Part shown: in pieces, positions 1-64,000 of the stretch
Layout of the letters: each line of letters opens with the position of its first letter
How positions within the stretch are numbered: the stretch's first letter is position 1
Source: Pseudobdellovibrionaceae bacterium
GTDB taxonomy: Bacteria > Bdellovibrionota > Bdellovibrionia > Bdellovibrionales > UBA1609
Length of the DNA stretch: 64,000 nt
Assembly: GCA_018663505.1 (NCBI GenBank)
Contig: JABJQG010000014.1
Location: 1 to 64,000, forward strand
Direction of reading: 5' to 3'
Made by a program: the position numbers and the translations under genes
Notes under the pieces: generated by a model
Told to the model about the DNA's origin: nothing
What the model saw: only the letters and a program-made list of their open reading frames with translations
Databases searched by the model: none

Positions 1-1
1 C

Positions 2-94
2 ATACATTATTTTAAACTTAAAATACTTCAGCGTTGTGGAGTACTCGGTCAGTTCTGGGTGCCTGAATCGAAGCTAAAAGGCTATACACCATAA
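2..94 (+). CDS. Possible C-terminal end of a gene truncated by the window edge
   Basis: An open frame runs from the left edge for 30 codons and stops with TAA. It is followed at once by a terminator-like hairpin, which is the layout expected of a gene end. The tail ends in WVPESKLKGYTP. It is too short to assign to a family. The call rests only on the open frame plus the terminator, so it could be chance. Confidence 0.3.
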   Translation: MHYFKLKILQRCGVLGQFWVPESKLKGYTP

Positions 95-147
95 AACTGG
101 TTCTGCAAAGGGGCTCTTTCAACTGTTGTCATAAAGAACCAGTTTTT
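93..147 (+). terminator. Hairpin terminator, 12-bp stem with T run
   Basis: AAAACTGGTTCT (93-104) is perfectly inverted at 135-146, with a 30-nt loop that can itself fold, and the right arm runs into TTTTTT on the + strand. It would end transcription from the left edge. It overlaps the last codons of the small minus-strand gene, so it may act on both strands. Confidence 0.5.
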
Positions 148-263
148 TCCACTTCGATAACTTGAGCAAGACGAGTAGGGTCATCCACTTTATACGGAGC
201 AAAATTATTCGAGAAAGCACTAGCTCCAAATAAAACGGTAAGAGTAATGATTAATTTTTTCAT
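129..263 (-). CDS. Small secreted peptide, 44 aa
   Basis: This short gene starts with ATG at 263, preceded by an AAAGGA ribosome binding site at good spacing. The product begins MKKLIITLTVLFGASAFS, a typical signal peptide (two lysines, hydrophobic core, A-x-S-like exit). A short polar mature part of about 26 residues (NNFAPYKVDDPTRLAQVIEV...) follows and ends in EKTGSL. The function is unknown. The signal peptide and ribosome binding site make a real gene more likely than chance. The mature peptide could be a small periplasmic factor or the remnant of a longer gene. Confidence 0.55.
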   Translation of the reverse strand: MKKLIITLTVLFGASAFSNNFAPYKVDDPTRLAQVIEVEKTGSL

Positions 264-586
264 ATTTTTCCTTTGTTAGATGATTACTGTAAATGAAGTT
301 AACATGGGACACTTTTTGGCACCCACCATGAGTGCTAAAAAGCCTTCAGTTTCAATTCGAATACAACATGGCTAGAATATGCAATCTGAAGCCCATTTTT
401 TAAGTAATATTAGAAATATTGTGATCTAAATTAATAAGTGAATTATAGTAGTATCAACTAGTTCAGACTTTGTTTTAACAGGATTTACTCATCGATTATT
501 CCATATAATGACTGCGACATTATTGAATACTTAAGGGTAATTAAATTTACAAATCTTAAGTAAGAATATATTGGAATAGCTGGGTT
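264..586. other. Intergenic, 323 bp, no gene seen
   Basis: No convincing reading frame or RNA gene was found. The only structure noticed is an inverted repeat of 10 bp with a G-T pair (313-322 with 332-341, loop 9). It lies downstream of the minus-strand protease gene and could mark its transcript end, though no T run follows. Confidence 0.4.
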
Positions 587-2068
587 TCATAGGAAGCCAG
601 TGAATCCTGTTTTTTGTTGGATGAGTTTTTCTACTAGTCTTAAGACGGAATCATGATCTTTGCCAATGAGGATAAACAGGTAACTGTTATTTGGCCTTAA
701 ATAAGAGTAAATTGCATTATTGTTTTTTTTGTATTCGTTGTTTATGAGTTTATATAAACTGTTCGGTAGTAATTGATGCTCTGAAATTTTGTTGATATTT
801 TTTGGATGTATCAGTGCTAGGGTGTTTAAGTGTTTATTTTTTTCTAGAGCTGATATAAATTTGGGATGATTCCAGCTTCCTTCAGATCTGTACATTGAGT
901 TTGGTATTATCATTTGACGTAAAGGATTCGAAAATCTCTTCTTGTAGGAACTGTCTCCTACAAGAATAAAATTCTTGAGGATCAAGGAAGGGGCAGTGAT
1001 CCTACTACCAAAGGTAGATTCTATGGTGTCTAAATAAAATTGAAAAAAATCAGGTGAGTAAAGACTTTGTTTGTTACTTAGCATTGTAGTTACTTCAGGT
1101 AGAATAGCCTTTGCGGTTTGATCAATATAGAAATCATTATAAAATGAATTTTTGCGGTTTAGGTACTTGTTCCATTGTTCGGGAGAATTTAAGAGTTTAT
1201 TGATGATTCCATTCCCTAGAGCTGTGGCTAAGCTTTCATTTAAGAGATTAAGGGCAGGTTTTGCAGAAAGCCTTTTAGATGATTCAAATTTATGTGAAAA
1301 CTTTTTGAATTTGTTTGTGTTAGAGTTGTGGTAGAAGAAATGGCACAACTCATGTATAGCTACGTCCATACGATCCTCTGGTTTTTCATCTATAAAAAAT
1401 TCAACTACCGAGTACTTCTCTATTTGTTGACCGCTTGTGGATTCATTTTGAACTAAATTGGGACGATAATAAAAATTAAAAGGTATCTTAATATCCTTAT
1501 TCAGCGAGGCTTCGTAGAAATTATAGAATTGATTTATTTTATTTACGATGTCTGGGCGATTAAGCAATTGGGTGGATTTATTAACAAACAATTGGCCCTT
1601 AGCTTGTACTTGATTATTCCACCAATTAAGAAACTTCGGGTAGAAGTGAGATACCACTAGTCGAGCCTTAGCCTTATCTTGTTGGGTAAGAAGTATATCC
1701 AATCGCTTGAGAAAATCTTCTATGTTTTTAGATTGTAACGAGGTAATTCTGAGTTTATTTTGTATATTAACATTGGTATTTTTTATATTAAATCGGTCAT
1801 ACTCTAGTGAGTTAATTTGATAAGAGACGCTATAGCGCTGCTTAAGGTTTCTCCAGTCTTTTATAAGTTCTTGATCTTTTTTTAACTTTAGAAATTCTAA
1901 ATCCCATAGAGCTTTATAATTTTTCGAACTGCAAGCTCTGAGGCTGTCACTAACACAGTCGAGTTGATATATAAAGTTAGCAAATGGATTGAATGCAGTA
2001 TTAATTCTTACATTTGCAAGTATTTTAGAATGGGTAAAAAGAATGAATAGTATTAGAATGGTCTTCAT
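587..2068 (-). CDS. Secreted HExxH metalloprotease-like protein
   Basis: The 493-aa product has an N-terminal signal peptide (MKTILILFILFTHSKILA). A gluzincin-like zinc site is visible: HELCH (H239, E240, H243), followed 35 residues later by a glutamate in NESLATALG (about E278), which would be the third zinc ligand. This spacing is consistent with an active secreted peptidase, but I do not recognise the exact family. The gene is a paralogue of the one at 3399-4484: both share the motif LN[RK]P...QFYN before the zinc site and the [E]-x-L-A turn after it. The start ATG at 2068 has a TTGGAG ribosome binding site. The paralogue pair is separated by two unrelated genes. A role in degrading host or envelope protein is inference. 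Confidence 0.7.
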   Translation of the reverse strand: MKTILILFILFTHSKILANVRINTAFNPFANFIYQLDCVSDSLRACSSKNYKALWDLEFLKLKKDQELIKDWRNLKQRYSVSYQINSLEYDRFNIKNTNVNIQNKLRITSLQSKNIEDFLKRLDILLTQQDKAKARLVVSHFYPKFLNWWNNQVQAKGQLFVNKSTQLLNRPDIVNKINQFYNFYEASLNKDIKIPFNFYYRPNLVQNESTSGQQIEKYSVVEFFIDEKPEDRMDVAIHELCHFFYHNSNTNKFKKFSHKFESSKRLSAKPALNLLNESLATALGNGIINKLLNSPEQWNKYLNRKNSFYNDFYIDQTAKAILPEVTTMLSNKQSLYSPDFFQFYLDTIESTFGSRITAPSLILKNFILVGDSSYKKRFSNPLRQMIIPNSMYRSEGSWNHPKFISALEKNKHLNTLALIHPKNINKISEHQLLPNSLYKLINNEYKKNNNAIYSYLRPNNSYLFILIGKDHDSVLRLVEKLIQQKTGFTGFL

Positions 2069-2199
2069 GAATCTCCAAGAGTGGTTATATAATGAAAAAT
2101 GAATAAGCTACCTAGAATCTGCACACTAAATGACATAAGTTTTAAATAGATGATCAGGATTATATAGACAAGTATTTAAAGTGATAATAAAATTAATAT

Positions 2200-2661
2200 A
2201 TGACAAATACACTTTTATTTTTAATGGTTTTGCATATTATAGTGTTTCATGTGGATGAATTCTACTTTCATAGAAAGCGTAAGCTTTGCCGAAACGAGGT
2301 TTTGGGTATATTTGCAGATGGTGGTTTTTACCTCATTCCACTGATTGTAGCTATTTTTGCGCCAGTAACTGAGCTTTGGAAAACCATATATATAATTATG
2401 GCCACATTGTCGATAATATCTGTTATTAAAAACGAATGGTTTTACGGCGAAGATATCACTCGAGAAGAAAGGTTGGTGCATGCAGCTCTTTATGTATTGC
2501 ACCCAGTGCTTCTGTTTACATTTTACCACTCTTGGACCGAGAATTATTTTGTCCATAACTTAAATTTTTGGATAGTACAGATAGTTTACTTGGGCTTTGG
2601 CACAAAAACTCTAATACACCAAATTATTTACTGGAATTACTTAAGAACTGATTGTCAGTAA
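2200..2661 (+). CDS. Small polytopic membrane protein, unknown function
   Basis: The 153-aa product has about four to five hydrophobic segments (near residues 3-18, 38-55, 62-76, 96-110 and 122-140). Several histidines sit at membrane borders (LHIIVFHVDEFYFHRKRK near the N-terminus, then HAALYVLHP and FYH). The N-terminal DEFYFHRKR stretch looks conserved in style, but I cannot name a family. There is no clear ribosome binding site at the ATG at 2200. An in-frame ATG at 2224 is an alternative. The gene stands alone on the + strand between minus-strand genes. A metal site made of histidines is possible but not shown. Confidence 0.6.
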   Translation: MTNTLLFLMVLHIIVFHVDEFYFHRKRKLCRNEVLGIFADGGFYLIPLIVAIFAPVTELWKTIYIIMATLSIISVIKNEWFYGEDITREERLVHAALYVLHPVLLFTFYHSWTENYFVHNLNFWIVQIVYLGFGTKTLIHQIIYWNYLRTDCQ

Positions 2662-2703
2662 TTAGTGGAGCTTATCATACTCAGCCTATAAGCAATAGTT
2701 GCT

Positions 2704-3357
2704 TTACTTGTCTTTTTCAAGAGTAACGAGTAGTTCTTTTAAATCACTGTCTAGCTCACAGTGGATGTTCAGTCTCTCGCCAGATATAGGGTGTGTTATA
2801 GATAAAAAATGACAGTGAAGAAACATGCGGTGGAAGTTGTAATTTTCTCTAAATGTCTTATTCAACCAGCCCTTTCCATAATTAACATCGCCCACGATAT
2901 GGTGAGCATCAAAGGAGAGATGACGGCGGATTTGATGTTTGCGGCCCGTGAAAATCTCAAGCTCTAAAAGTGAGCACTGAGGTTTTTGAAACTCCTGAAT
3001 CACTCGAAATTTTGTTATGGCAGTTTGTTTTTCTTTTTTTTCATTTGAGAGTTCTCTATTGTAAACTCCTTCGGCGGGCAGGTTACCTCGACAAAGACTC
3101 GTATATTTTTTAATTGAACTGCCTTTTTGTAATTCATCCTGAGCCAGCCGGGCTACCTCTGATGAAAGCGCAAAAATAAGACATCCAGAAGTTCCACGAT
3201 CCAAGCGGTGAATAGGGTAAACCTTTTGACCAAGTTGGTCCCTGAGATCTTGTAGTATGATAGGTGAATCTCCAGCCCCACGAGTCTTGTGAACCACATG
3301 CCCTGAATTTTTACGAATAATACAAAGGTGTTCATCTGAATATAGGATTTCTTGCAT
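2704..3357 (-). CDS. TruC-like RNA pseudouridine synthase
   Basis: The 217-aa product belongs to the RluA/TruC pseudouridine synthase family, which isomerises uridine in RNA; TruC acts on U65 of tRNA. The catalytic motif HRLDRGTSG (about residues 49-57) holds the nucleophilic aspartate. The later motif TGRKHQIRRHL and the C-terminal segment HRMFLHCHFLSITHP match the TruC subgroup better than RluA, C or D. There is no S4 domain and the length is typical for a minimal member. It is convergent with the upstream membrane protein. Substrate specificity (tRNA versus rRNA) is inferred only from these motifs. Confidence 0.85.
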   Translation of the reverse strand: MQEILYSDEHLCIIRKNSGHVVHKTRGAGDSPIILQDLRDQLGQKVYPIHRLDRGTSGCLIFALSSEVARLAQDELQKGSSIKKYTSLCRGNLPAEGVYNRELSNEKKEKQTAITKFRVIQEFQKPQCSLLELEIFTGRKHQIRRHLSFDAHHIVGDVNYGKGWLNKTFRENYNFHRMFLHCHFLSITHPISGERLNIHCELDSDLKELLVTLEKDK

Positions 3358-3398
3358 TTATTCGTACCTAATTGGTTGGTTGATGATTCATAGTAGAT

Positions 3399-4484
3399 TT
3401 AATTTGAATTTAATTGATTTGCGGCCATATGAAACTCATTACATATTAAAGAGGCATCTTCAATAAATCCATCTGTTATTTTCTCTCCGGACTCAAATCG
3501 TTTTTGTAATGGCAAGTATATTTGTCGTGCAAACGAACTGACCCACATATTTCTGTATAAATTTGAGGATAAAGAAAACTTTTTTGGTTCAAATTTTTTG
3601 TTAAATATTAACTGTCCAAAAACCACAGCCAAGGGTTCCTCAAGTATTTCGTATCTTTTTAGCAAGCCATTCACTTTACATTTATTTAGAAACTTATTAG
3701 TTAGCTCGGCTTTTTGCTTAAACTTTTGTTGAGCAGAAATACTGTGAATAATTTCATGTGCCACAATATCGCTGTCATCTAAATATCCATGTTTTGAAGG
3801 GTTATACCTCATCACCAAATACTTTCCTGTGGGGCTAGCATTAGTTCGGTTTAATGGAGGCCACCATGTATAAATAACTCTATAGGATAAGGGCGACTTG
3901 ATATTGTAAAATTGAGAAATATTATTAAAGTATTCGCTGATTCCTGGTTTGTTTAAAGAGGCTCTAACTTTATTGATGGCTACGGAGTATTGTTCAGGAC
4001 TTTTAGAAATTAGGGAGCTATAATTGGGTTTAAAGTGTACATAAAATTTTTTAAAAAATTGAAGTTCCTTTTTATTAATAATCTGAGCTAACTTTTTTAA
4101 CCCCTGTTGCATACTGTTGGAGGAGTAAAATGCTTCCGCAATAGGATCGGCATTAACAGACCCCAGAGTGGAAAAAAAGCCGTTTCTGTTTTTCAAAGGA
4201 CTTTTTGGTTTCTGATCAGGATCATGATAATATTTTTGTCTTATGGCTGTATATTTTTTAAAGAGTAGCTTGTCTTCTTTCTTAATACCAAATTTTTTAT
4301 GCCAAAATTTTGAATATTCGACCTCAGTAAAACCAGGCCACCAGTTACTAACATTATCCATTAAGTCGAAAATGTCGGCTGATTCTGAATAAAGGACGTC
4401 AATTTTAACTGAGTTATTTACGGTCTTACTGAGTGCTGTTGAAAATTGGCTAGTCAGTAATATAATCAAAAGTAGTCTTATCAT
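3399..4484 (-). CDS. Secreted HExxH metalloprotease-like protein, paralogue of 587-2068
   Basis: The 361-aa product has a signal peptide (MIRLLLIILLTSQFSTALS). Its zinc-site motif is HEIIH (H243, E244, H247), with EEPLA about 35 residues later as the probable glutamate ligand. This matches the spacing of the paralogue upstream. The start has a strong AAAGGAGAGG ribosome binding site. It is shorter than the 493-aa paralogue because the C-terminal half is reduced. It sits directly upstream, in the same direction, of the TruC-like gene, with 41 bp between them. The family name is not recognised and a protease role is inferred from the zinc site. Confidence 0.7.
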   Translation of the reverse strand: MIRLLLIILLTSQFSTALSKTVNNSVKIDVLYSESADIFDLMDNVSNWWPGFTEVEYSKFWHKKFGIKKEDKLLFKKYTAIRQKYYHDPDQKPKSPLKNRNGFFSTLGSVNADPIAEAFYSSNSMQQGLKKLAQIINKKELQFFKKFYVHFKPNYSSLISKSPEQYSVAINKVRASLNKPGISEYFNNISQFYNIKSPLSYRVIYTWWPPLNRTNASPTGKYLVMRYNPSKHGYLDDSDIVAHEIIHSISAQQKFKQKAELTNKFLNKCKVNGLLKRYEILEEPLAVVFGQLIFNKKFEPKKFSLSSNLYRNMWVSSFARQIYLPLQKRFESGEKITDGFIEDASLICNEFHMAANQLNSN

Positions 4485-4728
4485 TTCCCCTCTCCTTTAA
4501 ACTATAGACATTATTACCTTAGTTTGCTTAAAACTCTAAATAATACTTTATATTTAAAAGGTAAACCCCATTCGTAGAGTATATCTGATAATAGGCTGAT
4601 GATATTTAAGAAATAAATGTGCGAGACATGAGTTGTATGCCATATATGTTTATGTTTAAGTGTTTGTGATTAATTATAGCTTAATTACTATTCTCTAGCT
4701 ATGTTACCATAAACAAAGGAGTTAAATT

Positions 4729-5160
4729 ATGCCTGCAGCATTTCCACATACTTATAAAGTAAATTTATCAGAAATCCACTCAGCCAAAGCAACACTGCAT
4801 TGTGAACAAGCGCCAGTTGTACTTGGAGGCGCTCCGCCACAATTTGATGGCTTGGATTCTCATTGGAGCCCGGAAACTTTGTTTATTAGCTCCATAGCTC
4901 TATGCTATGTAACAACATTAGCTGCATTGAAGAAAAAACATGAATCTTTAGAAATCAGAGAAGATGATATTAATATTGAAGGTATTTTAGATAAAACTAA
5001 AGAGGGGCTTGTGTTCACACAAATAGCTTTACATGTCACTTGTTCTACTAATGACAAAGAAAAAGCCATAAGGATTTTAGAGAACGCTAAAAAGTATTGT
5101 TTAATTTCTAACGCTTTAAAATGTCCAACAGTTTTGAATTTAACTTTAAATGAGCTATAA
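4729..5160 (+). CDS. OsmC/Ohr family protein
   Basis: The 143-aa product fits the OsmC fold, thiol-dependent peroxidases that reduce organic hydroperoxides in the cytoplasm. Two conserved cysteines are present: C59 in SSIALCYVTT and C124 in AKKYCLISNAL, the peroxidatic and resolving positions. The N-terminal GGAPPQFDG...WSPETLF is the usual dimer segment. The AAAGGAG ribosome binding site before ATG 4729 is strong. The gene stands alone and ends 13 bp before a very long fold-back repeat. It belongs to the YhfA/OsmC side rather than Ohr by length, but the subgroup is uncertain. Confidence 0.85.
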   Translation: MPAAFPHTYKVNLSEIHSAKATLHCEQAPVVLGGAPPQFDGLDSHWSPETLFISSIALCYVTTLAALKKKHESLEIREDDINIEGILDKTKEGLVFTQIALHVTCSTNDKEKAIRILENAKKYCLISNALKCPTVLNLTLNEL

Positions 5161-5173
5161 TAGATCGATGTGC

Positions 5174-5340
5174 ATTAGTAATTCCCATATGATCCAATAA
5201 TTTCATTTTATTTTGCAATATTTTGCGCCAAAAGCGAGTTCGGATCACAGCCCGAAGGGCGAGAACCGCATGTCTGAGCCTTTTGGTGTTAAATATTGCA
5301 AAATAAAATGAAATTATTGGATCATATGGGAATTACTAAT
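5174..5340. repeat. Fold-back element A: 50-bp perfect inverted arms around a 45-nt core shared with element B
   Basis: Positions 5174-5223 are the exact reverse complement of 5291-5340 (50 of 50). The stem continues inward through CCAAAA/TTTTGG with a few mismatches. The centre (5235-5279, read on the minus strand) starts GCTCAGACA, has CCTTCGG in the middle and ends GAACTCG. The same 45-nt core with 33 identities occurs in element B at 61895-61939, while the arms of A and B are unrelated. A lies exactly between two convergent genes (13 bp after the OsmC stop, 6 bp before the lipoprotein stop), so it can act as a two-way transcription end. It is far longer than an ordinary terminator. Confidence 0.85.
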
Positions 5341-5346
5341 CACAGG

Positions 5347-6285
5347 CTACTGTTCCACATCTGTATAATCAAAGGGCTTTCCACCAATACGAAACACGTC
5401 ATAGTGAATCTTATTGCCATCCAATATTCCAGAGGCCAAAACTCTTGTGAGTCCAATGGTATGGTCAATATCAAACACCTTTGTACGAGGGTCCCAAGTT
5501 ACAGGAACAAACTGAAAGTTGTGTAGAAGAGTATCATTATCGTTTCTCTTGGTGTTGCCTTCCTCGTCTTCACCATTATAAAGATCTGTTAATCTCATTC
5601 TAGCCACAAGAAGATTACTTGCCGATTTAAGATCATAGGAGATTGTAGTAGTTAGTTTTGCCCAATAATAGTCTTGGTTGGAAAATTCAAAAATTTTACC
5701 AACAAATAAACCTTTTACACCTTTGTACTGGTTAATTCTTCGGTTACGTTTATCAATAGTTGTAATCTCAGGAACCTTTGTGGAAACTCTCTTAAGACTT
5801 ATAGGCCCCACTTTTCCAGTACTACTCAGCCAATCACCATTAATTTCGCCGTCTTTCCAAGTGCTTTTCACAGAAGCTAAAGTTTGAGATGTTCCATTTG
5901 GTAGTGTTTGGCTTAAAACTAAGTCTAGATTTCCACTTTCATTAAAGCGAACATCAAATAAGCTATCATCAGTAGGGTAAACAAAATCTAAGTAACGGAG
6001 TTGGGCTTGTAGCTTAGGCAAAGTTTTAATCTCGCCATTTTCATCACGGCCAACTACAGTGGTAGTTGTAAATAGGCGAATTTCAATACCATATTCAGGG
6101 CCATCAACGTGCTTCACTACCCCCTCGTAAGTTCCTTTTACCAAACTTCCTAAATCTGTAAGACGAGTTTTTTGCCTTACAGTTTCGGGATTTTCTTTGT
6201 TGTTCTTTTCTTTTAATTTCATGTCACAAGCCATAAAGCTAAGGCTGGTGCTTAAAAGTAAAATAAATTTTAAAAAGTAACTCAT
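5347..6285 (-). CDS. Lipoprotein of unknown function
   Basis: The 312-aa product begins with a lipoprotein signal peptide whose lipobox is SFMAC, so the mature protein starts at C20 and is lipid-anchored. The mature part starts with a charged linker (KLKEKNNKENPE) and then looks beta-rich, with repeated short strands and acidic loops (GEDEEGN, KRNDND). I do not recognise a family. The ribosome binding site AGGAG before the ATG is good. It is followed after 22 bp in the same direction by the TolC gene's stop, so it lies downstream of the TolC operon and may be its last gene. Convergent with OsmC across element A. Confidence 0.65.
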   Translation of the reverse strand: MSYFLKFILLLSTSLSFMACDMKLKEKNNKENPETVRQKTRLTDLGSLVKGTYEGVVKHVDGPEYGIEIRLFTTTTVVGRDENGEIKTLPKLQAQLRYLDFVYPTDDSLFDVRFNESGNLDLVLSQTLPNGTSQTLASVKSTWKDGEINGDWLSSTGKVGPISLKRVSTKVPEITTIDKRNRRINQYKGVKGLFVGKIFEFSNQDYYWAKLTTTISYDLKSASNLLVARMRLTDLYNGEDEEGNTKRNDNDTLLHNFQFVPVTWDPRTKVFDIDHTIGLTRVLASGILDGNKIHYDVFRIGGKPFDYTDVEQ

Positions 6286-6307
6286 ATTTATCTCCTAAAT
6301 AAAATGG

Positions 6308-7735
6308 TTATTTAATTAACTCATCGCGGGCCGCAGCCAACTGATTTAAACTTAAATGATAATTTCCAATGGCGCGTATATGATTAATGAGCGCTTGTGA
6401 TAATGAACTATATGATAAAATTAAATTTTGGATATCCGTACGCCCTTGGTAGTAGGCACGGCTGATTTCTTTCATAGAGTTAGTTCTATGTTTAATTAAC
6501 TCTATGGCCCCTTTGGCTAAGATATGATTGGCACTAGCTGCATGGGTAAGATAATCAATTTGGTCTTTCAGTTGTTTTTTATTTTGTATAATATTTAGTC
6601 GAGCTATTTCGGCCTCATATTTTGCAAACTGAACTTCACCATCAAGAAGGTCTGAGCCCATGGTAAATTTTAAATTAAGACCCACATATTGGGTAGGATG
6701 AATTAGGCTTGTCATTTCGCTAAAGGCTTCGCCTCTTTCGGATTCAAGGCCTGTGCTGCTCACAGAACCCACAAACTTTAAAATGGGACGCCCTTGAGAT
6801 TTTGCAATATTAATATTGCGAGAAGAGTTTTTGTGAACAATATTTAAAATTCTCAGTGGGCGCAGTTGATCCAGGTTTATATCTTTTAATAAAGGTAGGG
6901 TTGGTATGTTTTCTTTAATCTCAAAGTCGATATCATCTATGTTTTCATAATTTAAAATTGTAGCTAGGGCTTGTACTGATTTTAAATAGGCCAAGGACGT
7001 TTGTTTAACAAGATGATCTTGTAGTTTATATTCAGCATGTGTTCTGGCAAGCTCACCAGGGGCGACAAAGCCAAGTCTTTTTTTCTTTTTAACAGTTTTT
7101 AAAAGTTTTTTATATCTTGTACGAGACTCTATGGCTTCTTCGAAGCTTCTTTTTTCTAAATAGCTACTCCAAAAAAGTGTCATGACTTCTATGAGGTAAG
7201 CTTCCATCTCTTCTTTTTCTTGCATGGAGGCTGATTTGAAAAGTTCTCTGGCGTTTTGAATTTGTTGTCGCTCGATGGATCCAAAACTGTTTTGCCAAAG
7301 ATCTTGCTCAAATCTAAAATTCACCACATCTTGAGTTTGCTGATCGGGAAGATTTAAGTTTGAAGTGAAACTACTTAGTACAGAGTCTTTGGAGATTCTG
7401 TTAAAGCTTAAACTAGTGAGTGTTCCACTGGAGAATTTTTTTTGAAAGCCAAAAGAATACATATGAGTATCATCTTGCTCGTTAGAAAAACCGGAAAGGC
7501 TTTCTGCTTGAGTGCTCTCCAGGCTGTAGTCTAAACTAGCACCAAATACATAGGGACCTGTAGCTCGTAGTTCTATTATTCTTGCCTGTTGTTTTTTAAT
7601 GCGAATTTGTTTGATTTTGTCAGAGGCCTCAAGTGCTTGATTCACTGCTTTTTGTGGACTCAACTTTAAGGTTGTAGCTAAGCTAGAGGCGCTAATTAAT
7701 TGAGTGAATATTATAAAGAGGCTAAGTTTGCTCAT
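6308..7735 (-). CDS. TolC-family outer membrane efflux protein
   Basis: The 475-aa product has a signal peptide (ending SASSLA) and then the two-fold repeated helical OEP architecture of TolC. There are long amphipathic helices rich in K, E, A and Q, with beta-strand segments near residues 60-110 (YSLEST, FGFQKKF) and 335-365 (GLNLKFTMGS). TolC forms the trimeric exit duct through the outer membrane for RND, MFS or ABC pumps. The start overlaps the stop of the upstream gene by ATGA, so the two are translationally coupled. The RND pump at 8609 is divergent and is the obvious partner. Confidence 0.85.
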   Translation of the reverse strand: MSKLSLFIIFTQLISASSLATTLKLSPQKAVNQALEASDKIKQIRIKKQQARIIELRATGPYVFGASLDYSLESTQAESLSGFSNEQDDTHMYSFGFQKKFSSGTLTSLSFNRISKDSVLSSFTSNLNLPDQQTQDVVNFRFEQDLWQNSFGSIERQQIQNARELFKSASMQEKEEMEAYLIEVMTLFWSSYLEKRSFEEAIESRTRYKKLLKTVKKKKRLGFVAPGELARTHAEYKLQDHLVKQTSLAYLKSVQALATILNYENIDDIDFEIKENIPTLPLLKDINLDQLRPLRILNIVHKNSSRNINIAKSQGRPILKFVGSVSSTGLESERGEAFSEMTSLIHPTQYVGLNLKFTMGSDLLDGEVQFAKYEAEIARLNIIQNKKQLKDQIDYLTHAASANHILAKGAIELIKHRTNSMKEISRAYYQGRTDIQNLILSYSSLSQALINHIRAIGNYHLSLNQLAAARDELIK

Positions 7736-8439
7736 AACCAGCCAAACTCAAGGCCAAGCCTGATGTTTTGGCTATCAAGATCTAAGGAGCTTTGTCCGCC
7801 ATCAAAAGTTTTATTGAAAGCCAATACAGCTCTTAATTTTTTTTGCAGAAATGCTTTGGATTTTAAATTGAGTTGAGCGGAAGCAAAGTTTTCAGCATCA
7901 TTGCCATCCAGTGAGCTTCGTTCACTCACATAAGTTAAAAATGATTTGCCCACACCAAGTTGAGCATTAAGCACCCAGTCTTTGTATTGGTAAACAGGAA
8001 GAGAAGCGCCAGCAGAAATTATTGTAGAGTGGAAATTAATTTTTTCATCCAAAACACTAGCTGCTCCAGTAATATTATCTTGAATGCCACCGTAAGTGAA
8101 ATTTAACCATAATGACTGTGCAAAAGCTAACTGAGTGCTCTTTGTTACTTCGATATGAGCCTGGGTGCGCTGAGGCAGTTTACTTAAGTCAGCTTTAGTA
8201 GATTTACCGGAAACCGCTCCCTTTAATTTCATTTGTGACGCTGACACCAAAATATATGTAGGGTTATTTCCTTTAACCTCTTTAATGGCGGATGCCGTAG
8301 AAACAGTTGCGGCATTTATTGATTTACTCTTTGTGGGCATTACTGAGATTTCATCTTTTGCAACACTGGAAAGGTCCTGGGCCATAAGGGGGCTGGAAAC
8401 TATGCCTGCAATAAATGCTACCAATAGATATTTGTTCAT
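7732..8439 (-). CDS. Probable outer-membrane or periplasmic beta protein coupled to TolC
   Basis: I chose ATG 8439 (235 aa) because AGGAGG lies seven bases upstream and the product then starts MNKYLLVAFIAGIVSS with an A-x-A-like exit at LMAQ. A longer frame begins at 8487. The last about 130 residues alternate polar and hydrophobic positions and end in an aromatic-rich strand (LGLEFGWL), as in small outer-membrane beta-barrels. It is not an HlyD-type adaptor: no lipoyl or coiled-coil hairpin is visible. It overlaps the TolC gene by four bases (ATGA), which indicates a joint job in export. The function is unknown. Confidence 0.6.
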   Translation of the reverse strand: MNKYLLVAFIAGIVSSPLMAQDLSSVAKDEISVMPTKSKSINAATVSTASAIKEVKGNNPTYILVSASQMKLKGAVSGKSTKADLSKLPQRTQAHIEVTKSTQLAFAQSLWLNFTYGGIQDNITGAASVLDEKINFHSTIISAGASLPVYQYKDWVLNAQLGVGKSFLTYVSERSSLDGNDAENFASAQLNLKSKAFLQKKLRAVLAFNKTFDGGQSSLDLDSQNIRLGLEFGWL

Positions 8440-8608
8440 GAAATCCTCCTGTTTATAACCACTCGCATCAAACATTACGAAAATCAAATATAATGACTTG
8501 TAGCGTATCGCGTCATGATGTAGTGTGCGGCCTATAAGATTTGCAGTATTGTTTATTTGGACCTATTCGTCAAATAGACTCTAACCCCTTCAGCCAGAGG
8601 ACTATGAA

Positions 8609-11600
8609 ATGAATTGGACCGGTCAAATTGCTGATTTCTTTGTGTCAAAAGGAAAGCTTTCTCTTTTAATGGTTATTGCTCTGTTTTTCTGGGGCGTTAT
8701 CTCTTTTATCAAGATTCCAAAGCAGTATAACCCTACTATTGTAGCTCCTGCATTTCAGGTTGTGGTCAATTATCCTGGAGCCTCAAAAAATGAAACTTTA
8801 GAAAAAGTAACAAAGCCACTTGAGAATATCATTACAGATATTGCTGGAGTTGAAGATGTATTTTCCATAACCACACGTGGTGGTCAAAGTATTGTAAACG
8901 TGGCGTTTTTTGTGGGTGAAGATCTAAATGAAGCTAAAATTGCCCTAAATGATAGAATTCAAAGTGATATAAATCTAGCACCCTACGGGATTCAGGACCC
9001 ACAGATTATTAGTTTGGATCCTGACGATGTTCCGGTTTTGAGTTTAACGGTAAATTCTAAAGAAAAAGATGGCGTAGCTTTACGGAAATTTGGTTTTCAA
9101 CTCAGAGATCGATTACGTACCATTCCTGGAGCTTCACGCATCCAGGTTATTGGCGGGCGACGTAAAGAGCTTTCTATTTTGTTAAACCCTAATAAAATGC
9201 GAGGCACCGGTGTAACTCTACGTCAGATTGAAGAGGCTATTTTAAGCAATAATTTGTATCTTCCAGCTGGTGTGATTAAAGGTGATGATCTTTACACTCC
9301 TATTGAGGCCTTTGGCAATGTGGATAACGTAGGTGATGTGAGCCAAATAGTTGTTGTGGCCGGTGACATGGGGGAAATTAAATTAGGACAGCTTGCTAGT
9401 ATTAAAGAGAATTTGGTGGAGCGGGAAGAGTACATCCGGCATTTAACATCCGAGGGTGTTGAATCCGATAATGTGGTCTTACTTAGTGTTGCGAAAATCA
9501 GAGGAAGTAATATCTCTGACATTACCGAAAGAGTAAAGCTAGTTCTCAGTGATTTAAAACAAAGTTTTATACCCAATGATGTGGAAGTGAAAGTCATCGT
9601 AGATGAAGGGGTTACAGCTTTTGAAGAGATATCTGGGCTAATTACCAATTTAGTGACTTCCATAATCATTGTGATTTTAGTTTTATTATTTTTCTTAGAT
9701 ATTCGGGCAGCCGCACTAGTCACTGTAACCATTCCGTTAACTTTACTCACAGTTTTTGGAATAGCTAATCTTACTGGTCAGAACATTAACAGAATTACTT
9801 TGTTTGCTCTCATTCTCTCTCTAGGTTTACTTGTTGATAGTGCTACGGTGGTTGTGGAGAATATTGTACGTCATTTAAAAGATGCTTCTTCAAAAGATCT
9901 TAAAAGAACAATTGTTAAAGCTGTTTCTGAAGTTGGACCAGGCCTATTTATGTCCACAGTGACCACTGTTTTTGCATTTGTTCCCTTGGCTTTTATTTCT
10001 GGAATGATGGGGCCATATATGGGGCCCATACCATTTTTTGTACCAGCGGCATTAATCGTATCATTATTAATTTCCTATTCATTGAGCCCTTGGATGGCTT
10101 CAGTCATTCTTAAGGCAGGGGCCGATAAAGACTCTGAAGATAAAAAAGAGACTACTTTTGCGAAATTGGGAAGCGGAATACTTAACATATATGAGTCCAC
10201 ATTGCGCACGGTTTTATTGAGTCGCCGTATTTCTTGGAGCCTACTATTGGGAACACTTGTTATATTAGGCGGGGTCATGAGCTTTCCCGTCTTTAAATGG
10301 GTAACCTTTAGAATGTTACCTAAAGCGGATGTGGAACAATTTTTTGTTTATATTGATACCCCTCAGGGAACGTCTTTAGAGAAAACTTTGAAAGTCACAA
10401 AAAGTTATGAAAAATTAATGTTAAAACACCCTGAAGTAAAAATGGTTCAAAGCTATGTAGGGCACCCACCGATTTTGGATTTTAATGGTTTATTTAGAGG
10501 AGTATCCGCAAGAAGACAGCCCCATTTAGGAACAATACGTGTGGGGTTAACAGACTCTGACAATAGAGATGTGACCTCAGAAAAAATAGTTTTTAAAATG
10601 CGTAAACAATTATTAGTCATGCAAAAAGAAGCGTTTCCTGACTTAAATATAAAATTAAAAATCATTGAAGACCCTCCTGGTCCTCCTGTGATGTCCACAG
10701 TATTAGTTCGAGTCCAAGGACATGATGAACAATTGATCTCACAAATTGCTAAAGAAATTCAACCCACAGTATTTAGTGTGGAAGAAGTTGTTGATAAAGA
10801 TATTTCTTTACCCGATAATTCGAAAACTATTCGCTTAGACATTAAACATCTTGAGGCCTCTCGTCGGCGAGTAACGCCTGCGCAGATAGTCAACGCTCTG
10901 CAAACTCTTTATAAGGGAAAGACTTTGGGAGTTTATCATCAAAAGAACACTTTTGAAGAAGAGTATATCAAATTAAGACTAGATAAACAGTTTAGACTGG
11001 ATAAAAGTGTGCTTAATCAAATCTATCTTCATAACATTTTCAAAAACCCAGTACGCCTATCAGATCTTGTGGACATAGTAGAGGTGGATACCGTACCAGC
11101 TTTAAGAAGAGAAAATAGGTTATCTACAGTTTATCTTTCCGGTGAAATGGGAGATCGATCTGTTACATATGCAGGAATTGATTTATTATTCTTTTTGCAC
11201 AAATACCGTCCTCGAGGACCAGAAACTGAGCTTGTTGATTTTAGTCTATTTGGAGCTTCCTATAAACTTGCAGACGGCAGAGAGCTAAAAGTAAATATAG
11301 GAGGGGAATGGGAGCTAACACTAGAGGTCTTCAGAGACCTAATGATTGCCATGGGTGTAGCCATGTTTCTCATTTATTTTGTCTTGGTGGCTCAATTTGA
11401 ATCCTTTAGCCAGCCCTTAATCATTATGTCTACCATTCCTCTAAGTCTCCTAGGCGTGATGCCTGGATTTCTAGTTTTAAATTTAGTACAAGGGGAGTAC
11501 TTTACAGCAACCTCCATGATTGGAGTCATTGCTTTGGCTGGAATAGCAGTAAATAACTCTATTATTTTACTAGAAACCATAAATGCTCTTAAAAAAGAAG

Positions 11601-11815
11601 GCATGGAGTTATTTGAAGCTCTAGTTCTATCAGGAAGAATGCGATTTCGCCCAATTATTTTAACCTCAGTCACTACAATCTTAGGATCAATGACCATAGT
11701 TAGTGACCCAGTATGGTCAGGCTTAGCCTACGCAATAATTATGGGTTTAGGAATGTCAGCAGCACTCACATTGATGATTTTCCCAACCTTGTATTATGTG
11801 GTAGTTAAAGACTAG
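8609..11815 (+). CDS. RND-family efflux pump (AcrB/HAE1 type)
   Basis: The 1068-aa product has the typical RND layout: TM1 at residues 17-35, a large periplasmic loop, TM2-TM7, a second periplasmic loop, then TM8-TM12. Family motifs include VVVNYPGAS near the N-terminus and AGIAVNNSIILL in TM10. In TM4 the proton-relay pair is VDS (D410, S411) instead of the common D-D, so one relay aspartate is missing. The start ATG has GAGG upstream. It is transcribed divergently from the TolC pair with 169 bp between. No periplasmic adaptor (HlyD/AcrA) gene is present next to it. Substrate unknown. Confidence 0.88.
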   Translation: MNWTGQIADFFVSKGKLSLLMVIALFFWGVISFIKIPKQYNPTIVAPAFQVVVNYPGASKNETLEKVTKPLENIITDIAGVEDVFSITTRGGQSIVNVAFFVGEDLNEAKIALNDRIQSDINLAPYGIQDPQIISLDPDDVPVLSLTVNSKEKDGVALRKFGFQLRDRLRTIPGASRIQVIGGRRKELSILLNPNKMRGTGVTLRQIEEAILSNNLYLPAGVIKGDDLYTPIEAFGNVDNVGDVSQIVVVAGDMGEIKLGQLASIKENLVEREEYIRHLTSEGVESDNVVLLSVAKIRGSNISDITERVKLVLSDLKQSFIPNDVEVKVIVDEGVTAFEEISGLITNLVTSIIIVILVLLFFLDIRAAALVTVTIPLTLLTVFGIANLTGQNINRITLFALILSLGLLVDSATVVVENIVRHLKDASSKDLKRTIVKAVSEVGPGLFMSTVTTVFAFVPLAFISGMMGPYMGPIPFFVPAALIVSLLISYSLSPWMASVILKAGADKDSEDKKETTFAKLGSGILNIYESTLRTVLLSRRISWSLLLGTLVILGGVMSFPVFKWVTFRMLPKADVEQFFVYIDTPQGTSLEKTLKVTKSYEKLMLKHPEVKMVQSYVGHPPILDFNGLFRGVSARRQPHLGTIRVGLTDSDNRDVTSEKIVFKMRKQLLVMQKEAFPDLNIKLKIIEDPPGPPVMSTVLVRVQGHDEQLISQIAKEIQPTVFSVEEVVDKDISLPDNSKTIRLDIKHLEASRRRVTPAQIVNALQTLYKGKTLGVYHQKNTFEEEYIKLRLDKQFRLDKSVLNQIYLHNIFKNPVRLSDLVDIVEVDTVPALRRENRLSTVYLSGEMGDRSVTYAGIDLLFFLHKYRPRGPETELVDFSLFGASYKLADGRELKVNIGGEWELTLEVFRDLMIAMGVAMFLIYFVLVAQFESFSQPLIIMSTIPLSLLGVMPGFLVLNLVQGEYFTATSMIGVIALAGIAVNNSIILLETINALKKEGMELFEALVLSGRMRFRPIILTSVTTILGSMTIVSDPVWSGLAYAIIMGLGMSAALTLMIFPTLYYVVVKD

Positions 11816-11856
11816 CCATCTAGAAAAAGTATTATTAGGGTAATTCATTTTAGGTT

Positions 11857-13215
11857 CTAAACCCTTTGCTCATTAGAGATAAGCTTATTGGATAAATTTT
11901 TAAACCGTAGGCTTAATAAAACGGAGCTCAATGCTAAGCCAACCATTAATCCGTACCAAACGCCAACAGCCCCAAAATTAGCTTTAAATGTTAAATAGTA
12001 GCCAATGGGTATGGCGGTCAACCAATAGGCGCTGAAGGTAATAAATGTTGGAATAAGTGTATCCTGGATGCCTCTAAGAAGGCCAAGTGCTGTTGCTTGT
12101 GTGCCATCAAATAGTTGAAAGGCAGCAGCTACTGTTAAAAATTGTGCAGCGAATTTTATGACCTCTGAGTTGCTAATGTACAAAAGTGGAAATTGATTTC
12201 GGAAACTGATAAACGTTACACCACTAAACATCATAAATATGAGAATTGATATGAGTGAGTTTTGGCCAATTAATTTCAAACGAATATAGTCATTTTTACC
12301 AAGAGCATTACCTATTTTTATGGAGGAGCCAAAGCCCCAGCCTAGAGCTACCATGAAAGAGAATGTGGCTAAATTTAGGGTAATTTGGTGAGCGGCAAGT
12401 TGTTCTTTTCCAATCCAGCCAATCATTATTCCTGCGAAAGAGAAAGCTCCAACTTCAAAAAAATATTGCGCAGCAGAAGGGACACCTAGGCGAAGAATTT
12501 TTTTCCACACAGAAAAATGAATTTTAAACTTAGCAAGACTCAGTTGGTATTTTGCATATTTGTTGTTTAAATGTGTCCAAAAAATGAGAATTAAAAGAGC
12601 TACAATTCGAGATACAAGACTGGCCACAGCTGCTCCTTGAACTTCTAATCGAGGGAACCCCCAGTGACCAAATATAAGGACCCAGTTTAGGATTACATTA
12701 GCTATAATGGCTGTAAATAAGGCAATCATAGGTGGGACACTATTTTCCAGACCCTCTAAGAATTGCTTATAAGAGTTGTAGGCAAGGAGAAAAGGAAAGG
12801 TGAAACTCATAATAAACAAATAATCATAGGCACCCCTTGTGACATCGGGCTCTTGGTTGAATACACTGAGGTAAGGCAGAAAAAAGTAAAATGCTAGACT
12901 AAGTAGAAGGCCAAACAGGGTAAACAAGACAAAGGCTTGGCGAAAAATAACGCCTGCCTGGAGGTCTTCTTTAGCACCACATTTTGCTGCTACCATTGGC
13001 GCTAATGCGGCTGCTAATCCTAAACTAACAACTAATAATATGGAGTATACATTATTCCCAAAAGCAATGGATGCTAATGCGGTAACCCCAAGCTTTCCCA
13101 CCATCACAGTGTCAGTAAATCCTATGAGTACATGACCAAGTTGGCCTAGTATTATGGGTAAGGCCAGAAGACCGGTAGATTTAAAATCACTTAAAAAAAT
13201 ACTTTTGCTGTTCAT
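11857..13215 (-). CDS. MATE-family multidrug efflux transporter
   Basis: The product has twelve hydrophobic segments and the MATE N-terminal signature ALPIILGQLGHVLIGFTDTVMVG. MATE pumps export cationic drugs or metabolites in exchange for H+ or Na+ in the inner membrane. The annotated frame opens at a TTG at 13293. I prefer ATG 13215 (452 aa) because the extra 26 residues are polar and unlike MATE N-termini, although neither start has a strong ribosome binding site. It is convergent with the RND gene, with 41 bp between stops. Subfamily NorM-like is likely but not certain. Confidence 0.85.
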   Translation of the reverse strand: MNSKSIFLSDFKSTGLLALPIILGQLGHVLIGFTDTVMVGKLGVTALASIAFGNNVYSILLVVSLGLAAALAPMVAAKCGAKEDLQAGVIFRQAFVLFTLFGLLLSLAFYFFLPYLSVFNQEPDVTRGAYDYLFIMSFTFPFLLAYNSYKQFLEGLENSVPPMIALFTAIIANVILNWVLIFGHWGFPRLEVQGAAVASLVSRIVALLILIFWTHLNNKYAKYQLSLAKFKIHFSVWKKILRLGVPSAAQYFFEVGAFSFAGIMIGWIGKEQLAAHQITLNLATFSFMVALGWGFGSSIKIGNALGKNDYIRLKLIGQNSLISILIFMMFSGVTFISFRNQFPLLYISNSEVIKFAAQFLTVAAAFQLFDGTQATALGLLRGIQDTLIPTFITFSAYWLTAIPIGYYLTFKANFGAVGVWYGLMVGLALSSVLLSLRFKNLSNKLISNEQRV

Positions 13216-13405
13216 GGTTGGGTTGTTGTACCAGACTGGTGGCAGATTAGCTAAAAATTTGTAACTTTTTTCAAAGAAGGATGAGGGGTTCAACAGTTGC
13301 GAAAAATAATGTTAAATTATTATCCTGTATGCATATTTTTTCATGTGTTTTCAACTGAGCTAAGAAAACATTTAGAAGCGGTGTCGGTTTAACAAAGAGG
13401 AACAT

Positions 13406-14254
13406 ATTAGAATTTATTCCAAAAGACTCTTAATTTTCACTAGTATTGTCATTATGTGTACAAGTTTGAACTCATTTGCCGGTGACAATATATGTGCATC
13501 ATATTTTCATAAAAGATCTTGGTTACAAAGGCATTATAAGTCATTACAGATTCAGCAAATTGACGAGCAGTTGTTTAGACAACTGAATTTAAAGGCGCAA
13601 ATCAATGAAGCTGATAAAATTTTAGTTATGAACAGGTTAAATGAGATACTTAATCGCAAAAGTAACTTGAAAACTCAAAGAGTTTTTGATGTTTTAATTT
13701 CTGTATTAACATTACCAGTTACAGGCCCAATTATGATAGTAACGGGTTTAGGTGTCTACTTAGAAAGTCCTGGTTCTATTTTTTTTATACAATCACGTGT
13801 GGGTAAAAATTCTATGCCATTCAAAATTTGGAAGTTTCGCACAATGAAAACTGACCTTATTGTAGAAGGAGACCCTCTGTTAACATTAGAGAATGATGTA
13901 AGAGTGTCGGGTAAATTTAGTCGTTTGATTCGAAAATATAAGTTAGATGAATTGCCTCAAATCATAAACATTATTAAAGGAGAAATGAGTATTGTAGGTG
14001 CTCGGCCAATAGTCTATGAGTCGTATCTAAATATTTTGCAAAAACTACCTGCTTATTCTTGGGTCTTTCTTGAGAAGCCAGGACTGACGAATATGGGGCA
14101 ACTCACCGTGGGTCGGGAAATACCTGATCACTCTGTTGTAGAAAAAAAACTTAAAATGGAACTTGCTGCTTTAAGAAAAAATGAATTAGCTGACTATTTT
14201 AAAACTATATACTTTACTCTTATTGCAATAATATCAGGAAATTCTACACATTGA
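13406..14254 (+). CDS. Bacterial sugar transferase (PglC/WcaJ-type phosphoglycosyl transferase) with an added signal peptide, possible ATT start
   Basis: Residues from about 90 onward of the 282-aa form are a clear phosphoglycosyl transferase domain. They include the re-entrant helix (KTQRVFDVLISVLTLP), ESPGSIFFIQSRVGK, FKIWKFRTMK, KLDELPQIINIIKGEMSIVGARP and the closing PGLTNMGQLTVG. These enzymes move a phospho-sugar onto undecaprenyl phosphate at the cytoplasmic face. The N-terminus is odd. ATG 13454 has no ribosome binding site and cuts into a hydrophobic segment. Reading up to ATT 13406, five bases after AAAGAGG, gives RIYSKRLLIFTSIVIM...SFA, a complete signal peptide. Just after it comes C30-A-S-Y-F, a motif shared with three other secreted proteins in this window. 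A membrane anchor is the alternative reading. Confidence 0.75.
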   Translation: MRIYSKRLLIFTSIVIMCTSLNSFAGDNICASYFHKRSWLQRHYKSLQIQQIDEQLFRQLNLKAQINEADKILVMNRLNEILNRKSNLKTQRVFDVLISVLTLPVTGPIMIVTGLGVYLESPGSIFFIQSRVGKNSMPFKIWKFRTMKTDLIVEGDPLLTLENDVRVSGKFSRLIRKYKLDELPQIINIIKGEMSIVGARPIVYESYLNILQKLPAYSWVFLEKPGLTNMGQLTVGREIPDHSVVEKKLKMELAALRKNELADYFKTIYFTLIAIISGNSTH

Positions 14255-14554
14255 AGTTGAAGTCAATGTTAATTATTTATGACTCTCGAATTTTTGATTG
14301 TAGTTAAATCCAACGTCTTTTACTTCTTTGAAGGGTACTAGTAAAAAATCTCACTGATGTATTATTAAAACTCATAATATTACATTTACCATATATCCTT
14401 AGGCACAATATTTGTAATAGAAGTACACAGAACTATTTAATCGGCTTTAAGCAAGGTCAAATCGACGATTTATTTTACTATTTGCCCATTTTTGTTCATT
14501 AATAAGCTGTTTCTAAAATCAACGTAAGCATTTCTGCTATAGGAGTATATAATT
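14255..14554. other. Intergenic, 300 bp, no gene seen
   Basis: AT-rich spacer between the sugar transferase and the following operon. I found no convincing reading frame, RNA gene or terminator hairpin. It must hold the promoter for the 14555-17916 operon, but no clear -35/-10 pair stands out. Confidence 0.4.
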
Positions 14555-16366
14555 GTGTTTAAAATAAAAGTTTTAGTTATTTCTATATTCTGCTTCTCAG
14601 GTGTGTCAGCTAAGTTATTAACTCAAAGCCAATACGATGAGACGTTATCAAAAATGTTGAGTTTTAAAATCAATCAATATTCCAGATTGATTACACCACA
14701 ATGTACAGGGGTCTTAGAGAATCAATCTCAAAATATAGTTTCAGAACTTTTAGACACTCGGGTAAATACTAAAAAGTATTTACCCGAATTAATAGCTGAA
14801 AAAATTATGGATAAAGTTTTATCTTCTTCGAAAGCCATTGGGGCATTACGAGGTCAGTTTGAAAGTTCAAATAATCATGCATTGGTCAAGGAGACAGCTG
14901 AGCAAAAGAGTTCTAGGCAGGTAAAGCCAGAGAATGGTTTAGACGAGTATAGTAAAATAACAGATAAAATTATTTTAGATGTTGTTAGTAACCTTAAAGT
15001 TAATTCTAACTGGAGCTGTAAAGTAGATAATGATGTTCTTCATATAATATTGAGGAATGTTTCAGATATTCATGCGGGTTCTATGATTTGTACGGATTTA
15101 ACTAATAAAAAGGATTTTATGTTTTTCTCTGTTCATTATGGAAGGAATTGGGAAACTAAAAAAGAAGAAATAAGTGTTCAGCAAAGGGTTGTTAACTATT
15201 CGAATTCAAAAGTGGTGTTCAATCATGGAAAACAAGCTATTATTGAGAGCGGGATGTCCTCTATTGTGGAATGGTATGAAGATGATATAGAAAGAGAGAA
15301 ATGGGTTGGAGACGTACGAACGAGTCCATACAATATTTATAATGAGTATTTAGAGAGTACCTATGTAGATGAGGATTCATTAATACTATTTGATAATAAA
15401 GTAGCATCAGACAATAGGAGTAACCCTTCTCAATTCTATTTTTCAGTACATGCGAGTATGTCCAGCTACAATGAAACAATAAACGCAAGCGTTGGTAGTC
15501 GTACCTACAAGAGCTCAGCACGGAGACAAGGCTTACTTGATTACTTGATGCCACAATCTTGTTACTTAGTATCAGATAAAAGCAAACTTTCGCCTATTGA
15601 TTTTAATGTACGAGAACACACATTATTTTTAGATGATGAGAGAGATAACCAAAGTCTGTGGGCAGGAGTGTATTTAAACTTTAGGTCACCACTTAAATTA
15701 GATGCTGATGCTATTTTTTCAAAAAATAAATTAATTTTAAAAGAAAGAAATTTCATTTTTGATAAAAGATTGAAGGCCAATTGGTTTTATACTTCAAATA
15801 GAGTGGGTGACAGAGATAATCAAACCTATACAAAGTCAGCCACATTATACTTTAAAAACGGAAAATTTCTAGGTAGTTATTATCTTACGTCTCTAGATGT
15901 TAAGCTCACACCTGATTTTAAAATGGCATATAAGAAACAAGTGGAATTTCGAAATCAACTTAAGGAATCTAAGCTGAATCATTGCTGGATCAGAGTTCCT
16001 GTTGTTGTTGGTTCTACTGGCATCAACGTGAGAGGTTCATATAGTATTGATAAATTTGATGATCGGAATAGTTTTATTAGCACCAGCATTAATAATAGCC
16101 CTAGAGATTACAAAGTAGCTTCGCCAATATTATCAGCTCAAAAAAAACTACCTAATGGGGATTATGAAAATAGAATTCTGTTGAGACCAAAATGGCAAAG
16201 GGAAGTTGACCTTTTGCCATTTTATACAATGGGTTGTAACAGTTATACTGATGATGCTAAAGATACAACATTTACCTATGGAGATATAGAAAATCATTTT
16301 GGAAATAGAATTTCCTTTAGCCTGCTACCAGATAGGGTGCAATTAGAAGAGGCGGTGATGCCATGA
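14555..16366 (+). CDS. Large secreted protein, unknown
   Basis: The 603-aa product starts at GTG 14555, nine bases after AGGAG, with a signal peptide MFKIKVLVISIFCFSGVSA. The mature part is mostly beta-like and polar, with few cysteines at wide spacing (for example PQC near residue 50, SMICTD, PQSCYL, NHCWIR, MGCNSY), suggesting disulfides in a periplasmic or extracellular protein. No known domain is recognised. It overlaps the next gene by four bases (ATGA), so the two are one operon and probably work together. It lies downstream of the exported sugar-transferase gene. Confidence 0.65.
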   Translation: MFKIKVLVISIFCFSGVSAKLLTQSQYDETLSKMLSFKINQYSRLITPQCTGVLENQSQNIVSELLDTRVNTKKYLPELIAEKIMDKVLSSSKAIGALRGQFESSNNHALVKETAEQKSSRQVKPENGLDEYSKITDKIILDVVSNLKVNSNWSCKVDNDVLHIILRNVSDIHAGSMICTDLTNKKDFMFFSVHYGRNWETKKEEISVQQRVVNYSNSKVVFNHGKQAIIESGMSSIVEWYEDDIEREKWVGDVRTSPYNIYNEYLESTYVDEDSLILFDNKVASDNRSNPSQFYFSVHASMSSYNETINASVGSRTYKSSARRQGLLDYLMPQSCYLVSDKSKLSPIDFNVREHTLFLDDERDNQSLWAGVYLNFRSPLKLDADAIFSKNKLILKERNFIFDKRLKANWFYTSNRVGDRDNQTYTKSATLYFKNGKFLGSYYLTSLDVKLTPDFKMAYKKQVEFRNQLKESKLNHCWIRVPVVVGSTGINVRGSYSIDKFDDRNSFISTSINNSPRDYKVASPILSAQKKLPNGDYENRILLRPKWQREVDLLPFYTMGCNSYTDDAKDTTFTYGDIENHFGNRISFSLLPDRVQLEEAVMP

Positions 16367-17916
16367 AGTTTTTGTTAATAATAATTTTTATTCCTCAATT
16401 GGTATGGGGTTGGGGTAAGCAGGGAACGGATTGCCCAAATATATCAGATACACTCTATTATATTGAAAGTGGCACATATGCCAAAGCGTCCATAGATAGC
16501 ATGGAGGTAATTACAAATTTTCATGCCATAGATTATCAGGAATTATGGCCATTGGCGGCGAAGCCCTCAATTATACAACATTATCGAATGGGAAAAAATA
16601 TATCTGATAATTTTGTGAACAATTTGAAAGAAGAATTTTATTTTAGTCATGGAAAAAGAAATGAAAAAGGGGCTACGAATTTAACTACTGAAGCTGATTT
16701 TCATTTTAGTAAAAGTAATTTGGACCATTCATTTAGATCCTATACATCAGGTGGTCACTTTGGTACATTTATACTTAATCATGTATTAAAAAGCTGGAGT
16801 CATGGTGGAGGGATCGAGTACTCTACTATTCCTCATATCGAGTTACGCCAAGTTGGGCAATGTGAAGGGGTAGATTCCTCCATTAGTTCATATCCTAAGT
16901 ATAAAAGTATAAAAGAGTTAACTACCAAAAATGTTTTAACACTTAAGGATGAACGGTCCGGTGAGGTTGTTAGAATTAATTTTAAAGGATTTACTGATTC
17001 GGGTTCCATTCATATAGAAAGATTATTTCTACATGAAGTCATGTTTGGTAGTCACGACAACCCTAGTGATAAGCTGATAGAGATGCACCCTGTTCGTATA
17101 AAATACAAAATAGCTTGGGATAAAGATCCACTTCTTTCGGGGCCCTCACAATTTTTAAAAAATATGAATTTTCGTTCAGGAGATCTTCTTTTAAAAGATG
17201 AATTTGGTGGCGTTATCAGATCGAAAAAAGATATTTATTATACACAACAGGCTTTCAAATTGAAGCCAAATCAGACAAAAGCAAATGTGTCTCTATTACA
17301 AGGTGAGCTTTATAAGGAGCTAAAAGTAATTACGAAAAAACTTATATTTAAGTTTAATGAAAAAAGTAAATACTCTAATGATTTAGCAACAGTTTTATAT
17401 AAAGAGATTTATAAAAATATGCCTGATGTTATTGATAATATTCAGCTATTGAACTCCAGTGATGGAGAAGAGGAGCATATTTACTATAGTGATTTATTTG
17501 AGTCAATGAATGCACTTGCTGACCTTAATGAAACAATGGATGTTACCCCTCAGGTAGTCGCAGAGATTTGTAACCAAGTAGGACATAGTTTTGATGAAGA
17601 GGATTTAGTAAATGCCCCTTATCTAAATTGTATAAAAAAAGTAAATATTTACGATATGTATAGTAGAGCCTCAAATATCTCTCTGATAGCAGATGTAACT
17701 AAACCATCAATTAGTATAGAATTTTTTAATATGCCGAGATTACTAGGTAGACTGCTATACTATAAAACTCAATCACATATTCACAGTAAATATAATGATT
17801 TTCTAACGGCTGCAAAGACTGAAGATTTAGAATTTAAAGATACTGATTTTTTTCATTTAAATTTTGATTTTTTGACGTGGCCTGTTGGTAACGAGACAAT
17901 CAACCCTTTCCGGTGA
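16363..17916 (+). CDS. Large secreted protein, unknown, partner of the preceding gene
   Basis: The 517-aa product begins MKFLLIIIFIPQLVWG, a signal peptide, followed by WGKQGTDCPNISDTLYY. It has a histidine- and glycine-rich stretch (GGHFGTFILNH...SHGGGIEYS, about residues 125-150) and several cysteines. I recognise no family. The start is translationally coupled to the upstream gene by an ATGA overlap. The stop lies inside a strong two-way terminator hairpin shared with fadA. The conserved-looking pair may form a secreted complex, but this is inferred only from the overlap. Confidence 0.65.
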   Translation: MKFLLIIIFIPQLVWGWGKQGTDCPNISDTLYYIESGTYAKASIDSMEVITNFHAIDYQELWPLAAKPSIIQHYRMGKNISDNFVNNLKEEFYFSHGKRNEKGATNLTTEADFHFSKSNLDHSFRSYTSGGHFGTFILNHVLKSWSHGGGIEYSTIPHIELRQVGQCEGVDSSISSYPKYKSIKELTTKNVLTLKDERSGEVVRINFKGFTDSGSIHIERLFLHEVMFGSHDNPSDKLIEMHPVRIKYKIAWDKDPLLSGPSQFLKNMNFRSGDLLLKDEFGGVIRSKKDIYYTQQAFKLKPNQTKANVSLLQGELYKELKVITKKLIFKFNEKSKYSNDLATVLYKEIYKNMPDVIDNIQLLNSSDGEEEHIYYSDLFESMNALADLNETMDVTPQVVAEICNQVGHSFDEEDLVNAPYLNCIKKVNIYDMYSRASNISLIADVTKPSISIEFFNMPRLLGRLLYYKTQSHIHSKYNDFLTAAKTEDLEFKDTDFFHLNFDFLTWPVGNETINPFR

Positions 17917-17937
17917 ATAGAATATATTCACCGGAAA
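17907..17937. terminator. Two-way terminator between 16363-17916 and fadA
   Basis: TTTCCGGTGAATA (17907-17919) is perfectly inverted at 17925-17937 with a 5-nt loop. The left arm contains the TGA stop of the + strand gene. A/T runs on both sides suit termination in both directions between the convergent genes. Confidence 0.7.
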
Positions 17938-17964
17938 ATTTAATTTGATATATTTAGATTTAAA

Positions 17965-19155
<1,191 letters not shown>

Positions 19156-19166
19156 TTAGTGATCAT

Positions 19167-21311
19167 CTAGTAGTAGGATTTGGAATCTTTAGCCATAGTC
19201 TTTATTTGTGCTGTAGGCTCATAAAGTTTCCCTAAGTTGGAATACTTTTCTGCCACAGTGACAAGTTTATCAATTCCAAAATCGTCAGCATACTTTAGAG
19301 CTCCTGTTCTAAATGGAGGAAAACCTAAACCATAAAGTAAACCCATATCCACTTCTATGGCAGTGTCCACTATGTTATCCTCTAGGCATCTAGAACACTC
19401 AAAAACCATTGGCAGCATCATGCGTTCAATAATTTCTTCATCACTAATTTCTAATGTTTGGGTATACACACTTGATATATCTTTCATAACCTCTTTGTTG
19501 AAACTCTTTTTGAGACGGCCACGGCGGTCGAGAGCGTATTCATAAAAGCCAGACTTAGTTTTTTGCCCATATGTTTTTTTCTCAAATAAAACATCAAGAG
19601 CTGTTCTTTCAGATTCTTTCATTCTGTCAGGAAACCCTTCGGCCATCACTGCAGAGGCATGATGAGCTGTATCTACGCCCACAACATCTAAAAGATAGGC
19701 TGGTCCCATAGGCCATCCAAATTTCTCCATGACTTTGTCAATACGTACAAAGTCCACACCATCATTTACTAATTTTAAAAATCCTCCAAAATATGGGAAC
19801 AGCACTCTGTTTACTAAAAATCCAGGGCAGTCATTCACCACAATTGGCGTTTTTCCCATTTTTTGCGCATAAGCCACTGTTGTAGCTATGGTTTTTGCGG
19901 ATGTTTTATCCCCTTTAATCACCTCAACCAGAGGCATTTTGTGAACAGGGTTAAAAAAGTGCATGCCACAAAAATTTTCTGGTCTTTTTAAATCACTAGC
20001 TAAGGCGTTTATTGAGATGGTGGATGTATTGGAAGCAAGTATGGTATCCTTACTTGTGTGTTCTTCCACTTCGGCAAGGACTGATTTTTTAATTTTCTCG
20101 TTTTCAATCACAGCTTCTATGACAATGTTTATGCCATTGAAGTCACCATAACTTAAAGTTGGTGTGATGGAGTTTAATGTATGAGCCATTTTTGTGGCAT
20201 TAATCTTATTACGTTTAACAAGTTTCCCAAGTAAGCTAGTAGCTTCGTTCAAACCAAGTTCTAGGGCTCCATGATTAATGTCCTTCATTGTAATAGGAGT
20301 GCCTTTTGAAGCTGACTGATAAGCAATTCCACCTCCCATAATCCCAGCGCCTAAAACCGCTGCATGATCAATATTAGAAGAATCCTTGGTCAACTTTTTG
20401 CTCACAGATTTTAAGTACTGAGTGCCAAGGTAAACTTGCACTAAGGATTCTGCTGTTTTTGTATGCGTGAGTTCAGCAAATGCTGCGGCTTCAATTTTTT
20501 GAGCATCTTCTCGAGAAAGAGTAGATCCTTTTTGCATGACATCAATAGCTTTAACAGGTGCTGGGTAATTTGGGCCAGCAATGCCTGCCACAAATCCCTT
20601 GGAGGCTTCAAAGCTCATCATAGATTCAGCCATAGAAAAATGTATAGGGTTTGTTTTAGCTTTTCGATTATTTTTCCACTGAACTTCGTTATTAATGGCT
20701 CTCTTAAGTAGAATTATAGCCTGTTCTTCTAGTTGCTCAGGCTCCACCACAGCGTCTATGGCCCCTATTGTAAAGCCATCTTCGGCCTTGTACTGTTTGC
20801 CTGATGTGATCCATTCAATGGCATTATCTGGCCCACACAGTCTTGAGAGACGTACGGTACCGCCCCAGCCAGGTAAGATCCCTAATTGTGTTTCTGGTAA
20901 GCCTATTTTGGCCTTTTTAGAGGCAATTCTTAGATCAGTAGTTAAGCATAATTCGAAGCCACCACCAAGAGCATAGCCATTAATGGCTGTCACAGTGGGA
21001 ATGTCTAAGTCTTCAAATCCATTAAAAGTTTTATCCACATCTAAGAGCCATTGGGTCATTTCTTCTTGAGGAGTTTTAAACAGTCCTAGAAATTCATTGA
21101 TATCCGCACCCATAATAAAATGTTCTTTACTGCTAGTAAAGATTAGCCCTTTAGTCTTTGGGTTGTCGCGAACAGTGGAAAGTACTTCAGAAATTTCCTT
21201 GATGGTTCTAGCATCAAACTTATTTACTTTCCCATCCTTACTGTTGAAGTTCACTTTGATAATATCGTTGTCCATAAATTCACATTGTATGGATTTGCCG
21301 TCGTAGAGCAT
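19167..21311 (-). CDS. fadB: Fatty-acid oxidation complex alpha subunit (enoyl-CoA hydratase / 3-hydroxyacyl-CoA dehydrogenase)
   Basis: The 714-aa product joins an N-terminal enoyl-CoA hydratase (about residues 10-190, with GGGFELCLTTDLRIA and PETQLGILPGWGGT) to a 3-hydroxyacyl-CoA dehydrogenase. The NAD-binding motif is GAGIMGGGIA near residue 316 and the catalytic region is HFFNPVHKMPLVE. Length and order match FadB/FadJ. The start has AAGGAG. It is the first gene of the fadBA operon. No FadR-like operator is obvious upstream. It degrades fatty acids, consistent with a cell feeding on lipids. Confidence 0.95.
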   Translation of the reverse strand: MLYDGKSIQCEFMDNDIIKVNFNSKDGKVNKFDARTIKEISEVLSTVRDNPKTKGLIFTSSKEHFIMGADINEFLGLFKTPQEEMTQWLLDVDKTFNGFEDLDIPTVTAINGYALGGGFELCLTTDLRIASKKAKIGLPETQLGILPGWGGTVRLSRLCGPDNAIEWITSGKQYKAEDGFTIGAIDAVVEPEQLEEQAIILLKRAINNEVQWKNNRKAKTNPIHFSMAESMMSFEASKGFVAGIAGPNYPAPVKAIDVMQKGSTLSREDAQKIEAAAFAELTHTKTAESLVQVYLGTQYLKSVSKKLTKDSSNIDHAAVLGAGIMGGGIAYQSASKGTPITMKDINHGALELGLNEATSLLGKLVKRNKINATKMAHTLNSITPTLSYGDFNGINIVIEAVIENEKIKKSVLAEVEEHTSKDTILASNTSTISINALASDLKRPENFCGMHFFNPVHKMPLVEVIKGDKTSAKTIATTVAYAQKMGKTPIVVNDCPGFLVNRVLFPYFGGFLKLVNDGVDFVRIDKVMEKFGWPMGPAYLLDVVGVDTAHHASAVMAEGFPDRMKESERTALDVLFEKKTYGQKTKSGFYEYALDRRGRLKKSFNKEVMKDISSVYTQTLEISDEEIIERMMLPMVFECSRCLEDNIVDTAIEVDMGLLYGLGFPPFRTGALKYADDFGIDKLVTVAEKYSNLGKLYEPTAQIKTMAKDSKSYY

Positions 21312-21583
21312 TAGGTCTCCTTATGTAAAATTTTTGTGTATTTGCACTAAAGAGTGTAGTGCATAGTAGGAGAATATAAAGTCTTAGCGCAGTGCCTTTG
21401 AATGTGATTGTGCAATCTAGTCTTTAGATAGGGCATTTCACTCATATTAGGTATTTTAAATAACAAGAAATGATATGTTCTCTTTGTAAAAATGCATTTA
21501 ATTGAAAATTCTTCCATTTAGAGAAAAAGCGACTCTGAATGCACCTCTTTGTGATAACTATTGAATCAGAGAGGGGTGGGGGA

Positions 21584-22360
21584 ATGCTTTGGGGAAGCGT
21601 TTATATATTTTTTGCTGTGTTTGGTTTTAATGTGATTATTGCTCAGGGGCGGAGTGGTCATTGTTCAAAATCTTTAACTGAAAATACTGGTGCAGCAGAA
21701 TCTGTTCACATGTTTGATGAAGAGGACTCACCACCTAATTACACTTTAGAGAAAATGGGCCTTTATTACTCCGATGTTTATGCAAGTCAAAAGAGGCTGG
21801 AGCGAAGGGCATATTTTAGCAACAAGAAGAGTTCCATGGTTACTGCTGTTAGTCTGTATCAAGCAGGGAAAAAAATAAGTAATCACGAGGTCACCTTACC
21901 TCAAGTTTTTTTAAATAATATTCAGAGCCACATAAGTAAATCCATGGAGAATCAATATGCTCAGTTTTTGTTTAATCCAGATATGGGGCATGGTCATATC
22001 TATATTCCGGACAATATTAAAATTAATGATCTGAGGCTTGAGGAGCAATATAGAATTATTTTAAATAATAAAGATGTTAAAATTCTTTATCATACGGCAG
22101 AAGAGTTGGATACAGATGTGGATGATGAAAGTCGAGATTTTTTAATTTATCGTTATAATCATCGTAACATCATAGGAAGTAATAAAGACGGCAGTATAAC
22201 TGTAGCCAGAAGTTCTGATGAGCAGGACACATATAATACAGTAAGAGAAATTAGGGGGTTCACGGAGTGGGAATTTGGACTTCTTTACTTAAGAGCAAAT
22301 AAAAAGGGCTGCATCACTTTTAATAAAATTGAAAATCTGCATTTTGATCTGAGCATTTAA
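21584..22360 (+). CDS. Secreted protein, unknown, 258 aa
   Basis: I chose ATG 21584 because AGAGGGG lies just upstream and the product then begins with a signal-peptide-like segment, MLWGSVYIFFAVFGFNVIIA. The frame extends to 21539 but those extra residues are charged. The mature part is hydrophilic (GRSGHCSKSL..., then DEEDSPP, EELDTDVDDES) with only two cysteines, one near each end (HC and KGC), which could pair. No family recognised. It stands alone between fadB and the lipase, in a region of accessory secreted proteins. Confidence 0.55.
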   Translation: MLWGSVYIFFAVFGFNVIIAQGRSGHCSKSLTENTGAAESVHMFDEEDSPPNYTLEKMGLYYSDVYASQKRLERRAYFSNKKSSMVTAVSLYQAGKKISNHEVTLPQVFLNNIQSHISKSMENQYAQFLFNPDMGHGHIYIPDNIKINDLRLEEQYRIILNNKDVKILYHTAEELDTDVDDESRDFLIYRYNHRNIIGSNKDGSITVARSSDEQDTYNTVREIRGFTEWEFGLLYLRANKKGCITFNKIENLHFDLSI

Positions 22361-22530
22361 CTCAATGGCTCTCAGCTGAGAATTGAGGCACTTATATAAT
22401 AAAATGTATTCATTATGTATAATAAATATTGCATGATTTTGTTAATTCTACACAAATGGTATTTTTATAGTAATACCTTTAAATTATGATATGAATTCTA
22501 TAATCAATATTAATTAAAGAGGTGGTATTA

Positions 22531-23799
22531 ATGAAAATAAGTGGTTTCTTTTATGCAGTTGTACTTGGCCTATGTGTCTTTCCATTTATTGCACATAGTG
22601 CTTCAGGTATTAAAGGACCTAGATTTATTGTTCCAGAATGCTTTAAAGAGCTTGTGCCTCAAGAGGGCTATGAGCCGTATAAATATAGTTTTAATGTAGA
22701 GGGTAAAAGTAAGTTTAGAGACTATGCATTTAGTAATGAGAATTACAAAAGATGTCATATAAATGCTATTAAGGAGCACCAACAATTACTAATTTTTGCA
22801 AACCTAAGTTATGATATTGGGCCAACTAAAGTTGATGTAAAAAATGGAATTCTCCCAGTGATCAATCGTCTCACAGGCGAATCAAGCAATGAAGTGACAA
22901 TAGGTTTGTCATCTGAAAGCGAACGAGAGATTCCTGAGGGTTACACCGGAACATCATATTACAGTAAGTGTGGGTCTGGATTTTCCGCTGTTAAGTTTGT
23001 ACCTGATGATCAAAGTGCGTGCATATTTTCAATTGCTGGTACCAACGAGGGCTTAGATGCCTGGGTAGATTTCGGTCTAGGCAAAAGGCAAATAAAAGGC
23101 TTGCCTCAACAAGAGCTAATAAGTGACGTGATTAAATGTGTGGCAGAATCTAAAAAAGTAATTTTTACTGGGCATAGCTTAGGCGGTTTAATGGCCCAAA
23201 TTGGGGCATACGTTTCTCAAGAATATCTTTATAGTCAGGAAAATTATACAGACGATATAAACCTGGTTACCTGGAATGCACCAGGAGGGCTCGACCTGAT
23301 TAATAGAGACATAGAAGGTGACATTACCGAAGCGCAGAGTAAGCATGGCTTTAGAGATAATGATGTCATCTTATTAAAAAAGGATATCCTCACTTCAATC
23401 AATCAAACACATTATAACCTAGATAGTGACTCGGTTTCTTGGTTGGGTGTTCACTATGGCCTTGTTCTTGAGTTGCCTTACGAGGAGTTTAAATTTATCA
23501 CAGGTCACTTTGGAGCTAATATAGAAAAAACCTTTGCCAAAAAAATTACGGAGTCTGATTATTTAGTTGAAACATATGATAATCAGAGATCTAGCATAAA
23601 GAGATTTGTCTTAGAAGGTATAGGCGATGCTTTGGCATTTGTGGGATCTACAATTGAAGTGGATTTTATTTGGGAATGGGCTCAGAATAGAAAATTTAAA
23701 AAGCACCCTATTTGTAAAAAGCTAGACGAAGTTGTTGTGTATGATTTAAACCTAACAAAAGACTCAGTGAGGTCTAAACCATACTCCAGTGCACGTTAG
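22531..23799 (+). CDS. Secreted class-3-like lipase (alpha/beta hydrolase)
   Basis: The start at ATG 22531 follows AAAGAGG by eight bases (a GTG at 22522 overlaps that site). The 422-aa product has a signal peptide (to AHSAS) and a lipase-3-type core: SIAGTNEGLDAWVDFG, then the nucleophile elbow FTGHSLGGLMAQ with Ser216, and VTWNAPGG after it. Such enzymes hydrolyse triacylglycerols or phospholipids outside the cell or in the envelope. The acid and histidine of the triad are probably in the later NQTHYNLD...SWLGVHYG region, but I cannot assign them firmly. The stop codon touches the left inverted end of the RAYT element. Confidence 0.75.
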   Translation: MKISGFFYAVVLGLCVFPFIAHSASGIKGPRFIVPECFKELVPQEGYEPYKYSFNVEGKSKFRDYAFSNENYKRCHINAIKEHQQLLIFANLSYDIGPTKVDVKNGILPVINRLTGESSNEVTIGLSSESEREIPEGYTGTSYYSKCGSGFSAVKFVPDDQSACIFSIAGTNEGLDAWVDFGLGKRQIKGLPQQELISDVIKCVAESKKVIFTGHSLGGLMAQIGAYVSQEYLYSQENYTDDINLVTWNAPGGLDLINRDIEGDITEAQSKHGFRDNDVILLKKDILTSINQTHYNLDSDSVSWLGVHYGLVLELPYEEFKFITGHFGANIEKTFAKKITESDYLVETYDNQRSSIKRFVLEGIGDALAFVGSTIEVDFIWEWAQNRKFKKHPICKKLDEVVVYDLNLTKDSVRSKPYSSAR

Positions 23800-24531
23800 T
23801 GCACGCACTGACTTTTGGTAGCTATTGTGCGTTAACCGGAACTCCGGACGCTCATTTCGCATAATTCTGTGTTAGGCATGGCAAGATTATTGCAAATCTG
23901 ACGTTCATGCCTAGAAAAAAGTTAATTTATTCAAATTTATATCCTTACCATATATTTGCCCGGTCCAATAATAAGGACTGTTTCTATATTGACAAAGATC
24001 AGCTATGGAGGATGTTTCAAGAACAATTTTTTGAGTTAAACTTTAAGTTTAATTTCCAAGTTCATGCTTTTGTACTTATGGATAATCACTACCACTTAAT
24101 TGCCTCATGCTCACAAGAGCATGACCTTGGGTTTATAATGCATAAGCTTCAAGGCAGAATTAGTTTGAAAGTAAATAAAAAAACAAAACGTATGAATCAT
24201 TTTTGAGGCGGCCTATCTTCATGCATGTATGAAGTATGTAATTCGGAATCCTGTTGTTGCAGGTATGTGTGAGAAAATTGAGAAATACGATTATAGTGTT
24301 AATAGCTTAGATAAATTATGTAATAATTTTCCTTTAAGTAGTCATGTATTTCAACGTTCAATAATTAAGGAGAATACGAATTTAAATAGTTGGTTAAATA
24401 CACCTCAAGAATCTGAAGAGTACAAAAAGTCTAAGTTGGCTGCTACAAAGACAGTCTTTCAGTGGCGCAATCGGAAAAATAGAAGAGCAGGAGGGTGACG
24501 CGGTATTGCTACCAAAAGTCGGTCCGTACCC
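23799..24531. mobile_element. RAYT-type transposase element with imperfect terminal inverted repeats, decayed
   Basis: A 13-bp perfect inverted repeat (GACTTTTGGTAGC at 23810-23822, reversed at 24508-24520) lies outside both ends of a broken Y1 transposase gene. Similarity extends imperfectly to about 34 bp per end. A small palindrome (CCGGAACTCCGG) lies between the left end and the gene. This fits a REP-associated tyrosine transposase unit. An 8-bp direct repeat AGTGCACG lies at the junction with the lipase stop. The transposase is frameshifted, so the unit should not be self-mobile. Confidence 0.65.
23907..24498 (+). pseudogene. REP-associated tyrosine transposase (Y1_Tnp), frameshifted
   Basis: The first part (23907-24206) has the family start MPRKKLIYSNLYPYHIFARSNNK and the HUH motif in FVLMDNHYHLI. 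The frame then stops at NHF-TGA. The next part in another frame reads EAAYLHACMKYVIRNPVVAGMC, the conserved region normally about ten residues further on, and runs to 24498. So a frameshift plus a small deletion near 24200 broke the gene. Intact members act in single-strand transposition or upkeep of REP palindromes. The remnant is between lipase and small secreted genes. Confidence 0.8.
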
Positions 24532-24636
24532 TTGAACCCTAAACTCACAAGCTAGTGAGTACTTTCCACGTTGTAAGACTATAGTTATCTTGCACTCTCC
24601 CGATAGGCAAATAAACATCAAATTCAAAGGAGAAAA

Positions 24637-25017
24637 ATGATGGCTAAAAAAAATATAAAAAAAATATTACTTTCATTTGCTGTATTATCTTTATTTACAG
24701 CACTTGAAGTTAGTGCGGGTTATTCATTTGGTTCGAGTGTCAATCTTGGTTCAAATTATTTTAGAGGTACTATTTCTAAAGTAAGGAGTACAAATAACTC
24801 AACAGAGTTGCTCATCTGCCAAATTACTAGTAACTATAGCTATTGTATGGCTCGTAACTCTTCTGGAACCTACAAATCGTGTAGTTTTAGTAATAATGAT
24901 GAGATAAAGCAAATAGCTTTGGGTCTAAATGAAATGTCTCATATTCAGGTAGGTTTTGATTCCAGAGGAATTTGTACATATATGACTCTTTTAAAAGGTT
25001 CTCTATATATAAAATAA
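24637..25017 (+). CDS. Small secreted protein, unknown
   Basis: The 126-aa product starts with a signal peptide (KKNIKKILLSFAVLSLFTALEVSA). The mature part of about 98 residues is rich in S, N, Y and G with four cysteines (LICQ, YCMAR, SCSF, GICTY), likely two disulfides. Two adjacent ATG codons (24637 and 24640) follow AAAGGAG; the second has the better spacing. No family recognised. It lies just after the RAYT remnant and 18 bp before the next gene, with which it may be co-transcribed. Confidence 0.6.
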   Translation: MMAKKNIKKILLSFAVLSLFTALEVSAGYSFGSSVNLGSNYFRGTISKVRSTNNSTELLICQITSNYSYCMARNSSGTYKSCSFSNNDEIKQIALGLNEMSHIQVGFDSRGICTYMTLLKGSLYIK

Positions 25018-25035
25018 CTGGAATGGGGGGTTGCT

Positions 25036-25551
25036 GTGCAGAAGTTTAATTTTTTAGTATTGATGCCATTGTTTTTTGGTTTTATTTTAGGGAACCTATT
25101 TCCTGTGAATTCAAAATCACAAACTATACGTTTGCCCAAAGAGTCAAATGATGTTGTTATTAACAGTCAAAAAATATATGACAATCTTGCACAGCAGATT
25201 CAAGCAATGTTGGATGAACACATTGATGTACTTGATCAAAAAGTAGCTCAAATCTCTATTCAACAATCCAAAATATCAAACACTCAAGGAGAGTCAAGCC
25301 TACTCAGTTCGTCGAATGAACTAGAAGAGTTAAATAACACAAGACCCTTTTTGCCGAAGACTGAGGATCTAAAACTTAAATATGAACATAAAAAAGAACT
25401 TGTAGACCAATATACAGCTAGTGGTTCATTAACTGAAGAAGAAATGTTTGAATTGCAACTTTGGGTTTCTACGATGAATGATGAATCGTCATTTCTTTTA
25501 ATGAACAAATTATTTAGACATATTAATGAGGGCTCTGTATTTATCTATTAA
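25036..25551 (+). CDS. Secreted or membrane-anchored helical protein, unknown
   Basis: The 171-aa product starts at GTG 25036 and has a hydrophobic N-terminus (FNFLVLMPLFFGFILGNLF) that may be a signal peptide or an anchor. The rest is charged and helical (about residues 45-85 and 110-160), possibly coiled coil, with no cysteine. No family recognised. Its stop overlaps the stop of the convergent metalloprotease gene by three bases. It probably shares a transcript with 24637-25017. Confidence 0.5.
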   Translation: MQKFNFLVLMPLFFGFILGNLFPVNSKSQTIRLPKESNDVVINSQKIYDNLAQQIQAMLDEHIDVLDQKVAQISIQQSKISNTQGESSLLSSSNELEELNNTRPFLPKTEDLKLKYEHKKELVDQYTASGSLTEEEMFELQLWVSTMNDESSFLLMNKLFRHINEGSVFIY

Positions 25552-26609
25552 TTTATGGCCACTTGTCTTGTTTCAAAAATGGTTTCAACTTTTCCGTTCT
25601 CTCTTAAAAAAGAAAGCTCAATTTTGCTTCCTGAATTTAAGTTTAAAATAAATTTCTGCATTTTGCCATTAACAAGGCCTACATAAATTGAAGAAAGGGC
25701 TTGGCGAGATACTGAGTGACTCGCATTGAAAATTTGACCTCGGTTTACCACAGAAAATGTACTTTGAGAGGTGAATTCAAAATTAGCAGATCCAAAATCA
25801 TCCTGCACTGTTAATATTACTTTATAACCATTACTCATAGAGCGTAAACGTCTTTTCAAATTACCTTTTATGGGTCTTCCTAGCATTAGTTCAAGAGCTT
25901 TGTAAAAATTTGGGAGAGATTGTTTTATCAACGTAGTTTCATCGAAAATACAAGTTCGACATAGAAAAAGATACTCCAATCCATCGATTTGCCATAGCAA
26001 ATGATTATCCCCATTATTTGTAAGTGATTTTAGGTGGCTTGTCATAATTGTATTTTCCACATGGGGGTTCCCAAAGACATGACCGATTTCATGTAGCAAT
26101 ATACCCTGTAGTTGCGTGGGGTTTTTCCAGTCAACGGGCCATTTTGCAGTACCAACTGGGCTTAACCAAACAAAACCTCTAGACCACTTAGCGAACTCAG
26201 TTTTAGCAGCAAATGCAACGGGTTCGATATATCTTTTCCGATGTTTTTCTACTAAATCATTTTCAATTCCAAGTAAAAACTTTAGGTCGGTGTTGTCTTG
26301 GCAAGAAGAATCCCAATGATAACGTAAGCTCAGACGATCCTTAATATCGTATCTAAAACCTATTTTACGTGTCTCCACATAGTTAATCCACTGATTAAGA
26401 GTTCGCTCTATGGCAAGCTTTGATTCCTTAGGATTCAATGGAAATAAGGAGTTACTTTCAAGACAAATTGAGAAGCTTCTGTTTTCCCCAATGAACCAAG
26501 CCTGGCGATGCATCTTCAGAGCGCTATCACTGCCGTTACCCGCAAAACTTCCAGCAGATGATTGGTTGCCCATGAGCATTAAAGATAAAAGCAAAGCATA
26601 AAACAACAT
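25548..26609 (-). CDS. Secreted metzincin-type zinc metalloprotease
   Basis: I chose ATG 26609, which follows GGGAGAG and opens a signal peptide (MLFYALLLSLMLMGNQSSA); a longer frame starts at 26648. The 353-aa product has the metzincin zinc motif HEIGHVFGNPH (H173, E174, H177, G180, H183) and a Met-turn six residues later (TIMTSHL). The family is matrixin-like (M10) or a relative. A C-terminal part of about 150 residues is beta-rich and may bind substrate. It starts one base after the upstream TIGR02147 gene ends, so the two are one operon. Confidence 0.8.
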   Translation of the reverse strand: MLFYALLLSLMLMGNQSSAGSFAGNGSDSALKMHRQAWFIGENRSFSICLESNSLFPLNPKESKLAIERTLNQWINYVETRKIGFRYDIKDRLSLRYHWDSSCQDNTDLKFLLGIENDLVEKHRKRYIEPVAFAAKTEFAKWSRGFVWLSPVGTAKWPVDWKNPTQLQGILLHEIGHVFGNPHVENTIMTSHLKSLTNNGDNHLLWQIDGLEYLFLCRTCIFDETTLIKQSLPNFYKALELMLGRPIKGNLKRRLRSMSNGYKVILTVQDDFGSANFEFTSQSTFSVVNRGQIFNASHSVSRQALSSIYVGLVNGKMQKFILNLNSGSKIELSFLRENGKVETIFETRQVAIN

Positions 26610-26610
26610 G

Positions 26611-27426
26611 TTATCTCTCCCTGTTTTTTGATAGTGGAATAAAAGCAAGCTCTAACTGATAAACTTCATCACCTTCTTGAGCTTCCATTTCACACATAAA
26701 CTCCACCATAAAATTTCTAATTTTAGATTTTGCGAGTTCCATTTTATTTTTAGAAAAGCTTAAGGTGAGTCCAGTTATTTCGCGTTCACCAATGTCTGTT
26801 TCCTGTAGAGATTTTTGTGCTAACTTTAGAATTTGATTGTGGTATGCCTGTAGAGCTTTAGAATAATTATCAGATTTTGTAGTTACAGATGTATCTGTTG
26901 CATGATATTTTCCTTCGATTTTTTGAATTAAACCTAAATGAATAAGTCTTTTAATTGCTTCTGAAATAGTCTGCTCGCTTAAATTGCCAATCAGTCGATT
27001 TGCAAGTAAAACAGGCTTAAAATCTATATTTTTTAAGAGTGTGGCTTCTCGTAGAGCATAGTGATGCCAGTCTGAAATAACATCAAATTGATCATCAATA
27101 ATCTTCAAATTTTTCTTGGTTCTTTTGGCTTGAACTCGGTCCAGTAAGGCTTGCTTTTTATTTGAAGGGGTTTTTTCTAGCTCAACTAAATCTTCAAAGA
27201 ACTCATACTCATCAAGGTTGAACTCAAAGTAGTTTGCAAACCTTTCAGTTAAATTAGGGCTAGGGTCCCTCTGCCCTTTAAGTATCATTATAAGGGTGGA
27301 TGAGCTTTTTAACTTAAGGCTTCTGGCCCAAACAGAGTAGCTAAAACTTTTTTGTGAGGATTTTCGATAATCAAACCAATCCTTAAGAAAAATCCGGTAA
27401 TTTTCATATTGATATAAATCATTCAT
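26611..27426 (-). CDS. TIGR02147-family probable transcription regulator
   Basis: The product (271 aa from ATG 27426; a TTG at 27435 with AAGG upstream would add three residues) matches the TIGR02147 family, named for proteins expanded in Bdellovibrio and Fibrobacter. It starts LYQYENYRIFLKDWFDYRK and continues with FSYSVWARSLKLKSSSTLIMILKGQR, which is helix-turn-helix-like. A second winged-helix part contains LSEQTISEAIKRLIHLGLIQK. It is directly upstream of a secreted metzincin (1-bp gap), so it probably controls that protease and itself. Two palindromes upstream are candidate operators. Confidence 0.85.
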   Translation of the reverse strand: MNDLYQYENYRIFLKDWFDYRKSSQKSFSYSVWARSLKLKSSSTLIMILKGQRDPSPNLTERFANYFEFNLDEYEFFEDLVELEKTPSNKKQALLDRVQAKRTKKNLKIIDDQFDVISDWHHYALREATLLKNIDFKPVLLANRLIGNLSEQTISEAIKRLIHLGLIQKIEGKYHATDTSVTTKSDNYSKALQAYHNQILKLAQKSLQETDIGEREITGLTLSFSKNKMELAKSKIRNFMVEFMCEMEAQEGDEVYQLELAFIPLSKNRER

Positions 27427-27756
27427 TGAAAACAAGCATCGCCTTAGAAAGAAATCCTGACAAGTGTCAGTTGGCCAAATGAAAAAATATGACTCACAAG
27501 GTTGTGAGGTTAAATTATTTCACTGGACTTTATTTGGTTAATAGTGAAATTTTAGTGCACACAAATTACCAAATTAAAAAGTCTACAAAAATCAACTTTT
27601 AAAAAATTCTAAAGTGTTACCAAAAAATGAACCAAGTTTTTAAATTTGAAAATTTTTCTCGAATTTTTGTTAGTCTTTAGTTTCTCAAATAGAACAGAGA
27701 TAGTATTTATCTTCTCCTGAGGAATTCTTTAAGCACTTTCTCTGAAGTATGGAAAT
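27427..27756. other. Regulatory gap upstream of the TIGR02147 operon
   Basis: No gene was seen in this AT-rich 330-bp gap. It holds two perfect palindromes near the regulator start (described separately). The rest contains T-rich stretches upstream on the minus strand and no recognisable RNA gene. Confidence 0.4.
27457..27508 (-). promoter_or_regulatory. Two operator-like palindromes upstream of the TIGR02147 regulator
   Basis: CTGACAAGTGTCAG (27457-27470) and CTCACAAGGTTGTGAG (27493-27508) are perfect palindromes with centres 37 bp apart and similar half-sites (CT[G/C]ACAA). They lie 31 and 67 bp upstream of ATG 27426. Paired similar palindromes upstream of a regulator gene suggest autoregulation. 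Confidence 0.5.
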
Positions 27757-27831
27757 TGGATGGGGTAGCAGGATTTGAACCTGCGCATGACAGGATCAAA
27801 ACCTGTTGGCTTACCGCTTGCCGATACCCCA
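27757..27831 (-). tRNA. tRNA-Gln (anticodon TTG)
   Basis: Read on the minus strand, the 75-nt cloverleaf is complete. The 7-bp acceptor is TGGGGTA/TACCCCA and the D stem GGC/GCC. The anticodon stem ACAGG/CCTGT encloses TTTTGAT (anticodon TTG) and the T stem is GCAGG/CCTGC with TTCAAAT. The CCA end is encoded. The discriminator base is U rather than the G usual in Escherichia coli tRNA-Gln. Confidence 0.95.
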
Positions 27832-27984
27832 TTATACATAGAAAGACGAAAATATTGAATTTCTTCATAAAAATCAAGGGCATCTTGTGTAAGATGGCAA
27901 TTGGCTCTTCGCATCAATGGCTATATACTCTGAGGAGCTGGAATTAGCCTAAAGCTTGATCAGGCTATTAGCTTGCCACTATGG

Positions 27985-28278
27985 TTACTCGGCTTTTCTT
28001 AGGCTCTCAACGGATTCACCCATGGCTTGAGCTTCTTCTTCAAAGGCTTTAAAGACGCTTTCTTCAATGTGCTCACGTGTTTCTTGGTTTAATGGGTGAG
28101 CAATATCTTTGAATTGTCCATCTTTTCTCTTTTTAGAAGGCATAGCCACAAAAAGCCCTGAATGGCCCATAATGATCTTTAGGTCTCGAATTACAAAACT
28201 ATCATCAATAGTAATTGTCACATAGGCTTTTAATCTCTCTTCGTTTACTGGGAATATTTTCACGTCTGTAATTTTCAT
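27985..28278 (-). CDS. spoVG: SpoVG family RNA/DNA-binding regulator
   Basis: The 97-aa product is SpoVG over its whole length. It begins MKITDVKIFPVNEERLKAYVTITID, followed by FVIRDLKIIMGHSGLFVAMPSKK and DIAHPLNQETREHIE, all family signatures. SpoVG is a small site-specific nucleic-acid-binding regulator best known in Firmicutes and also present in spirochaetes and Bdellovibrionota. The ribosome binding site is a weak GGAG. The tRNA-Gln lies 153 bp downstream on the same strand and could be co-transcribed. Its target here is unknown. Confidence 0.95.
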   Translation of the reverse strand: MKITDVKIFPVNEERLKAYVTITIDDSFVIRDLKIIMGHSGLFVAMPSKKRKDGQFKDIAHPLNQETREHIEESVFKAFEEEAQAMGESVESLRKAE

Positions 28279-28488
28279 TGTTTGCTCCGGTTGCTGTAAA
28301 TTATGTAACTAGACTTTCGGCCATAAACGAGAGGAACTTGAGACTTGGAGCACAAATCTTATGAAGTGCCTCAACTTGATACAATATTCATCTGTGAAAC
28401 TTCTGGAAGTTAAATCCTGATTAAAGTGACTATATATTTGCTGAAGAGGGTGTGTAGAGGTCATTGAAGTGGCTCTAGGAGTTGGCGC

Positions 28489-29571
28489 TTATAGTAACTC
28501 AAGAAGATCCTTGAGCTTTTCAGCGAGTAACTGTTTGGTATCTCCAAACATCATATCAATTGATTGGCGTGTACGCACATTGCCAAGCTTTTCTGTAATC
28601 TCTCTAGTTGAATATTCCTTTCCATCTATAAACCCGTAATGAAGAAGGTATGCCTCTCTCTGCCAGTCATATGCTAACACCTTTAGGCTTTTTATAACGG
28701 TTTCTCTCATAATTTGAGCATCTAAAGTTTCATCAGGGGGCTTGTAAGCAGTGGACTCTATATTTTCGAAGATGTCAGAGCTTTTTCCATCATCATTTTT
28801 CACTTGATTATCTACATTTTGTTGTTGAGATAATTTGATTTCCTCCACATGTTCTACCGTAAACCAATGTGCATCTTTGTAGCTAAGGGGGTTTACCTCT
28901 GTGGCATAATTGGACAGTTGAATAAAGCTGGGTTTGGAATGAAACTCATTATAATAAGCTCGCTCAATCTTCTTTAATCTTGCAACCTTGTCCATAAATA
29001 CTCTGCCGGTACTTTTAGTGAGGGTAGAGAGAGGTAGTTCTCTCGATAGAGTTTTTAAAACAGAGCTCACTGCGTAAGTGCTAAATTGTACATAGCCTTT
29101 AATATATGAAGATTTGAAATTCGGTTTGTATCCTCGCACGGCTTTTCGCAGAATATCACGAGCTAAGGAAAAAACCTCCTCTATCTCATAATTTGACTTC
29201 CAATATTTCAAAGATGGTTTAATTGTAAGCCTTAAAGTGCCTTGCCAGATCATATTTTCTAGTTCAATAAATTGCTTTATAAGGGGAGAGGGTAAGTTGG
29301 TAAAATTTATTTTACTCAATTTATCTTCTCCAGCTTCTTGCAAGACCTTGGTTTTAAGGTCTTGGTAAACTAAAAAAAAATCACGGAGCTCTTTAGGAGA
29401 AAGCTTAGGGGTACTTTGGTAGCTATTGATGATCAGCTGTAAGTTTGTGGCTTCTGTAGAAAGAGTTTTTTTTTGGTTGGTAAAATATGTGGCACATAGG
29501 TTCTTTGCCTGAAGGAACTCAGGAGTAGTAAGGACGACGAATAAATATAATAAGACTTGTTTTGAGCTCAC
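28489..29571 (-). CDS. Sigma-70-like protein with an N-terminal signal peptide
   Basis: The 360-aa product carries recognisable sigma-70 domains. Region 2 is at about residues 125-185 (EIEEVFSLARDILRKAVRGY, then FSTYAVSSVLKTLSREL). A region-3-like helix has KPSFIQLSNY. Region 4 (about 295-355) reads WQREAYLLHYGFIDGKEYS, TREITEKLG, RTRQSIDMM. The N-terminus is unlike a sigma factor: a hydrophobic segment (QVLLYLFVVLTTPEFLQA, residues 5-22) with an A-type cleavage site, then KNLC26ATYF. GTG 29571 is the only possible start, since an in-frame stop lies just upstream. The C-x-x-Y-F motif occurs in three other secreted proteins here. It may be exported, or membrane-tethered and released later. Confidence 0.75.
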   Translation of the reverse strand: MSSKQVLLYLFVVLTTPEFLQAKNLCATYFTNQKKTLSTEATNLQLIINSYQSTPKLSPKELRDFFLVYQDLKTKVLQEAGEDKLSKINFTNLPSPLIKQFIELENMIWQGTLRLTIKPSLKYWKSNYEIEEVFSLARDILRKAVRGYKPNFKSSYIKGYVQFSTYAVSSVLKTLSRELPLSTLTKSTGRVFMDKVARLKKIERAYYNEFHSKPSFIQLSNYATEVNPLSYKDAHWFTVEHVEEIKLSQQQNVDNQVKNDDGKSSDIFENIESTAYKPPDETLDAQIMRETVIKSLKVLAYDWQREAYLLHYGFIDGKEYSTREITEKLGNVRTRQSIDMMFGDTKQLLAEKLKDLLELL

Positions 29572-29758
29572 CTTATTAAATTAACATAATATTAAGAGTC
29601 TAAGGCTCTTCAATTTGGAAAATGTAAATTTTCTAAGTCTGTATAGTTTATGTACAAGATTGCATCTGTTCTTTAATTTATTGCTAAAGCGGCTAAAGCT
29701 AACTCATAAATCTATCTATTTTACTACTCACTTGCACGGCCATAGAAAAAGAAAAGGG

Positions 29759-30973
29759 CTATGGTTTCTTCACCTCTGTCACTCCGGCCTGCATGGAAAA
29801 CTCTTGGTACCTGAATAAAAAAGGTATTGTAACTAGGACAAATAGGATGGCATAGAGCCCCCCAAATGAGTTATATGCATAGTCGTAGCCTTTTAAATCT
29901 ATGAGGTATCCCATGAGGGGTCCAAGGAAAATAAAGACCATTCTTACTCCCAGACCCTGAATGGAGTTGGCTGTGGCTCTAATTTCAGTGGGAACTCTTT
30001 TATTTAAAGCATCTTTTAAAATCACTGAATTTAGTCCTCTGGAGAGTTGAAAAAAAAGGCAAATAAAGGCTCCTAGCCAATTGTTTACTTGGGCCATAAA
30101 CAAAAAAGCTAAAAAGGGGAGTATGGACATGAGGACAACAGCGCCAACACTTGAGATTTTCTTTTCAATTTTATGGGCATATCGGGCCACTACAGCTACA
30201 AATAAATTCATAAAAGCCCAGAGGTAACCAAAGTAATAAATATCAATATTGATTTTTTGCCAATAATCTTGAAAAGACCATACGGCTATAAGGGTGGCGG
30301 AATTTAACACAATGCCATTGAGTAAAATGAGAGTGAGAAGCTTGGAATGTTTAAAGAGCTTTTTGTATATAAAGAGTAAGTTATCCTTGTGTTTTTTAGG
30401 ATTCATTTTGTTTCGTGGGGGTTCGGTTAGGCTTAGGGCGATAAACAAAGGAAATATGCCCACAAATAGCTGAGCAAAAGCAGTGGTGTTTATGGAAATC
30501 AAGGCAATCCATCCTCCTAAAAGACCGGCAATGGCTTCTCCCATTTGCTGGTAGAAAAAAAATCTTCCGGTGTATTTAATTCTAGATTTTTTGGAATTTA
30601 CTGCATCTAAGGAATCATAGAGTATGGAAATATCTGTGCCAGAAATTAAGCTCACTGCAAAAGCAAGGAAAATCTCTGCAATGACTAAGGTGAGAAAGCC
30701 TGTGGACAAGGGGAAGAACATAAAACCTAAAAAATGAAAAATAGAGCCAAGTATAAGAGTTTTTTTACGACCAATAATGTCAGAAATATAACCAGAAGGG
30801 ACCTCAAAAATAAGCATAAACACGGCGAACACGGACTGGAGCTGATAAATCTGCTCCATATTTAAGCCCCTTGTTTTAAAAAAAGGGATCATGATGGGCA
30901 TTATCACCATGAAAGCTACTGTGAACTTAAAGAAAAAAATCCTTGAGATGTTTTTGTTAAGAATATCGGACAT
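29759..30973 (-). CDS. MFS transporter
   Basis: The 404-aa product has twelve hydrophobic segments and the MFS loop motif between TM2 and TM3 (SGYISDIIGRKKTL, residues about 60-73). The N-terminal half also contains FEVPSGYISD, common in drug-efflux-like MFS of bacteria. The substrate cannot be told. The start has only a weak ribosome binding site. It is transcribed toward the sigma-like gene with about 190 bp between, and diverges from zapA. Confidence 0.8.
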   Translation of the reverse strand: MSDILNKNISRIFFFKFTVAFMVIMPIMIPFFKTRGLNMEQIYQLQSVFAVFMLIFEVPSGYISDIIGRKKTLILGSIFHFLGFMFFPLSTGFLTLVIAEIFLAFAVSLISGTDISILYDSLDAVNSKKSRIKYTGRFFFYQQMGEAIAGLLGGWIALISINTTAFAQLFVGIFPLFIALSLTEPPRNKMNPKKHKDNLLFIYKKLFKHSKLLTLILLNGIVLNSATLIAVWSFQDYWQKINIDIYYFGYLWAFMNLFVAVVARYAHKIEKKISSVGAVVLMSILPFLAFLFMAQVNNWLGAFICLFFQLSRGLNSVILKDALNKRVPTEIRATANSIQGLGVRMVFIFLGPLMGYLIDLKGYDYAYNSFGGLYAILFVLVTIPFLFRYQEFSMQAGVTEVKKP

Positions 30974-31101
30974 TTGCCCATACTGAACTTAAACACTATG
31001 ACTGGCTAGATTATTTTGGTTTAAGGGTACGGGTGTGTACTTTTTTTAAATGTAGCCAATTTGTATTTATCTTTAATTAAGTGAGGTAGAGGAAGAAGCT
31101 A

Positions 31102-31173
31102 ATGCTCAAAATAAAAGCAAGACTAATGGTCCTGAGATCAATTCTACTACTAGTAGGAGCAGATGCTACCTAA
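31102..31173 (+). CDS. Possible 23-aa hydrophobic peptide upstream of zapA
   Basis: ATG 31102 follows GAGGAAG and encodes MLKIKARLMVLRSILLLVGADAT: a positive N-terminus, then a hydrophobic stretch. It could be a leader peptide or a tiny membrane protein. No homologue is known to me, and a chance frame is quite possible. Confidence 0.25.
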   Translation: MLKIKARLMVLRSILLLVGADAT

Positions 31174-31220
31174 CACGCTGAGTCCCAAAGTCTGGTCCCT
31201 TTTTCTATGACTAGCCAATT

Positions 31221-31248
31221 TTAACAAAACTTTATATGCTACTATATA
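31221..31248 (+). promoter_or_regulatory. Candidate promoter of the zapA-fau-rny transcript
   Basis: TTAACA (31221-31226), a 16-bp spacer and TATATA (31243-31248) lie 54 bp before the zapA start. The match to the sigma-70 consensus is fair. AT-rich context makes chance matches likely. Confidence 0.35.
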
Positions 31249-31301
31249 TATTAAGTTTTTTTTAATTTGATGATGATAATAATTTGAGTACGGAGTGACC
31301 T

Positions 31302-31625
31302 TTGGCACAAGTAATAGTTTTAGAAAATAATCTTTACGAAGTTCAAGTTGGTGGATTAACTTTAAAATTGAAGTCTTCTCATGATTTAGAAACCGTTGAG
31401 AAATTAATAACACTTGTGGATGATAAAATTAATGAGGCAATGGCGTTAAGCCCAAATATGTCCTTTCAAAATGCATTACTTTTATCGGCGCTTCATATTG
31501 CCGAAGACGTTGTAGTTCTTAAGCAAAAAGCACAAAAGAACATTCAGTCCATGGAGGACCAAGCTCTTAAAATATTAACTCAGTTAGAGTCATCATCTGA
31601 AACTCAGTTAGGTTTAGACCTCTAG
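31302..31625 (+). CDS. zapA: Cell division protein ZapA
   Basis: The 107-aa product matches ZapA: the N-terminal segment VQVGGLTLKLKSSHDLETVEKLITLVDDKINE, then a helical part (FQNALLLSALHIAEDVVVLKQ) that forms the coiled-coil dimer. ZapA bundles FtsZ filaments at the division site. The start is TTG 31302, with CGGAG seven bases before it. It leads a run of housekeeping genes (zapA, fau, rny, tyrS) with short gaps; fau follows after 31 bp. Unlike in gamma-proteobacteria, there is no room for 6S RNA between zapA and fau. Confidence 0.85.
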   Translation: MAQVIVLENNLYEVQVGGLTLKLKSSHDLETVEKLITLVDDKINEAMALSPNMSFQNALLLSALHIAEDVVVLKQKAQKNIQSMEDQALKILTQLESSSETQLGLDL

Positions 31626-31656
31626 TTTCGTTTATACATTTGAATAGGTAGTAAAG

Positions 31657-32250
31657 ATGTTGGCTCAAAAATCTAAAGCTGAACTACGTGAACGTTATAA
31701 AGTAATGCGTAGAGAGCTATTTGAAAGTTTAGATATGGATCAGATCACTGAGGCAATTGCTCAGAATTTGGACGTTGGACTTTCAAAAAATATTATTAAT
31801 ATAGGTTCTTATATGCCCATTTTGGGAGAACCAGATCCTAACGGCCTTAGAAATTTTAGGCCAGACCTACAGTGGAGCTATCCAGTTGTAGTGGGCGAGA
31901 GCTTAGAGTTCTATAAAGTGCCCAATTATCAAAGAGATTTCAAGCCAGGAGCTTTTGGCATTCCAGAACCTAAGGCTGATGACAGTAAGAGGATTTCCAT
32001 AAATGACTTAGATTGCATCCTGGTTCCAGGAGTAGCATTTGACCGTTCAGCTAACCGCTTGGGGCAGGGTCGGGGTTTTTATGACCGTGCACTTAAGGAC
32101 TTTAAAGGTCTTAAAGTTGGCGTGGCTTATACACCACAGATTTTAAATGAAGATTTACCATGTGAAGATCACGATCTATCCATGGATTTGATAGTTTGCG
32201 AAGATTATATTTTTGGCCCAGCTAAGGGGCATGAAAGGAATTTACAATGA
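31657..32250 (+). CDS. fau: 5-formyltetrahydrofolate cyclo-ligase
   Basis: The 197-aa product has the family signature VPGVAFDRSANRLGQGRGFYDR (ATP and substrate site, about residues 127-148) and the early SKAELRERYKVMRREL. It converts 5-formyl-THF to 5,10-methenyl-THF with ATP, returning folate to the one-carbon pool. Location next to zapA is conserved in many bacteria. Its stop overlaps the rny start by four bases (ATGA). Confidence 0.9.
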   Translation: MLAQKSKAELRERYKVMRRELFESLDMDQITEAIAQNLDVGLSKNIINIGSYMPILGEPDPNGLRNFRPDLQWSYPVVVGESLEFYKVPNYQRDFKPGAFGIPEPKADDSKRISINDLDCILVPGVAFDRSANRLGQGRGFYDRALKDFKGLKVGVAYTPQILNEDLPCEDHDLSMDLIVCEDYIFGPAKGHERNLQ

Positions 32251-33827
32251 GCACTACAGCAATACTCATAGGGTTGGTGTGTTTTTTTGGTGGTTTATTT
32301 GTTGCCCTAGGAGGGCATATGATTATTCAAAAAAGCAAAGATAAAAAAACAAAATCAGAAACAGAAAAAGAGTCTGAACGCATAATTCATCGTGCAAAAT
32401 CAAAAGCTTCTAAAATAGAGCGAGATGCAAAAGCTAAATCGAAAGATTTCGAAAATCGTTCCCGAAGAAACCTTGAAAGCAGTATGAAGAAGGAAAAACA
32501 AAAAATAACCAGCTTAGAGCAAAGCTATAAAGATAAGACAGCTCGCTTGGATAGAGAGTTTAAAGAAAAAACTGAAGATATGGACTCTCAAATTGAAGAG
32601 GTTAATGATCAAAAAGGAAAAATGCTTATAGCTGAAAAGAGGATTGAGACTCTTGAGGTCCAAGCAAATAAGAGTATTCATGATTTGCAAAAAAAATTAG
32701 AAGAAGTAGCCGGCTTATCTAAAGACGAAGCACGCAAGCGATTAGTGGAGGCCCTGCAGGATGATGCTAGAAGAGAGGCTAACGAGTCATTGACTCAAAT
32801 TGAAGAAGAAGTAAAACGTGAGTCACAAAAAAGAGCACGTAGTGTTTTATCTAAAGCTATCTCTCGTTTTGCCTCAGAGGTTGCAACGGAACGTACAGTA
32901 ACCTCTCTTCCACTTTCTGGCGAGGAAATGAAGGGGAAAATTATTGGCCGTGAGGGGCGTAATATTAGAGCCCTAGAGGGAGCATGTGGAGTTGATATTA
33001 TTATTGATGAAACACCTGACTCTGTTATTATTTCAAGTTTTGATCCAATTCGTCGCCAAGTTGGCAAACAAGTGATTGAACGCTTGATGGAAGATGGACG
33101 AGTGCACCCGGCTCGTATTGAGGAAGTGGCTGCAAAAGTAAAACGGGACCTTGATAATTCTTTAGAAGAAGAAGGGGAGAAGGCTTGTTTTGATTTAGGA
33201 GTACATGGGGTCTCGGTCCCTTTATTGAAAATTTTAGGAAGCTTAAAATATCGTCAAACAGGCACTCAAAATGTATTAGAACATTGTATTGAAGTGGGTT
33301 ATATGGCGGGTCTAATGGCAGCGGAAATTGGCGCAGATGAAAAGGCCGCTCGAAGAGCCGGTTTGCTGCATGATCTTGGGCGTGGAATCGATCACACCGT
33401 TGAAGGCAACCATGCGGATGTGGGAGCTGACTTTGCAAAGAAGAATGGCGAAAAAGATTTTATTGTTGATGCTATTAAGTATCACGAAAAAGAAGAAGGA
33501 CCATCATTGCTTTGTCATCTAGTGCAAGCGGCAAATAATCTTTCTAAGGCCCGACCTGGTGCTCGTCGGTCGCAAATGGAAAATTTTATCAATCGCTTAG
33601 AAGATTTAGAATCTGTGGGTAACAGTTTTGATGGAGTGGAAAGGACTTTTGCAGTTCAGTCTGGTAAAGAGGTGCGTGTGATTGTTGACAGTTCTAAGGT
33701 TACTGACAAACAAGCACAAATGCTGTCACGAGATATTGTTAAGAAAGTGGAACGAGAGTTGAACTACCCTGGGCAAATAAAAGTTTCAGTGGTGAGAGAA
33801 ACTCGAATAGTGGAACACGCAAGATAA
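32247..33827 (+). CDS. rny: Ribonuclease Y
   Basis: The 526-aa product has the full RNase Y layout. An N-terminal membrane helix (residues 5-27) is followed by a long charged coiled coil (about 30-200). A KH domain has GKIIGREGRNIRALE and DETPD, and an HD domain has HCIEVGYMAGLMA, HDLGRGID and KYHEKEE. It is an endoribonuclease that starts mRNA decay at the inner membrane. It is translationally coupled to fau through an ATGA overlap. Length matches the family closely. Confidence 0.95.
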   Translation: MSTTAILIGLVCFFGGLFVALGGHMIIQKSKDKKTKSETEKESERIIHRAKSKASKIERDAKAKSKDFENRSRRNLESSMKKEKQKITSLEQSYKDKTARLDREFKEKTEDMDSQIEEVNDQKGKMLIAEKRIETLEVQANKSIHDLQKKLEEVAGLSKDEARKRLVEALQDDARREANESLTQIEEEVKRESQKRARSVLSKAISRFASEVATERTVTSLPLSGEEMKGKIIGREGRNIRALEGACGVDIIIDETPDSVIISSFDPIRRQVGKQVIERLMEDGRVHPARIEEVAAKVKRDLDNSLEEEGEKACFDLGVHGVSVPLLKILGSLKYRQTGTQNVLEHCIEVGYMAGLMAAEIGADEKAARRAGLLHDLGRGIDHTVEGNHADVGADFAKKNGEKDFIVDAIKYHEKEEGPSLLCHLVQAANNLSKARPGARRSQMENFINRLEDLESVGNSFDGVERTFAVQSGKEVRVIVDSSKVTDKQAQMLSRDIVKKVERELNYPGQIKVSVVRETRIVEHAR

Positions 33828-33849
33828 TTGATTTAAATTAGAGGTAACT

Positions 33850-35073
33850 ATGTTTTCTTTAACTCCAGAAGAGCAGTTAAGTGAATTAAAAAAAGGTGTT
33901 GTGGATTTAGTTTCTGAAAAGGAGCTTTTAGCTAAACTAAAAAAAAGCTATGACACAAAAACTCCTTTAAAAATTAAAGCAGGCTTTGACCCCACAAGAC
34001 CAGATCTTCATATTGGTCATGTTGTTTTAATTAATAAGTTACGCCAGTTTCAGCAAATGGGTCACCACATACAGTTTCTAATAGGAGACTTCACAGCTCT
34101 TATAGGGGACCCTACGGGTAAAAATGAAGCACGTCCTCCGCTCACTGAAGAGGAGATTGCTGAAAATTCTAAAACATATGCCGAACAAGTTTTTAAGGTT
34201 TTAGATCGAGAGAAAACTGAGGTCATGTATAATTCTCATTGGTTTAATGATTTTAAACCGGCGGATTTTATTCGTCTTTCTGCTAAATATACTGTGGCAA
34301 GAATGATAGAGAGAGATGATTTTGAAAAGCGATATCAAAATGGAACTCCTATTCATTTGCACGAATTTCTTTACCCCTTAGTGCAAGGTTATGATTCTGT
34401 GGCTATGAAGGCTGATGTTGAGTTAGGTGGAACAGATCAAAAGTTTAATCTACTTGTGGGGCGTGATATTCAAAAATCCTCAGGAATGGCGCAACAGAGT
34501 ATTTTAACGGTGCCCCTATTAGAAGGTATTGATGGCATTCAGAAGATGTCCAAATCTAATGATAATTATATTGCTATCCAGGACTCGCCTAAAAATATTT
34601 TTGGTAAAACCATGAAAATTTCCGATGAACTAATGATTCGCTATTATGAATTACTTACGGATAAAACCGTATCGGAAATTGAAGTTTTAAAAATGGGTAT
34701 TAAGGGTGGAGAATTACACCCTCGAGATGTGAAAGTAGACTTAGCAAAATACTTTGTGAGTTTATTTTACGATGACACAATGGCTGAATCGGCTTTAAAA
34801 GAATTTGAGAACATCTTTAAAAATAAAGGATTACCTGATGACCTGGCTCAACATGAAGTTAAGTCCTCAGTGGATCTAGAAATATTAAGCTTATTAATAG
34901 AAGTTGGTTTTTCCAAATCAAAAGGAGAAGGTCGCCGTGGAATTCAAGGCGGGGCTGTAACAATTGATGGCGAAAAAATTAGTGATCCCATGTTTCAGCT
35001 TAAGCTCAAAGGAGCAGAAAAGGTGATATTAAAAATGGGAAAAAAGAAATTTGTACAGCTAGTTGCAAAGTAG
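33850..35073 (+). CDS. tyrS: Tyrosyl-tRNA synthetase
   Basis: The 407-aa product is a class I aminoacyl-tRNA synthetase with HIGH ([16 protein letters not shown], about residue 52), the TyrRS segments FDPTRPDLH and [16 protein letters not shown], and KMSKS. The C-terminal S4-like domain contains [17 protein letters not shown]. It charges tRNA-Tyr in the cytoplasm. It lies 22 bp after rny, with AGAGG before the ATG, and the next gene starts 7 bp after its stop. Confidence 0.96.
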
Positions 35074-35080
35074 GTATTGA

Positions 35081-35908
35081 GTGAAAGTTAAGTTTTTACC
35101 AGATGAAGTAGAATATGAAATACAACCCACCCAAACTCTATTAGAGCTTGCACAGGAAAAGGGTGTGTATATTAAGTCCGTTTGTAATGGTGTACCAAAC
35201 TGTGCTGAATGTCGAATTCAGGTGGTTGAAGGGGAGCATAATATTTTCCCCCCTTCAAAGAAAGAAATTGCTTTAATTGGTACAGCACACTTTCTTGACC
35301 AAAGGCGTTTGGCCTGCCAGATGAGATGTTTTGGAGATATATCTGTGTCTACCCATGAACAAGTAGCAAAACAAGGCTCTGAACATCAGAAAAAACGTAT
35401 GAAAGCTGGCGTAAGAGTGGATGAAAGTGAATCTCATGCTTTGTCTGGTGGTCTTCTGGAACAAAATACAGATTTAGTGAATGAAGCTAGTGTTACAGAA
35501 AGGGATTTAGAAGAGCTTGAAGCCCAGGAGAAAAAAGGTAATCCTAAAAAAGGATCTGATCGAGGAGCATCAAAGGGGAATTCTACAAATAAGAAGAAAT
35601 CGGATGGTGGAAGGGATACCAACTCATCTAAAGAGGGAAACCGAAACCGTAACAGAAATCGCAATAGAAATAGAAACCAGAAAAATAATTCTAGTGGCGA
35701 AGAGAAAAATCACGAAAAGCGAGATATGAGCCCACCAGCAGCAACCGAAGCTAAGACAGCACAAGGTGGGAGCGAGCAGAATGGTGAAGGTGTGAAGAAA
35801 AGCAATAATCGCAATAGAAACAGGAATCGCAATAGAAATAGAAATAAGAATTTAAAAAATAAAGAAAATAGCACTACAAACAATAATCAAGAAAGTAACA
35901 AGGACTAA
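35081..35908 (+). CDS. [2Fe-2S] ferredoxin domain fused to an Arg/Asn-repeat tail
   Basis: Residues 1-100 of the 275-aa product form a plant-type ferredoxin domain with four cluster cysteines (C35, C41, C44 and C79; the first three spaced C-x5-C-x2-C). The rest is low-complexity: acidic to 150, then Lys/Ser/Gly-rich, then two blocks of about 12-16 residues of alternating Arg and Asn (about residues 186-200 and 243-258). Such arginine-rich disordered tails often bind RNA or anionic surfaces. The fusion is unusual. The start is GTG 35081 with AGG upstream, and the gene follows tyrS and rny on the same strand. Confidence 0.75.
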   Translation: MKVKFLPDEVEYEIQPTQTLLELAQEKGVYIKSVCNGVPNCAECRIQVVEGEHNIFPPSKKEIALIGTAHFLDQRRLACQMRCFGDISVSTHEQVAKQGSEHQKKRMKAGVRVDESESHALSGGLLEQNTDLVNEASVTERDLEELEAQEKKGNPKKGSDRGASKGNSTNKKKSDGGRDTNSSKEGNRNRNRNRNRNRNQKNNSSGEEKNHEKRDMSPPAATEAKTAQGGSEQNGEGVKKSNNRNRNRNRNRNRNKNLKNKENSTTNNNQESNKD

Positions 35909-35922
35909 AGAAAGAGGCTTAT

Positions 35923-36342
35923 ATGATTACTAAAATAACTTTAATGTTAGTATCTTTCACTTTTGCAGGGTGTGCCATATTACACCATGTACAAGTAGGA
36001 GAAGTTGACTCAAAAATTGTTAGAAAAGGTGAGAAGATTGAAATTCTTGTTACAGAAACTGGAGTTAGTTTTAAAGAAGGAACACAGGTAGCTCAGGCGT
36101 TGACTCATAACAAACAAACTAAGAAAGACCTTGGAGACGCCCAAGCTATCCTAAGTATGTTTCAAATGGGACCAGTAACAGGAAATCATGTTTTTTCAGA
36201 TAAGTTTGCAGATAGAGTTTTTAAGCTCATTCGTAGAAAGTGTCCTAGCGGGAGAGTGAGTGGTGTGACCTCAATTAGAGAAACGGCTAAATATCCTGTG
36301 GTAAGTGGAGAAATCGTAAAAATCACCGGATATTGCGGTTAA
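35923..36342 (+). CDS. Lipoprotein, first of three tandem paralogues
   Basis: The 139-aa product has a lipobox (TFAGC, lipidated C17). The C-terminal third contains KCPSGRVSGVTS and ends ITGYCG, a pattern shared with the two following genes: C-[P/R]-x-G-[R/K]-[V/I]-x-G and a closing YC. The paired cysteines may bridge. Unlike its neighbours it has an extra segment (about residues 55-90). No family name. It starts 14 bp after the ferredoxin-like gene. Confidence 0.7.
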   Translation: MITKITLMLVSFTFAGCAILHHVQVGEVDSKIVRKGEKIEILVTETGVSFKEGTQVAQALTHNKQTKKDLGDAQAILSMFQMGPVTGNHVFSDKFADRVFKLIRRKCPSGRVSGVTSIRETAKYPVVSGEIVKITGYCG

Positions 36343-36403
36343 GTAAATTTTCAACACGAAATTAAAATTTAAAATTTATGATATTTAAAATATAGGGAGA
36401 GAA

Positions 36404-36706
36404 ATGAAAAAAATTATATTAATTCTAATGGTACTACAGTTAACATCAGGGTGTGCTTTTTTAAGATCGGTATCAACAACCAGTGTTCCTAAGAATAGAA
36501 AGAATAAAGTTTCGGCTCAAGCTGAAAAGTTTTATTTTTTAGGGTTTAATTTTAGCAATAGCTATGTAGATGGACTTGTACAGGATCTTGCAGATCAGTG
36601 CCCAAAAGGGAAAGTTCAAGGGATTTTAACAAAGCATGAAGTTATTTCTTATGTGTTTTTCACCAAAAATATTGTTTCTGCAAATGGCTATTGCGTTAAA
36701 AGATAA
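36404..36706 (+). CDS. Lipoprotein, second tandem paralogue
   Basis: The 100-aa product has a lipobox (LTSGC, lipidated C17). The conserved part is DQCPKGKVQGILTKHE and the end is SANGYCVKR, matching the paralogues on both sides. A basic linker (KNRKNK) follows the anchor. The start has GGGAGAG upstream. Probable envelope lipoprotein, function unknown. Confidence 0.7.
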   Translation: MKKIILILMVLQLTSGCAFLRSVSTTSVPKNRKNKVSAQAEKFYFLGFNFSNSYVDGLVQDLADQCPKGKVQGILTKHEVISYVFFTKNIVSANGYCVKR

Positions 36707-36720
36707 TTAAGGAAACTGTT

Positions 36721-37035
36721 ATGAATAAATTAATAATTATATGCTTGATGTTGTTTTCACTGATCTCTTGTACTCACTCTGTACATAACTATCATGTTTC
36801 TGCAGAGAGATTTTTAGGAAAAAGCAAAAATAAGAAACGAATTAAATCTGAGGCACAGCAAGCGGTTGTCTTTTGGATGGCTGATAATACAAATTATGTC
36901 AATGAGGCCTTTGAGGAGCTGCAACGTAAATGTAGAAAAGGTAGAATTGTTGGGAATAATACTCGATTCAGTACATCTCACGGATTCTTTTCTTGGACTA
37001 ATAAAGTGAAAATGCAAGCTTACTGTGTTAGATAA
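36721..37035 (+). CDS. Lipoprotein, third tandem paralogue
   Basis: The 104-aa product has a probable lipobox (SLISC, C17). The conserved part is RKCRKGRIVGNNTRFS and the end is MQAYCVR, aligning with the preceding two genes. A basic linker (KSKNKKRIKSE) lies between anchor and conserved part. It starts 14 bp after the second copy, so the three form a tandem array from duplication. Sequence divergence suggests the duplication is old. Confidence 0.7.
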   Translation: MNKLIIICLMLFSLISCTHSVHNYHVSAERFLGKSKNKKRIKSEAQQAVVFWMADNTNYVNEAFEELQRKCRKGRIVGNNTRFSTSHGFFSWTNKVKMQAYCVR

Positions 37036-37162
37036 TTTTTAGTTCCAGTTTAGTAAGCATTGTTATTCAGAAGTTTAAATAACATCAACTGTATATTAAA
37101 AATAGTTGGCAATAAAAGTATAGATACTTATATTCACCCATAGACCCATAGGTAGTGTTGAA

Positions 37163-37480
37163 ATGACATTTCAAAATTTAATTGAAGAATGCTTAATGTT
37201 AAAGTTTGATCCTGAATATTTAGAAGTCATCAACGAGAGTGATAATCATCATGTACCTGAAAACTCAGAAACACATTTTCGTGTAATTATAGTATCTCAG
37301 ATGTTTAAGGGGATTTCTCTCATTAAGCAGCATATGCTTGTAAATGAAACTTTGGATGAGTTTTTAAAAAAAGGAGTTCACGCCCTGGCTATTGTCACAA
37401 GAACTCCTGAGGCTTGGAAGGCAAATCAGGAAAAAGGAGTCTCTCCAAATTGTTTAGGAAAAAATACCCAGCTGAGCTAG
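37163..37480 (+). CDS. BolA family protein
   Basis: The 105-aa product resembles BolA/YrbA: helix EECLMLKFDPEYLEVINESDNHH, then SETHFRVIIVSQMFKGISLIKQHMLVNETLDE, and a C-terminal helix with VHALAIVTRTPEAWKAN. BolA proteins partner with monothiol glutaredoxins in iron-sulfur handling or act in stress responses. The conserved H in HFRV and the RH/KQHM region are present. It stands alone. An iron-sulfur pair (iscS-erpA) lies about 1.4 kb away on the other strand, which may be relevant. Confidence 0.85.
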   Translation: MTFQNLIEECLMLKFDPEYLEVINESDNHHVPENSETHFRVIIVSQMFKGISLIKQHMLVNETLDEFLKKGVHALAIVTRTPEAWKANQEKGVSPNCLGKNTQLS

Positions 37481-37515
37481 TTGTACAGTAGAGTTGGCTT
37501 CTTATTTGCAATCTA

Positions 37516-38733
37516 ATGCTTATTATGAGGGACATTAGGCGCAAATTAAGTGGTGTACGCTATTTCTGGCGAAGACTTAGACTGGTATTAGCAATATTTG
37601 TCACTTTGTCATCTCCTCTGTATGTAACTGCTAAAGATCAGTGCCGTCGCGTTTTTGCCCACATTAAACTTAATCAGCCGAGTTTACTTCAGCAGTGTGG
37701 TGGCAGCTGTTATCTTGAGGCCACAGTAAGAAGTTTGCAGAGTATTATTAGGAAGTCTTTAGGTAAACAAGTCTATATTTCTCGGGAGTACTTCGTTCTA
37801 CAGGTATTAATAGTTAGGCTTGAGTCAATTTCTGACCAATTTAAACTTAAAGAGATAAATCCTCAAGGTGATAGTAAAATGGGTCCCTTAGATTACTTAA
37901 GTAACGAAGCTGAATCCTTGAAGTTGTTATCCGAAAAATCAAATAAAAGAGGGTTGCAATACGACGCCAAAAAAATTAACTCAAAAATTATAGTGAGTGG
38001 TGGATTGGAGAGTCTACTAGATCATCTTTATGGGTTAAAGCCATTATTGAAAGACAGTATGTCTCCAGCTCAGGTGTATAAAGAATCAAGGGAAATGAAT
38101 AAACATCTAGATTATGTAGAGCTTAGATTAAATAGTTTAAAGAGTGCGTTGCGTAAACTTGAACATTCAAGCGAGACTTCTTTAGAGATTATTAACAAAG
38201 AGAAACTATTGGTGAATGAACATTTAAAAGAAACATTAGTTTACATACATAATAAATTATTAAAACTTGAACAAAATAATTTTTTTAAAAAGGGCCCTTA
38301 TTATCAACAGTTTAACACAAAAACTTATTCCATAAAATTTGAACCAAAATCCCTTGGTACAGAAGATTTAATCCTTGATCAGTCCTTTGAAAATTTAGTT
38401 AAAAAATCAGTAAGGGATAAAGTAGATATATACTTAACCTACTTAAGCGTTGTTGAGTACTTGGTGCGACATGGAAAATACAAAGGACACCTGGTGTTGC
38501 CAAAAGATAAAAGTCAATTCTTTGATAAGGACACATATGCTAATAAAAATAATGCGTATCATGCTGTCGTTATCGTGGGTTATCAATTACACGAAAATGG
38601 ACGTATTAAAAATTTAAAACTTAGAACATCTTGGGGGGCGTCTAGAGTGTCTCACTCGGAAAAAGTCATTACTATGCCTTTGGACTATTTGTTAGAGTAT
38701 GGCCTTGAATACATAACAGTAGAGTTGCCATAA
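37516..38733 (+). CDS. Secreted papain-like (C1) cysteine protease, catalytic Asn replaced
   Basis: The 405-aa product has a long arginine-rich signal peptide (to VTA, residue 39), then C43-R-R-V-F, a variant of the C-x-x-Y-F motif seen after other signal peptides here. A papain active site is visible: Q59 six residues before the nucleophile C65 in QQCGGSCYLEA, the histidine H349 in NNAYHAVVIVGY, and the closing RTSWGAS. In papain that last motif is NSWG; here Thr371 stands where the catalytic Asn is expected. About 250 helical residues separate Cys and His, as an insert. No strong ribosome binding site; an ATG at 37525 is possible. Confidence 0.7.
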   Translation: MLIMRDIRRKLSGVRYFWRRLRLVLAIFVTLSSPLYVTAKDQCRRVFAHIKLNQPSLLQQCGGSCYLEATVRSLQSIIRKSLGKQVYISREYFVLQVLIVRLESISDQFKLKEINPQGDSKMGPLDYLSNEAESLKLLSEKSNKRGLQYDAKKINSKIIVSGGLESLLDHLYGLKPLLKDSMSPAQVYKESREMNKHLDYVELRLNSLKSALRKLEHSSETSLEIINKEKLLVNEHLKETLVYIHNKLLKLEQNNFFKKGPYYQQFNTKTYSIKFEPKSLGTEDLILDQSFENLVKKSVRDKVDIYLTYLSVVEYLVRHGKYKGHLVLPKDKSQFFDKDTYANKNNAYHAVVIVGYQLHENGRIKNLKLRTSWGASRVSHSEKVITMPLDYLLEYGLEYITVELP

Positions 38734-38836
38734 AAGGCTTAACTAAGTTGATATGGCAGTTACTGTTTTTTAGTGCGAAATCATTTATAGAGTCTTGGTG
38801 ACATGCAGAACTCACCATCACTGAGAAGTAACAAAA

Positions 38837-39166
38837 CTATACGTTAAAAGAAATACCACAGCTACAAGATTTATTGGCATTAGGATTGGAAAAAATAAAG
38901 CCCTTGCCGTTCAAACCACCTTCATATTCTAAAGTCATACCTAACAAGTAGAGTAGGCTTTTAGAATCTACCACAACTTTTGCATTATCAGATTGAAATA
39001 ATTTGTCGTCTTCTTTGAGTTCGCCATCTTCAAAATCCATTTTATATTTAAAACCTGAGCAGCCACCCTTTTCTACATAGACCCTTAGGTAGGCATCATC
39101 AGAACGCTCCTCTTCTTCTTTAAGCTGTAAGAGCTTTTTTGCGGCACTAGAACTTACATTAATCAT
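38837..39166 (-). CDS. erpA: A-type iron-sulfur carrier (IscA/ErpA)
   Basis: The 109-aa product is an A-type carrier with the three cluster cysteines in their usual places: C36 in EKGGCSGFKY, and C101 and C103 in KSCSCGISFNV. It passes [4Fe-4S] or [2Fe-2S] clusters to target enzymes. Its start overlaps the iscS stop (ATGA), so it is coupled to the desulfurase. No IscU scaffold or IscR regulator lies next to it. ErpA versus IscA is not firmly decided by eye. Confidence 0.85.
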   Translation of the reverse strand: MINVSSSAAKKLLQLKEEEERSDDAYLRVYVEKGGCSGFKYKMDFEDGELKEDDKLFQSDNAKVVVDSKSLLYLLGMTLEYEGGLNGKGFIFSNPNANKSCSCGISFNV

Positions 39167-40353
39167 ATCTTCAGATCCTTATTGCCGGAAGCATTGTTGG
39201 CATAAATAGTTTTAACCTTGCTCACAAGTATATCAATCTCTTCCATTTTTGTAAAGCGTCCCAGGCCGAATCTAAGAGTATTACGCGCTTCTTGGGCCGA
39301 TAAGCCAATGGCTTCAAGCACATAGCTGATATTACTTTGTCCAGAGGAACAGGCTGAGGTTGAGCTACAAGCTATTCCCATAAGACCAGCGGTGAGTTCA
39401 AATGGTTGCACATTATAAAATGTAAGGCTTAAGTGGGTGGGGAGCCGGTTACAAGCATGTCCATTGAGCTTTGTATCTGGAGCCACTTTTATGATTTGCT
39501 CATACATATAATCTCGCATTTTACTTTTATTAACATCGGTTCTAGAGAGCTCTTTTTCACATAGCTCGCAAGCCTTACCAAGCCCTACTGCTCCCGCTAC
39601 GTTTTGTGTGCCTGGACGTAATCCTTTTTCTTGTGAACCGCCAAAAAATAAAGGTTCAAGCTTTAGGTTGTCATTTTGGGCATTCACGTAAAGCGCACCA
39701 CTGCCTTTGGGCCCATAGAGCTTATGTGCAGATATGGAAAGTAGATCTATATTCATTTCTTTTACATTTATTGAAACTTTGCCAGTGGCTTGTGCGGCAT
39801 CAACATGAAATAAAATGTTATGTTTTTTAGCCAGTTGGCCCATTTCAAAAATAGGGTTTAGTGACCCCACTTCATTGTTTGCAAACATAAAGCTCATAAC
39901 AACAGTATGGGGTTTGATATTTTTTTCAATATCGCTGAGTTCAATTTGACCAAAAGAGTTTGGCGATAAATAGGTAACCTCTACTCCTAGATCTTCTAAA
40001 TACTCTGCCACTTGCAATACAGCTTTATGTTCCACTTGAGAGGTAAGCATGTGTACGGGCTTTTTATTTTTTAAAATCTTTCGGCAAATTCCTAATAAAG
40101 CCATATTGTTAGATTCTGTGGCACCACTGGTCCAATAAATTTCTGAGGCCTCAGAACCAATGAGACTTGCCACTTGTTCTCTGGCATTAGAGAGTGCTGT
40201 TTCGGTTTCCCAGCCATAAGCGTGCCCAGCACTAGATGGATTACCAAAGCTTTCTTTTAAATATGGCTCCATGGCTTTATAGATCTTAGGGTCTAAGGGT
40301 GTTGTAGCGTTATTATCGAAGTAGATGAGGTTTTGAGTAAGAGAGGCTGGCAT
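39163..40353 (-). CDS. iscS: Cysteine desulfurase (IscS/NifS)
   Basis: The 396-aa product is a PLP-dependent desulfurase. It has the N-terminal IYFDNNATTPLD, the GATESNN loop, HVDAAQATGK, the PLP lysine in SISAHKLYGPKG, and the mobile cysteine loop STSACSSGQSN with the persulfide cysteine. It takes sulfur from cysteine for iron-sulfur clusters and tRNA thiolation. It is the first gene of a two-gene operon with the A-type carrier. Group I (IscS/NifS) is indicated by the extended cysteine loop. Confidence 0.93.
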   Translation of the reverse strand: MPASLTQNLIYFDNNATTPLDPKIYKAMEPYLKESFGNPSSAGHAYGWETETALSNAREQVASLIGSEASEIYWTSGATESNNMALLGICRKILKNKKPVHMLTSQVEHKAVLQVAEYLEDLGVEVTYLSPNSFGQIELSDIEKNIKPHTVVMSFMFANNEVGSLNPIFEMGQLAKKHNILFHVDAAQATGKVSINVKEMNIDLLSISAHKLYGPKGSGALYVNAQNDNLKLEPLFFGGSQEKGLRPGTQNVAGAVGLGKACELCEKELSRTDVNKSKMRDYMYEQIIKVAPDTKLNGHACNRLPTHLSLTFYNVQPFELTAGLMGIACSSTSACSSGQSNISYVLEAIGLSAQEARNTLRFGLGRFTKMEEIDILVSKVKTIYANNASGNKDLKI

Positions 40354-40562
40354 AGGCTTCCATTCACGATATTAAAGATTAATAGTACAAACTCCTAAGA
40401 TCTTACAAATTCACCAAAAATTCAATTGTTAGCTCCATAGTTGTGAAAAAATGTGAAATTACGCGGCGGTTCAGCAAAAAGCCCACTACACTTTAAGGTC
40501 TTGATATTATAAGTAAATACTAACCAAATACTGTACAGCCTAATGTGCATAAGGAGATCGCT

Positions 40563-41759
40563 ATGAGCGACGTTAATCTCAGTGAATTCGACCTATTTAA
40601 CCCCAGTGAAGAACATTTGATGTTACGTCAGATGGTGAAGGAGTTTGTGGATAATGAAGTGGAGCCGCAGGCTCTAGAATATGACAGAAAAGAACAGTTT
40701 AATTTAAGTCTATTTCGAAAACTTGGGGAGCTTGGGTTATTGGGCATCACAGTGAGCGATGAGTATGGCGGTTCTGGAATGGACGCATTAGCCGCTGTGA
40801 TTGCACATGAAGAACTTTCCGCATCAGATCCAGGGTTTGCTTTAGCTTATTTAGCCCATGCCATGTTGAGTGTGAATAATCTTGCTGTTAATGGTTCAGA
40901 AGATCAAAAGAAAAAGTTCCTTCCCAAGATGTGTTCTGGTGAGTGGGTAGGCTGTATGGCTATGAGTGAACCACATGTGGGTACTGACGTTCTTGGTATG
41001 AAGACAACTGCTGTGAAAAAAGAGGATCACTATGTACTTAATGGCCAAAAAATGTGGATCACTAATGGTGTGATTGACGAGCAAGGTACTCCTGCTGATG
41101 TTGTCCTAATTTATGCTATTACTGGAGAAAAAAATGGCCGTCCTGAGGTTTCTACATTTATTGTGGAGAACGGAACAGAGGGCTACACTGTGGGCCAAAA
41201 GATTAAAGACAAAACGGGTATGAGAGGGTCAAATACTGCTGAATTGGTATTTGAAAACTGTAAAGTTCCCTTAGGAAACCTTGTGGGTGCGGAAGGGGAT
41301 TCTATGCACCATATGATGAGAAATTTAGAAATCGAAAGATTGACTCTGGCGGCAATGAGCCTTGGAATTGGCCGACGCTCTTTAGAGGTGATGAATCAAT
41401 ATGCTAAAGAGCGAGAAGCCTTTGGGAAATCTCTCAGTTACTTTGGTCAAATTCAAAAGTATATTGGTGATAGCTATGCAGAATATATGGCCTCAAAAAC
41501 TTATGTATATAACACAGCCCGAGTTTTGAATCTTCAGAAAGGGGGCCAGCGTATGGACTCTGACGGTACAAAACTGGTGGCCTCAACTATGGGTAAGAAT
41601 TTAGCCGATAGAGCCATGCAGGTTTTGGGTGGATACGGCTACGTTGGTGAGTACCATGTGGAGCGCTTATGGAGAGATGCTAAGCTCTTAGAAATAGGTG
41701 GTGGAACTATAGAGGCGCATCAAAAAAATATTACAAGAGACCTTTCTAGGAGCTTGTAA
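40563..41759 (+). CDS. Acyl-CoA dehydrogenase, isovaleryl-CoA dehydrogenase-like
   Basis: I chose ATG 40563, which follows AAGGAG by seven bases (a GTG frame opens at 40545). The 398-aa FAD enzyme has AMSEPHVGTDVLGMKTTAV, NGQKMWITNG, the RLTLA helix preceded by LEIE, and GGYGYVGEYHVERLWRDAK. The catalytic glutamate in LEIERLTLA is at the isovaleryl-CoA dehydrogenase position rather than the later medium-chain position. This suggests a branched-chain (leucine) substrate, but sarcosine-like or other short-chain substrates cannot be excluded. It stands alone. Confidence 0.85.
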   Translation: MSDVNLSEFDLFNPSEEHLMLRQMVKEFVDNEVEPQALEYDRKEQFNLSLFRKLGELGLLGITVSDEYGGSGMDALAAVIAHEELSASDPGFALAYLAHAMLSVNNLAVNGSEDQKKKFLPKMCSGEWVGCMAMSEPHVGTDVLGMKTTAVKKEDHYVLNGQKMWITNGVIDEQGTPADVVLIYAITGEKNGRPEVSTFIVENGTEGYTVGQKIKDKTGMRGSNTAELVFENCKVPLGNLVGAEGDSMHHMMRNLEIERLTLAAMSLGIGRRSLEVMNQYAKEREAFGKSLSYFGQIQKYIGDSYAEYMASKTYVYNTARVLNLQKGGQRMDSDGTKLVASTMGKNLADRAMQVLGGYGYVGEYHVERLWRDAKLLEIGGGTIEAHQKNITRDLSRSL

Positions 41760-41892
41760 AAGCTTTCATTAAGCCTTTTTTATTTGATTTTGTTTAGAAT
41801 TCTAGCTAATTAAGGGATTTCAACGTTCCAGTTACTTGCTTGGTGTGTAACAGATTTTTTTTAATTTTGCCAAAGAGTTATTCAGAGGGTTT

Positions 41893-42846
41893 ATGAGTTT
41901 TTTTGAGGGATCAGAAAAAAAATTAGAGGTAGTTATTGATTCTTCTCAGTTAATAGAAGGGTCTTTACGAAATCTGGGTAGGGGATTTTGGTCAAAGGTT
42001 GTTGAAGCTTCTCAAGCTTTAATTCTCTCTGAAATTCAATCAGAAAATTGTGTGGCCTACCTACTTTCAGAATCTAGTCTTTTTGTATGGGACGACAAAT
42101 TCACCATGATCACCTGTGGCCAAACCACCTTGGCAAAAGCATTTTTGGAATTTCAAAATACAGTGAGTTCTGCTAAAATTATTTCAGCTATCTATGAACG
42201 TAAAAATGAATACGCTCCGGAAAAACAATTTTCTAGTTTCTCGGAAGATGTGAGCTTGTTGAATGAAGTTTTTAATGGAGAGGGTGTGTCCTTTGAATTT
42301 GGCTCCAAACAGGACCACTTTATTGAATTGTATAATTATCAACATAAGTTTATTCCAGCACCAGAGGATACAACCTTAGAAATACTCATGTATGAAATTG
42401 GCCATAGGGCTTTGAAGGTATTTAACCAAGAGGGACATACTGCCACAGGAATTCGAAGTTTTTTGAATTTTGAAGAACATTTTCCCGAGTTTGCTGTGGA
42501 TGATTATGTATTTTCGCCCACAGGCTACTCTTTAAATGCTTTGAACGGCTCTAAATATATTACTATACATGTTACACCAGAAAGCCAGTCTTCCTATGTG
42601 AGCTTTGAGACAAATATCTTTAATGGAGATGGAAACATAGAGCTAGTTCAACAAGTAGTGAGCATTTTTGAACCCAGCTCTTATGATGTTTTTGACTTTA
42701 GGCAGGATTCTCACAAAGCTAACCAGGGGCAGAAAAGCTGTGTGAATGATTTTTTAACTAACGGTTTTCAGATTAAAGCCAGTGAATTTCAACAGCTTCA
42801 ATGTGGTTATCACTTGGAGTATGCACATTACCATAAGGATCAATGA
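41893..42846 (+). CDS. speD: S-adenosylmethionine decarboxylase, eukaryotic type
   Basis: The 317-aa product resembles the eukaryotic AdoMet decarboxylase, not the short bacterial SpeD. The N-terminal FFEGSEKKLEV holds the two glutamates (E5, E8) of human E8/E11. The self-cleavage site is YLLSESSLFV, cutting E60-S61 to make the pyruvoyl group. TMITCGQTT holds C75. The later FSPTGYSLNAL and TIHVTPES carry the processing serine and histidine. It makes decarboxylated AdoMet for spermidine synthesis. The stop overlaps the speE start, so the two genes are coupled. Confidence 0.9.
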   Translation: MSFFEGSEKKLEVVIDSSQLIEGSLRNLGRGFWSKVVEASQALILSEIQSENCVAYLLSESSLFVWDDKFTMITCGQTTLAKAFLEFQNTVSSAKIISAIYERKNEYAPEKQFSSFSEDVSLLNEVFNGEGVSFEFGSKQDHFIELYNYQHKFIPAPEDTTLEILMYEIGHRALKVFNQEGHTATGIRSFLNFEEHFPEFAVDDYVFSPTGYSLNALNGSKYITIHVTPESQSSYVSFETNIFNGDGNIELVQQVVSIFEPSSYDVFDFRQDSHKANQGQKSCVNDFLTNGFQIKASEFQQLQCGYHLEYAHYHKDQ

Positions 42847-43742
42847 TGGAAGATAACAACGGCATGGTACATTCAAAGTTATGGATAGAAGAACAAATAG
42901 AAGACTTTATGGGCATGCGATACCGAGTGGATAATGTTTTATTTTCGGGGAAGTCTGAATTTCAAACTGTGGATGTGGTAGAAACGCGTGGGCATGGTAA
43001 AATGTTACTAAACGACGGGTTAGTGATGCTTACAGAGCGCGATGAATTTGTTTATCATGATATGATAACTCATGTTCCATTGTTTACACATCCAAAACCC
43101 AAGAGAGTTCTTGTTATAGGTGGTGGTGATGGTGGTACAGCCAGAGAAGTTCTAAGACATAATGAAGTGGAATTTTGTAAAATGGTGGAGATTGACAAAA
43201 TGGTAGTTGATGCCTGTGTGGCACATATTCCTCAAACCGCAGCTTGTTTAACCCAAGGGGATGCACGTTTTGAATTAGTAATAGATGATGCTGTGAAATA
43301 TGTTGCCGAAACAAAAGAAAAATATGATGTGATCATTGTTGACTCCACAGACCCTATTGGTCCTGCGCAACCCTTATTTGGCCCCAAGTTTTACAATGAT
43401 GTTTTTAGCTGCCTCAATGAGGATGGGCTGGTTGTTTCTCAGGGGGAATCTCCATTTTATAATCAAGATATGCAAGAGTCTATGTACAAAGTTTTGGGAC
43501 AGTTTTTCCCTATAGTTACAAGTTATAACTTCACAAACCTAACCTATCCTGGGGGCTACTGGAGTTTTACTTTTGCTTCTAAAAAATATCATCCCATAAG
43601 GGACAAAGATGAGCAAAGAGTCACATCATCAGAGCTTGAGTTTAATTACTATAATAACGATATACATAACGCCTGTTTTGTTCTTCCTCAGTTTATGAGG
43701 AAAAACCTAGATCGTTATAAGAAAGATAACCATGCTCATTGA
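42843..43742 (+). CDS. speE: Spermidine synthase
   Basis: The 299-aa product is a polyamine aminopropyltransferase. It has GHGKMLLNDGLVMLTERDEFVYHDM, the nucleotide-binding VLVIGGGDGGTAREVLRH, VEIDKMVVDAC and the active-site DSTDPIGPAQPLF with its aspartate. It transfers the aminopropyl group from decarboxylated AdoMet to putrescine. The start overlaps the speD stop. Together they give a two-gene spermidine operon lacking an ornithine decarboxylase, which must be elsewhere or taken up from the environment. Confidence 0.95.
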   Translation: MMEDNNGMVHSKLWIEEQIEDFMGMRYRVDNVLFSGKSEFQTVDVVETRGHGKMLLNDGLVMLTERDEFVYHDMITHVPLFTHPKPKRVLVIGGGDGGTAREVLRHNEVEFCKMVEIDKMVVDACVAHIPQTAACLTQGDARFELVIDDAVKYVAETKEKYDVIIVDSTDPIGPAQPLFGPKFYNDVFSCLNEDGLVVSQGESPFYNQDMQESMYKVLGQFFPIVTSYNFTNLTYPGGYWSFTFASKKYHPIRDKDEQRVTSSELEFNYYNNDIHNACFVLPQFMRKNLDRYKKDNHAH

Positions 43743-43793
43743 TAACTCTGTAAAATTAAATATTGTTAAAAATACACATGAGGTCAGTTAGAT

Positions 43794-44549
43794 ATGGCCA
43801 AATATGAATTGGATCAAGGGCTGATCTTGGAAAACCCTCTGAAAACCGATTTTTTTGCAAGTTCACCTGTTTCATTTTTTGATAAAGAAAATAAAGAGGT
43901 TCAGCTTAGCTTTCATGATATTATTCAGAAATTAGAGAATCTTGTTACAGAGGAACGTTTAGATAAACTGAATGAAGTCATTAATAATCGTACAGATAAC
44001 TTTGTTTCTATTCTTGAGAATATCTATGATAGAGGGAACGTATCTGCTGTGATGCGATCAGCAGAAGCTTTTGGCTTTCATAATATGCATATCATTGAAC
44101 AAAAGAGCAAAGCCTTTAAAACTTCAAGTCGTGTGACTCAGGGGGCGGATAAGTGGCTTAATGTTTCCATTCATGAAACGGCAAAAAGTAGTGTGGAGTC
44201 CTTAAAAGCAAAGGGATTTCAAATCTTTGCGACCCATTTAGATGCGGCTCAGCCTATTTCAGAAATTGACTTCTCTATTCCCACAGCCTTAGTTTTTGGC
44301 AATGAGCGAGAAGGTGTATCGAAGGAGATGCTGGATCTGATTGATGGGGCTGTAATTATTCCTATGCAGGGCTTCTCCCAAAGTTTTAATATTTCAGTGG
44401 CTGGTGCACTTAGCTTTTATCATGCTTACTTGAACCGTATGGAACGCATGGGTTGTAATGGTGATTTAACTGAAGACCAAAAACAAAGACTTTTAGCCAA
44501 CTACTTATTTCGTTCTGTGAAGAATCCTCTAGCTTGTATGGTTTATTGA
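43794..44549 (+). CDS. tRNA/rRNA 2'-O-methyltransferase, SpoU (TrmH-like)
   Basis: The 251-aa product has the SpoU knot motifs: ENIYDRGNVSAVMRSAEAFGF (motif 1, with the catalytic Arg), ALVFGNEREGVSKEML (motif 2) and IPMQGFSQSFNISVAGALSFYHA (motif 3). SSRVTQGADKWL and a C-terminal tail resemble TrmH, which methylates G18 of tRNA. It follows speE by 51 bp with GAGG before the ATG. The gene ends 15 bp before a large imperfect inverted repeat. Confidence 0.88.
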   Translation: MAKYELDQGLILENPLKTDFFASSPVSFFDKENKEVQLSFHDIIQKLENLVTEERLDKLNEVINNRTDNFVSILENIYDRGNVSAVMRSAEAFGFHNMHIIEQKSKAFKTSSRVTQGADKWLNVSIHETAKSSVESLKAKGFQIFATHLDAAQPISEIDFSIPTALVFGNEREGVSKEMLDLIDGAVIIPMQGFSQSFNISVAGALSFYHAYLNRMERMGCNGDLTEDQKQRLLANYLFRSVKNPLACMVY

Positions 44550-44564
44550 ATGAAGTTGGTATTA

Positions 44565-44857
44565 CTATGGGATTATGAGTGGGTGGTTCTGGAGATTTTA
44601 GTGCCGAGTTGATAGCTTTCCATCCATGGGAGATCAGGGGCTAGCCGCCCCTGAAACCCGCAATTCTCCCACGTCGTGTGGGAGAATCTATAGGTAATTA
44701 AAAAAACACAGGTCACGATGAGTTTCTTTTATTAGATTCCCCCACACGACGTGGGGGAGTTGGTGGGTTCGGGCCGCCTTTAGGCCCGATCTCCCATGGA
44801 TGGAAAGGTGCCAAATGAAAACCCATACCTCAAAGCCACCCACTCATAACCCCATAG
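44565..44857. repeat. Fold-back element C: 293-bp imperfect inverted repeat with inner palindromes
   Basis: The two halves are reverse complements in blocks. The outer 22 bp (44565-44586 with 44836-44857) have one mismatch. A 20-bp perfect block follows (44616-44635 with 44788-44807). The inner 24-25 bp block (about 44665-44688 with 44735-44759) has each copy itself a palindrome around CACGTCGTG. GC-rich REP-like palindromes (44637-44653 and 44770-44786) flank them. It fills the gap between convergent genes. It shares no core with elements A and B. Confidence 0.8.
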
Positions 44858-44899
44858 GTTTATGAGAAAGCTCAGCTACTTAGCCAGTTAACTACTAAG

Positions 44900-45301
44900 C
44901 TACTTAACCACTTTATTGGTAGTGTTATTCTTAAAACTACGTTCTTTTTGATATGTAGTTTTACCTTTTTTGTAAGAAGCTAAAAAGTCTTCTTCCAGAG
45001 CTTTGGGGCACACATGATGGTAAGCTTGGTTTAGTTTTCCCAATTCATAGGCGTTTTGTGGTTGGCAATAGATCGCCAATCCAGCGTTTCTGCCAGTTTT
45101 ATACAACGAAACAGTTTCTTTTTTTATCATTTTGCATGATTTTACATGATTTCTAAATTGATCAGACTGAGCCCCTTTTGACCCATCCTGTCGCCCAACC
45201 TCAAACCAGTCTCTGTGGTCGCAGTTTTCTTTGTTAGAAAAACCAGTTGAACAGGCTGAAATTAGCGAAATCAAAGAAAAAATTACAAAAAAACGAGTCA
45301 T
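44900..45301 (-). CDS. DUF2799-like lipoprotein
   Basis: The 133-aa product has a lipobox (LISAC, C17). The mature part matches the DUF2799 pattern: CDHRDWFEVGRQDGSKG, YKTGRNAGLAIYCQPQNAYELGKLN and YHHVCP. Four mature cysteines at conserved positions suggest disulfides. Members are small envelope lipoproteins of unknown function in Gram-negative bacteria. The start has AGGA upstream. It diverges from queF. Confidence 0.75.
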   Translation of the reverse strand: MTRFFVIFSLISLISACSTGFSNKENCDHRDWFEVGRQDGSKGAQSDQFRNHVKSCKMIKKETVSLYKTGRNAGLAIYCQPQNAYELGKLNQAYHHVCPKALEEDFLASYKKGKTTYQKERSFKNNTTNKVVK

Positions 45302-45440
45302 TTACTAATTCCTAAAGAGAGTCAGTGAGAAAAATACACATCTAAAACTAATCAGCTTTTCTAATTTTGTAAAGTGTTTTAAAAGACTGTTGTGAGACCC
45401 CATATTATTTTCAAAGAAGGGGTGATAGAAAGGAAATGGC

Positions 45441-45818
45441 ATGAGTGATGAAAAATTGTATGGAGAACTGGCAATTGAAAATAATGAGCTTGAAAGCTTT
45501 GATAATAGAACTCTGGTAAGAAAATACGAAGTATCATTTAGTTGCCCCGAATTTACTTGTGTGTGTCCAAGAAGTGGTTTTCCAGATTTTGCCACAATTA
45601 ATATAAAATATGTCCCAGATAAAAAATGTGTGGAGCTAAAGTCACTTAAGCTATATATCAATGGGTTTAGAAATAAAAAAGTATTTCATGAGGATGTGAC
45701 GAATACTATTATTGATGACTTAATTCAGTTGTTAGATCCATGGTCCATTGAAGTTGTTGGTGATTTTACAGTGAGAGGCAACATTAAAACCATAGTAACA
45801 GCAAAACACGAAAAATAA
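45441..45818 (+). CDS. queF: 7-cyano-7-deazaguanine reductase
   Basis: The 125-aa product is the short (unimodular) QueF, which reduces preQ0 to preQ1 with NADPH in queuosine synthesis. The catalytic segment [16 protein letters not shown] carries the cysteine (C42) and the aspartate (D49). E/H residues in [15 protein letters not shown] and FHEDVTN match the family. AAAGGA precedes ATG 45441. It is not next to other queuosine genes. Confidence 0.92.
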
Positions 45819-45876
45819 TTGAGCTTTTCTTCCTCTGAATTGCAGCAGAGAGTTACTATATGGGTTCCTTTGGCAG

Positions 45877-46386
45877 CTACTCCTCATTATCATTTTCAAA
45901 AGTTAGCTCTTCCATATCGTCTATGCAGGTAGGCTCTTGCTTAATCCACATCATTACTCTTAAAGGATCTGTTTTGTCCCTTAGCTTATCTTCGCGTAAT
46001 TCAGTTTGAACAGAGCATTCGGTAATTTTCTTATTCTCTTTATCTCGCAAATTAAAATCAAAATAAAAGGAATTCCCCGGATACTTCTGGTATATTCGTG
46101 TTTTTAGTATCAGGCCACGGCCATTCATACCTCTTTTAGTTCTTATTTTTAACATATGCATGGGATTGAGCGCGCTTTTCATACGTCCAAGGTCTATCTC
46201 TCCAGCGATAAGGTATTTAGGGGACTCCATCATTACGTGGAAAGTCTGTACACCTTCATAAAGAAGAATTTCAGCGTGAACACTTGTGGGAAGAGTAAAG
46301 CTCTCTGCCTCAGAAGCTATTACGTTGTGAGTTGAAATAAAAATAATTGGTGTGCATATTAATAGTATTAACAGAACTCTAAACAT
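45877..46386 (-). CDS. Secreted protein, unknown, 169 aa
   Basis: The product begins MFRVLLILLICTPIIFISTHNVIA, a signal peptide. AAGGGGG lies before the ATG. The mature part has beta-like segments and a basic stretch (KIRTKRGMNGRGL), and two cysteines (ECSVQ and TCIDD) that may pair. It ends in an acidic tail (EELTFENDNEE). No family recognised. It is convergent with queF. Confidence 0.55.
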   Translation of the reverse strand: MFRVLLILLICTPIIFISTHNVIASEAESFTLPTSVHAEILLYEGVQTFHVMMESPKYLIAGEIDLGRMKSALNPMHMLKIRTKRGMNGRGLILKTRIYQKYPGNSFYFDFNLRDKENKKITECSVQTELREDKLRDKTDPLRVMMWIKQEPTCIDDMEELTFENDNEE

Positions 46387-46629
46387 GTTGCCCCCTTCAT
46401 GTTGTACTTGTAATCCCCTTAGCTAAAAGCCATTGTCTCTAAGCTGAGCCTATTGTACACGCTGTGTGTTCTTGGATAAACCACAAGTTGCTAAGACAAG
46501 GGATAATGCATTTTATTCAATGTATATAATGAATAAAAATTCTAAAGATAATTCTGGCTAGTTGTTGACAAAATACTGCTTAAAATTGAAGCTTAACTAA
46601 GTGAACACAATCTTCGGAAGGATATTGCG

Positions 46630-47181
46630 GTGGGTTCAATACAAAAAGCTAAACTATTTTTTATTGCATTCTCTTTGACTGCTACACTGGGTAGTATTAA
46701 GGCAGGGACAAGCTGTGGAACTGACGGGAGCGTTGCTCAACGTATTCAGCAGTGTAAGGAAACTTGTGATTTTGAAACTTCTAATAGACAATTTATCTCT
46801 TGGCATTTAGTGGCTAGGACAAGTTGGGGTAAGGAAGTTTGGTATGACCCTATAAATCAAAAAATATGGAGTGACCAAAGTTCTTACAGGTACACTTTCG
46901 AGAACTCAAAAAATATTTGTGAGACAGGTGCTATTGGCAGAGAGCAAACTGCCTATATTCATGGTTATTGGAAATTACCAAGGCAATGGGAATATAGAAA
47001 AGCTTCAAATTTTGGTTTATTAAGCTGCCTTCCCGGATTACAGCTCACAGATCTTTGGGTAAAGGGGTTTTCAGATACTGATCGAATAGTTTTTAATGGA
47101 AGCACTGGCCGCTTTAGCACAATTCCTCAGAGGTCATTTTCTCAATATTATATTCGATGTGCCATGGATGTTCGGCTTTAG
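46630..47181 (+). CDS. Secreted cysteine-containing protein, possibly DUF1566/lectin-like
   Basis: The 183-aa product starts at GTG 46630, eight bases after GGAAGGA, with a signal peptide (AKLFFIAFSLTATLGSIKA). The mature part has seven cysteines and a pattern (WHLVARTSWGKEVWYDPINQ, WSDQSS, then GYWKLPRQWEYRK) like the DUF1566 or Lcl adhesin-type fold, in which a tryptophan-rich core surrounds the motif GW.LP...E. It may bind surface glycans or protein. The match is weak and family assignment uncertain. Confidence 0.5.
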   Translation: MGSIQKAKLFFIAFSLTATLGSIKAGTSCGTDGSVAQRIQQCKETCDFETSNRQFISWHLVARTSWGKEVWYDPINQKIWSDQSSYRYTFENSKNICETGAIGREQTAYIHGYWKLPRQWEYRKASNFGLLSCLPGLQLTDLWVKGFSDTDRIVFNGSTGRFSTIPQRSFSQYYIRCAMDVRL

Positions 47182-47210
47182 TTTCTAACGGAATAACTAA
47201 AATCCATGAT

Positions 47211-47918
47211 TTAGTACCAGCTCATTCGCTCATAAGAGATGATATTATGTATGGCCTTGCTAAGCTCGATTATTATATCCTGACTTTGCTCATTTTCAGG
47301 CTTGTTGAGCTCAATTTCAAGTAGCCATAGGGCCTCATGATAATCCTTAGGATTTGTTTCAATTGAGAGAGTTTTAAGAAAGTCTATTGTTTTGAGGGTA
47401 GGTGTATGGATAGTCGATTTAACTGTGGGCTTAATATTTTGGTTTATAATAGATATTCGCTTTAATTCCTTTTCTGTAATCTCAGCGAAGGCATTACTCA
47501 GCTCTGCAAAATCAGATATTTTTTTTCTATATAAAGTTCCATTCAGATTTAAGGTGGTACTATAGGATTTTTTTATGTCATAACATAGAACTTTATAAGG
47601 AAGCTTCTTAACTTTTACTGCTTGTTCTCGAAACTCAGGGAACGTGAATCGAGCAAGCGAGTTTGAACCCTGTTTGACTAAAATAAAATATTTTGTTTCA
47701 AGTTTGTGGAAATGAAAGATTAACGAATCCTGGTGGGTGGATTTTAATTCGCTTTTTCCATATTTAAAATCTTGGTTGAGGTTAGCACTTTTAAGAAGCT
47801 CCAGACTTTTTGAATGGAAAATTTCGCAAAAGTGTGAGGACCTCTCTAATATTGAACGTGAAGCATGGCTAATTAATGAGAATGTAATAATGGAAAAGAT
47901 AAGTATTGTTTTTTTCAT
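47211..47918 (-). CDS. Secreted protein, unknown, 235 aa
   Basis: The product has a signal peptide (MKKTILIFSIITFSLISHA), with AGAGG before the ATG. After cleavage it runs SRSILERSSHFC31EIF. The C-x-x-F here is one residue shorter than the C-x-x-[YV]-F motif of the other secreted proteins, so membership is doubtful. The rest is basic and partly helical with a second cysteine (VLCYD). No known domain. It is in the same direction as the next upstream gene (48049-48636). Confidence 0.5.
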   Translation of the reverse strand: MKKTILIFSIITFSLISHASRSILERSSHFCEIFHSKSLELLKSANLNQDFKYGKSELKSTHQDSLIFHFHKLETKYFILVKQGSNSLARFTFPEFREQAVKVKKLPYKVLCYDIKKSYSTTLNLNGTLYRKKISDFAELSNAFAEITEKELKRISIINQNIKPTVKSTIHTPTLKTIDFLKTLSIETNPKDYHEALWLLEIELNKPENEQSQDIIIELSKAIHNIISYERMSWY

Positions 47919-48048
47919 TAGTGTTCCTCTCTGTCGGGTTTACTACTTGTTTACTATTTTTAGATATGCATTTTAATATCATTAAAAAATAAAAGGTATC
48001 ATAAATATTGTTTATGAAATATTGAATGACAGGTCTTCCATTTTTTTA

Positions 48049-48636
48049 TTACACCTTTACTTCCTTATTCTCTTTAGTATTTATCACTTCAAAGAGCTCA
48101 TTTAGTTCAATTCTTCTCATAAATATTCTATTAGATAAGTCAGTATCAAACTGATACCTAGAATATATAAAATTAAAAAATTCGGCTTGTTGCTTTGTAA
48201 GTGCTAAAGGTTTGGAAAATTTGATGGAAGAGGCCTGATTTAAGGCGTCATGGAATAGATTTAATAAATAGGTTCTATCTAGTCCAGAAAATATTATTTC
48301 ATTGGGACGGACATATATTGCTTTGGGGAGGTTTCCTCCTGTTTGAGAGCTGTTAAGTTCAAAATTAAGCATGCCCCAAAGAACTTTCCTAAATTGCGCA
48401 AGCATGAGTTCTCTGGATGTTTTTGGGTTATTAAAATGTAGTGTCATTTTAAGTCTTTTAGGGTCAGAAAAATCATAGCTAACATTTTTTCTTTTAAAAA
48501 TCTTCACTTGGTTATTAAAATAAGACAAACATGTTTTGTTGGCAGCATTGATGTGATGGGTTTGTACTAGCAAGGGCGTTAAGGTCCAAGTGATGAACAT
48601 TATTCTTTTAAAAGTTAAGATAATTATTTTTCTCAA
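48049..48636 (-). CDS. Secreted protein, unknown, with C-x-x-Y-F motif
   Basis: The 195-aa product starts at TTG 48636, preceded by CGGAG. The N-terminus (MRKIIILTFKRIMFITWTLTPLLV...INA) is a basic signal peptide. It is followed by NKTC36LSYF, very close to NLCATYF and NICASYF of the sigma-like and sugar-transferase proteins. The mature part is helical and basic with no known domain. Its C-terminus ends EVINTKENKEVKV. Possibly one of a family of exported proteins sharing this N-terminal motif. Confidence 0.55.
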   Translation of the reverse strand: MRKIIILTFKRIMFITWTLTPLLVQTHHINAANKTCLSYFNNQVKIFKRKNVSYDFSDPKRLKMTLHFNNPKTSRELMLAQFRKVLWGMLNFELNSSQTGGNLPKAIYVRPNEIIFSGLDRTYLLNLFHDALNQASSIKFSKPLALTKQQAEFFNFIYSRYQFDTDLSNRIFMRRIELNELFEVINTKENKEVKV

Positions 48637-48931
48637 AGCTAAACTCCGTAAACATAAGATGATTAGAAAATAATAATATAAGCAAAGTGTGATTGAAAAA
48701 GTTAAGTCTGTTTTTGTAAAAAAGATACTTTCAGTGACAAATAATGGTTGGGGGCTAATTTAGGGGGCAGGGTAATGGTTTAAGTTCATGAGTAAAAACA
48801 TGCAAGTAGAAGAACATTATTTTGATAAACTTCTAGGCAATATCAACAGCTTATGCACTTTTCCTTTATTCAAGTAAAGGCTATTGAGGTTTTAAGCTTT
48901 TATTGTTGGCATTAATCTTGTATTAATAATA
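48637..48931. other. Intergenic part before the candidate sRNA
   Basis: Mostly AT-rich, with a G-rich stretch near 48750-48775. It includes a weak 29-codon frame (48788-48877) without a good ribosome binding site. It could be the start of the + strand transcript that ends at the orphan terminator downstream. Confidence 0.35.
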
Positions 48932-48998
48932 GGCAGCTTAGTCATAAAAAACGAAGCCCTGCTTACTATCTAAAGAGCCGAAAGGCTCTTTTTTTTTT
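48932..48998 (+). ncRNA. Candidate small RNA ending in an orphan terminator
   Basis: A strong intrinsic terminator (48973-48998, GAAA loop, ten T) lies on the + strand, with no + strand gene before it for more than 1.7 kb and a minus-strand gene upstream. Just before it a second hairpin can form (GCAGCTT near 48933 with AAGCCCTGC near 48954, with a small bulge). This suggests a short + strand transcript. The start is not known; TTGGCA near 48906 could be a -35. The terminator does not suit the msbA gene, which points the other way. Confidence 0.45.
48973..48998 (+). terminator. Intrinsic terminator, GAAA loop and T10
   Basis: AAGAGCC-GAAA-GGCTCTT (48973-48990) with T continuing to 48998. It reads in the + direction only: on the minus strand the sequence after the stem is not T-rich. 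Confidence 0.8.
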
Positions 48999-49009
48999 GG
49001 AATTTGGAG

Positions 49010-50746
49010 TTACCCCTTCTGGATTTCATAGTAATTATGATACTCACCTTTTTTCTGCAGTAGATTTTCGTGTGTGCCTTCCTCAACAATGACACCATTT
49101 TTAAAAACCAATATTCGGTTTGCATTCATAATTGTGGAAAGCCTATGGGCTATTATAAATGTGGTCCGTCCCTCCATAAGGTGTTTTAAGCCCATTTGTA
49201 CATCCTTCTCACTCACCGAATCTAAGGCACTTGTGGCCTCGTCTAGAATTAGAATAGGGGCGTTCTTGTAAATAGCTCGAGCAATACTCACACGCTGTTT
49301 TTCGCCTCCAGACAATAGGCTGCCACGGTCACCAACTTGTGTTTGGTATTTTTCGGGAAAAGAATCAATAAATTCGTGTGCATTTGCCATTTTGGAAACT
49401 TCATGAATGGCGTCTGGCTTGGTGTCCAGGCTGGATTGTTGTAAGTTGCCCAGACGAATATTATTTTCAATACTATCAGAAAATAAAAACACATCTTGAG
49501 TCACTAATGCTATGTTGTCCCTTAAGCCTTTGAGGCTTAATTGTTTAATGTTTAAGTCATCAATACACACATCGCCACGAACAGGGTCATAGAATCGAGT
49601 CAATAAATTCATGAGAGTGGATTTTCCGCTACCACTAGCGCCAACAATGGCAATGGTCTCACCTTTTTTAACAATGAGATTTATACCTTTCAGTAAAGGG
49701 TCCTCTTGGTTAAAATGAAAATCAATATTATTAAAATTAATTTGAGACCAGTCTTTAGGGAAATTCAAAGGGTCTTGAGGCTCTGAAATGGGATTTTCCA
49801 TGGATAGAATTTCATGGATTCGTGTGGTGGCAACTGAGGCCTGTTGGATTTTTACATAACCATTTTGAATCTTTTTACCTGAGTCTAATAGTAGACCCAT
49901 GGCAAACATGAAACTTGTAAACTCACTAATAGAGAATTTTTCTTTAAATACTAGGAAAGAAATGTACGTGAGTAGGAGGGCAATGAAGATGGAAGATACT
50001 GATTCTGTTATGGGCCCCGCACCTTCTTCATAACCAATTATTTTTTTTCGTGTTTTTAAATACACATTAGCCTGACTGTTGAACTTTTCTTTTAAGATAT
50101 TTTGTAAGTTAAAAGACTGGATAACACGAGAGCCGTCTAAGGATTCTTTCAGGATTTTAGTGAGTCCCTCAAAGCTTTCTTGATTCTGATGTCCATATTT
50201 TCTCAAGCTTCTAGCAATTTGCTTTAAAATTATTGCTACAATTGGGGTCATTGATAAGATAAAAAGGGCTAGGGTCCAGTCTAAATAAAGAAGGTACCCC
50301 AACATAAACACAGTCATAAAGGGCTCTCTTAATAAATCAGAAACTTTGTTTATGCCTTCTCTGATGATTTTTATATCATTGATTAATCGGCTTATGAGTC
50401 CGCCAGATCCGTGAGAGAAATTGTCTAAAAAACCAAGATTAAGGCTTAGGTATTTATCAATAAGGTCTTTTTTTAACTTCACTGCTACAAGATCTGAAAT
50501 ATATTTCATCCAGTAAAGGTGAAAAAAACGAAACACACCACTAAGGATCCATACAATACTTATTGCTGCAGGAATCATATAGGCTAATTGTTGATCTTGA
50601 TTCTCCCAAGATTTAATAAGCCTATTAATAAGCTCTGGAATTGCGCCCTTAAATGCAGAGACAAAAATCCCTAATAATAAAACATAAACTAAACGGCCCT
50701 TATATACCTTAAGCTCAGGCCATAGCTTTTCCACAAGAATATTCAT
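49010..50746 (-). CDS. msbA: MsbA-like ABC exporter
   Basis: The 578-aa product is a half-size ABC exporter. It has a six-helix membrane domain (about residues 15-320), then an ATPase with GASGSGKST (Walker A), VTQDVFLFSDSI, the signature LLSGGEKQR, ILILDEATSALDS (Walker B) and IAHRLST. MsbA flips lipid A-core from the inner to the outer leaflet of the inner membrane; close relatives export drugs or peptides. No lpxK neighbour is present, so the lipid role is inferred from sequence style. The start lacks a strong ribosome binding site. Confidence 0.85.
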   Translation of the reverse strand: MNILVEKLWPELKVYKGRLVYVLLLGIFVSAFKGAIPELINRLIKSWENQDQQLAYMIPAAISIVWILSGVFRFFHLYWMKYISDLVAVKLKKDLIDKYLSLNLGFLDNFSHGSGGLISRLINDIKIIREGINKVSDLLREPFMTVFMLGYLLYLDWTLALFILSMTPIVAIILKQIARSLRKYGHQNQESFEGLTKILKESLDGSRVIQSFNLQNILKEKFNSQANVYLKTRKKIIGYEEGAGPITESVSSIFIALLLTYISFLVFKEKFSISEFTSFMFAMGLLLDSGKKIQNGYVKIQQASVATTRIHEILSMENPISEPQDPLNFPKDWSQINFNNIDFHFNQEDPLLKGINLIVKKGETIAIVGASGSGKSTLMNLLTRFYDPVRGDVCIDDLNIKQLSLKGLRDNIALVTQDVFLFSDSIENNIRLGNLQQSSLDTKPDAIHEVSKMANAHEFIDSFPEKYQTQVGDRGSLLSGGEKQRVSIARAIYKNAPILILDEATSALDSVSEKDVQMGLKHLMEGRTTFIIAHRLSTIMNANRILVFKNGVIVEEGTHENLLQKKGEYHNYYEIQKG

Positions 50747-50937
50747 ATAGAGATTCTATAACATTTTTGCACTGGAGAATAGTTTGTGAGGGGCTTACTT
50801 GCTTTTGGGACTTACTGCGTTGAAAACATAGGGTAAGAATTATATATATTACAGTAATATCTTTATGACTCAGGATTTTTATGCTTTCCTTTTAAGGGTA
50901 TCACATATTGTAACGATACATCCATCTAAGGAACCTA

Positions 50938-51972
50938 ATGAAAATACTAGAATCAGATTTAGATAAAGCTTCACAAAATGGAATTATCACTCAAGTACAG
51001 GTAACACAGCTATGGAATTTTTTATCTAGTCAGAGGCCTGAAGACGCTAGAATGCGGGGGCTTCATGTGACTTATTATCTAGGTGGTATCCTTATTTTAG
51101 CGTCAATGTCTTGGTTTTTAACCACAGCTTGGAATAATGGGGGGGCAATAATGGCCATTTCGGGTGTGTTTGCCTTATTGTACTTTCTGATTGGAAAAAG
51201 TCTGTGGCGTAAGTCGAATTTACAGATTCCCGGGGGTCTGTTAATCACTGCAGCAGTGGGCCTTACTCCTGTATTTATTTATGGTTTTCAGAAAACCACG
51301 GGGCTTTGGCCAAGTGGCAATCCTGGGAGCTACGCCAATTACCACATGTGGGTGAAAGGAAGTTGGCTCTTTATGGAGTTGGGAACTATTTTGAGTGCAG
51401 TAATAGCCCTAAGGTTTTTTAAATTCACTTTTATTAGTTTTCCTCTGGCACTAACACTTTGGTATATGTCCATGGATTTGACTCCTTTAATTTTTGGCAA
51501 GCATGAGTGGGGATGGGATGAAAGAAAAATGGTCTCCTGTATTTTTGGGTTTTTGATGTTGGCAGGGTCATACTTCATCGATCGAAAATATAAAAAAAAT
51601 GATTTTGCTTTTTGGACATATTTATACGGCATGCTTGCCTTTTGGGTAGGACTTACCTTTATGGATAGCTATAGTGAGTTAAGTAAATTTATGTATGGCT
51701 TGCTCAATGTTGGCTTTGTATTTTTATCAGTGTATTTTCGACGTAAGGTATTTATTGTTTTTGGTTCTCTGGGGGTTATGGTCTACCTGACTCACTTGGC
51801 AGAAAGTGTATTTAAAGGTTCTTACAGCTTTCCAATAGTTTTGTCTTTGTTAGGCTTATTAATTGTATTTCTAGGGGTCAAATACCAACAGAACCACAAA
51901 AGATTTGAACTCATGATTGAGAAGAGCTTGCCCTCATTTTTAGTTAAATGGCGACCCGTAAATAGAGCATAA
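50938..51972 (+). CDS. DUF2157-like polytopic membrane protein
   Basis: The 344-aa product has a soluble N-terminal helix pair (residues 1-45, DLDKASQNGIITQVQVTQLW) and then about nine membrane helices from residue 48 on. This is the layout of DUF2157-type proteins. AAGGA precedes the ATG. The N-terminal pattern (I-x-x-x-Q-x-x-x-LW) is common in that family. The role is unknown. It stands between msbA, from which it diverges, and a membrane-anchored gene. Confidence 0.65.
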   Translation: MKILESDLDKASQNGIITQVQVTQLWNFLSSQRPEDARMRGLHVTYYLGGILILASMSWFLTTAWNNGGAIMAISGVFALLYFLIGKSLWRKSNLQIPGGLLITAAVGLTPVFIYGFQKTTGLWPSGNPGSYANYHMWVKGSWLFMELGTILSAVIALRFFKFTFISFPLALTLWYMSMDLTPLIFGKHEWGWDERKMVSCIFGFLMLAGSYFIDRKYKKNDFAFWTYLYGMLAFWVGLTFMDSYSELSKFMYGLLNVGFVFLSVYFRRKVFIVFGSLGVMVYLTHLAESVFKGSYSFPIVLSLLGLLIVFLGVKYQQNHKRFELMIEKSLPSFLVKWRPVNRA

Positions 51973-52121
51973 GGTCGATTTTTTTGTCATTGATGTCGGC
52001 TGTTTTTCATGACAAAATTTGCTGATTATCATAGGTATAATATATAGTTATTATTGAACAACTATTTGAAGAACAAACTACCTATAAGATTTTTTGAGCG
52101 AAACTAATATGAGGAGACTCC

Positions 52122-53024
52122 TTGAAAACTTTTTTAATTGTTGTTGGCATAATAATCGGTGCTGTAGTCATTATTACTTTGGGATTTGTTGCGTACACTG
52201 TGTACAACATGGTTTTCATTAGTGACATTTCTAAGAGAAAGTTAAAATCCTCTGTTGATTATGTAAAACTGTTTGACGGCATTACTGTTAATGAAATTAC
52301 ACCTGAAAATGCGAAACCTACTTCCCATGAGGTGAGTACAGGTCATATTCCTGCTGGAAAAGATTATATTCTTGATAAAAATGGAGACCTTCGTGAGGGT
52401 CGAAAGGTTTTTGATAATAACGATGAAACAGAAGTGTACGTCTTAGAGGCCTTAAGAGATCATACGGCACTAATGATTAAACGGAATGAAGTATTTAAAG
52501 TAAGTGATAGCAAAAAATCAAAAAAAATAGGTGAATATTCTAACCCCAAATTAAAGGTTATTCGGCACGCAACAAATCTAAACAACAAGTTCTTTTTAGT
52601 TGTAGGGGACCCCGAGAGTTCTAAGTATGTAGACTCTCGTTTATGGCAAGTGGAGCGTGAAACATTGTCTAAAAAGGAGCTCACAGATGATGTTTATTAT
52701 AGTTTCTCCAGACCGCCTAAAATCTTCAGTTTTCCCAATGAAAAAAGTTTAGTATTAGTTTATTATGTTGGATCAATTGACTTTGCCTTTGGAGGCGACT
52801 CCTCACGACCAGAGTTTAGTGTCATACGCATTTATGATGAAAAATACTCTGAGGGCATAGATGTTGTTAAATTTGGCTTTAAGGCTGGGACCATTGTTGA
52901 TATTAATTTAAAGAATAATACCTTTACAGCTATGGGTGACCCAAGTTTACCTTCAATGGTTTCTGAAAAAAGAGATCCTGAGCGACGGTGGCAAATTAGA
53001 GGACTTACTAACAAAGTAAACTGA
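52122..53024 (+). CDS. Membrane-anchored protein, unknown
   Basis: The 300-aa product starts at TTG 52122, eight bases after GAGGAGA. A long N-terminal membrane helix (residues 3-33) is followed by a soluble part with repeated beta-like stretches (KVFDNNDETEVYVLEALRD, VIRHATNLNNKFFLVVGD, KIFSFPNEKSLVLVYYV). This might be a beta-propeller, facing the periplasm given the N-in signal anchor. No family recognised. A hairpin terminator follows at 53092. Confidence 0.55.
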   Translation: MKTFLIVVGIIIGAVVIITLGFVAYTVYNMVFISDISKRKLKSSVDYVKLFDGITVNEITPENAKPTSHEVSTGHIPAGKDYILDKNGDLREGRKVFDNNDETEVYVLEALRDHTALMIKRNEVFKVSDSKKSKKIGEYSNPKLKVIRHATNLNNKFFLVVGDPESSKYVDSRLWQVERETLSKKELTDDVYYSFSRPPKIFSFPNEKSLVLVYYVGSIDFAFGGDSSRPEFSVIRIYDEKYSEGIDVVKFGFKAGTIVDINLKNNTFTAMGDPSLPSMVSEKRDPERRWQIRGLTNKVN

Positions 53025-53091
53025 GTGTGATTAAGTCTTTTGAAATGTTACTCAAATGTAAAGCTAACTATGATGAAAAAATTTATTTTTA

Positions 53092-53116
53092 AAGAGTCTT
53101 TTTAAGACTCTTGTTT
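53092..53116 (+). terminator. Terminator after the 52122-53024 gene
   Basis: AAGAGTCTT (53092-53100), TTT loop, AAGACTCTT (53104-53112), then TGTTTG. The stem of nine pairs is perfect; the trailing T run is short. Confidence 0.5.
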
Positions 53117-53373
53117 GATGTTAAGTCTTACAGCAGGTGATAAGCTTCAGAAACGAAACCCAATTTTTGAAAAAATTATATATTAGTTGATTCATTTGTG
53201 AATAATTTGGCAGACGAATTATTACAATAACTGGATAATTGTTACAATTGCTCATCTTTTGAAAATATAAAATAATTACTGTGTTAGGCTCGGCTCATTA
53301 AAAATAATTACGGCCCACTGAATGTACATACATATATTTAGCTACAGTATTACTTACTAAAAAAGGAGATAAT
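53117..53373. other. Upstream region of 53374-54312
   Basis: Together with the terminator this fills a 349-bp gap. A pair of TTACAAT-like stretches in opposite orientation (ATTACAATAAC and TTGTTACAATTG near 53220-53250) might be a regulator site, but no promoter is clear. AAAAGGAG before ATG 53374 is a strong ribosome binding site. Confidence 0.35.
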
Positions 53374-54312
53374 ATGAATAAATTATTCATAAAAAAATCG
53401 ATAACTTTAGCATTAACAGCATTGTTTTTTGTACCAGTATTTGCTGCAAAAAATGCAGATGACGCTTATCAAAAAGGGGAGACCACAGGAAATAGTGACA
53501 AACTAGCAACAGGAATTAATGTAGTTTCAGGTATAGTATATGATGTTGGAAAATTTATAGTGTTTGATGCCCCTATGGCATTTCTTGGTCATAATATGGA
53601 AAATGTTGAGCGCATGGTTTCTGTAAGGCAAACTGACGGTGTTAGAAAATATATTTTCACAACCCAAGGTTACTTTGATGAAATGAACGACGAGATGACT
53701 TTATCAAATACACGTCTTCGGATTTCAGGACAAGATGGAGGGCCCATAAGTGTTGAAGAAGCTACTGTGGCATTTGTAGAGTATATTAGTTCAAGTAAAA
53801 AAGTAGATGACGTAATGTTAAATGAAGGGATTACGATGAGGTGGCTCACATTGGGAGTTCGCGATATTCCAGAATTTAATAGTGAAGTTCGGAAGCCTAG
53901 AAAAATGGCAAATTTAATTAATTTTTCTCTGAATGAGCAGTTTTTAAATGAGATGTTAACTGCCCGCTTAATGATTAATGCAGGAGGTGTTAAAAATTCA
54001 GATACTGGTAAATCAGATACTCATATATTATTAGGTGCAGGCCTTGATGTTAAAGTAGAGACATTGAGTACTAGCAGTCATGATTCAGCATTTGATTTAG
54101 CATATATGGATATTCAAGAGGGTTCTGGTGGTGGGACCCTTGATATTCAAAGAACAGCTTTGGGTTATAATTATGTGCCAAAAAATAATAAATCTGGAGT
54201 CTCCCTTAGAGCTGAATTTGCAGATGAAGATGGTTCAGGTTCTGGAGTTAATAAGCCATTGCTAGGAGAACATGTCATGCTTCAATTAACGATAAAATCT
54301 AATAAATGGTAA
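53374..54312 (+). CDS. Secreted or outer-membrane-associated protein, unknown
   Basis: The 312-aa product has a clear signal peptide (MNKLFIKKSITLALTALFFVPVFAA). The mature part begins KNADDAYQKGETTGNSDK. The second half has alternating strands (TARLMINAGGV, DTHILLGAGLDV, VSLRAEFADEDG, HVMLQLTIKSNKW), ending in an aromatic residue like outer-membrane beta proteins. There is no cysteine. Family unknown. It stands alone upstream of the ribosomal protein operon, with its own good ribosome binding site. Confidence 0.6.
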   Translation: MNKLFIKKSITLALTALFFVPVFAAKNADDAYQKGETTGNSDKLATGINVVSGIVYDVGKFIVFDAPMAFLGHNMENVERMVSVRQTDGVRKYIFTTQGYFDEMNDEMTLSNTRLRISGQDGGPISVEEATVAFVEYISSSKKVDDVMLNEGITMRWLTLGVRDIPEFNSEVRKPRKMANLINFSLNEQFLNEMLTARLMINAGGVKNSDTGKSDTHILLGAGLDVKVETLSTSSHDSAFDLAYMDIQEGSGGGTLDIQRTALGYNYVPKNNKSGVSLRAEFADEDGSGSGVNKPLLGEHVMLQLTIKSNKW

Positions 54313-54465
54313 TTGGTTAGGTCAAATCTGCTGGGTAGCATATGTTAATATGCAATATGTCCACACAAGTGAGCATGGTAGCGAATGCTGAATGTGGTGT
54401 TGCATTTGGACTGTGTTACCGAGCCTCATTTATTTCTTTTCGACATATGACATATGACGACTTAG

Positions 54466-54494
54466 AGGCCTAGCTAATTAAGATGGGCCTTTTT
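54466..54494 (+). terminator. Terminator upstream of rpmI
   Basis: AGGCC (54466-54470) pairs with GGCCT (54486-54490) plus wobble pairs on both sides, followed by TTTT to 54494. It would end transcription from the 53374 gene or from the small unexplained segment before it. Confidence 0.5.
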
Positions 54495-54644
54495 CAATTG
54501 AAAGCCAGGAAAGTTTGATCAGTGAGTTTATAGGTTGAGACCTGCAGTTTATCATCTAGGTAGAGGTCTCAAATCCAAAATAATGACAATATATTTGAAA
54601 AAAGTGTAAAACCATAGTTAATTGAGAATAATATCTTTAAAATA

Positions 54645-54673
54645 TTGACAAAAATGTTGAAATTGCTTAATTC
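54645..54673 (+). promoter_or_regulatory. Sigma-70-type promoter of rpmI-rplT
   Basis: TTGACA (54645-54650), a 17-bp spacer and TAATTC (54668-54673). This is the best consensus match I saw in the window. Transcription would start near 54680, leaving a leader of about 74 nt with a small hairpin (GTTC...GAAC), where L20 might bind for autoregulation as in other bacteria. Confidence 0.65.
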
Positions 54674-54753
54674 TAGCTGTTCGTGAATTTTGCTGAGAAC
54701 GGCCTAAAAGAGTCTTAATTCGTTATGACCGCCCTTTCAGGAAGGAGATAGAC

Positions 54754-54945
54754 ATGAAACAAAAAACCCATTCTGGGGCAAAGAAACGATTTCGCCCTAA
54801 AGCTAGTGGTAAGATTAAAAGAAAAAAACAAGGACTTCGTCACTTGTTGGTTCCTCACTCGTCTAAATTAAAGAGACACCTTGGTCAGTTAACTTATGTT
54901 GACTCAGCAAATTTATACCAAGTTAAACGCCAGCTGGTACTGTAA
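54754..54945 (+). CDS. rpmI: Ribosomal protein L35
   Basis: The 63-aa product matches L35 from end to end: MKQKTHSGAKKRFRPKASGK, KRKKQGLRHLL and LKRHLGQLTYV. It is highly basic, as expected for a large-subunit protein. GGAAGGAG precedes ATG 54754. It is followed by rplT after 10 bp. infC, usually upstream, is not present here. Confidence 0.97.
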   Translation: MKQKTHSGAKKRFRPKASGKIKRKKQGLRHLLVPHSSKLKRHLGQLTYVDSANLYQVKRQLVL

Positions 54946-54955
54946 GGAGTTATAG

Positions 54956-55297
54956 ATGAGAGTCAAAAGAGGCTTTAAAGCCAGAAGAAGAAGAAATAAA
55001 GTATTAGATCGTGCTAAAGGATACAGAGGCGCAAATAGTCGTGTTTACTCTGTGGCTGCCGAAAAAAACGATCGTGCCTTAAGCTATGCTTATAGAGATA
55101 GAAAAGTTAAAAAACGTGAGTTTAGAAAACTTTGGACAATTCGTATTAATGCAGCTGCTCGTGAGTGTGGAACCACATACTCAAGCCTTATGGGTGCGTT
55201 AAATAAGTCTGAAATTGTTATGGACAGAAAGATTTTAGCAGATATGGCTGTAAATGATATGACTGCATTTAAAGATTTAGTGACTCAATTAGGCTAA
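54956..55297 (+). CDS. rplT: Ribosomal protein L20
   Basis: The 113-aa product is L20: the N-terminal basic extension [25 protein letters not shown] and the globular part [28 protein letters not shown] are typical. It is needed for early 50S assembly and often represses its own operon by binding the leader. AAGGAG precedes the ATG. A terminator follows at 55318, so the mevalonate genes further on have at least a partial break from this operon. Confidence 0.97.
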
Positions 55298-55317
55298 ATC
55301 ATTTGAACTTTTAGGAG

Positions 55318-55351
55318 AGGCCAAGTTTGTTGTACAAGCCTGGCCTTTTTT
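55318..55351 (+). terminator. Terminator between rplT and the mevalonate cluster
   Basis: AGGCCA (55318-55323) pairs with TGGCCT (55341-55346) around an inner fold, followed by a T run to 55351. A second hairpin (TGGGCC-CTCT-GGCCCA near 55364-55379) lies just before the next gene and could serve read-through control. Confidence 0.65.
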
Positions 55352-55402
55352 AATTAAAAGTAGCTTGGGCCCTCTGGCCCAGGAGCTTAAAGAGAGACTT
55401 GG

Positions 55403-56437
55403 ATGCCCACATTTGAAAATCGTAAACAAGATCATATTGAGCACTCCTTAGGGGAAGCTTGTCAGGCCACAGGGCTTTCTGATCTTGATCGCATTCAACT
55501 GGTGCATCATTCTTTACCAGATCTGAATTTTGAAGACATTCAAATTAATACAACAGTATTAAACCTTGAGCAAAAAACTCCGTTTTATGTGGCATCAATG
55601 ACTGGTGGTTTTCCTGGTTCCGTGGATATTAATCTGAAAATAGCAAAAGTTTGTGCTCAGCGCGGTTGGCTTATGGGAGTTGGATCTCAAAGAAAAGAGT
55701 TAACCAATCCAGAGGCTAAAGTGGAATGGGAAAATCTTGTTCAGCAAGTGCCTCATGTGAACTTACTTTCTAATATTGGAATCTCACAGTTGATCACATC
55801 TACGCCAGATCAAATTTTACAGCTCGTGGAAAATTTAAGTGCAAAAGCATTGATTGTACATTTGAACCCTCTTCAGGAAGCTTTGCAAATGGAGGGGACT
55901 CCTCAGTTTAAGGGAGGCATAGGAGCGTTAAGGGTAATTAAAAAGCACTTAACTGTTCCCCTTATAATAAAAGAAACAGGCAGCGGTATAAGTAAACCTG
56001 TTTTGGAGCTATTGAATTCGCTCGAAGTTGACGCTGTGGATGTAAGTGGATTAGGGGGAACACATTGGGGGCGAATAGAGGGGGCACGGGCTAATTCGGG
56101 TAGTTTTTCTCAAATAGCTGCAGAAACTTTTGCCGATTGGGGCGAGAGCACATTAAGTTCAGTGATGATTGCATCTGCTATGAAGCCAAAATACGAGGTT
56201 TGGGGCTCTGGAGGAGTACGCTCCGGCTTAGATGCGGCGAAGCTGCTGTCTTTGGGGGCAGATTTAGTAGGTTTTGCTCGTCCAATTTTAGTTGCGGCGT
56301 TGCAATCTGAGCAACAATTGGATAAAACCATGGAACAATTTGAATTAGAGTTAAAAATAGCAATGTTTTGCACAAACTGTGGGACTATTGATGATTTGAG
56401 AACTAAAAAGGTATGGGCGTGGAAGAAGAGTTATTAG
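55403..56437 (+). CDS. fni: Isopentenyl-diphosphate delta-isomerase, type 2
   Basis: The 344-aa product is the FMN- and NADPH-dependent type 2 isomerase that interconverts IPP and DMAPP. It shows the start R-K-x-x-H-I-E, PFYVASMTGG, MGVGSQRKEL, VKETGSGI-like IIKETGSGISK and the flavin loop VDVSGLGGTHWGRIEG. GSGGVRSGLDAAKLLSLGADLVGFARP completes the barrel. It opens the mevalonate cluster and overlaps the reductase gene by 25 bp. The start is the ATG in GGATGCCC at 55403. Confidence 0.93.
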   Translation: MPTFENRKQDHIEHSLGEACQATGLSDLDRIQLVHHSLPDLNFEDIQINTTVLNLEQKTPFYVASMTGGFPGSVDINLKIAKVCAQRGWLMGVGSQRKELTNPEAKVEWENLVQQVPHVNLLSNIGISQLITSTPDQILQLVENLSAKALIVHLNPLQEALQMEGTPQFKGGIGALRVIKKHLTVPLIIKETGSGISKPVLELLNSLEVDAVDVSGLGGTHWGRIEGARANSGSFSQIAAETFADWGESTLSSVMIASAMKPKYEVWGSGGVRSGLDAAKLLSLGADLVGFARPILVAALQSEQQLDKTMEQFELELKIAMFCTNCGTIDDLRTKKVWAWKKSY

Positions 56438-57744
56438 AGCTACATAAAAGTTTATTTCAGGGCTTTTCAAAACTTTCTAAGGAGGAGAGATTCGAACGAC
56501 TGAAGTCAATGGGAGCTCTATCTTCAGAAGATGTTCAATTTCTATCAAAAGAAGGTAATACCTCATTTAGTTTAGCAGAAAAATTTATTGAGAACGTAAT
56601 TGGTTTTTATCAAATGCCTATGGGTGTTGCTGCAAACTTTGTTATTGATGGAAAACCTTACGTCATACCAATGGCTGTGGAAGAAACCTCCATTATAGCA
56701 GCAGCAAGTAAAACTGCAAAATGGGTTCGTGATAATGGATCAATTACAACTGAATCTGTAGGTAAAAATATTATTGGTCAGATACAGATTCCTAGAGTGA
56801 AAAATTTTGAAAATTTAAAAGACCAGTTAGCAACACATAAACAGGAGTTTATTGATGAAGTAAATCAAGTTGTGGCTATGGGACTTGTTCGACGAGGTGG
56901 TGGAGTGAAAGATATAACACTTCGCCATGTTGAGCGTGGAGATGGTGATGCTATGGCTGTGATTCATGTTTATGCCGATCCGTGTGAAGCTATGGGCGCG
57001 AATATTATGAATCAGGTTGTAGAGTATTTAAAATTCCCCATAGAAGGTATTTCTGGCGAAGAAGTTGGTATTTGTATTTTATCAAACTTAGTAGATACAA
57101 AAGTAACACGTGCAAAAGTTGTTTTAAATAATATTGATGAAGATTTAGCTGAAAAAATTGAAGAGGCTTCACTTTTTTCACAAGTAGACCCCTATCGTGC
57201 AGCTACAAACAATAAAGGCGTTTTAAATGGAATTGATCCAATTTTAATTGCTACTGGCAACGATTGGCGGGCAGTGGAGGCTGGTGTTCATTCTTATGCA
57301 GCCAAAAATGGCCAATATTCTTCAGTGACTCGTTGGAAAAAAGTAGGTAAGCAATTAATTGGCGAATTTGAAGCTCCAATTATTGTAGGAGTGGTGGGGG
57401 GAGTTACAAAGCTTCATCCAGCAGCTCAATTGGGATTAAAGATGTTGGGTGTGGATTCTGCAGAAGAGCTATCTCGAATTTGTGCTGCAGTAGGGTTGAT
57501 TCAAAACCTTGGTGCCATAAAAGCATTGGCTACCGTGGGGATAATTGAAGGACATATGAAATTACATATTAAGAACTTAACTTTAGGGGCAGGGGCCATG
57601 GAAAAAGAGATTCCATTGGTACAAAAAAAGCTAGAAGAAATATTAGCATTAAGAAAACGAATTTCCTTATCTAACGCCATTGATGTATTGAAGGAAATTC
57701 GTGATCAAGCCAGCGGCTCTATTTTAACACATAAAGAAAACTAA
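56413..57744 (+). CDS. mvaA: Hydroxymethylglutaryl-CoA reductase, class II
   Basis: The 443-aa product is the bacterial class II reductase that makes mevalonate. It has ENVIGFYQMPMGVAANFVIDG (catalytic Glu region), EETSIIAAASKTAKW (catalytic Lys region), the NAD-binding part DGDAMAVIHVYADPCEAMGANIMNQ, and NDWRAVEAGVHSYA. It begins inside the fni gene (25-bp overlap) with AAAGG upstream, indicating tight coupling. HMG-CoA synthase is not in the window. Confidence 0.93.
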   Translation: MGVEEELLELHKSLFQGFSKLSKEERFERLKSMGALSSEDVQFLSKEGNTSFSLAEKFIENVIGFYQMPMGVAANFVIDGKPYVIPMAVEETSIIAAASKTAKWVRDNGSITTESVGKNIIGQIQIPRVKNFENLKDQLATHKQEFIDEVNQVVAMGLVRRGGGVKDITLRHVERGDGDAMAVIHVYADPCEAMGANIMNQVVEYLKFPIEGISGEEVGICILSNLVDTKVTRAKVVLNNIDEDLAEKIEEASLFSQVDPYRAATNNKGVLNGIDPILIATGNDWRAVEAGVHSYAAKNGQYSSVTRWKKVGKQLIGEFEAPIIVGVVGGVTKLHPAAQLGLKMLGVDSAEELSRICAAVGLIQNLGAIKALATVGIIEGHMKLHIKNLTLGAGAMEKEIPLVQKKLEEILALRKRISLSNAIDVLKEIRDQASGSILTHKEN

Positions 57745-57747
57745 ATT

Positions 57748-58884
57748 ATGTCTTACGTCTTCTCGGCACCAGGAAAAACTTTTTTATTTGGAGAATATTT
57801 GGCCTTAAACGGTGGCCCTGCAATTGTGGCATCTACTGGCCCTCGTTTTGAATTAAAGGTATCTAAAGGAGAAGGACTCTGTCATGACATTCATCCTAAA
57901 AGTTTAGCTGGCTTGTGGATGCGGGCTAATGCCTTTGATTTTTCAAATGTTGATATTGAATTTATTGATCCTTATGAAGGTAAAGGCGGCTTTGGTGCTT
58001 CTTCTGCAGAATTTTTGTTAGTATATATTTGGAGTGAGTATTTAAAGAATCAAAGTGATTTTTTAAATAAACTAGATTTACAACATTTGTGGAGTTCATA
58101 TAGGGAGCTCTCGTTAGAGTCTGGTGCCTCTGTCACCCCAAGTGGTATAGATGTTATAGGCCAGTTGCTTGGTGGGATTTCTAAGGTTCAATGGCAGGAG
58201 GGTCGGTTAACAAAAGTGGGCAGGTTGAACTGGAACTTTGAAAGCCAAAGCTTTTGTTTATTAAAGACCACAAAAAAAGTGAATACCCACGAACATTTAG
58301 CTCAGTTAGATATTAAGGGTGATGATTTTTCCGATTTGTTATCTGTTGTCAACAAGGCTGAAAAGGCTTTTAAGAACAATGATGCTTTTCATCTACTAGT
58401 TTGTTTAGAAACTTATTATCAATCTTTGATGGCAAGGGGGCTTGTTCATCAAAATACTCAGAATATTGTTAAGCAGTTAAAAGCTGCGGAGAGTATTTTG
58501 GGCGCAAAGGGTTGTGGGGCAATGGGTGCGGATGTTATCTGGGTTCTTTGTGAAACAGAAAAGTTGGATCAATTACAGAACTTTTTTAAAGTTGTGGGCT
58601 TAGAGATGGTTGCCACAGAAAAGAACTTAAGTACCGGTGTTGAGATGAAGGCCAGTCTTGAGGGGGTTAAGATTGATCTAAACTATGATTTAAAAATTGA
58701 GGAAGAGAAAAACAAACGGGCTCTTAAAAAAAGTATGACTCAACAGTTATTAAATAAAGAAGCTGAGCTCACTCAAGTGAATAATGTACAAGTTGATAGT
58801 GGAGTGGAACCCATACCTGTAGAAGGATATGGTGTAGAGGGTATTGACTTTATACCCGATTTTTCACCTGAGGAACCTGCGTGA
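57748..58884 (+). CDS. GHMP kinase, probable phosphomevalonate kinase
   Basis: The 378-aa product has the GHMP layout. It begins FSAPGKTFLFGEYLALNGGPAIVAS, then the ATP loop GGFGASSAEFLL (about residues 84-95), and a C-terminal GAKGCGAMGADVIWVL motif. Position between the HMG-CoA reductase and the decarboxylase fits phosphomevalonate kinase. It has a tail of about 65 residues after the kinase fold (from KKSMTQQLLN to FSPEEPA) that is acidic and not part of the family core. The stop overlaps the next start by four bases. Confidence 0.8.
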   Translation: MSYVFSAPGKTFLFGEYLALNGGPAIVASTGPRFELKVSKGEGLCHDIHPKSLAGLWMRANAFDFSNVDIEFIDPYEGKGGFGASSAEFLLVYIWSEYLKNQSDFLNKLDLQHLWSSYRELSLESGASVTPSGIDVIGQLLGGISKVQWQEGRLTKVGRLNWNFESQSFCLLKTTKKVNTHEHLAQLDIKGDDFSDLLSVVNKAEKAFKNNDAFHLLVCLETYYQSLMARGLVHQNTQNIVKQLKAAESILGAKGCGAMGADVIWVLCETEKLDQLQNFFKVVGLEMVATEKNLSTGVEMKASLEGVKIDLNYDLKIEEEKNKRALKKSMTQQLLNKEAELTQVNNVQVDSGVEPIPVEGYGVEGIDFIPDFSPEEPA

Positions 58885-59861
58885 GTGTGAGATCTTGGTT
58901 TGCTAAAAGCCCGTCAAATATTGCTCTCATTAAGTATATGGGGAAAATAGATGCGTCTGTAAATGCGCCTACTAATAAATCTCTGTCTTACACTTTAGGT
59001 CACTTATTGAGTTATGTTCATATCAGTCTGTGTGAGAAAGATTCCTGGGAACCTCTATTGTCCATTATAGATGGTGAAAAAGAAATTCAATTTTCTGATA
59101 TTCAAATTTCCGAAAAAGGACAAGCCCGTTTTTTAAAACATCTTAATTTTTTAAAAACACAATTGGGCCTAGAGAACTACAAGTTTAAAATTCAATCAAA
59201 TAATTTATTCCCACAGGACTGTGGACTTGCTAGCTCTGCATCAAGCTTTGCTGCTTTAACTTCGGCAGTGTACTTAGCTGCACAAGAGTTGGTGGCTGCA
59301 GATTTGACAGTGTACCAGTTAGCAAACTTAAGCCAAAGGGGCTCAGGTTCTTCATGTCGATCTTTTTTTAGCCCTTGGTCAATTTGGGAATCTGATGGTG
59401 CCAAGGAAGTGTCCATTGATTATGACCAACTTTTACATATGGTTATTGTTGTGGAGGATAAGATTAAATCGGTGTCCTCATCTGAAGCTCATTTAAGAGT
59501 AACATCCAGCTCATTATTTAATAATAGGGTGGATCGTGCAAACACTCGATGCTTAGATTTACTAAGTGCTTTGAATCAAAAAAAATGGAAAGCAGCTTAT
59601 GAAATTACATGGGCCGAGTTTTGGGACATGCATGTTTTGTTTGAAACGGCAGAGCCTCACTTTAGTTATATGACCTCTGGTTCTTTGGAAGTGTTGCGAT
59701 TCGCTGAAAAACAATGGCTTGTTAAAAAAGATGGTCCACTGGTTACCATGGACGCGGGTGCAAATGTTCACTTAATATATCGAAAGGATCAACAGTCTTT
59801 ATATGCTGAAACCAGGCTAAAATTTAGTGGTAAGTATAAGGTATTTGGATCTAATGAGTAA
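58881..59861 (+). CDS. mvaD: Diphosphomevalonate decarboxylase
   Basis: The 326-aa product starts at GTG 58881 (overlap with the kinase stop). It has the decarboxylase signatures: AKSPSNIALIKYMGKID, NAPTNKSLSYTL, GLASSASSFAALTSAVY, RGSGSSCRSFFSPW and, near the end, VTMDAGANVHLIY with the catalytic aspartate. It makes IPP from diphosphomevalonate with ATP. The stop overlaps the next gene by eight bases. Confidence 0.92.
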   Translation: MSVRSWFAKSPSNIALIKYMGKIDASVNAPTNKSLSYTLGHLLSYVHISLCEKDSWEPLLSIIDGEKEIQFSDIQISEKGQARFLKHLNFLKTQLGLENYKFKIQSNNLFPQDCGLASSASSFAALTSAVYLAAQELVAADLTVYQLANLSQRGSGSSCRSFFSPWSIWESDGAKEVSIDYDQLLHMVIVVEDKIKSVSSSEAHLRVTSSSLFNNRVDRANTRCLDLLSALNQKKWKAAYEITWAEFWDMHVLFETAEPHFSYMTSGSLEVLRFAEKQWLVKKDGPLVTMDAGANVHLIYRKDQQSLYAETRLKFSGKYKVFGSNE

Positions 59862-60732
59862 TTTTTCTTGTACTACCTACGGAAAGTGGATTCTGAGTGG
59901 GGAGCACACTGTCTTACGCCAAGGTGAAGCTTTGGTCTTTCCAGTAAAATCTAAATGCTTAGAGCTTATTTATACATATAATCCCGAATACCTTTCTTTA
60001 AATTTAGAGGGCGAGTGTGGTGAAGATTATAAATTACTTTTTTGGGGGTTACTAGATCACGCCTTAGAGAAAGTGAATAAGTCCAAGGAAAATCTTTGTG
60101 GTGAAATTTACTTGAAAGCAAACCTTCCGGTTGGTGCTGGTCTTGGAGCTTCGGCAGCTCTTTGTGTTGCCATGGGTAGATGGTTTGTACATTTGGATTA
60201 TGTGCAGGAAAAATCATTATATGAGTTTTGTAGATCTTTAGAAGACTTGTTTCATGGTGAAAGTAGCGGAGTAGATATTGCTGTTACATTAGCTGGTGAA
60301 GGTATACGTTTTAAAAAAGGACAACCAGCAGAGCCCTTAAAGTTAAACTGGCAACCGAATTGGTATTTGTCTTACTCGGGACAAATTGGAGTGACTTCGG
60401 AGTGCATTAGAAAAGTTAAGAGCATCATTGAATCAGACCCAAAAAAAGGCGAGAGCTTAGATAATAAAATGCAAAATTCAACTGCGCTTGCAAGAATGGC
60501 ATTGTTAGATAATTGTGAAGCTGGTGTGGATCAACTAAAGGAAGCTATGGATGAGGCTTGTGATGTTTTTAAAAAGTGGCAACTCACAGAAGGTGCACTT
60601 GGCAGACATTTGCAGGAGCTTAAAGATGCGGGAGCTATAGCTGTTAAGCCCACAGGGTCTGGCGGTGGCGGCTATGTGCTTAGCCTGTGGCCTGAAGGAG
60701 CTAGTCAGAATATGAAACTTATTAAAATCTAA
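59854..60732 (+). CDS. Mevalonate kinase
   Basis: I chose ATG 59854 (292 aa) rather than the longer frame at 59827, since the protein then starts SNFSCTTYGKWILSGEHTVLRQG as expected of the family. The ATP loop is LPVGAGLGASAALCVA, the substrate segment HGESSGVDIAVTLAG and the C-terminal loop KPTGSGGGGYVLSL. It phosphorylates mevalonate, step one after the reductase. It is last in the cluster, so the five genes together convert HMG-CoA to IPP and DMAPP. Confidence 0.88.
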   Translation: MSNFSCTTYGKWILSGEHTVLRQGEALVFPVKSKCLELIYTYNPEYLSLNLEGECGEDYKLLFWGLLDHALEKVNKSKENLCGEIYLKANLPVGAGLGASAALCVAMGRWFVHLDYVQEKSLYEFCRSLEDLFHGESSGVDIAVTLAGEGIRFKKGQPAEPLKLNWQPNWYLSYSGQIGVTSECIRKVKSIIESDPKKGESLDNKMQNSTALARMALLDNCEAGVDQLKEAMDEACDVFKKWQLTEGALGRHLQELKDAGAIAVKPTGSGGGGYVLSLWPEGASQNMKLIKI

Positions 60733-60855
60733 TATTTAATATTTCAGGTGATAATCAGCTCTCACGCACCAAAGCATTATTGTTCTTAAGGGAGAGCAAG
60801 TATATTATTTGAGCTTTTCACTATAAAAATATACTAGCAGGGATTTTGACGCGTA

Positions 60856-60883
60856 TTGACGAAAGTTCAGTAGTGATTACATT
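60856..60883 (+). promoter_or_regulatory. Candidate promoter of ihfA-merR
   Basis: TTGACG (60856-60861), a 16-bp spacer and TACATT (60878-60883), about 108 bp before the ihfA start. Reasonable sigma-70 match. Confidence 0.45.
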
Positions 60884-60991
60884 TTTAAGTCTAGTTGAGT
60901 CATATCTATTGGGCTAAATCTATAAAATTGTTGAATCTTTTTAAAGAGTTGGTAGCCTAAAGAAGATCTATTTTTTTTCTAGGAGAGATGC

Positions 60992-61318
60992 ATGGTAGAT
61001 GATAATTCACGTTCCACGATGACTAAAGCTGATATCGTAGAAAAAGTTTATGATAAGATTGGATTTTCAAAAAAAGAAGCTTCTGAGCTTGTTGAAATGG
61101 TTTTTGGGCAACTGAAAAAAGTCATATGTAATGGCGATAAGGTAAAGATCTCTGGATTTGGGAACTTTATCGTAAGAGAGAAAAAAGCCCGTGTAGGTCG
61201 AAATCCACAAACTGGTGATCAAATTACAATTACAGCTCGTCGTGTTCTAACCTTTAAACCCAGTCAGGTGTTAAAAGCTGTTTTAAATGGTGAAGACACA
61301 GAAGGTTTAAAAGATTAA
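60992..61318 (+). CDS. ihfA: Integration host factor subunit alpha (HU/IHF family)
   Basis: The 108-aa product is an HU/IHF DNA-bending protein: TKADIVEKVYDKIGFSKKEASELVE, KVKISGFGNFIVREKKARVGRNPQTGD and TITARRVLTFKPSQVLK, which favours IHF-alpha over HU. AGGAGAG precedes the ATG. It is followed after 14 bp by a MerR-family gene, an order seen in several proteobacteria. Confidence 0.9.
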   Translation: MVDDNSRSTMTKADIVEKVYDKIGFSKKEASELVEMVFGQLKKVICNGDKVKISGFGNFIVREKKARVGRNPQTGDQITITARRVLTFKPSQVLKAVLNGEDTEGLKD

Positions 61319-61332
61319 TCTAGGATTAAAAA

Positions 61333-61794
61333 ATGATAGAAAACGAAATTATTTTTGAAACTAAAGATGAGGTTACAGAGGCTCCTGCCCCTATAAATTT
61401 TGGCTTAGAAATTGTGGATGAAACTCTTGCTAGCGAAATTCGTAATATTCCTTCCCGCTTGGCCTTTAAAATTGGTGATGTAGCTAAAATAGTTGGAGTG
61501 AAAAGCTATGTTTTGCGTTACTGGGAAACTGAATTTAGTGTTTTAAAATTAAAAAAATCAAAGCATAATCAGCGTGTTTACGAGCAAAAAGATGTGGAAA
61601 ACTTGTTAATCATAAAAAAACTTTTGTATCGTGATCGTTTTTCTATTGAAGGGGCTCGTGCTGCTTTGAAGAGATATAAAAAGTCTGGTGCTAAGGCTGC
61701 TCGTAATGCTTCAGACACGAAATTGAAGAAGTTGACAGAGCAGACACAGATACTTTTGACGCAAATCCACAATTTAAAACACATCTTTAGTTAA
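61333..61794 (+). CDS. MerR-family transcription regulator
   Basis: The 153-aa product has a MerR winged-helix domain at residues about 45-115 (LAFKIGDVAKIVGVKSYVLRYWETEF, NQRVYEQKDVENLLIIKKLLYRDRFSIEGARAAL). It is followed by a basic linker and a short coiled coil (KLKKLTEQTQILLTQIHNLKHIF), with no effector domain. Small MerR genes after ihfA are common; their targets are not known here. AGGA precedes the ATG. Confidence 0.88.
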   Translation: MIENEIIFETKDEVTEAPAPINFGLEIVDETLASEIRNIPSRLAFKIGDVAKIVGVKSYVLRYWETEFSVLKLKKSKHNQRVYEQKDVENLLIIKKLLYRDRFSIEGARAALKRYKKSGAKAARNASDTKLKKLTEQTQILLTQIHNLKHIFS

Positions 61795-61841
61795 GTTTAT
61801 TTTCTATTTTCTTAATTTGTGATAGTCGTAGTGTCCATTAG

Positions 61842-61992
61842 GCCTGACTCATTAATGTAAGACCTTATTTATGTTTAAGCCCTGACCCAAAAAAGCTCAG
61901 ACAGGCAGTGCTCAGCCTTCGGCTTCCGCGCTGAACTCGTTTTTTGTGCCAGGGCTTAAACATAAATAAGGTCTTACATTAATAAATCAGGC
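61842..61992. repeat. Fold-back element B: 33-bp perfect inverted arms around the 45-nt core shared with element A
   Basis: Positions 61852-61884 are the exact reverse complement of 61950-61982 (33 of 33). The pairing extends outward with GCCTGA/TCAGGC (61842-61847 with 61987-61992) and inward through six A against six T. The core 61895-61939 is the same length as that of element A (45 nt) and 33 bases are identical: GCTCAGACA at the start, CCTTCGG in the middle, GAACTCG at the end. The arms of B and A are not alike. It sits between two genes in the same direction, 47 bp after the MerR stop. Confidence 0.85.
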
Positions 61993-62049
61993 AATACTTG
62001 GGTAAGATTGAAGCTTATTAAAAGCCAATAATTTTTAAATGGAAATTTT

Positions 62050-62919
62050 ATGATTTTAAGTATTAATAATTTGAAGAAGTATTATGGGGATCTGAAGGCT
62101 GTTGATGGTGTTTCCTTTCATGTTGAGGAGGGGATTTGCTTTGGTTTATTGGGGCCAAATGGTGCAGGTAAGTCGACTACCTTAGAAATTCTAGAGGGAG
62201 TTAAAGAGGAGACCTCTGGGGAGATTTTATTTCAGGGGTTAGTACGAGATAAGAGTTATAAACAGCGTATTGGGATTCAGTTTCAGTCCACTGCTTTGCA
62301 GGATCACATGACTATAGAAGAAGCTCTTTATACTTTTCAAAGCTTTTATGAAAAAACTATGTCTATTGATCGTTTAATTGAACTTTGCAACTTACAAGAG
62401 ATCCTACATAAGGAGCACCGGCGCGTGTCTGGTGGGCAGCGACAAAGGTTGTTACTTGCTTTGTCCTTGATTAATGACCCAGAGATAATATTTTTAGATG
62501 AACCTACAACAGGGTTAGACCCTTATGCACGAATTAGATATTGGGAATTGATTAATGACATTAAAAAATTGGGAAAGACCATTATTTTAACAACTCATTA
62601 TATGGATGAAGCCCATAGTCTTTGTGATGAACTCATTATTATGGATCGTGGAAAGATTATTGCTCAGGGTTCTCCAGCAGAGTTGTTGGAAATTCACTTT
62701 AAGGAGCGAACTTTGATTTTACCTGAGAGCGAGAAAACGGCCCTGGAAAAATCTGATATTTCATTTAACGAGGTAAAAGGAAAATTACACATTTTATCCA
62801 CTGATGTTAAAGCTCATTTAAGGCAACTTATGGAAGTTGATATTAGTTTAGATGATATTGAAGTGAGAAGTCAGAATTTAGAAGATTTATTTATACAATT
62901 AACAGGAAGTACTTTTTGA
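62050..62919 (+). CDS. ABC transporter ATPase
   Basis: The 289-aa product is a cytoplasmic ATPase with GLLGPNGAGKSTT (Walker A, about residue 34), the signature SGGQRQRLLLALSL, FLDEPTTGLDP (Walker B) and TTHYMDEAHSLCDE. It is the ABC-2/CcmA-like type that drives export of drugs or polysaccharide or lipid compounds. Its stop overlaps the start of the permease gene by four bases, so the two are a unit. The C-terminal about 80 residues are a regulatory extension. Confidence 0.9.
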   Translation: MILSINNLKKYYGDLKAVDGVSFHVEEGICFGLLGPNGAGKSTTLEILEGVKEETSGEILFQGLVRDKSYKQRIGIQFQSTALQDHMTIEEALYTFQSFYEKTMSIDRLIELCNLQEILHKEHRRVSGGQRQRLLLALSLINDPEIIFLDEPTTGLDPYARIRYWELINDIKKLGKTIILTTHYMDEAHSLCDELIIMDRGKIIAQGSPAELLEIHFKERTLILPESEKTALEKSDISFNEVKGKLHILSTDVKAHLRQLMEVDISLDDIEVRSQNLEDLFIQLTGSTF

Positions 62920-63917
62920 AAGCAATTTATTATATTTTAGTAGCCCGTTTGAAAGAATTCTATAGAGATCGAGCCTCTTTAATGTGGAATTTTGCTTTTC
63001 CAATATTTATATTAGCAGGATTTTACTTTGTTTTTACTGGTGATCCGGAACCTGTTTATAAGGTCGGGGTTGTTAAAGATAGCTTTCAACAAGAGTTTAA
63101 ACAGTTAAAAAATATAAAATTTATAGATTATGATAGCCAGGCAGTTGCTGTTGAAAAACTAAGGCGACACAAAATTGACTTAGTTCTATTTGAAGATCAG
63201 CAAAAGGTGACTTATTGGGTGAATACTCAAGCCCCTAAAACCTATTTTGTTGAATTGCTTTTGAAATCACATGTTAAGAAACCAGTTGTTAAAGCTGAGG
63301 TTGCGGGCAAAGAGATTAGCTATATTCAGTGGGTATTTCCTGGAATTATAGGAATGAATCTTATGTTCTCTTGTTTATGGGGAGTGGGATACGTTATTGT
63401 TAAGTATCGTCAGGACGGCTATTTAAAACGATTAAATGCAACCCCCTTGTCTTCACTGCAGTTTCTAACTGGGCAATTATTGGCTCGCATTGTGATTTCT
63501 ATTGGAGTGTCAGCCATTTTGTTTTTGGGAGGATTATATGTGTTGGGTATTCCCATGCAAGGGAGTTATTTTAACTTGATGTTGGTTTTTTTAAGTGGCG
63601 TAGCTAGCCTCGTTGCCGTAGGATTGATTGTTGCAACACGAACTACATCGAAAGAGTTTGCTGACGGTATCTTAAATGTAGTTTCTTGGCCCATGATGTT
63701 TTTTTCTGAGGTTTGGTTTTCGCTGGAAGATGCATCTCAATGGGTACAAAATATTGCTTCATTTATACCTTTAACTCATTTGATTAAGGGATCTCGCTCA
63801 ATTATCACAGAAGGCAAAGGCCTTGCTGATGTTTTACCTCATATTATTTATATGCTTGGATTTACAGTGGTGTTTGTGCTTATTTCTGCTTTTTTATTTA
63901 AGTGGTCAGAAGATTGA
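62916..63917 (+). CDS. ABC-2 type transporter permease
   Basis: The 333-aa product starts at TTG 62916 (overlap with the ATPase stop). It has a short cytoplasmic start (ARLKEFYRDRASLMWN), one membrane helix (residues about 24-41), a soluble loop of about 100 residues, then five helices from about residue 140. This matches ABC-2 permeases of drug-type exporters. GYLKRLNATPLSSLQFLTGQLLAR is the coupling-helix region. Substrate unknown. Confidence 0.88.
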   Translation: MKAIYYILVARLKEFYRDRASLMWNFAFPIFILAGFYFVFTGDPEPVYKVGVVKDSFQQEFKQLKNIKFIDYDSQAVAVEKLRRHKIDLVLFEDQQKVTYWVNTQAPKTYFVELLLKSHVKKPVVKAEVAGKEISYIQWVFPGIIGMNLMFSCLWGVGYVIVKYRQDGYLKRLNATPLSSLQFLTGQLLARIVISIGVSAILFLGGLYVLGIPMQGSYFNLMLVFLSGVASLVAVGLIVATRTTSKEFADGILNVVSWPMMFFSEVWFSLEDASQWVQNIASFIPLTHLIKGSRSIITEGKGLADVLPHIIYMLGFTVVFVLISAFLFKWSED

Positions 63918-63952
63918 TGAGTGGGGATATTTTATAAACTGTTGTAATAAAA

Positions 63953-63976
63953 AAAGGAGAGCCTGGGCTCTCCTTT
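63953..63976. terminator. Terminator at the right edge, strongest on the minus strand
   Basis: AAAGGAGAGCC (63953-63963) is perfectly inverted at 63966-63976 with a CTGG tip. On the minus strand a T run of seven follows, so it likely ends a gene from beyond the window; on the + strand it may also serve the ABC permease gene. Confidence 0.7.
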
Positions 63977-64000
63977 GGTACTCTTCTGGGGTATGATTTT

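Follow-up and report, generated by a model that had tools for sequence, protein, structure and literature searches.

Sigma-70-like proteins with predicted signal peptides in the Bdellovibrionota, candidate effectors on transcription in other cells

We describe a heterogeneous class of sigma-70-like proteins that carry predicted N-terminal signal peptides, comprising 12 proteins in 10 genomes of four families of the phylum Bdellovibrionota. One member is encoded in a 64,000-nucleotide stretch of a Pseudobdellovibrionaceae genome (the window), and we refer to it as the focal protein. The most likely reading, to which we assign a probability of about 0.5, is that these proteins are effectors acting on the RNA polymerase or promoters of another cell, with the focal protein as a degenerate member of the class.

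The focal reading frame

The features of the focal gene are listed below by window coordinates and strand.

28489..29571, (-): signal-peptide sigma-70-like open reading frame, 360 aa, GTG start (ORF check, codon usage, homology)
29506..29571, (-): putative Sec signal peptide, residues 1-22 (MSSKQVLLYLFVVLTTPEFLQA; rule-based n/h/c analysis)
29482..29496, (-): CATYF, residues 26-30, a Cys motif right after the predicted cleavage site, tentatively resembling C-x-x-[SAYGV]-[FLM]
29317..29319, (-): in-frame TTG85, preceded at 8 nt by GGAG, where translation of a cytosolic form might begin
29586..29613, (-): promoter-like TTGAAG-N16-TATTAT with a leader of ~8 nt before GTG1; sites of this kind are about as common here as expected by chance
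29032..29241, (-): sigma region 2-like segment, residues 111-180 (HMM alignment, residue tables)
29071..29085, (-): FSTYA, residues 163-167, region 2.3, kept (sequence, HMM alignment, residue table)
29062..29067, (-): SS, residues 169-170, replacing W433-W434 (residue tables)
28549..28611, (-): degenerate region 4.2 helix-turn-helix, residues 321-341 (HMM alignment reaching residue 334)

As a preliminary description had it, the frame begins at GTG 29571; it runs for 360 codons without a stop or frameshift, and an in-frame stop sits 4 codons upstream. The accompanying claim that this GTG is the only possible start holds for ATG, GTG and TTG before residue 77; TTG77, TTG85 and ATG107 lie in frame beyond that point, and internal starts of this kind had been listed there as evidence against an exported sigma factor. 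GTG1 has no Shine-Dalgarno sequence at normal spacing, which, together with the GGAG before TTG85, makes a shorter cytosolic form a live rival. Codon usage over codons 2-100 scores 0.196 bits per codon, compared with -0.38 and -0.55 in the other frames and 0.125-0.362 in other genes, indicating that the N-terminal part of the frame is truly coding.

The same-strand upstream neighbor is an MFS transporter gene, and SpoVG, tRNA-Gln and a TIGR02147-type regulator lie downstream. The focal gene is located left of zapA, a 5-formyltetrahydrofolate cyclo-ligase-like gene, an RNase Y-like gene and tyrS (names judged from sequence). In 20 relatives, zapA and the next gene were present, and the genes left of zapA were not found beside it. 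Among the neighboring genes examined, we found no anti-sigma factor or S2P-type protease. Elsewhere in the window, at 23907-24498 (+), two adjoining short ORFs look by eye like a frame-shifted REP-type transposase.

The first 22 residues contain all three parts of a Sec signal peptide, with a hydropathy like that of neighboring exported proteins. Rule-based analysis divides them into an n-region of charge +2 (MSSKQ), a 9-residue core of mean hydropathy 3.26 (VLLYLFVVL) and a final part (TTPEFLQA) that ends at a single cleavage candidate, after LQA and before KN, bearing out the hydrophobic segment and A-type cleavage site of the preliminary description. The best 19-residue hydropathy mean is only 1.07, so the N-terminus reads as signal-peptide-like rather than as a membrane span. 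An equally hydrophobic N-terminus arises by chance in 4.4% of stop-free stretches in the AT-rich window; the focal signal alone is therefore not compelling, and its recurrence in relatives is.

Homology to sigma-70 factors spans residues 109-335 (NCBIfam profiles TIGR02997, E 3.3e-10, and RpoD_Cterm, E 1.7e-9). RpoD/SigA models are the best profile matches and no other domain was found; these sigma matches fall below curated cut-offs, and a Pfam search of the protein gave no match. A profile built without the focal protein scored it at 40.9 bits, compared with at most 5.8 in 2000 shuffles, and tblastn linked it to cyanobacterial SigA-type sigma factors at E 3e-5. The alignment covers regions 2, 3 and the start of 4.2, giving homology to all three sigma-70 regions, with many hydrophobic positions kept and insertions inside conserved blocks. 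Residue tables agree with the earlier observation that FSTYA is kept and the WW pair replaced by SS; of the regions 2 and 4 assigned at that time, the sigma-70 homology stands, and region 4 is more degenerate than implied.

The residues through which a sigma factor works have largely changed. In E. coli numbering, transferred through the RpoD of this genome, the region 2.2 core-binding residues D403, Q406, E407, G408, N409 and M413 are replaced by E, S, L, A, R and R, and the -10 melting and recognition residues Y430, W433, W434, Q437 and T440 read Y, S, S, K and S. The region 4.2 contacts to the -35 element (R584, E585, R588, Q589) are not alignable; the profile alignment stops at residue 334. 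Given these losses, the focal copy probably does not function as a sigma factor, and the earlier proposal that it takes over RNA polymerase is weak, because both the core-binding and the -10 contacts are gone. We regard them as strong, not absolute, evidence against sigma function, since FliA likewise has no WW and some contact residues vary in working sigma factors. AlphaFold on the single sequence was useless (pLDDT 39); on a sigma alignment, which biases the result, it gave pLDDT 62 and pTM 0.41, and the Foldseek PDB matches of that model were sigma factors at TM ~0.3, weak support with the same bias. The structure prediction suggested in the preliminary description thus does not contradict a sigma fold, through a weak model itself based on a sigma alignment.

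Signal-peptide sigma-like proteins in related genomes

Orthologues with the same N-terminus had been proposed as a check. A search of 369 genomes of the phylum turned up no orthologue of the focal copy, nor did searches of the order, the GTDB genome contigs, the viral contigs and the phages, and those weak phylum matches that we inspected were due to chance. On its own, the focal protein would count as an orphan of divergent sequence whose N-terminus is plausibly a signal peptide, and newness rests on the class.

To sample the class, we read the weak or odd matches to TIGR02997 (E up to 1e-5) in 116 genomes, 40 of the same family and two further sets of 38, with rule-based signal calls in mostly draft genomes. 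Nine of the genomes with signal-peptide sigma-like proteins came from this survey, and the tenth, G135, from a homology search; L300 (G275) was excluded from the count for ambiguous starts. The members are as follows.

Family f1: the focal protein, L211 (G029), L212, L213, L214 (G006), L215 (G137), L216 (G013), L289 (G028), L296 (G135)
Other families: L249 (G046, f5), L302 (G277, f14), L304 (G359, f27)

The focal protein has the arrangement that defines the class, a predicted N-terminal signal peptide ahead of sigma homology, and the N-termini of the 11 relatives show, by the same rules, n-region charges of +1 to +4, a hydrophobic core and candidate cleavage sites. L249 and L296, from two families, are 32% identical over 359 aa and both keep the predicted signal, which is thus conserved in this one homologous pair. 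Among the inspected RpoD, RpoH and FliA proteins with complete N-termini, none had a convincing signal: apart from L304, two strong-scoring candidates passed the hydropathy threshold and were unconvincing by eye, L297 (an RpoD starting MSVIVAAFL) having no n-region and L287 owing its N-terminus probably to a frame extended upstream. The genomes also encode unusual sigma-like ORFs that lack a signal (L250, L251 and several ordinary FliA-type ones). The recurrence of signal peptides on distant sigma-like proteins strengthens the earlier idea of an exported sigma factor, with export as the predicted consequence of these N-termini.

The best candidate for a working exported sigma factor is L304:965-2503 (+), in which a predicted signal peptide precedes an RpoD-like sigma closest to RpoD/SigA-type models; all inspected residues of regions 2.2, 2.3, 2.4, 3.0 and 4.2 are kept except Y394 (Q), G411 (S), I587 (A) and V582 (L). 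The region 2.2 QEG and the region 4.2 ERxRQ are kept in L304, L289, L213 and L214, suggesting that some class members could bind an RNA polymerase. In two members, L215:1104-4355 (-) and L289:592-4965 (+), a predicted signal precedes an SF2 helicase joined to sigma regions 2 and 4 (for the G028 protein, the Pfam scan was done on its L218 fragment), and in L216:704-1459 (+) one precedes RNA polymerase alpha-CTD-like and sigma region 4-like parts. The two fusions and the alpha-CTD/region 4 protein point to transcription initiation as the common theme of the members. Related, apparently exported helicases are also encoded at L290 (G028) and at L291 and L292 (G029).

The class is not one recent family, since BLASTP detects no similarity between the focal protein and L213. 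L213 is nearest to RpoH-type models (E 8.5e-67), as is L211 by its best match, and the focal protein matches RpoD/SigA. Judged by BLASTP and best models, without a tree, sigma factors thus seem to have acquired signal peptides on more than one occasion in the phylum.

A second shared trait is tentative. The motif C-x-x-[SAYGV]-[FLM] follows the signal closely in several exported sigma-like proteins and helicases (window 29482-29496, L211, L216, L249, L289, L290) and in some other predicted exported proteins. It was set down before L249, L289, L290, L291 and L292 were examined, and four of these five fit; L289 to L292 are related helicases, so they are non-independent tests. Of the 148 exported proteins sampled in G000, only 7 have the strict form (against a mean of 1.6 in shuffled sequences, where 1 of 500 shuffles reached that number), and no enrichment was seen in the sampled loci of G137, G013, G029 and G006, so that we rejected it as a general export tag and treat it as a lead, not a result. 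In the focal protein's own genome, L232:7948-9123 (+) encodes a PLP-dependent enzyme (Pfam PALP, E 5e-68) with a predicted signal peptide and a CLHYF motif, so that a usually cytosolic enzyme family is apparently exported here. Two exported-type proteins of ~400 aa, at window 37516-38733 (+) and L233:16751-18016 (-), have two motifs in common close to their N-termini, C-x-x-[VL]-F and QQCGG[ST]CY, and one of them has a weak papain-like match.

The same genome holds other region 4-like proteins. On two separate contigs, L010:1210-2304 (-) and L012:1210-2304 (-) encode 364-aa proteins that are very similar to each other and weakly match sigma region 4; they may belong to a mobile or duplicated element. 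Considered as relatives of the focal protein, they showed no resemblance to it. A three-gene set, in which two small region 4-like proteins surround one of ~133 aa, is repeated at L022:1375-3016 (+) and L008:1240-2720 (+).

Effector and alternative readings

We infer that class proteins are exported from the producer by Sec and afterwards arrive in another cell, which could be bacterial prey or a host. There, the sigma, sigma-helicase and alpha-CTD/sigma-4 modules would bind the recipient's core RNA polymerase or promoters, and transcription would be redirected or blocked. Modules that face RNA polymerase and promoters would be pointless in the periplasm, which argues for effectors. It is plausible, and we put it forward tentatively, that bacteria of this phylum send sigma factors into other cells, among them one with almost all inspected RpoD-type contact residues preserved, helicase fusions and an alpha-CTD/sigma-4 protein, and so capture the RNA polymerase or promoters of those cells. 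The focal product would be Sec-exported, with a mature part descended from a sigma-70 factor, as a divergent, degenerate member of a class that apparently arose several times in the phylum; given its lost contacts, any activity it has would be that of a protein that interferes or has been repurposed, not of an initiating sigma. Several points weigh against this reading: a Sec signal leads only as far as the periplasm, and no system for carrying the protein on into a foreign cytoplasm was identified; the orphan status of the focal copy leaves no way to show selection on its signal; and that copy also has the 4.4% chance rate, a GTG1 without the Shine-Dalgarno sequence that TTG85 has, and lost core and -10 residues. 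In Bdellovibrio bacteriovorus, native Sec signal peptides suffice for reporter secretion and Bd0468-mCherry is secreted into the bdelloplast (PMC12622784).

A rather unlikely alternative is that the focal protein is exported and no longer serves transcription, its sigma helical fold having been recruited for an unrelated periplasmic or extracellular task. Such recruitment would fit the loss of Q406, E407, N409, M413, W433 and W434 alongside kept hydrophobic positions and insertions in conserved blocks; however, FSTYA and the overall sigma layout persist, and other members keep nucleic-acid- and core-binding residues that are hard to explain outside a cell containing RNA polymerase. It may hold for the focal copy even if other members are effectors. 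Alternatively, the N-terminal segment could anchor a sigma at the inner membrane face of the producer until a protease releases it, as is known for pro-sigmaK (PMC6242693) and for IutY, ECF52/53 and ECF36 (PMC8999054). Tethering would also keep the sigma factor in the company of RNA polymerase, without which it has no use. This tethering, also raised in the preliminary description, fits poorly and we consider it unlikely: many of the cores have too few residues to cross a membrane (9 in the focal protein), and the cores are followed by SPase I-type sites, the positive n-regions predict an N-in/C-out orientation that would place the sigma outside, the neighboring genes examined supply neither anti-sigma nor S2P-type protease, and the focal copy has lost its core-binding residues.

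Least probable, in our view, is a cytosolic sigma relic or decaying gene, with TTG85 as the true start or no function at all and an incidental hydrophobic N-terminus. The ribosome-binding GGAG before TTG85 and not GTG1, the 4.4% chance rate and the orphan status are on its side, but gene-like usage runs through residues 2-100, the frame is intact over its whole length, and signal peptides recur on sigma-like proteins of other genomes.

Comparison with known systems

Sigma factors have so far been treated as strictly internal, and in the open-access literature, to which our search extended, we found no secreted, exported or translocated sigma factor family. If effectors they are, a bacterium would act directly on another cell's transcription by sending it initiation factors; the class would represent a new effector type, provide concrete candidates for prey or host takeover in a probably predatory lineage, and perhaps yield tools with which to redirect RNA polymerase.

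Bdellovibrio Sec-secreted proteins such as Bd0468, probably of the same phylum, likewise use Sec signal peptides, and those described in the part of the source consulted include no sigma factor (PMC12622784). Membrane-held pro-sigmaK (PMC6242693) and IutY, ECF36 and ECF52/53 (PMC8999054) keep the sigma on the producer's side. Like the proteins here, Bacillus subtilis pro-sigmaK, the SpoIVFB substrate, has a membrane-associated N-terminal segment ahead of the sigma domain, but it stays in the mother cell and is freed into its cytoplasm, whereas the short SPase I-type signals of the class point outward. IutY and ECF36/48/52/53 also combine a sigma and a membrane segment in one polypeptide; they are ECF sigma factors with anti-sigma and transmembrane extensions, whereas our searches found no anti-sigma domain, several members resemble RpoD or RpoH, and the focal protein, with RpoD/SigA as best models, does not show the ECF36/IutY-type combination of ECF sigma, fused anti-sigma and transmembrane helices. 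With the RpoD/SigA groups 1-2 (TIGR02997, TIGR02393), the focal protein shares the region order 2, 3, 4, FSTYA and its best profile match, but it differs in its ~20% identity, far below curated cut-offs, its lost region 2.2/2.4 contacts, its degenerate region 4.2 and its added signal peptide. Phage sigma factors such as T4 gp55 are made inside the host from phage DNA and have no signal peptide, and what they have in common with the mode proposed here is a sigma that works on the RNA polymerase of a cell to which it is foreign.
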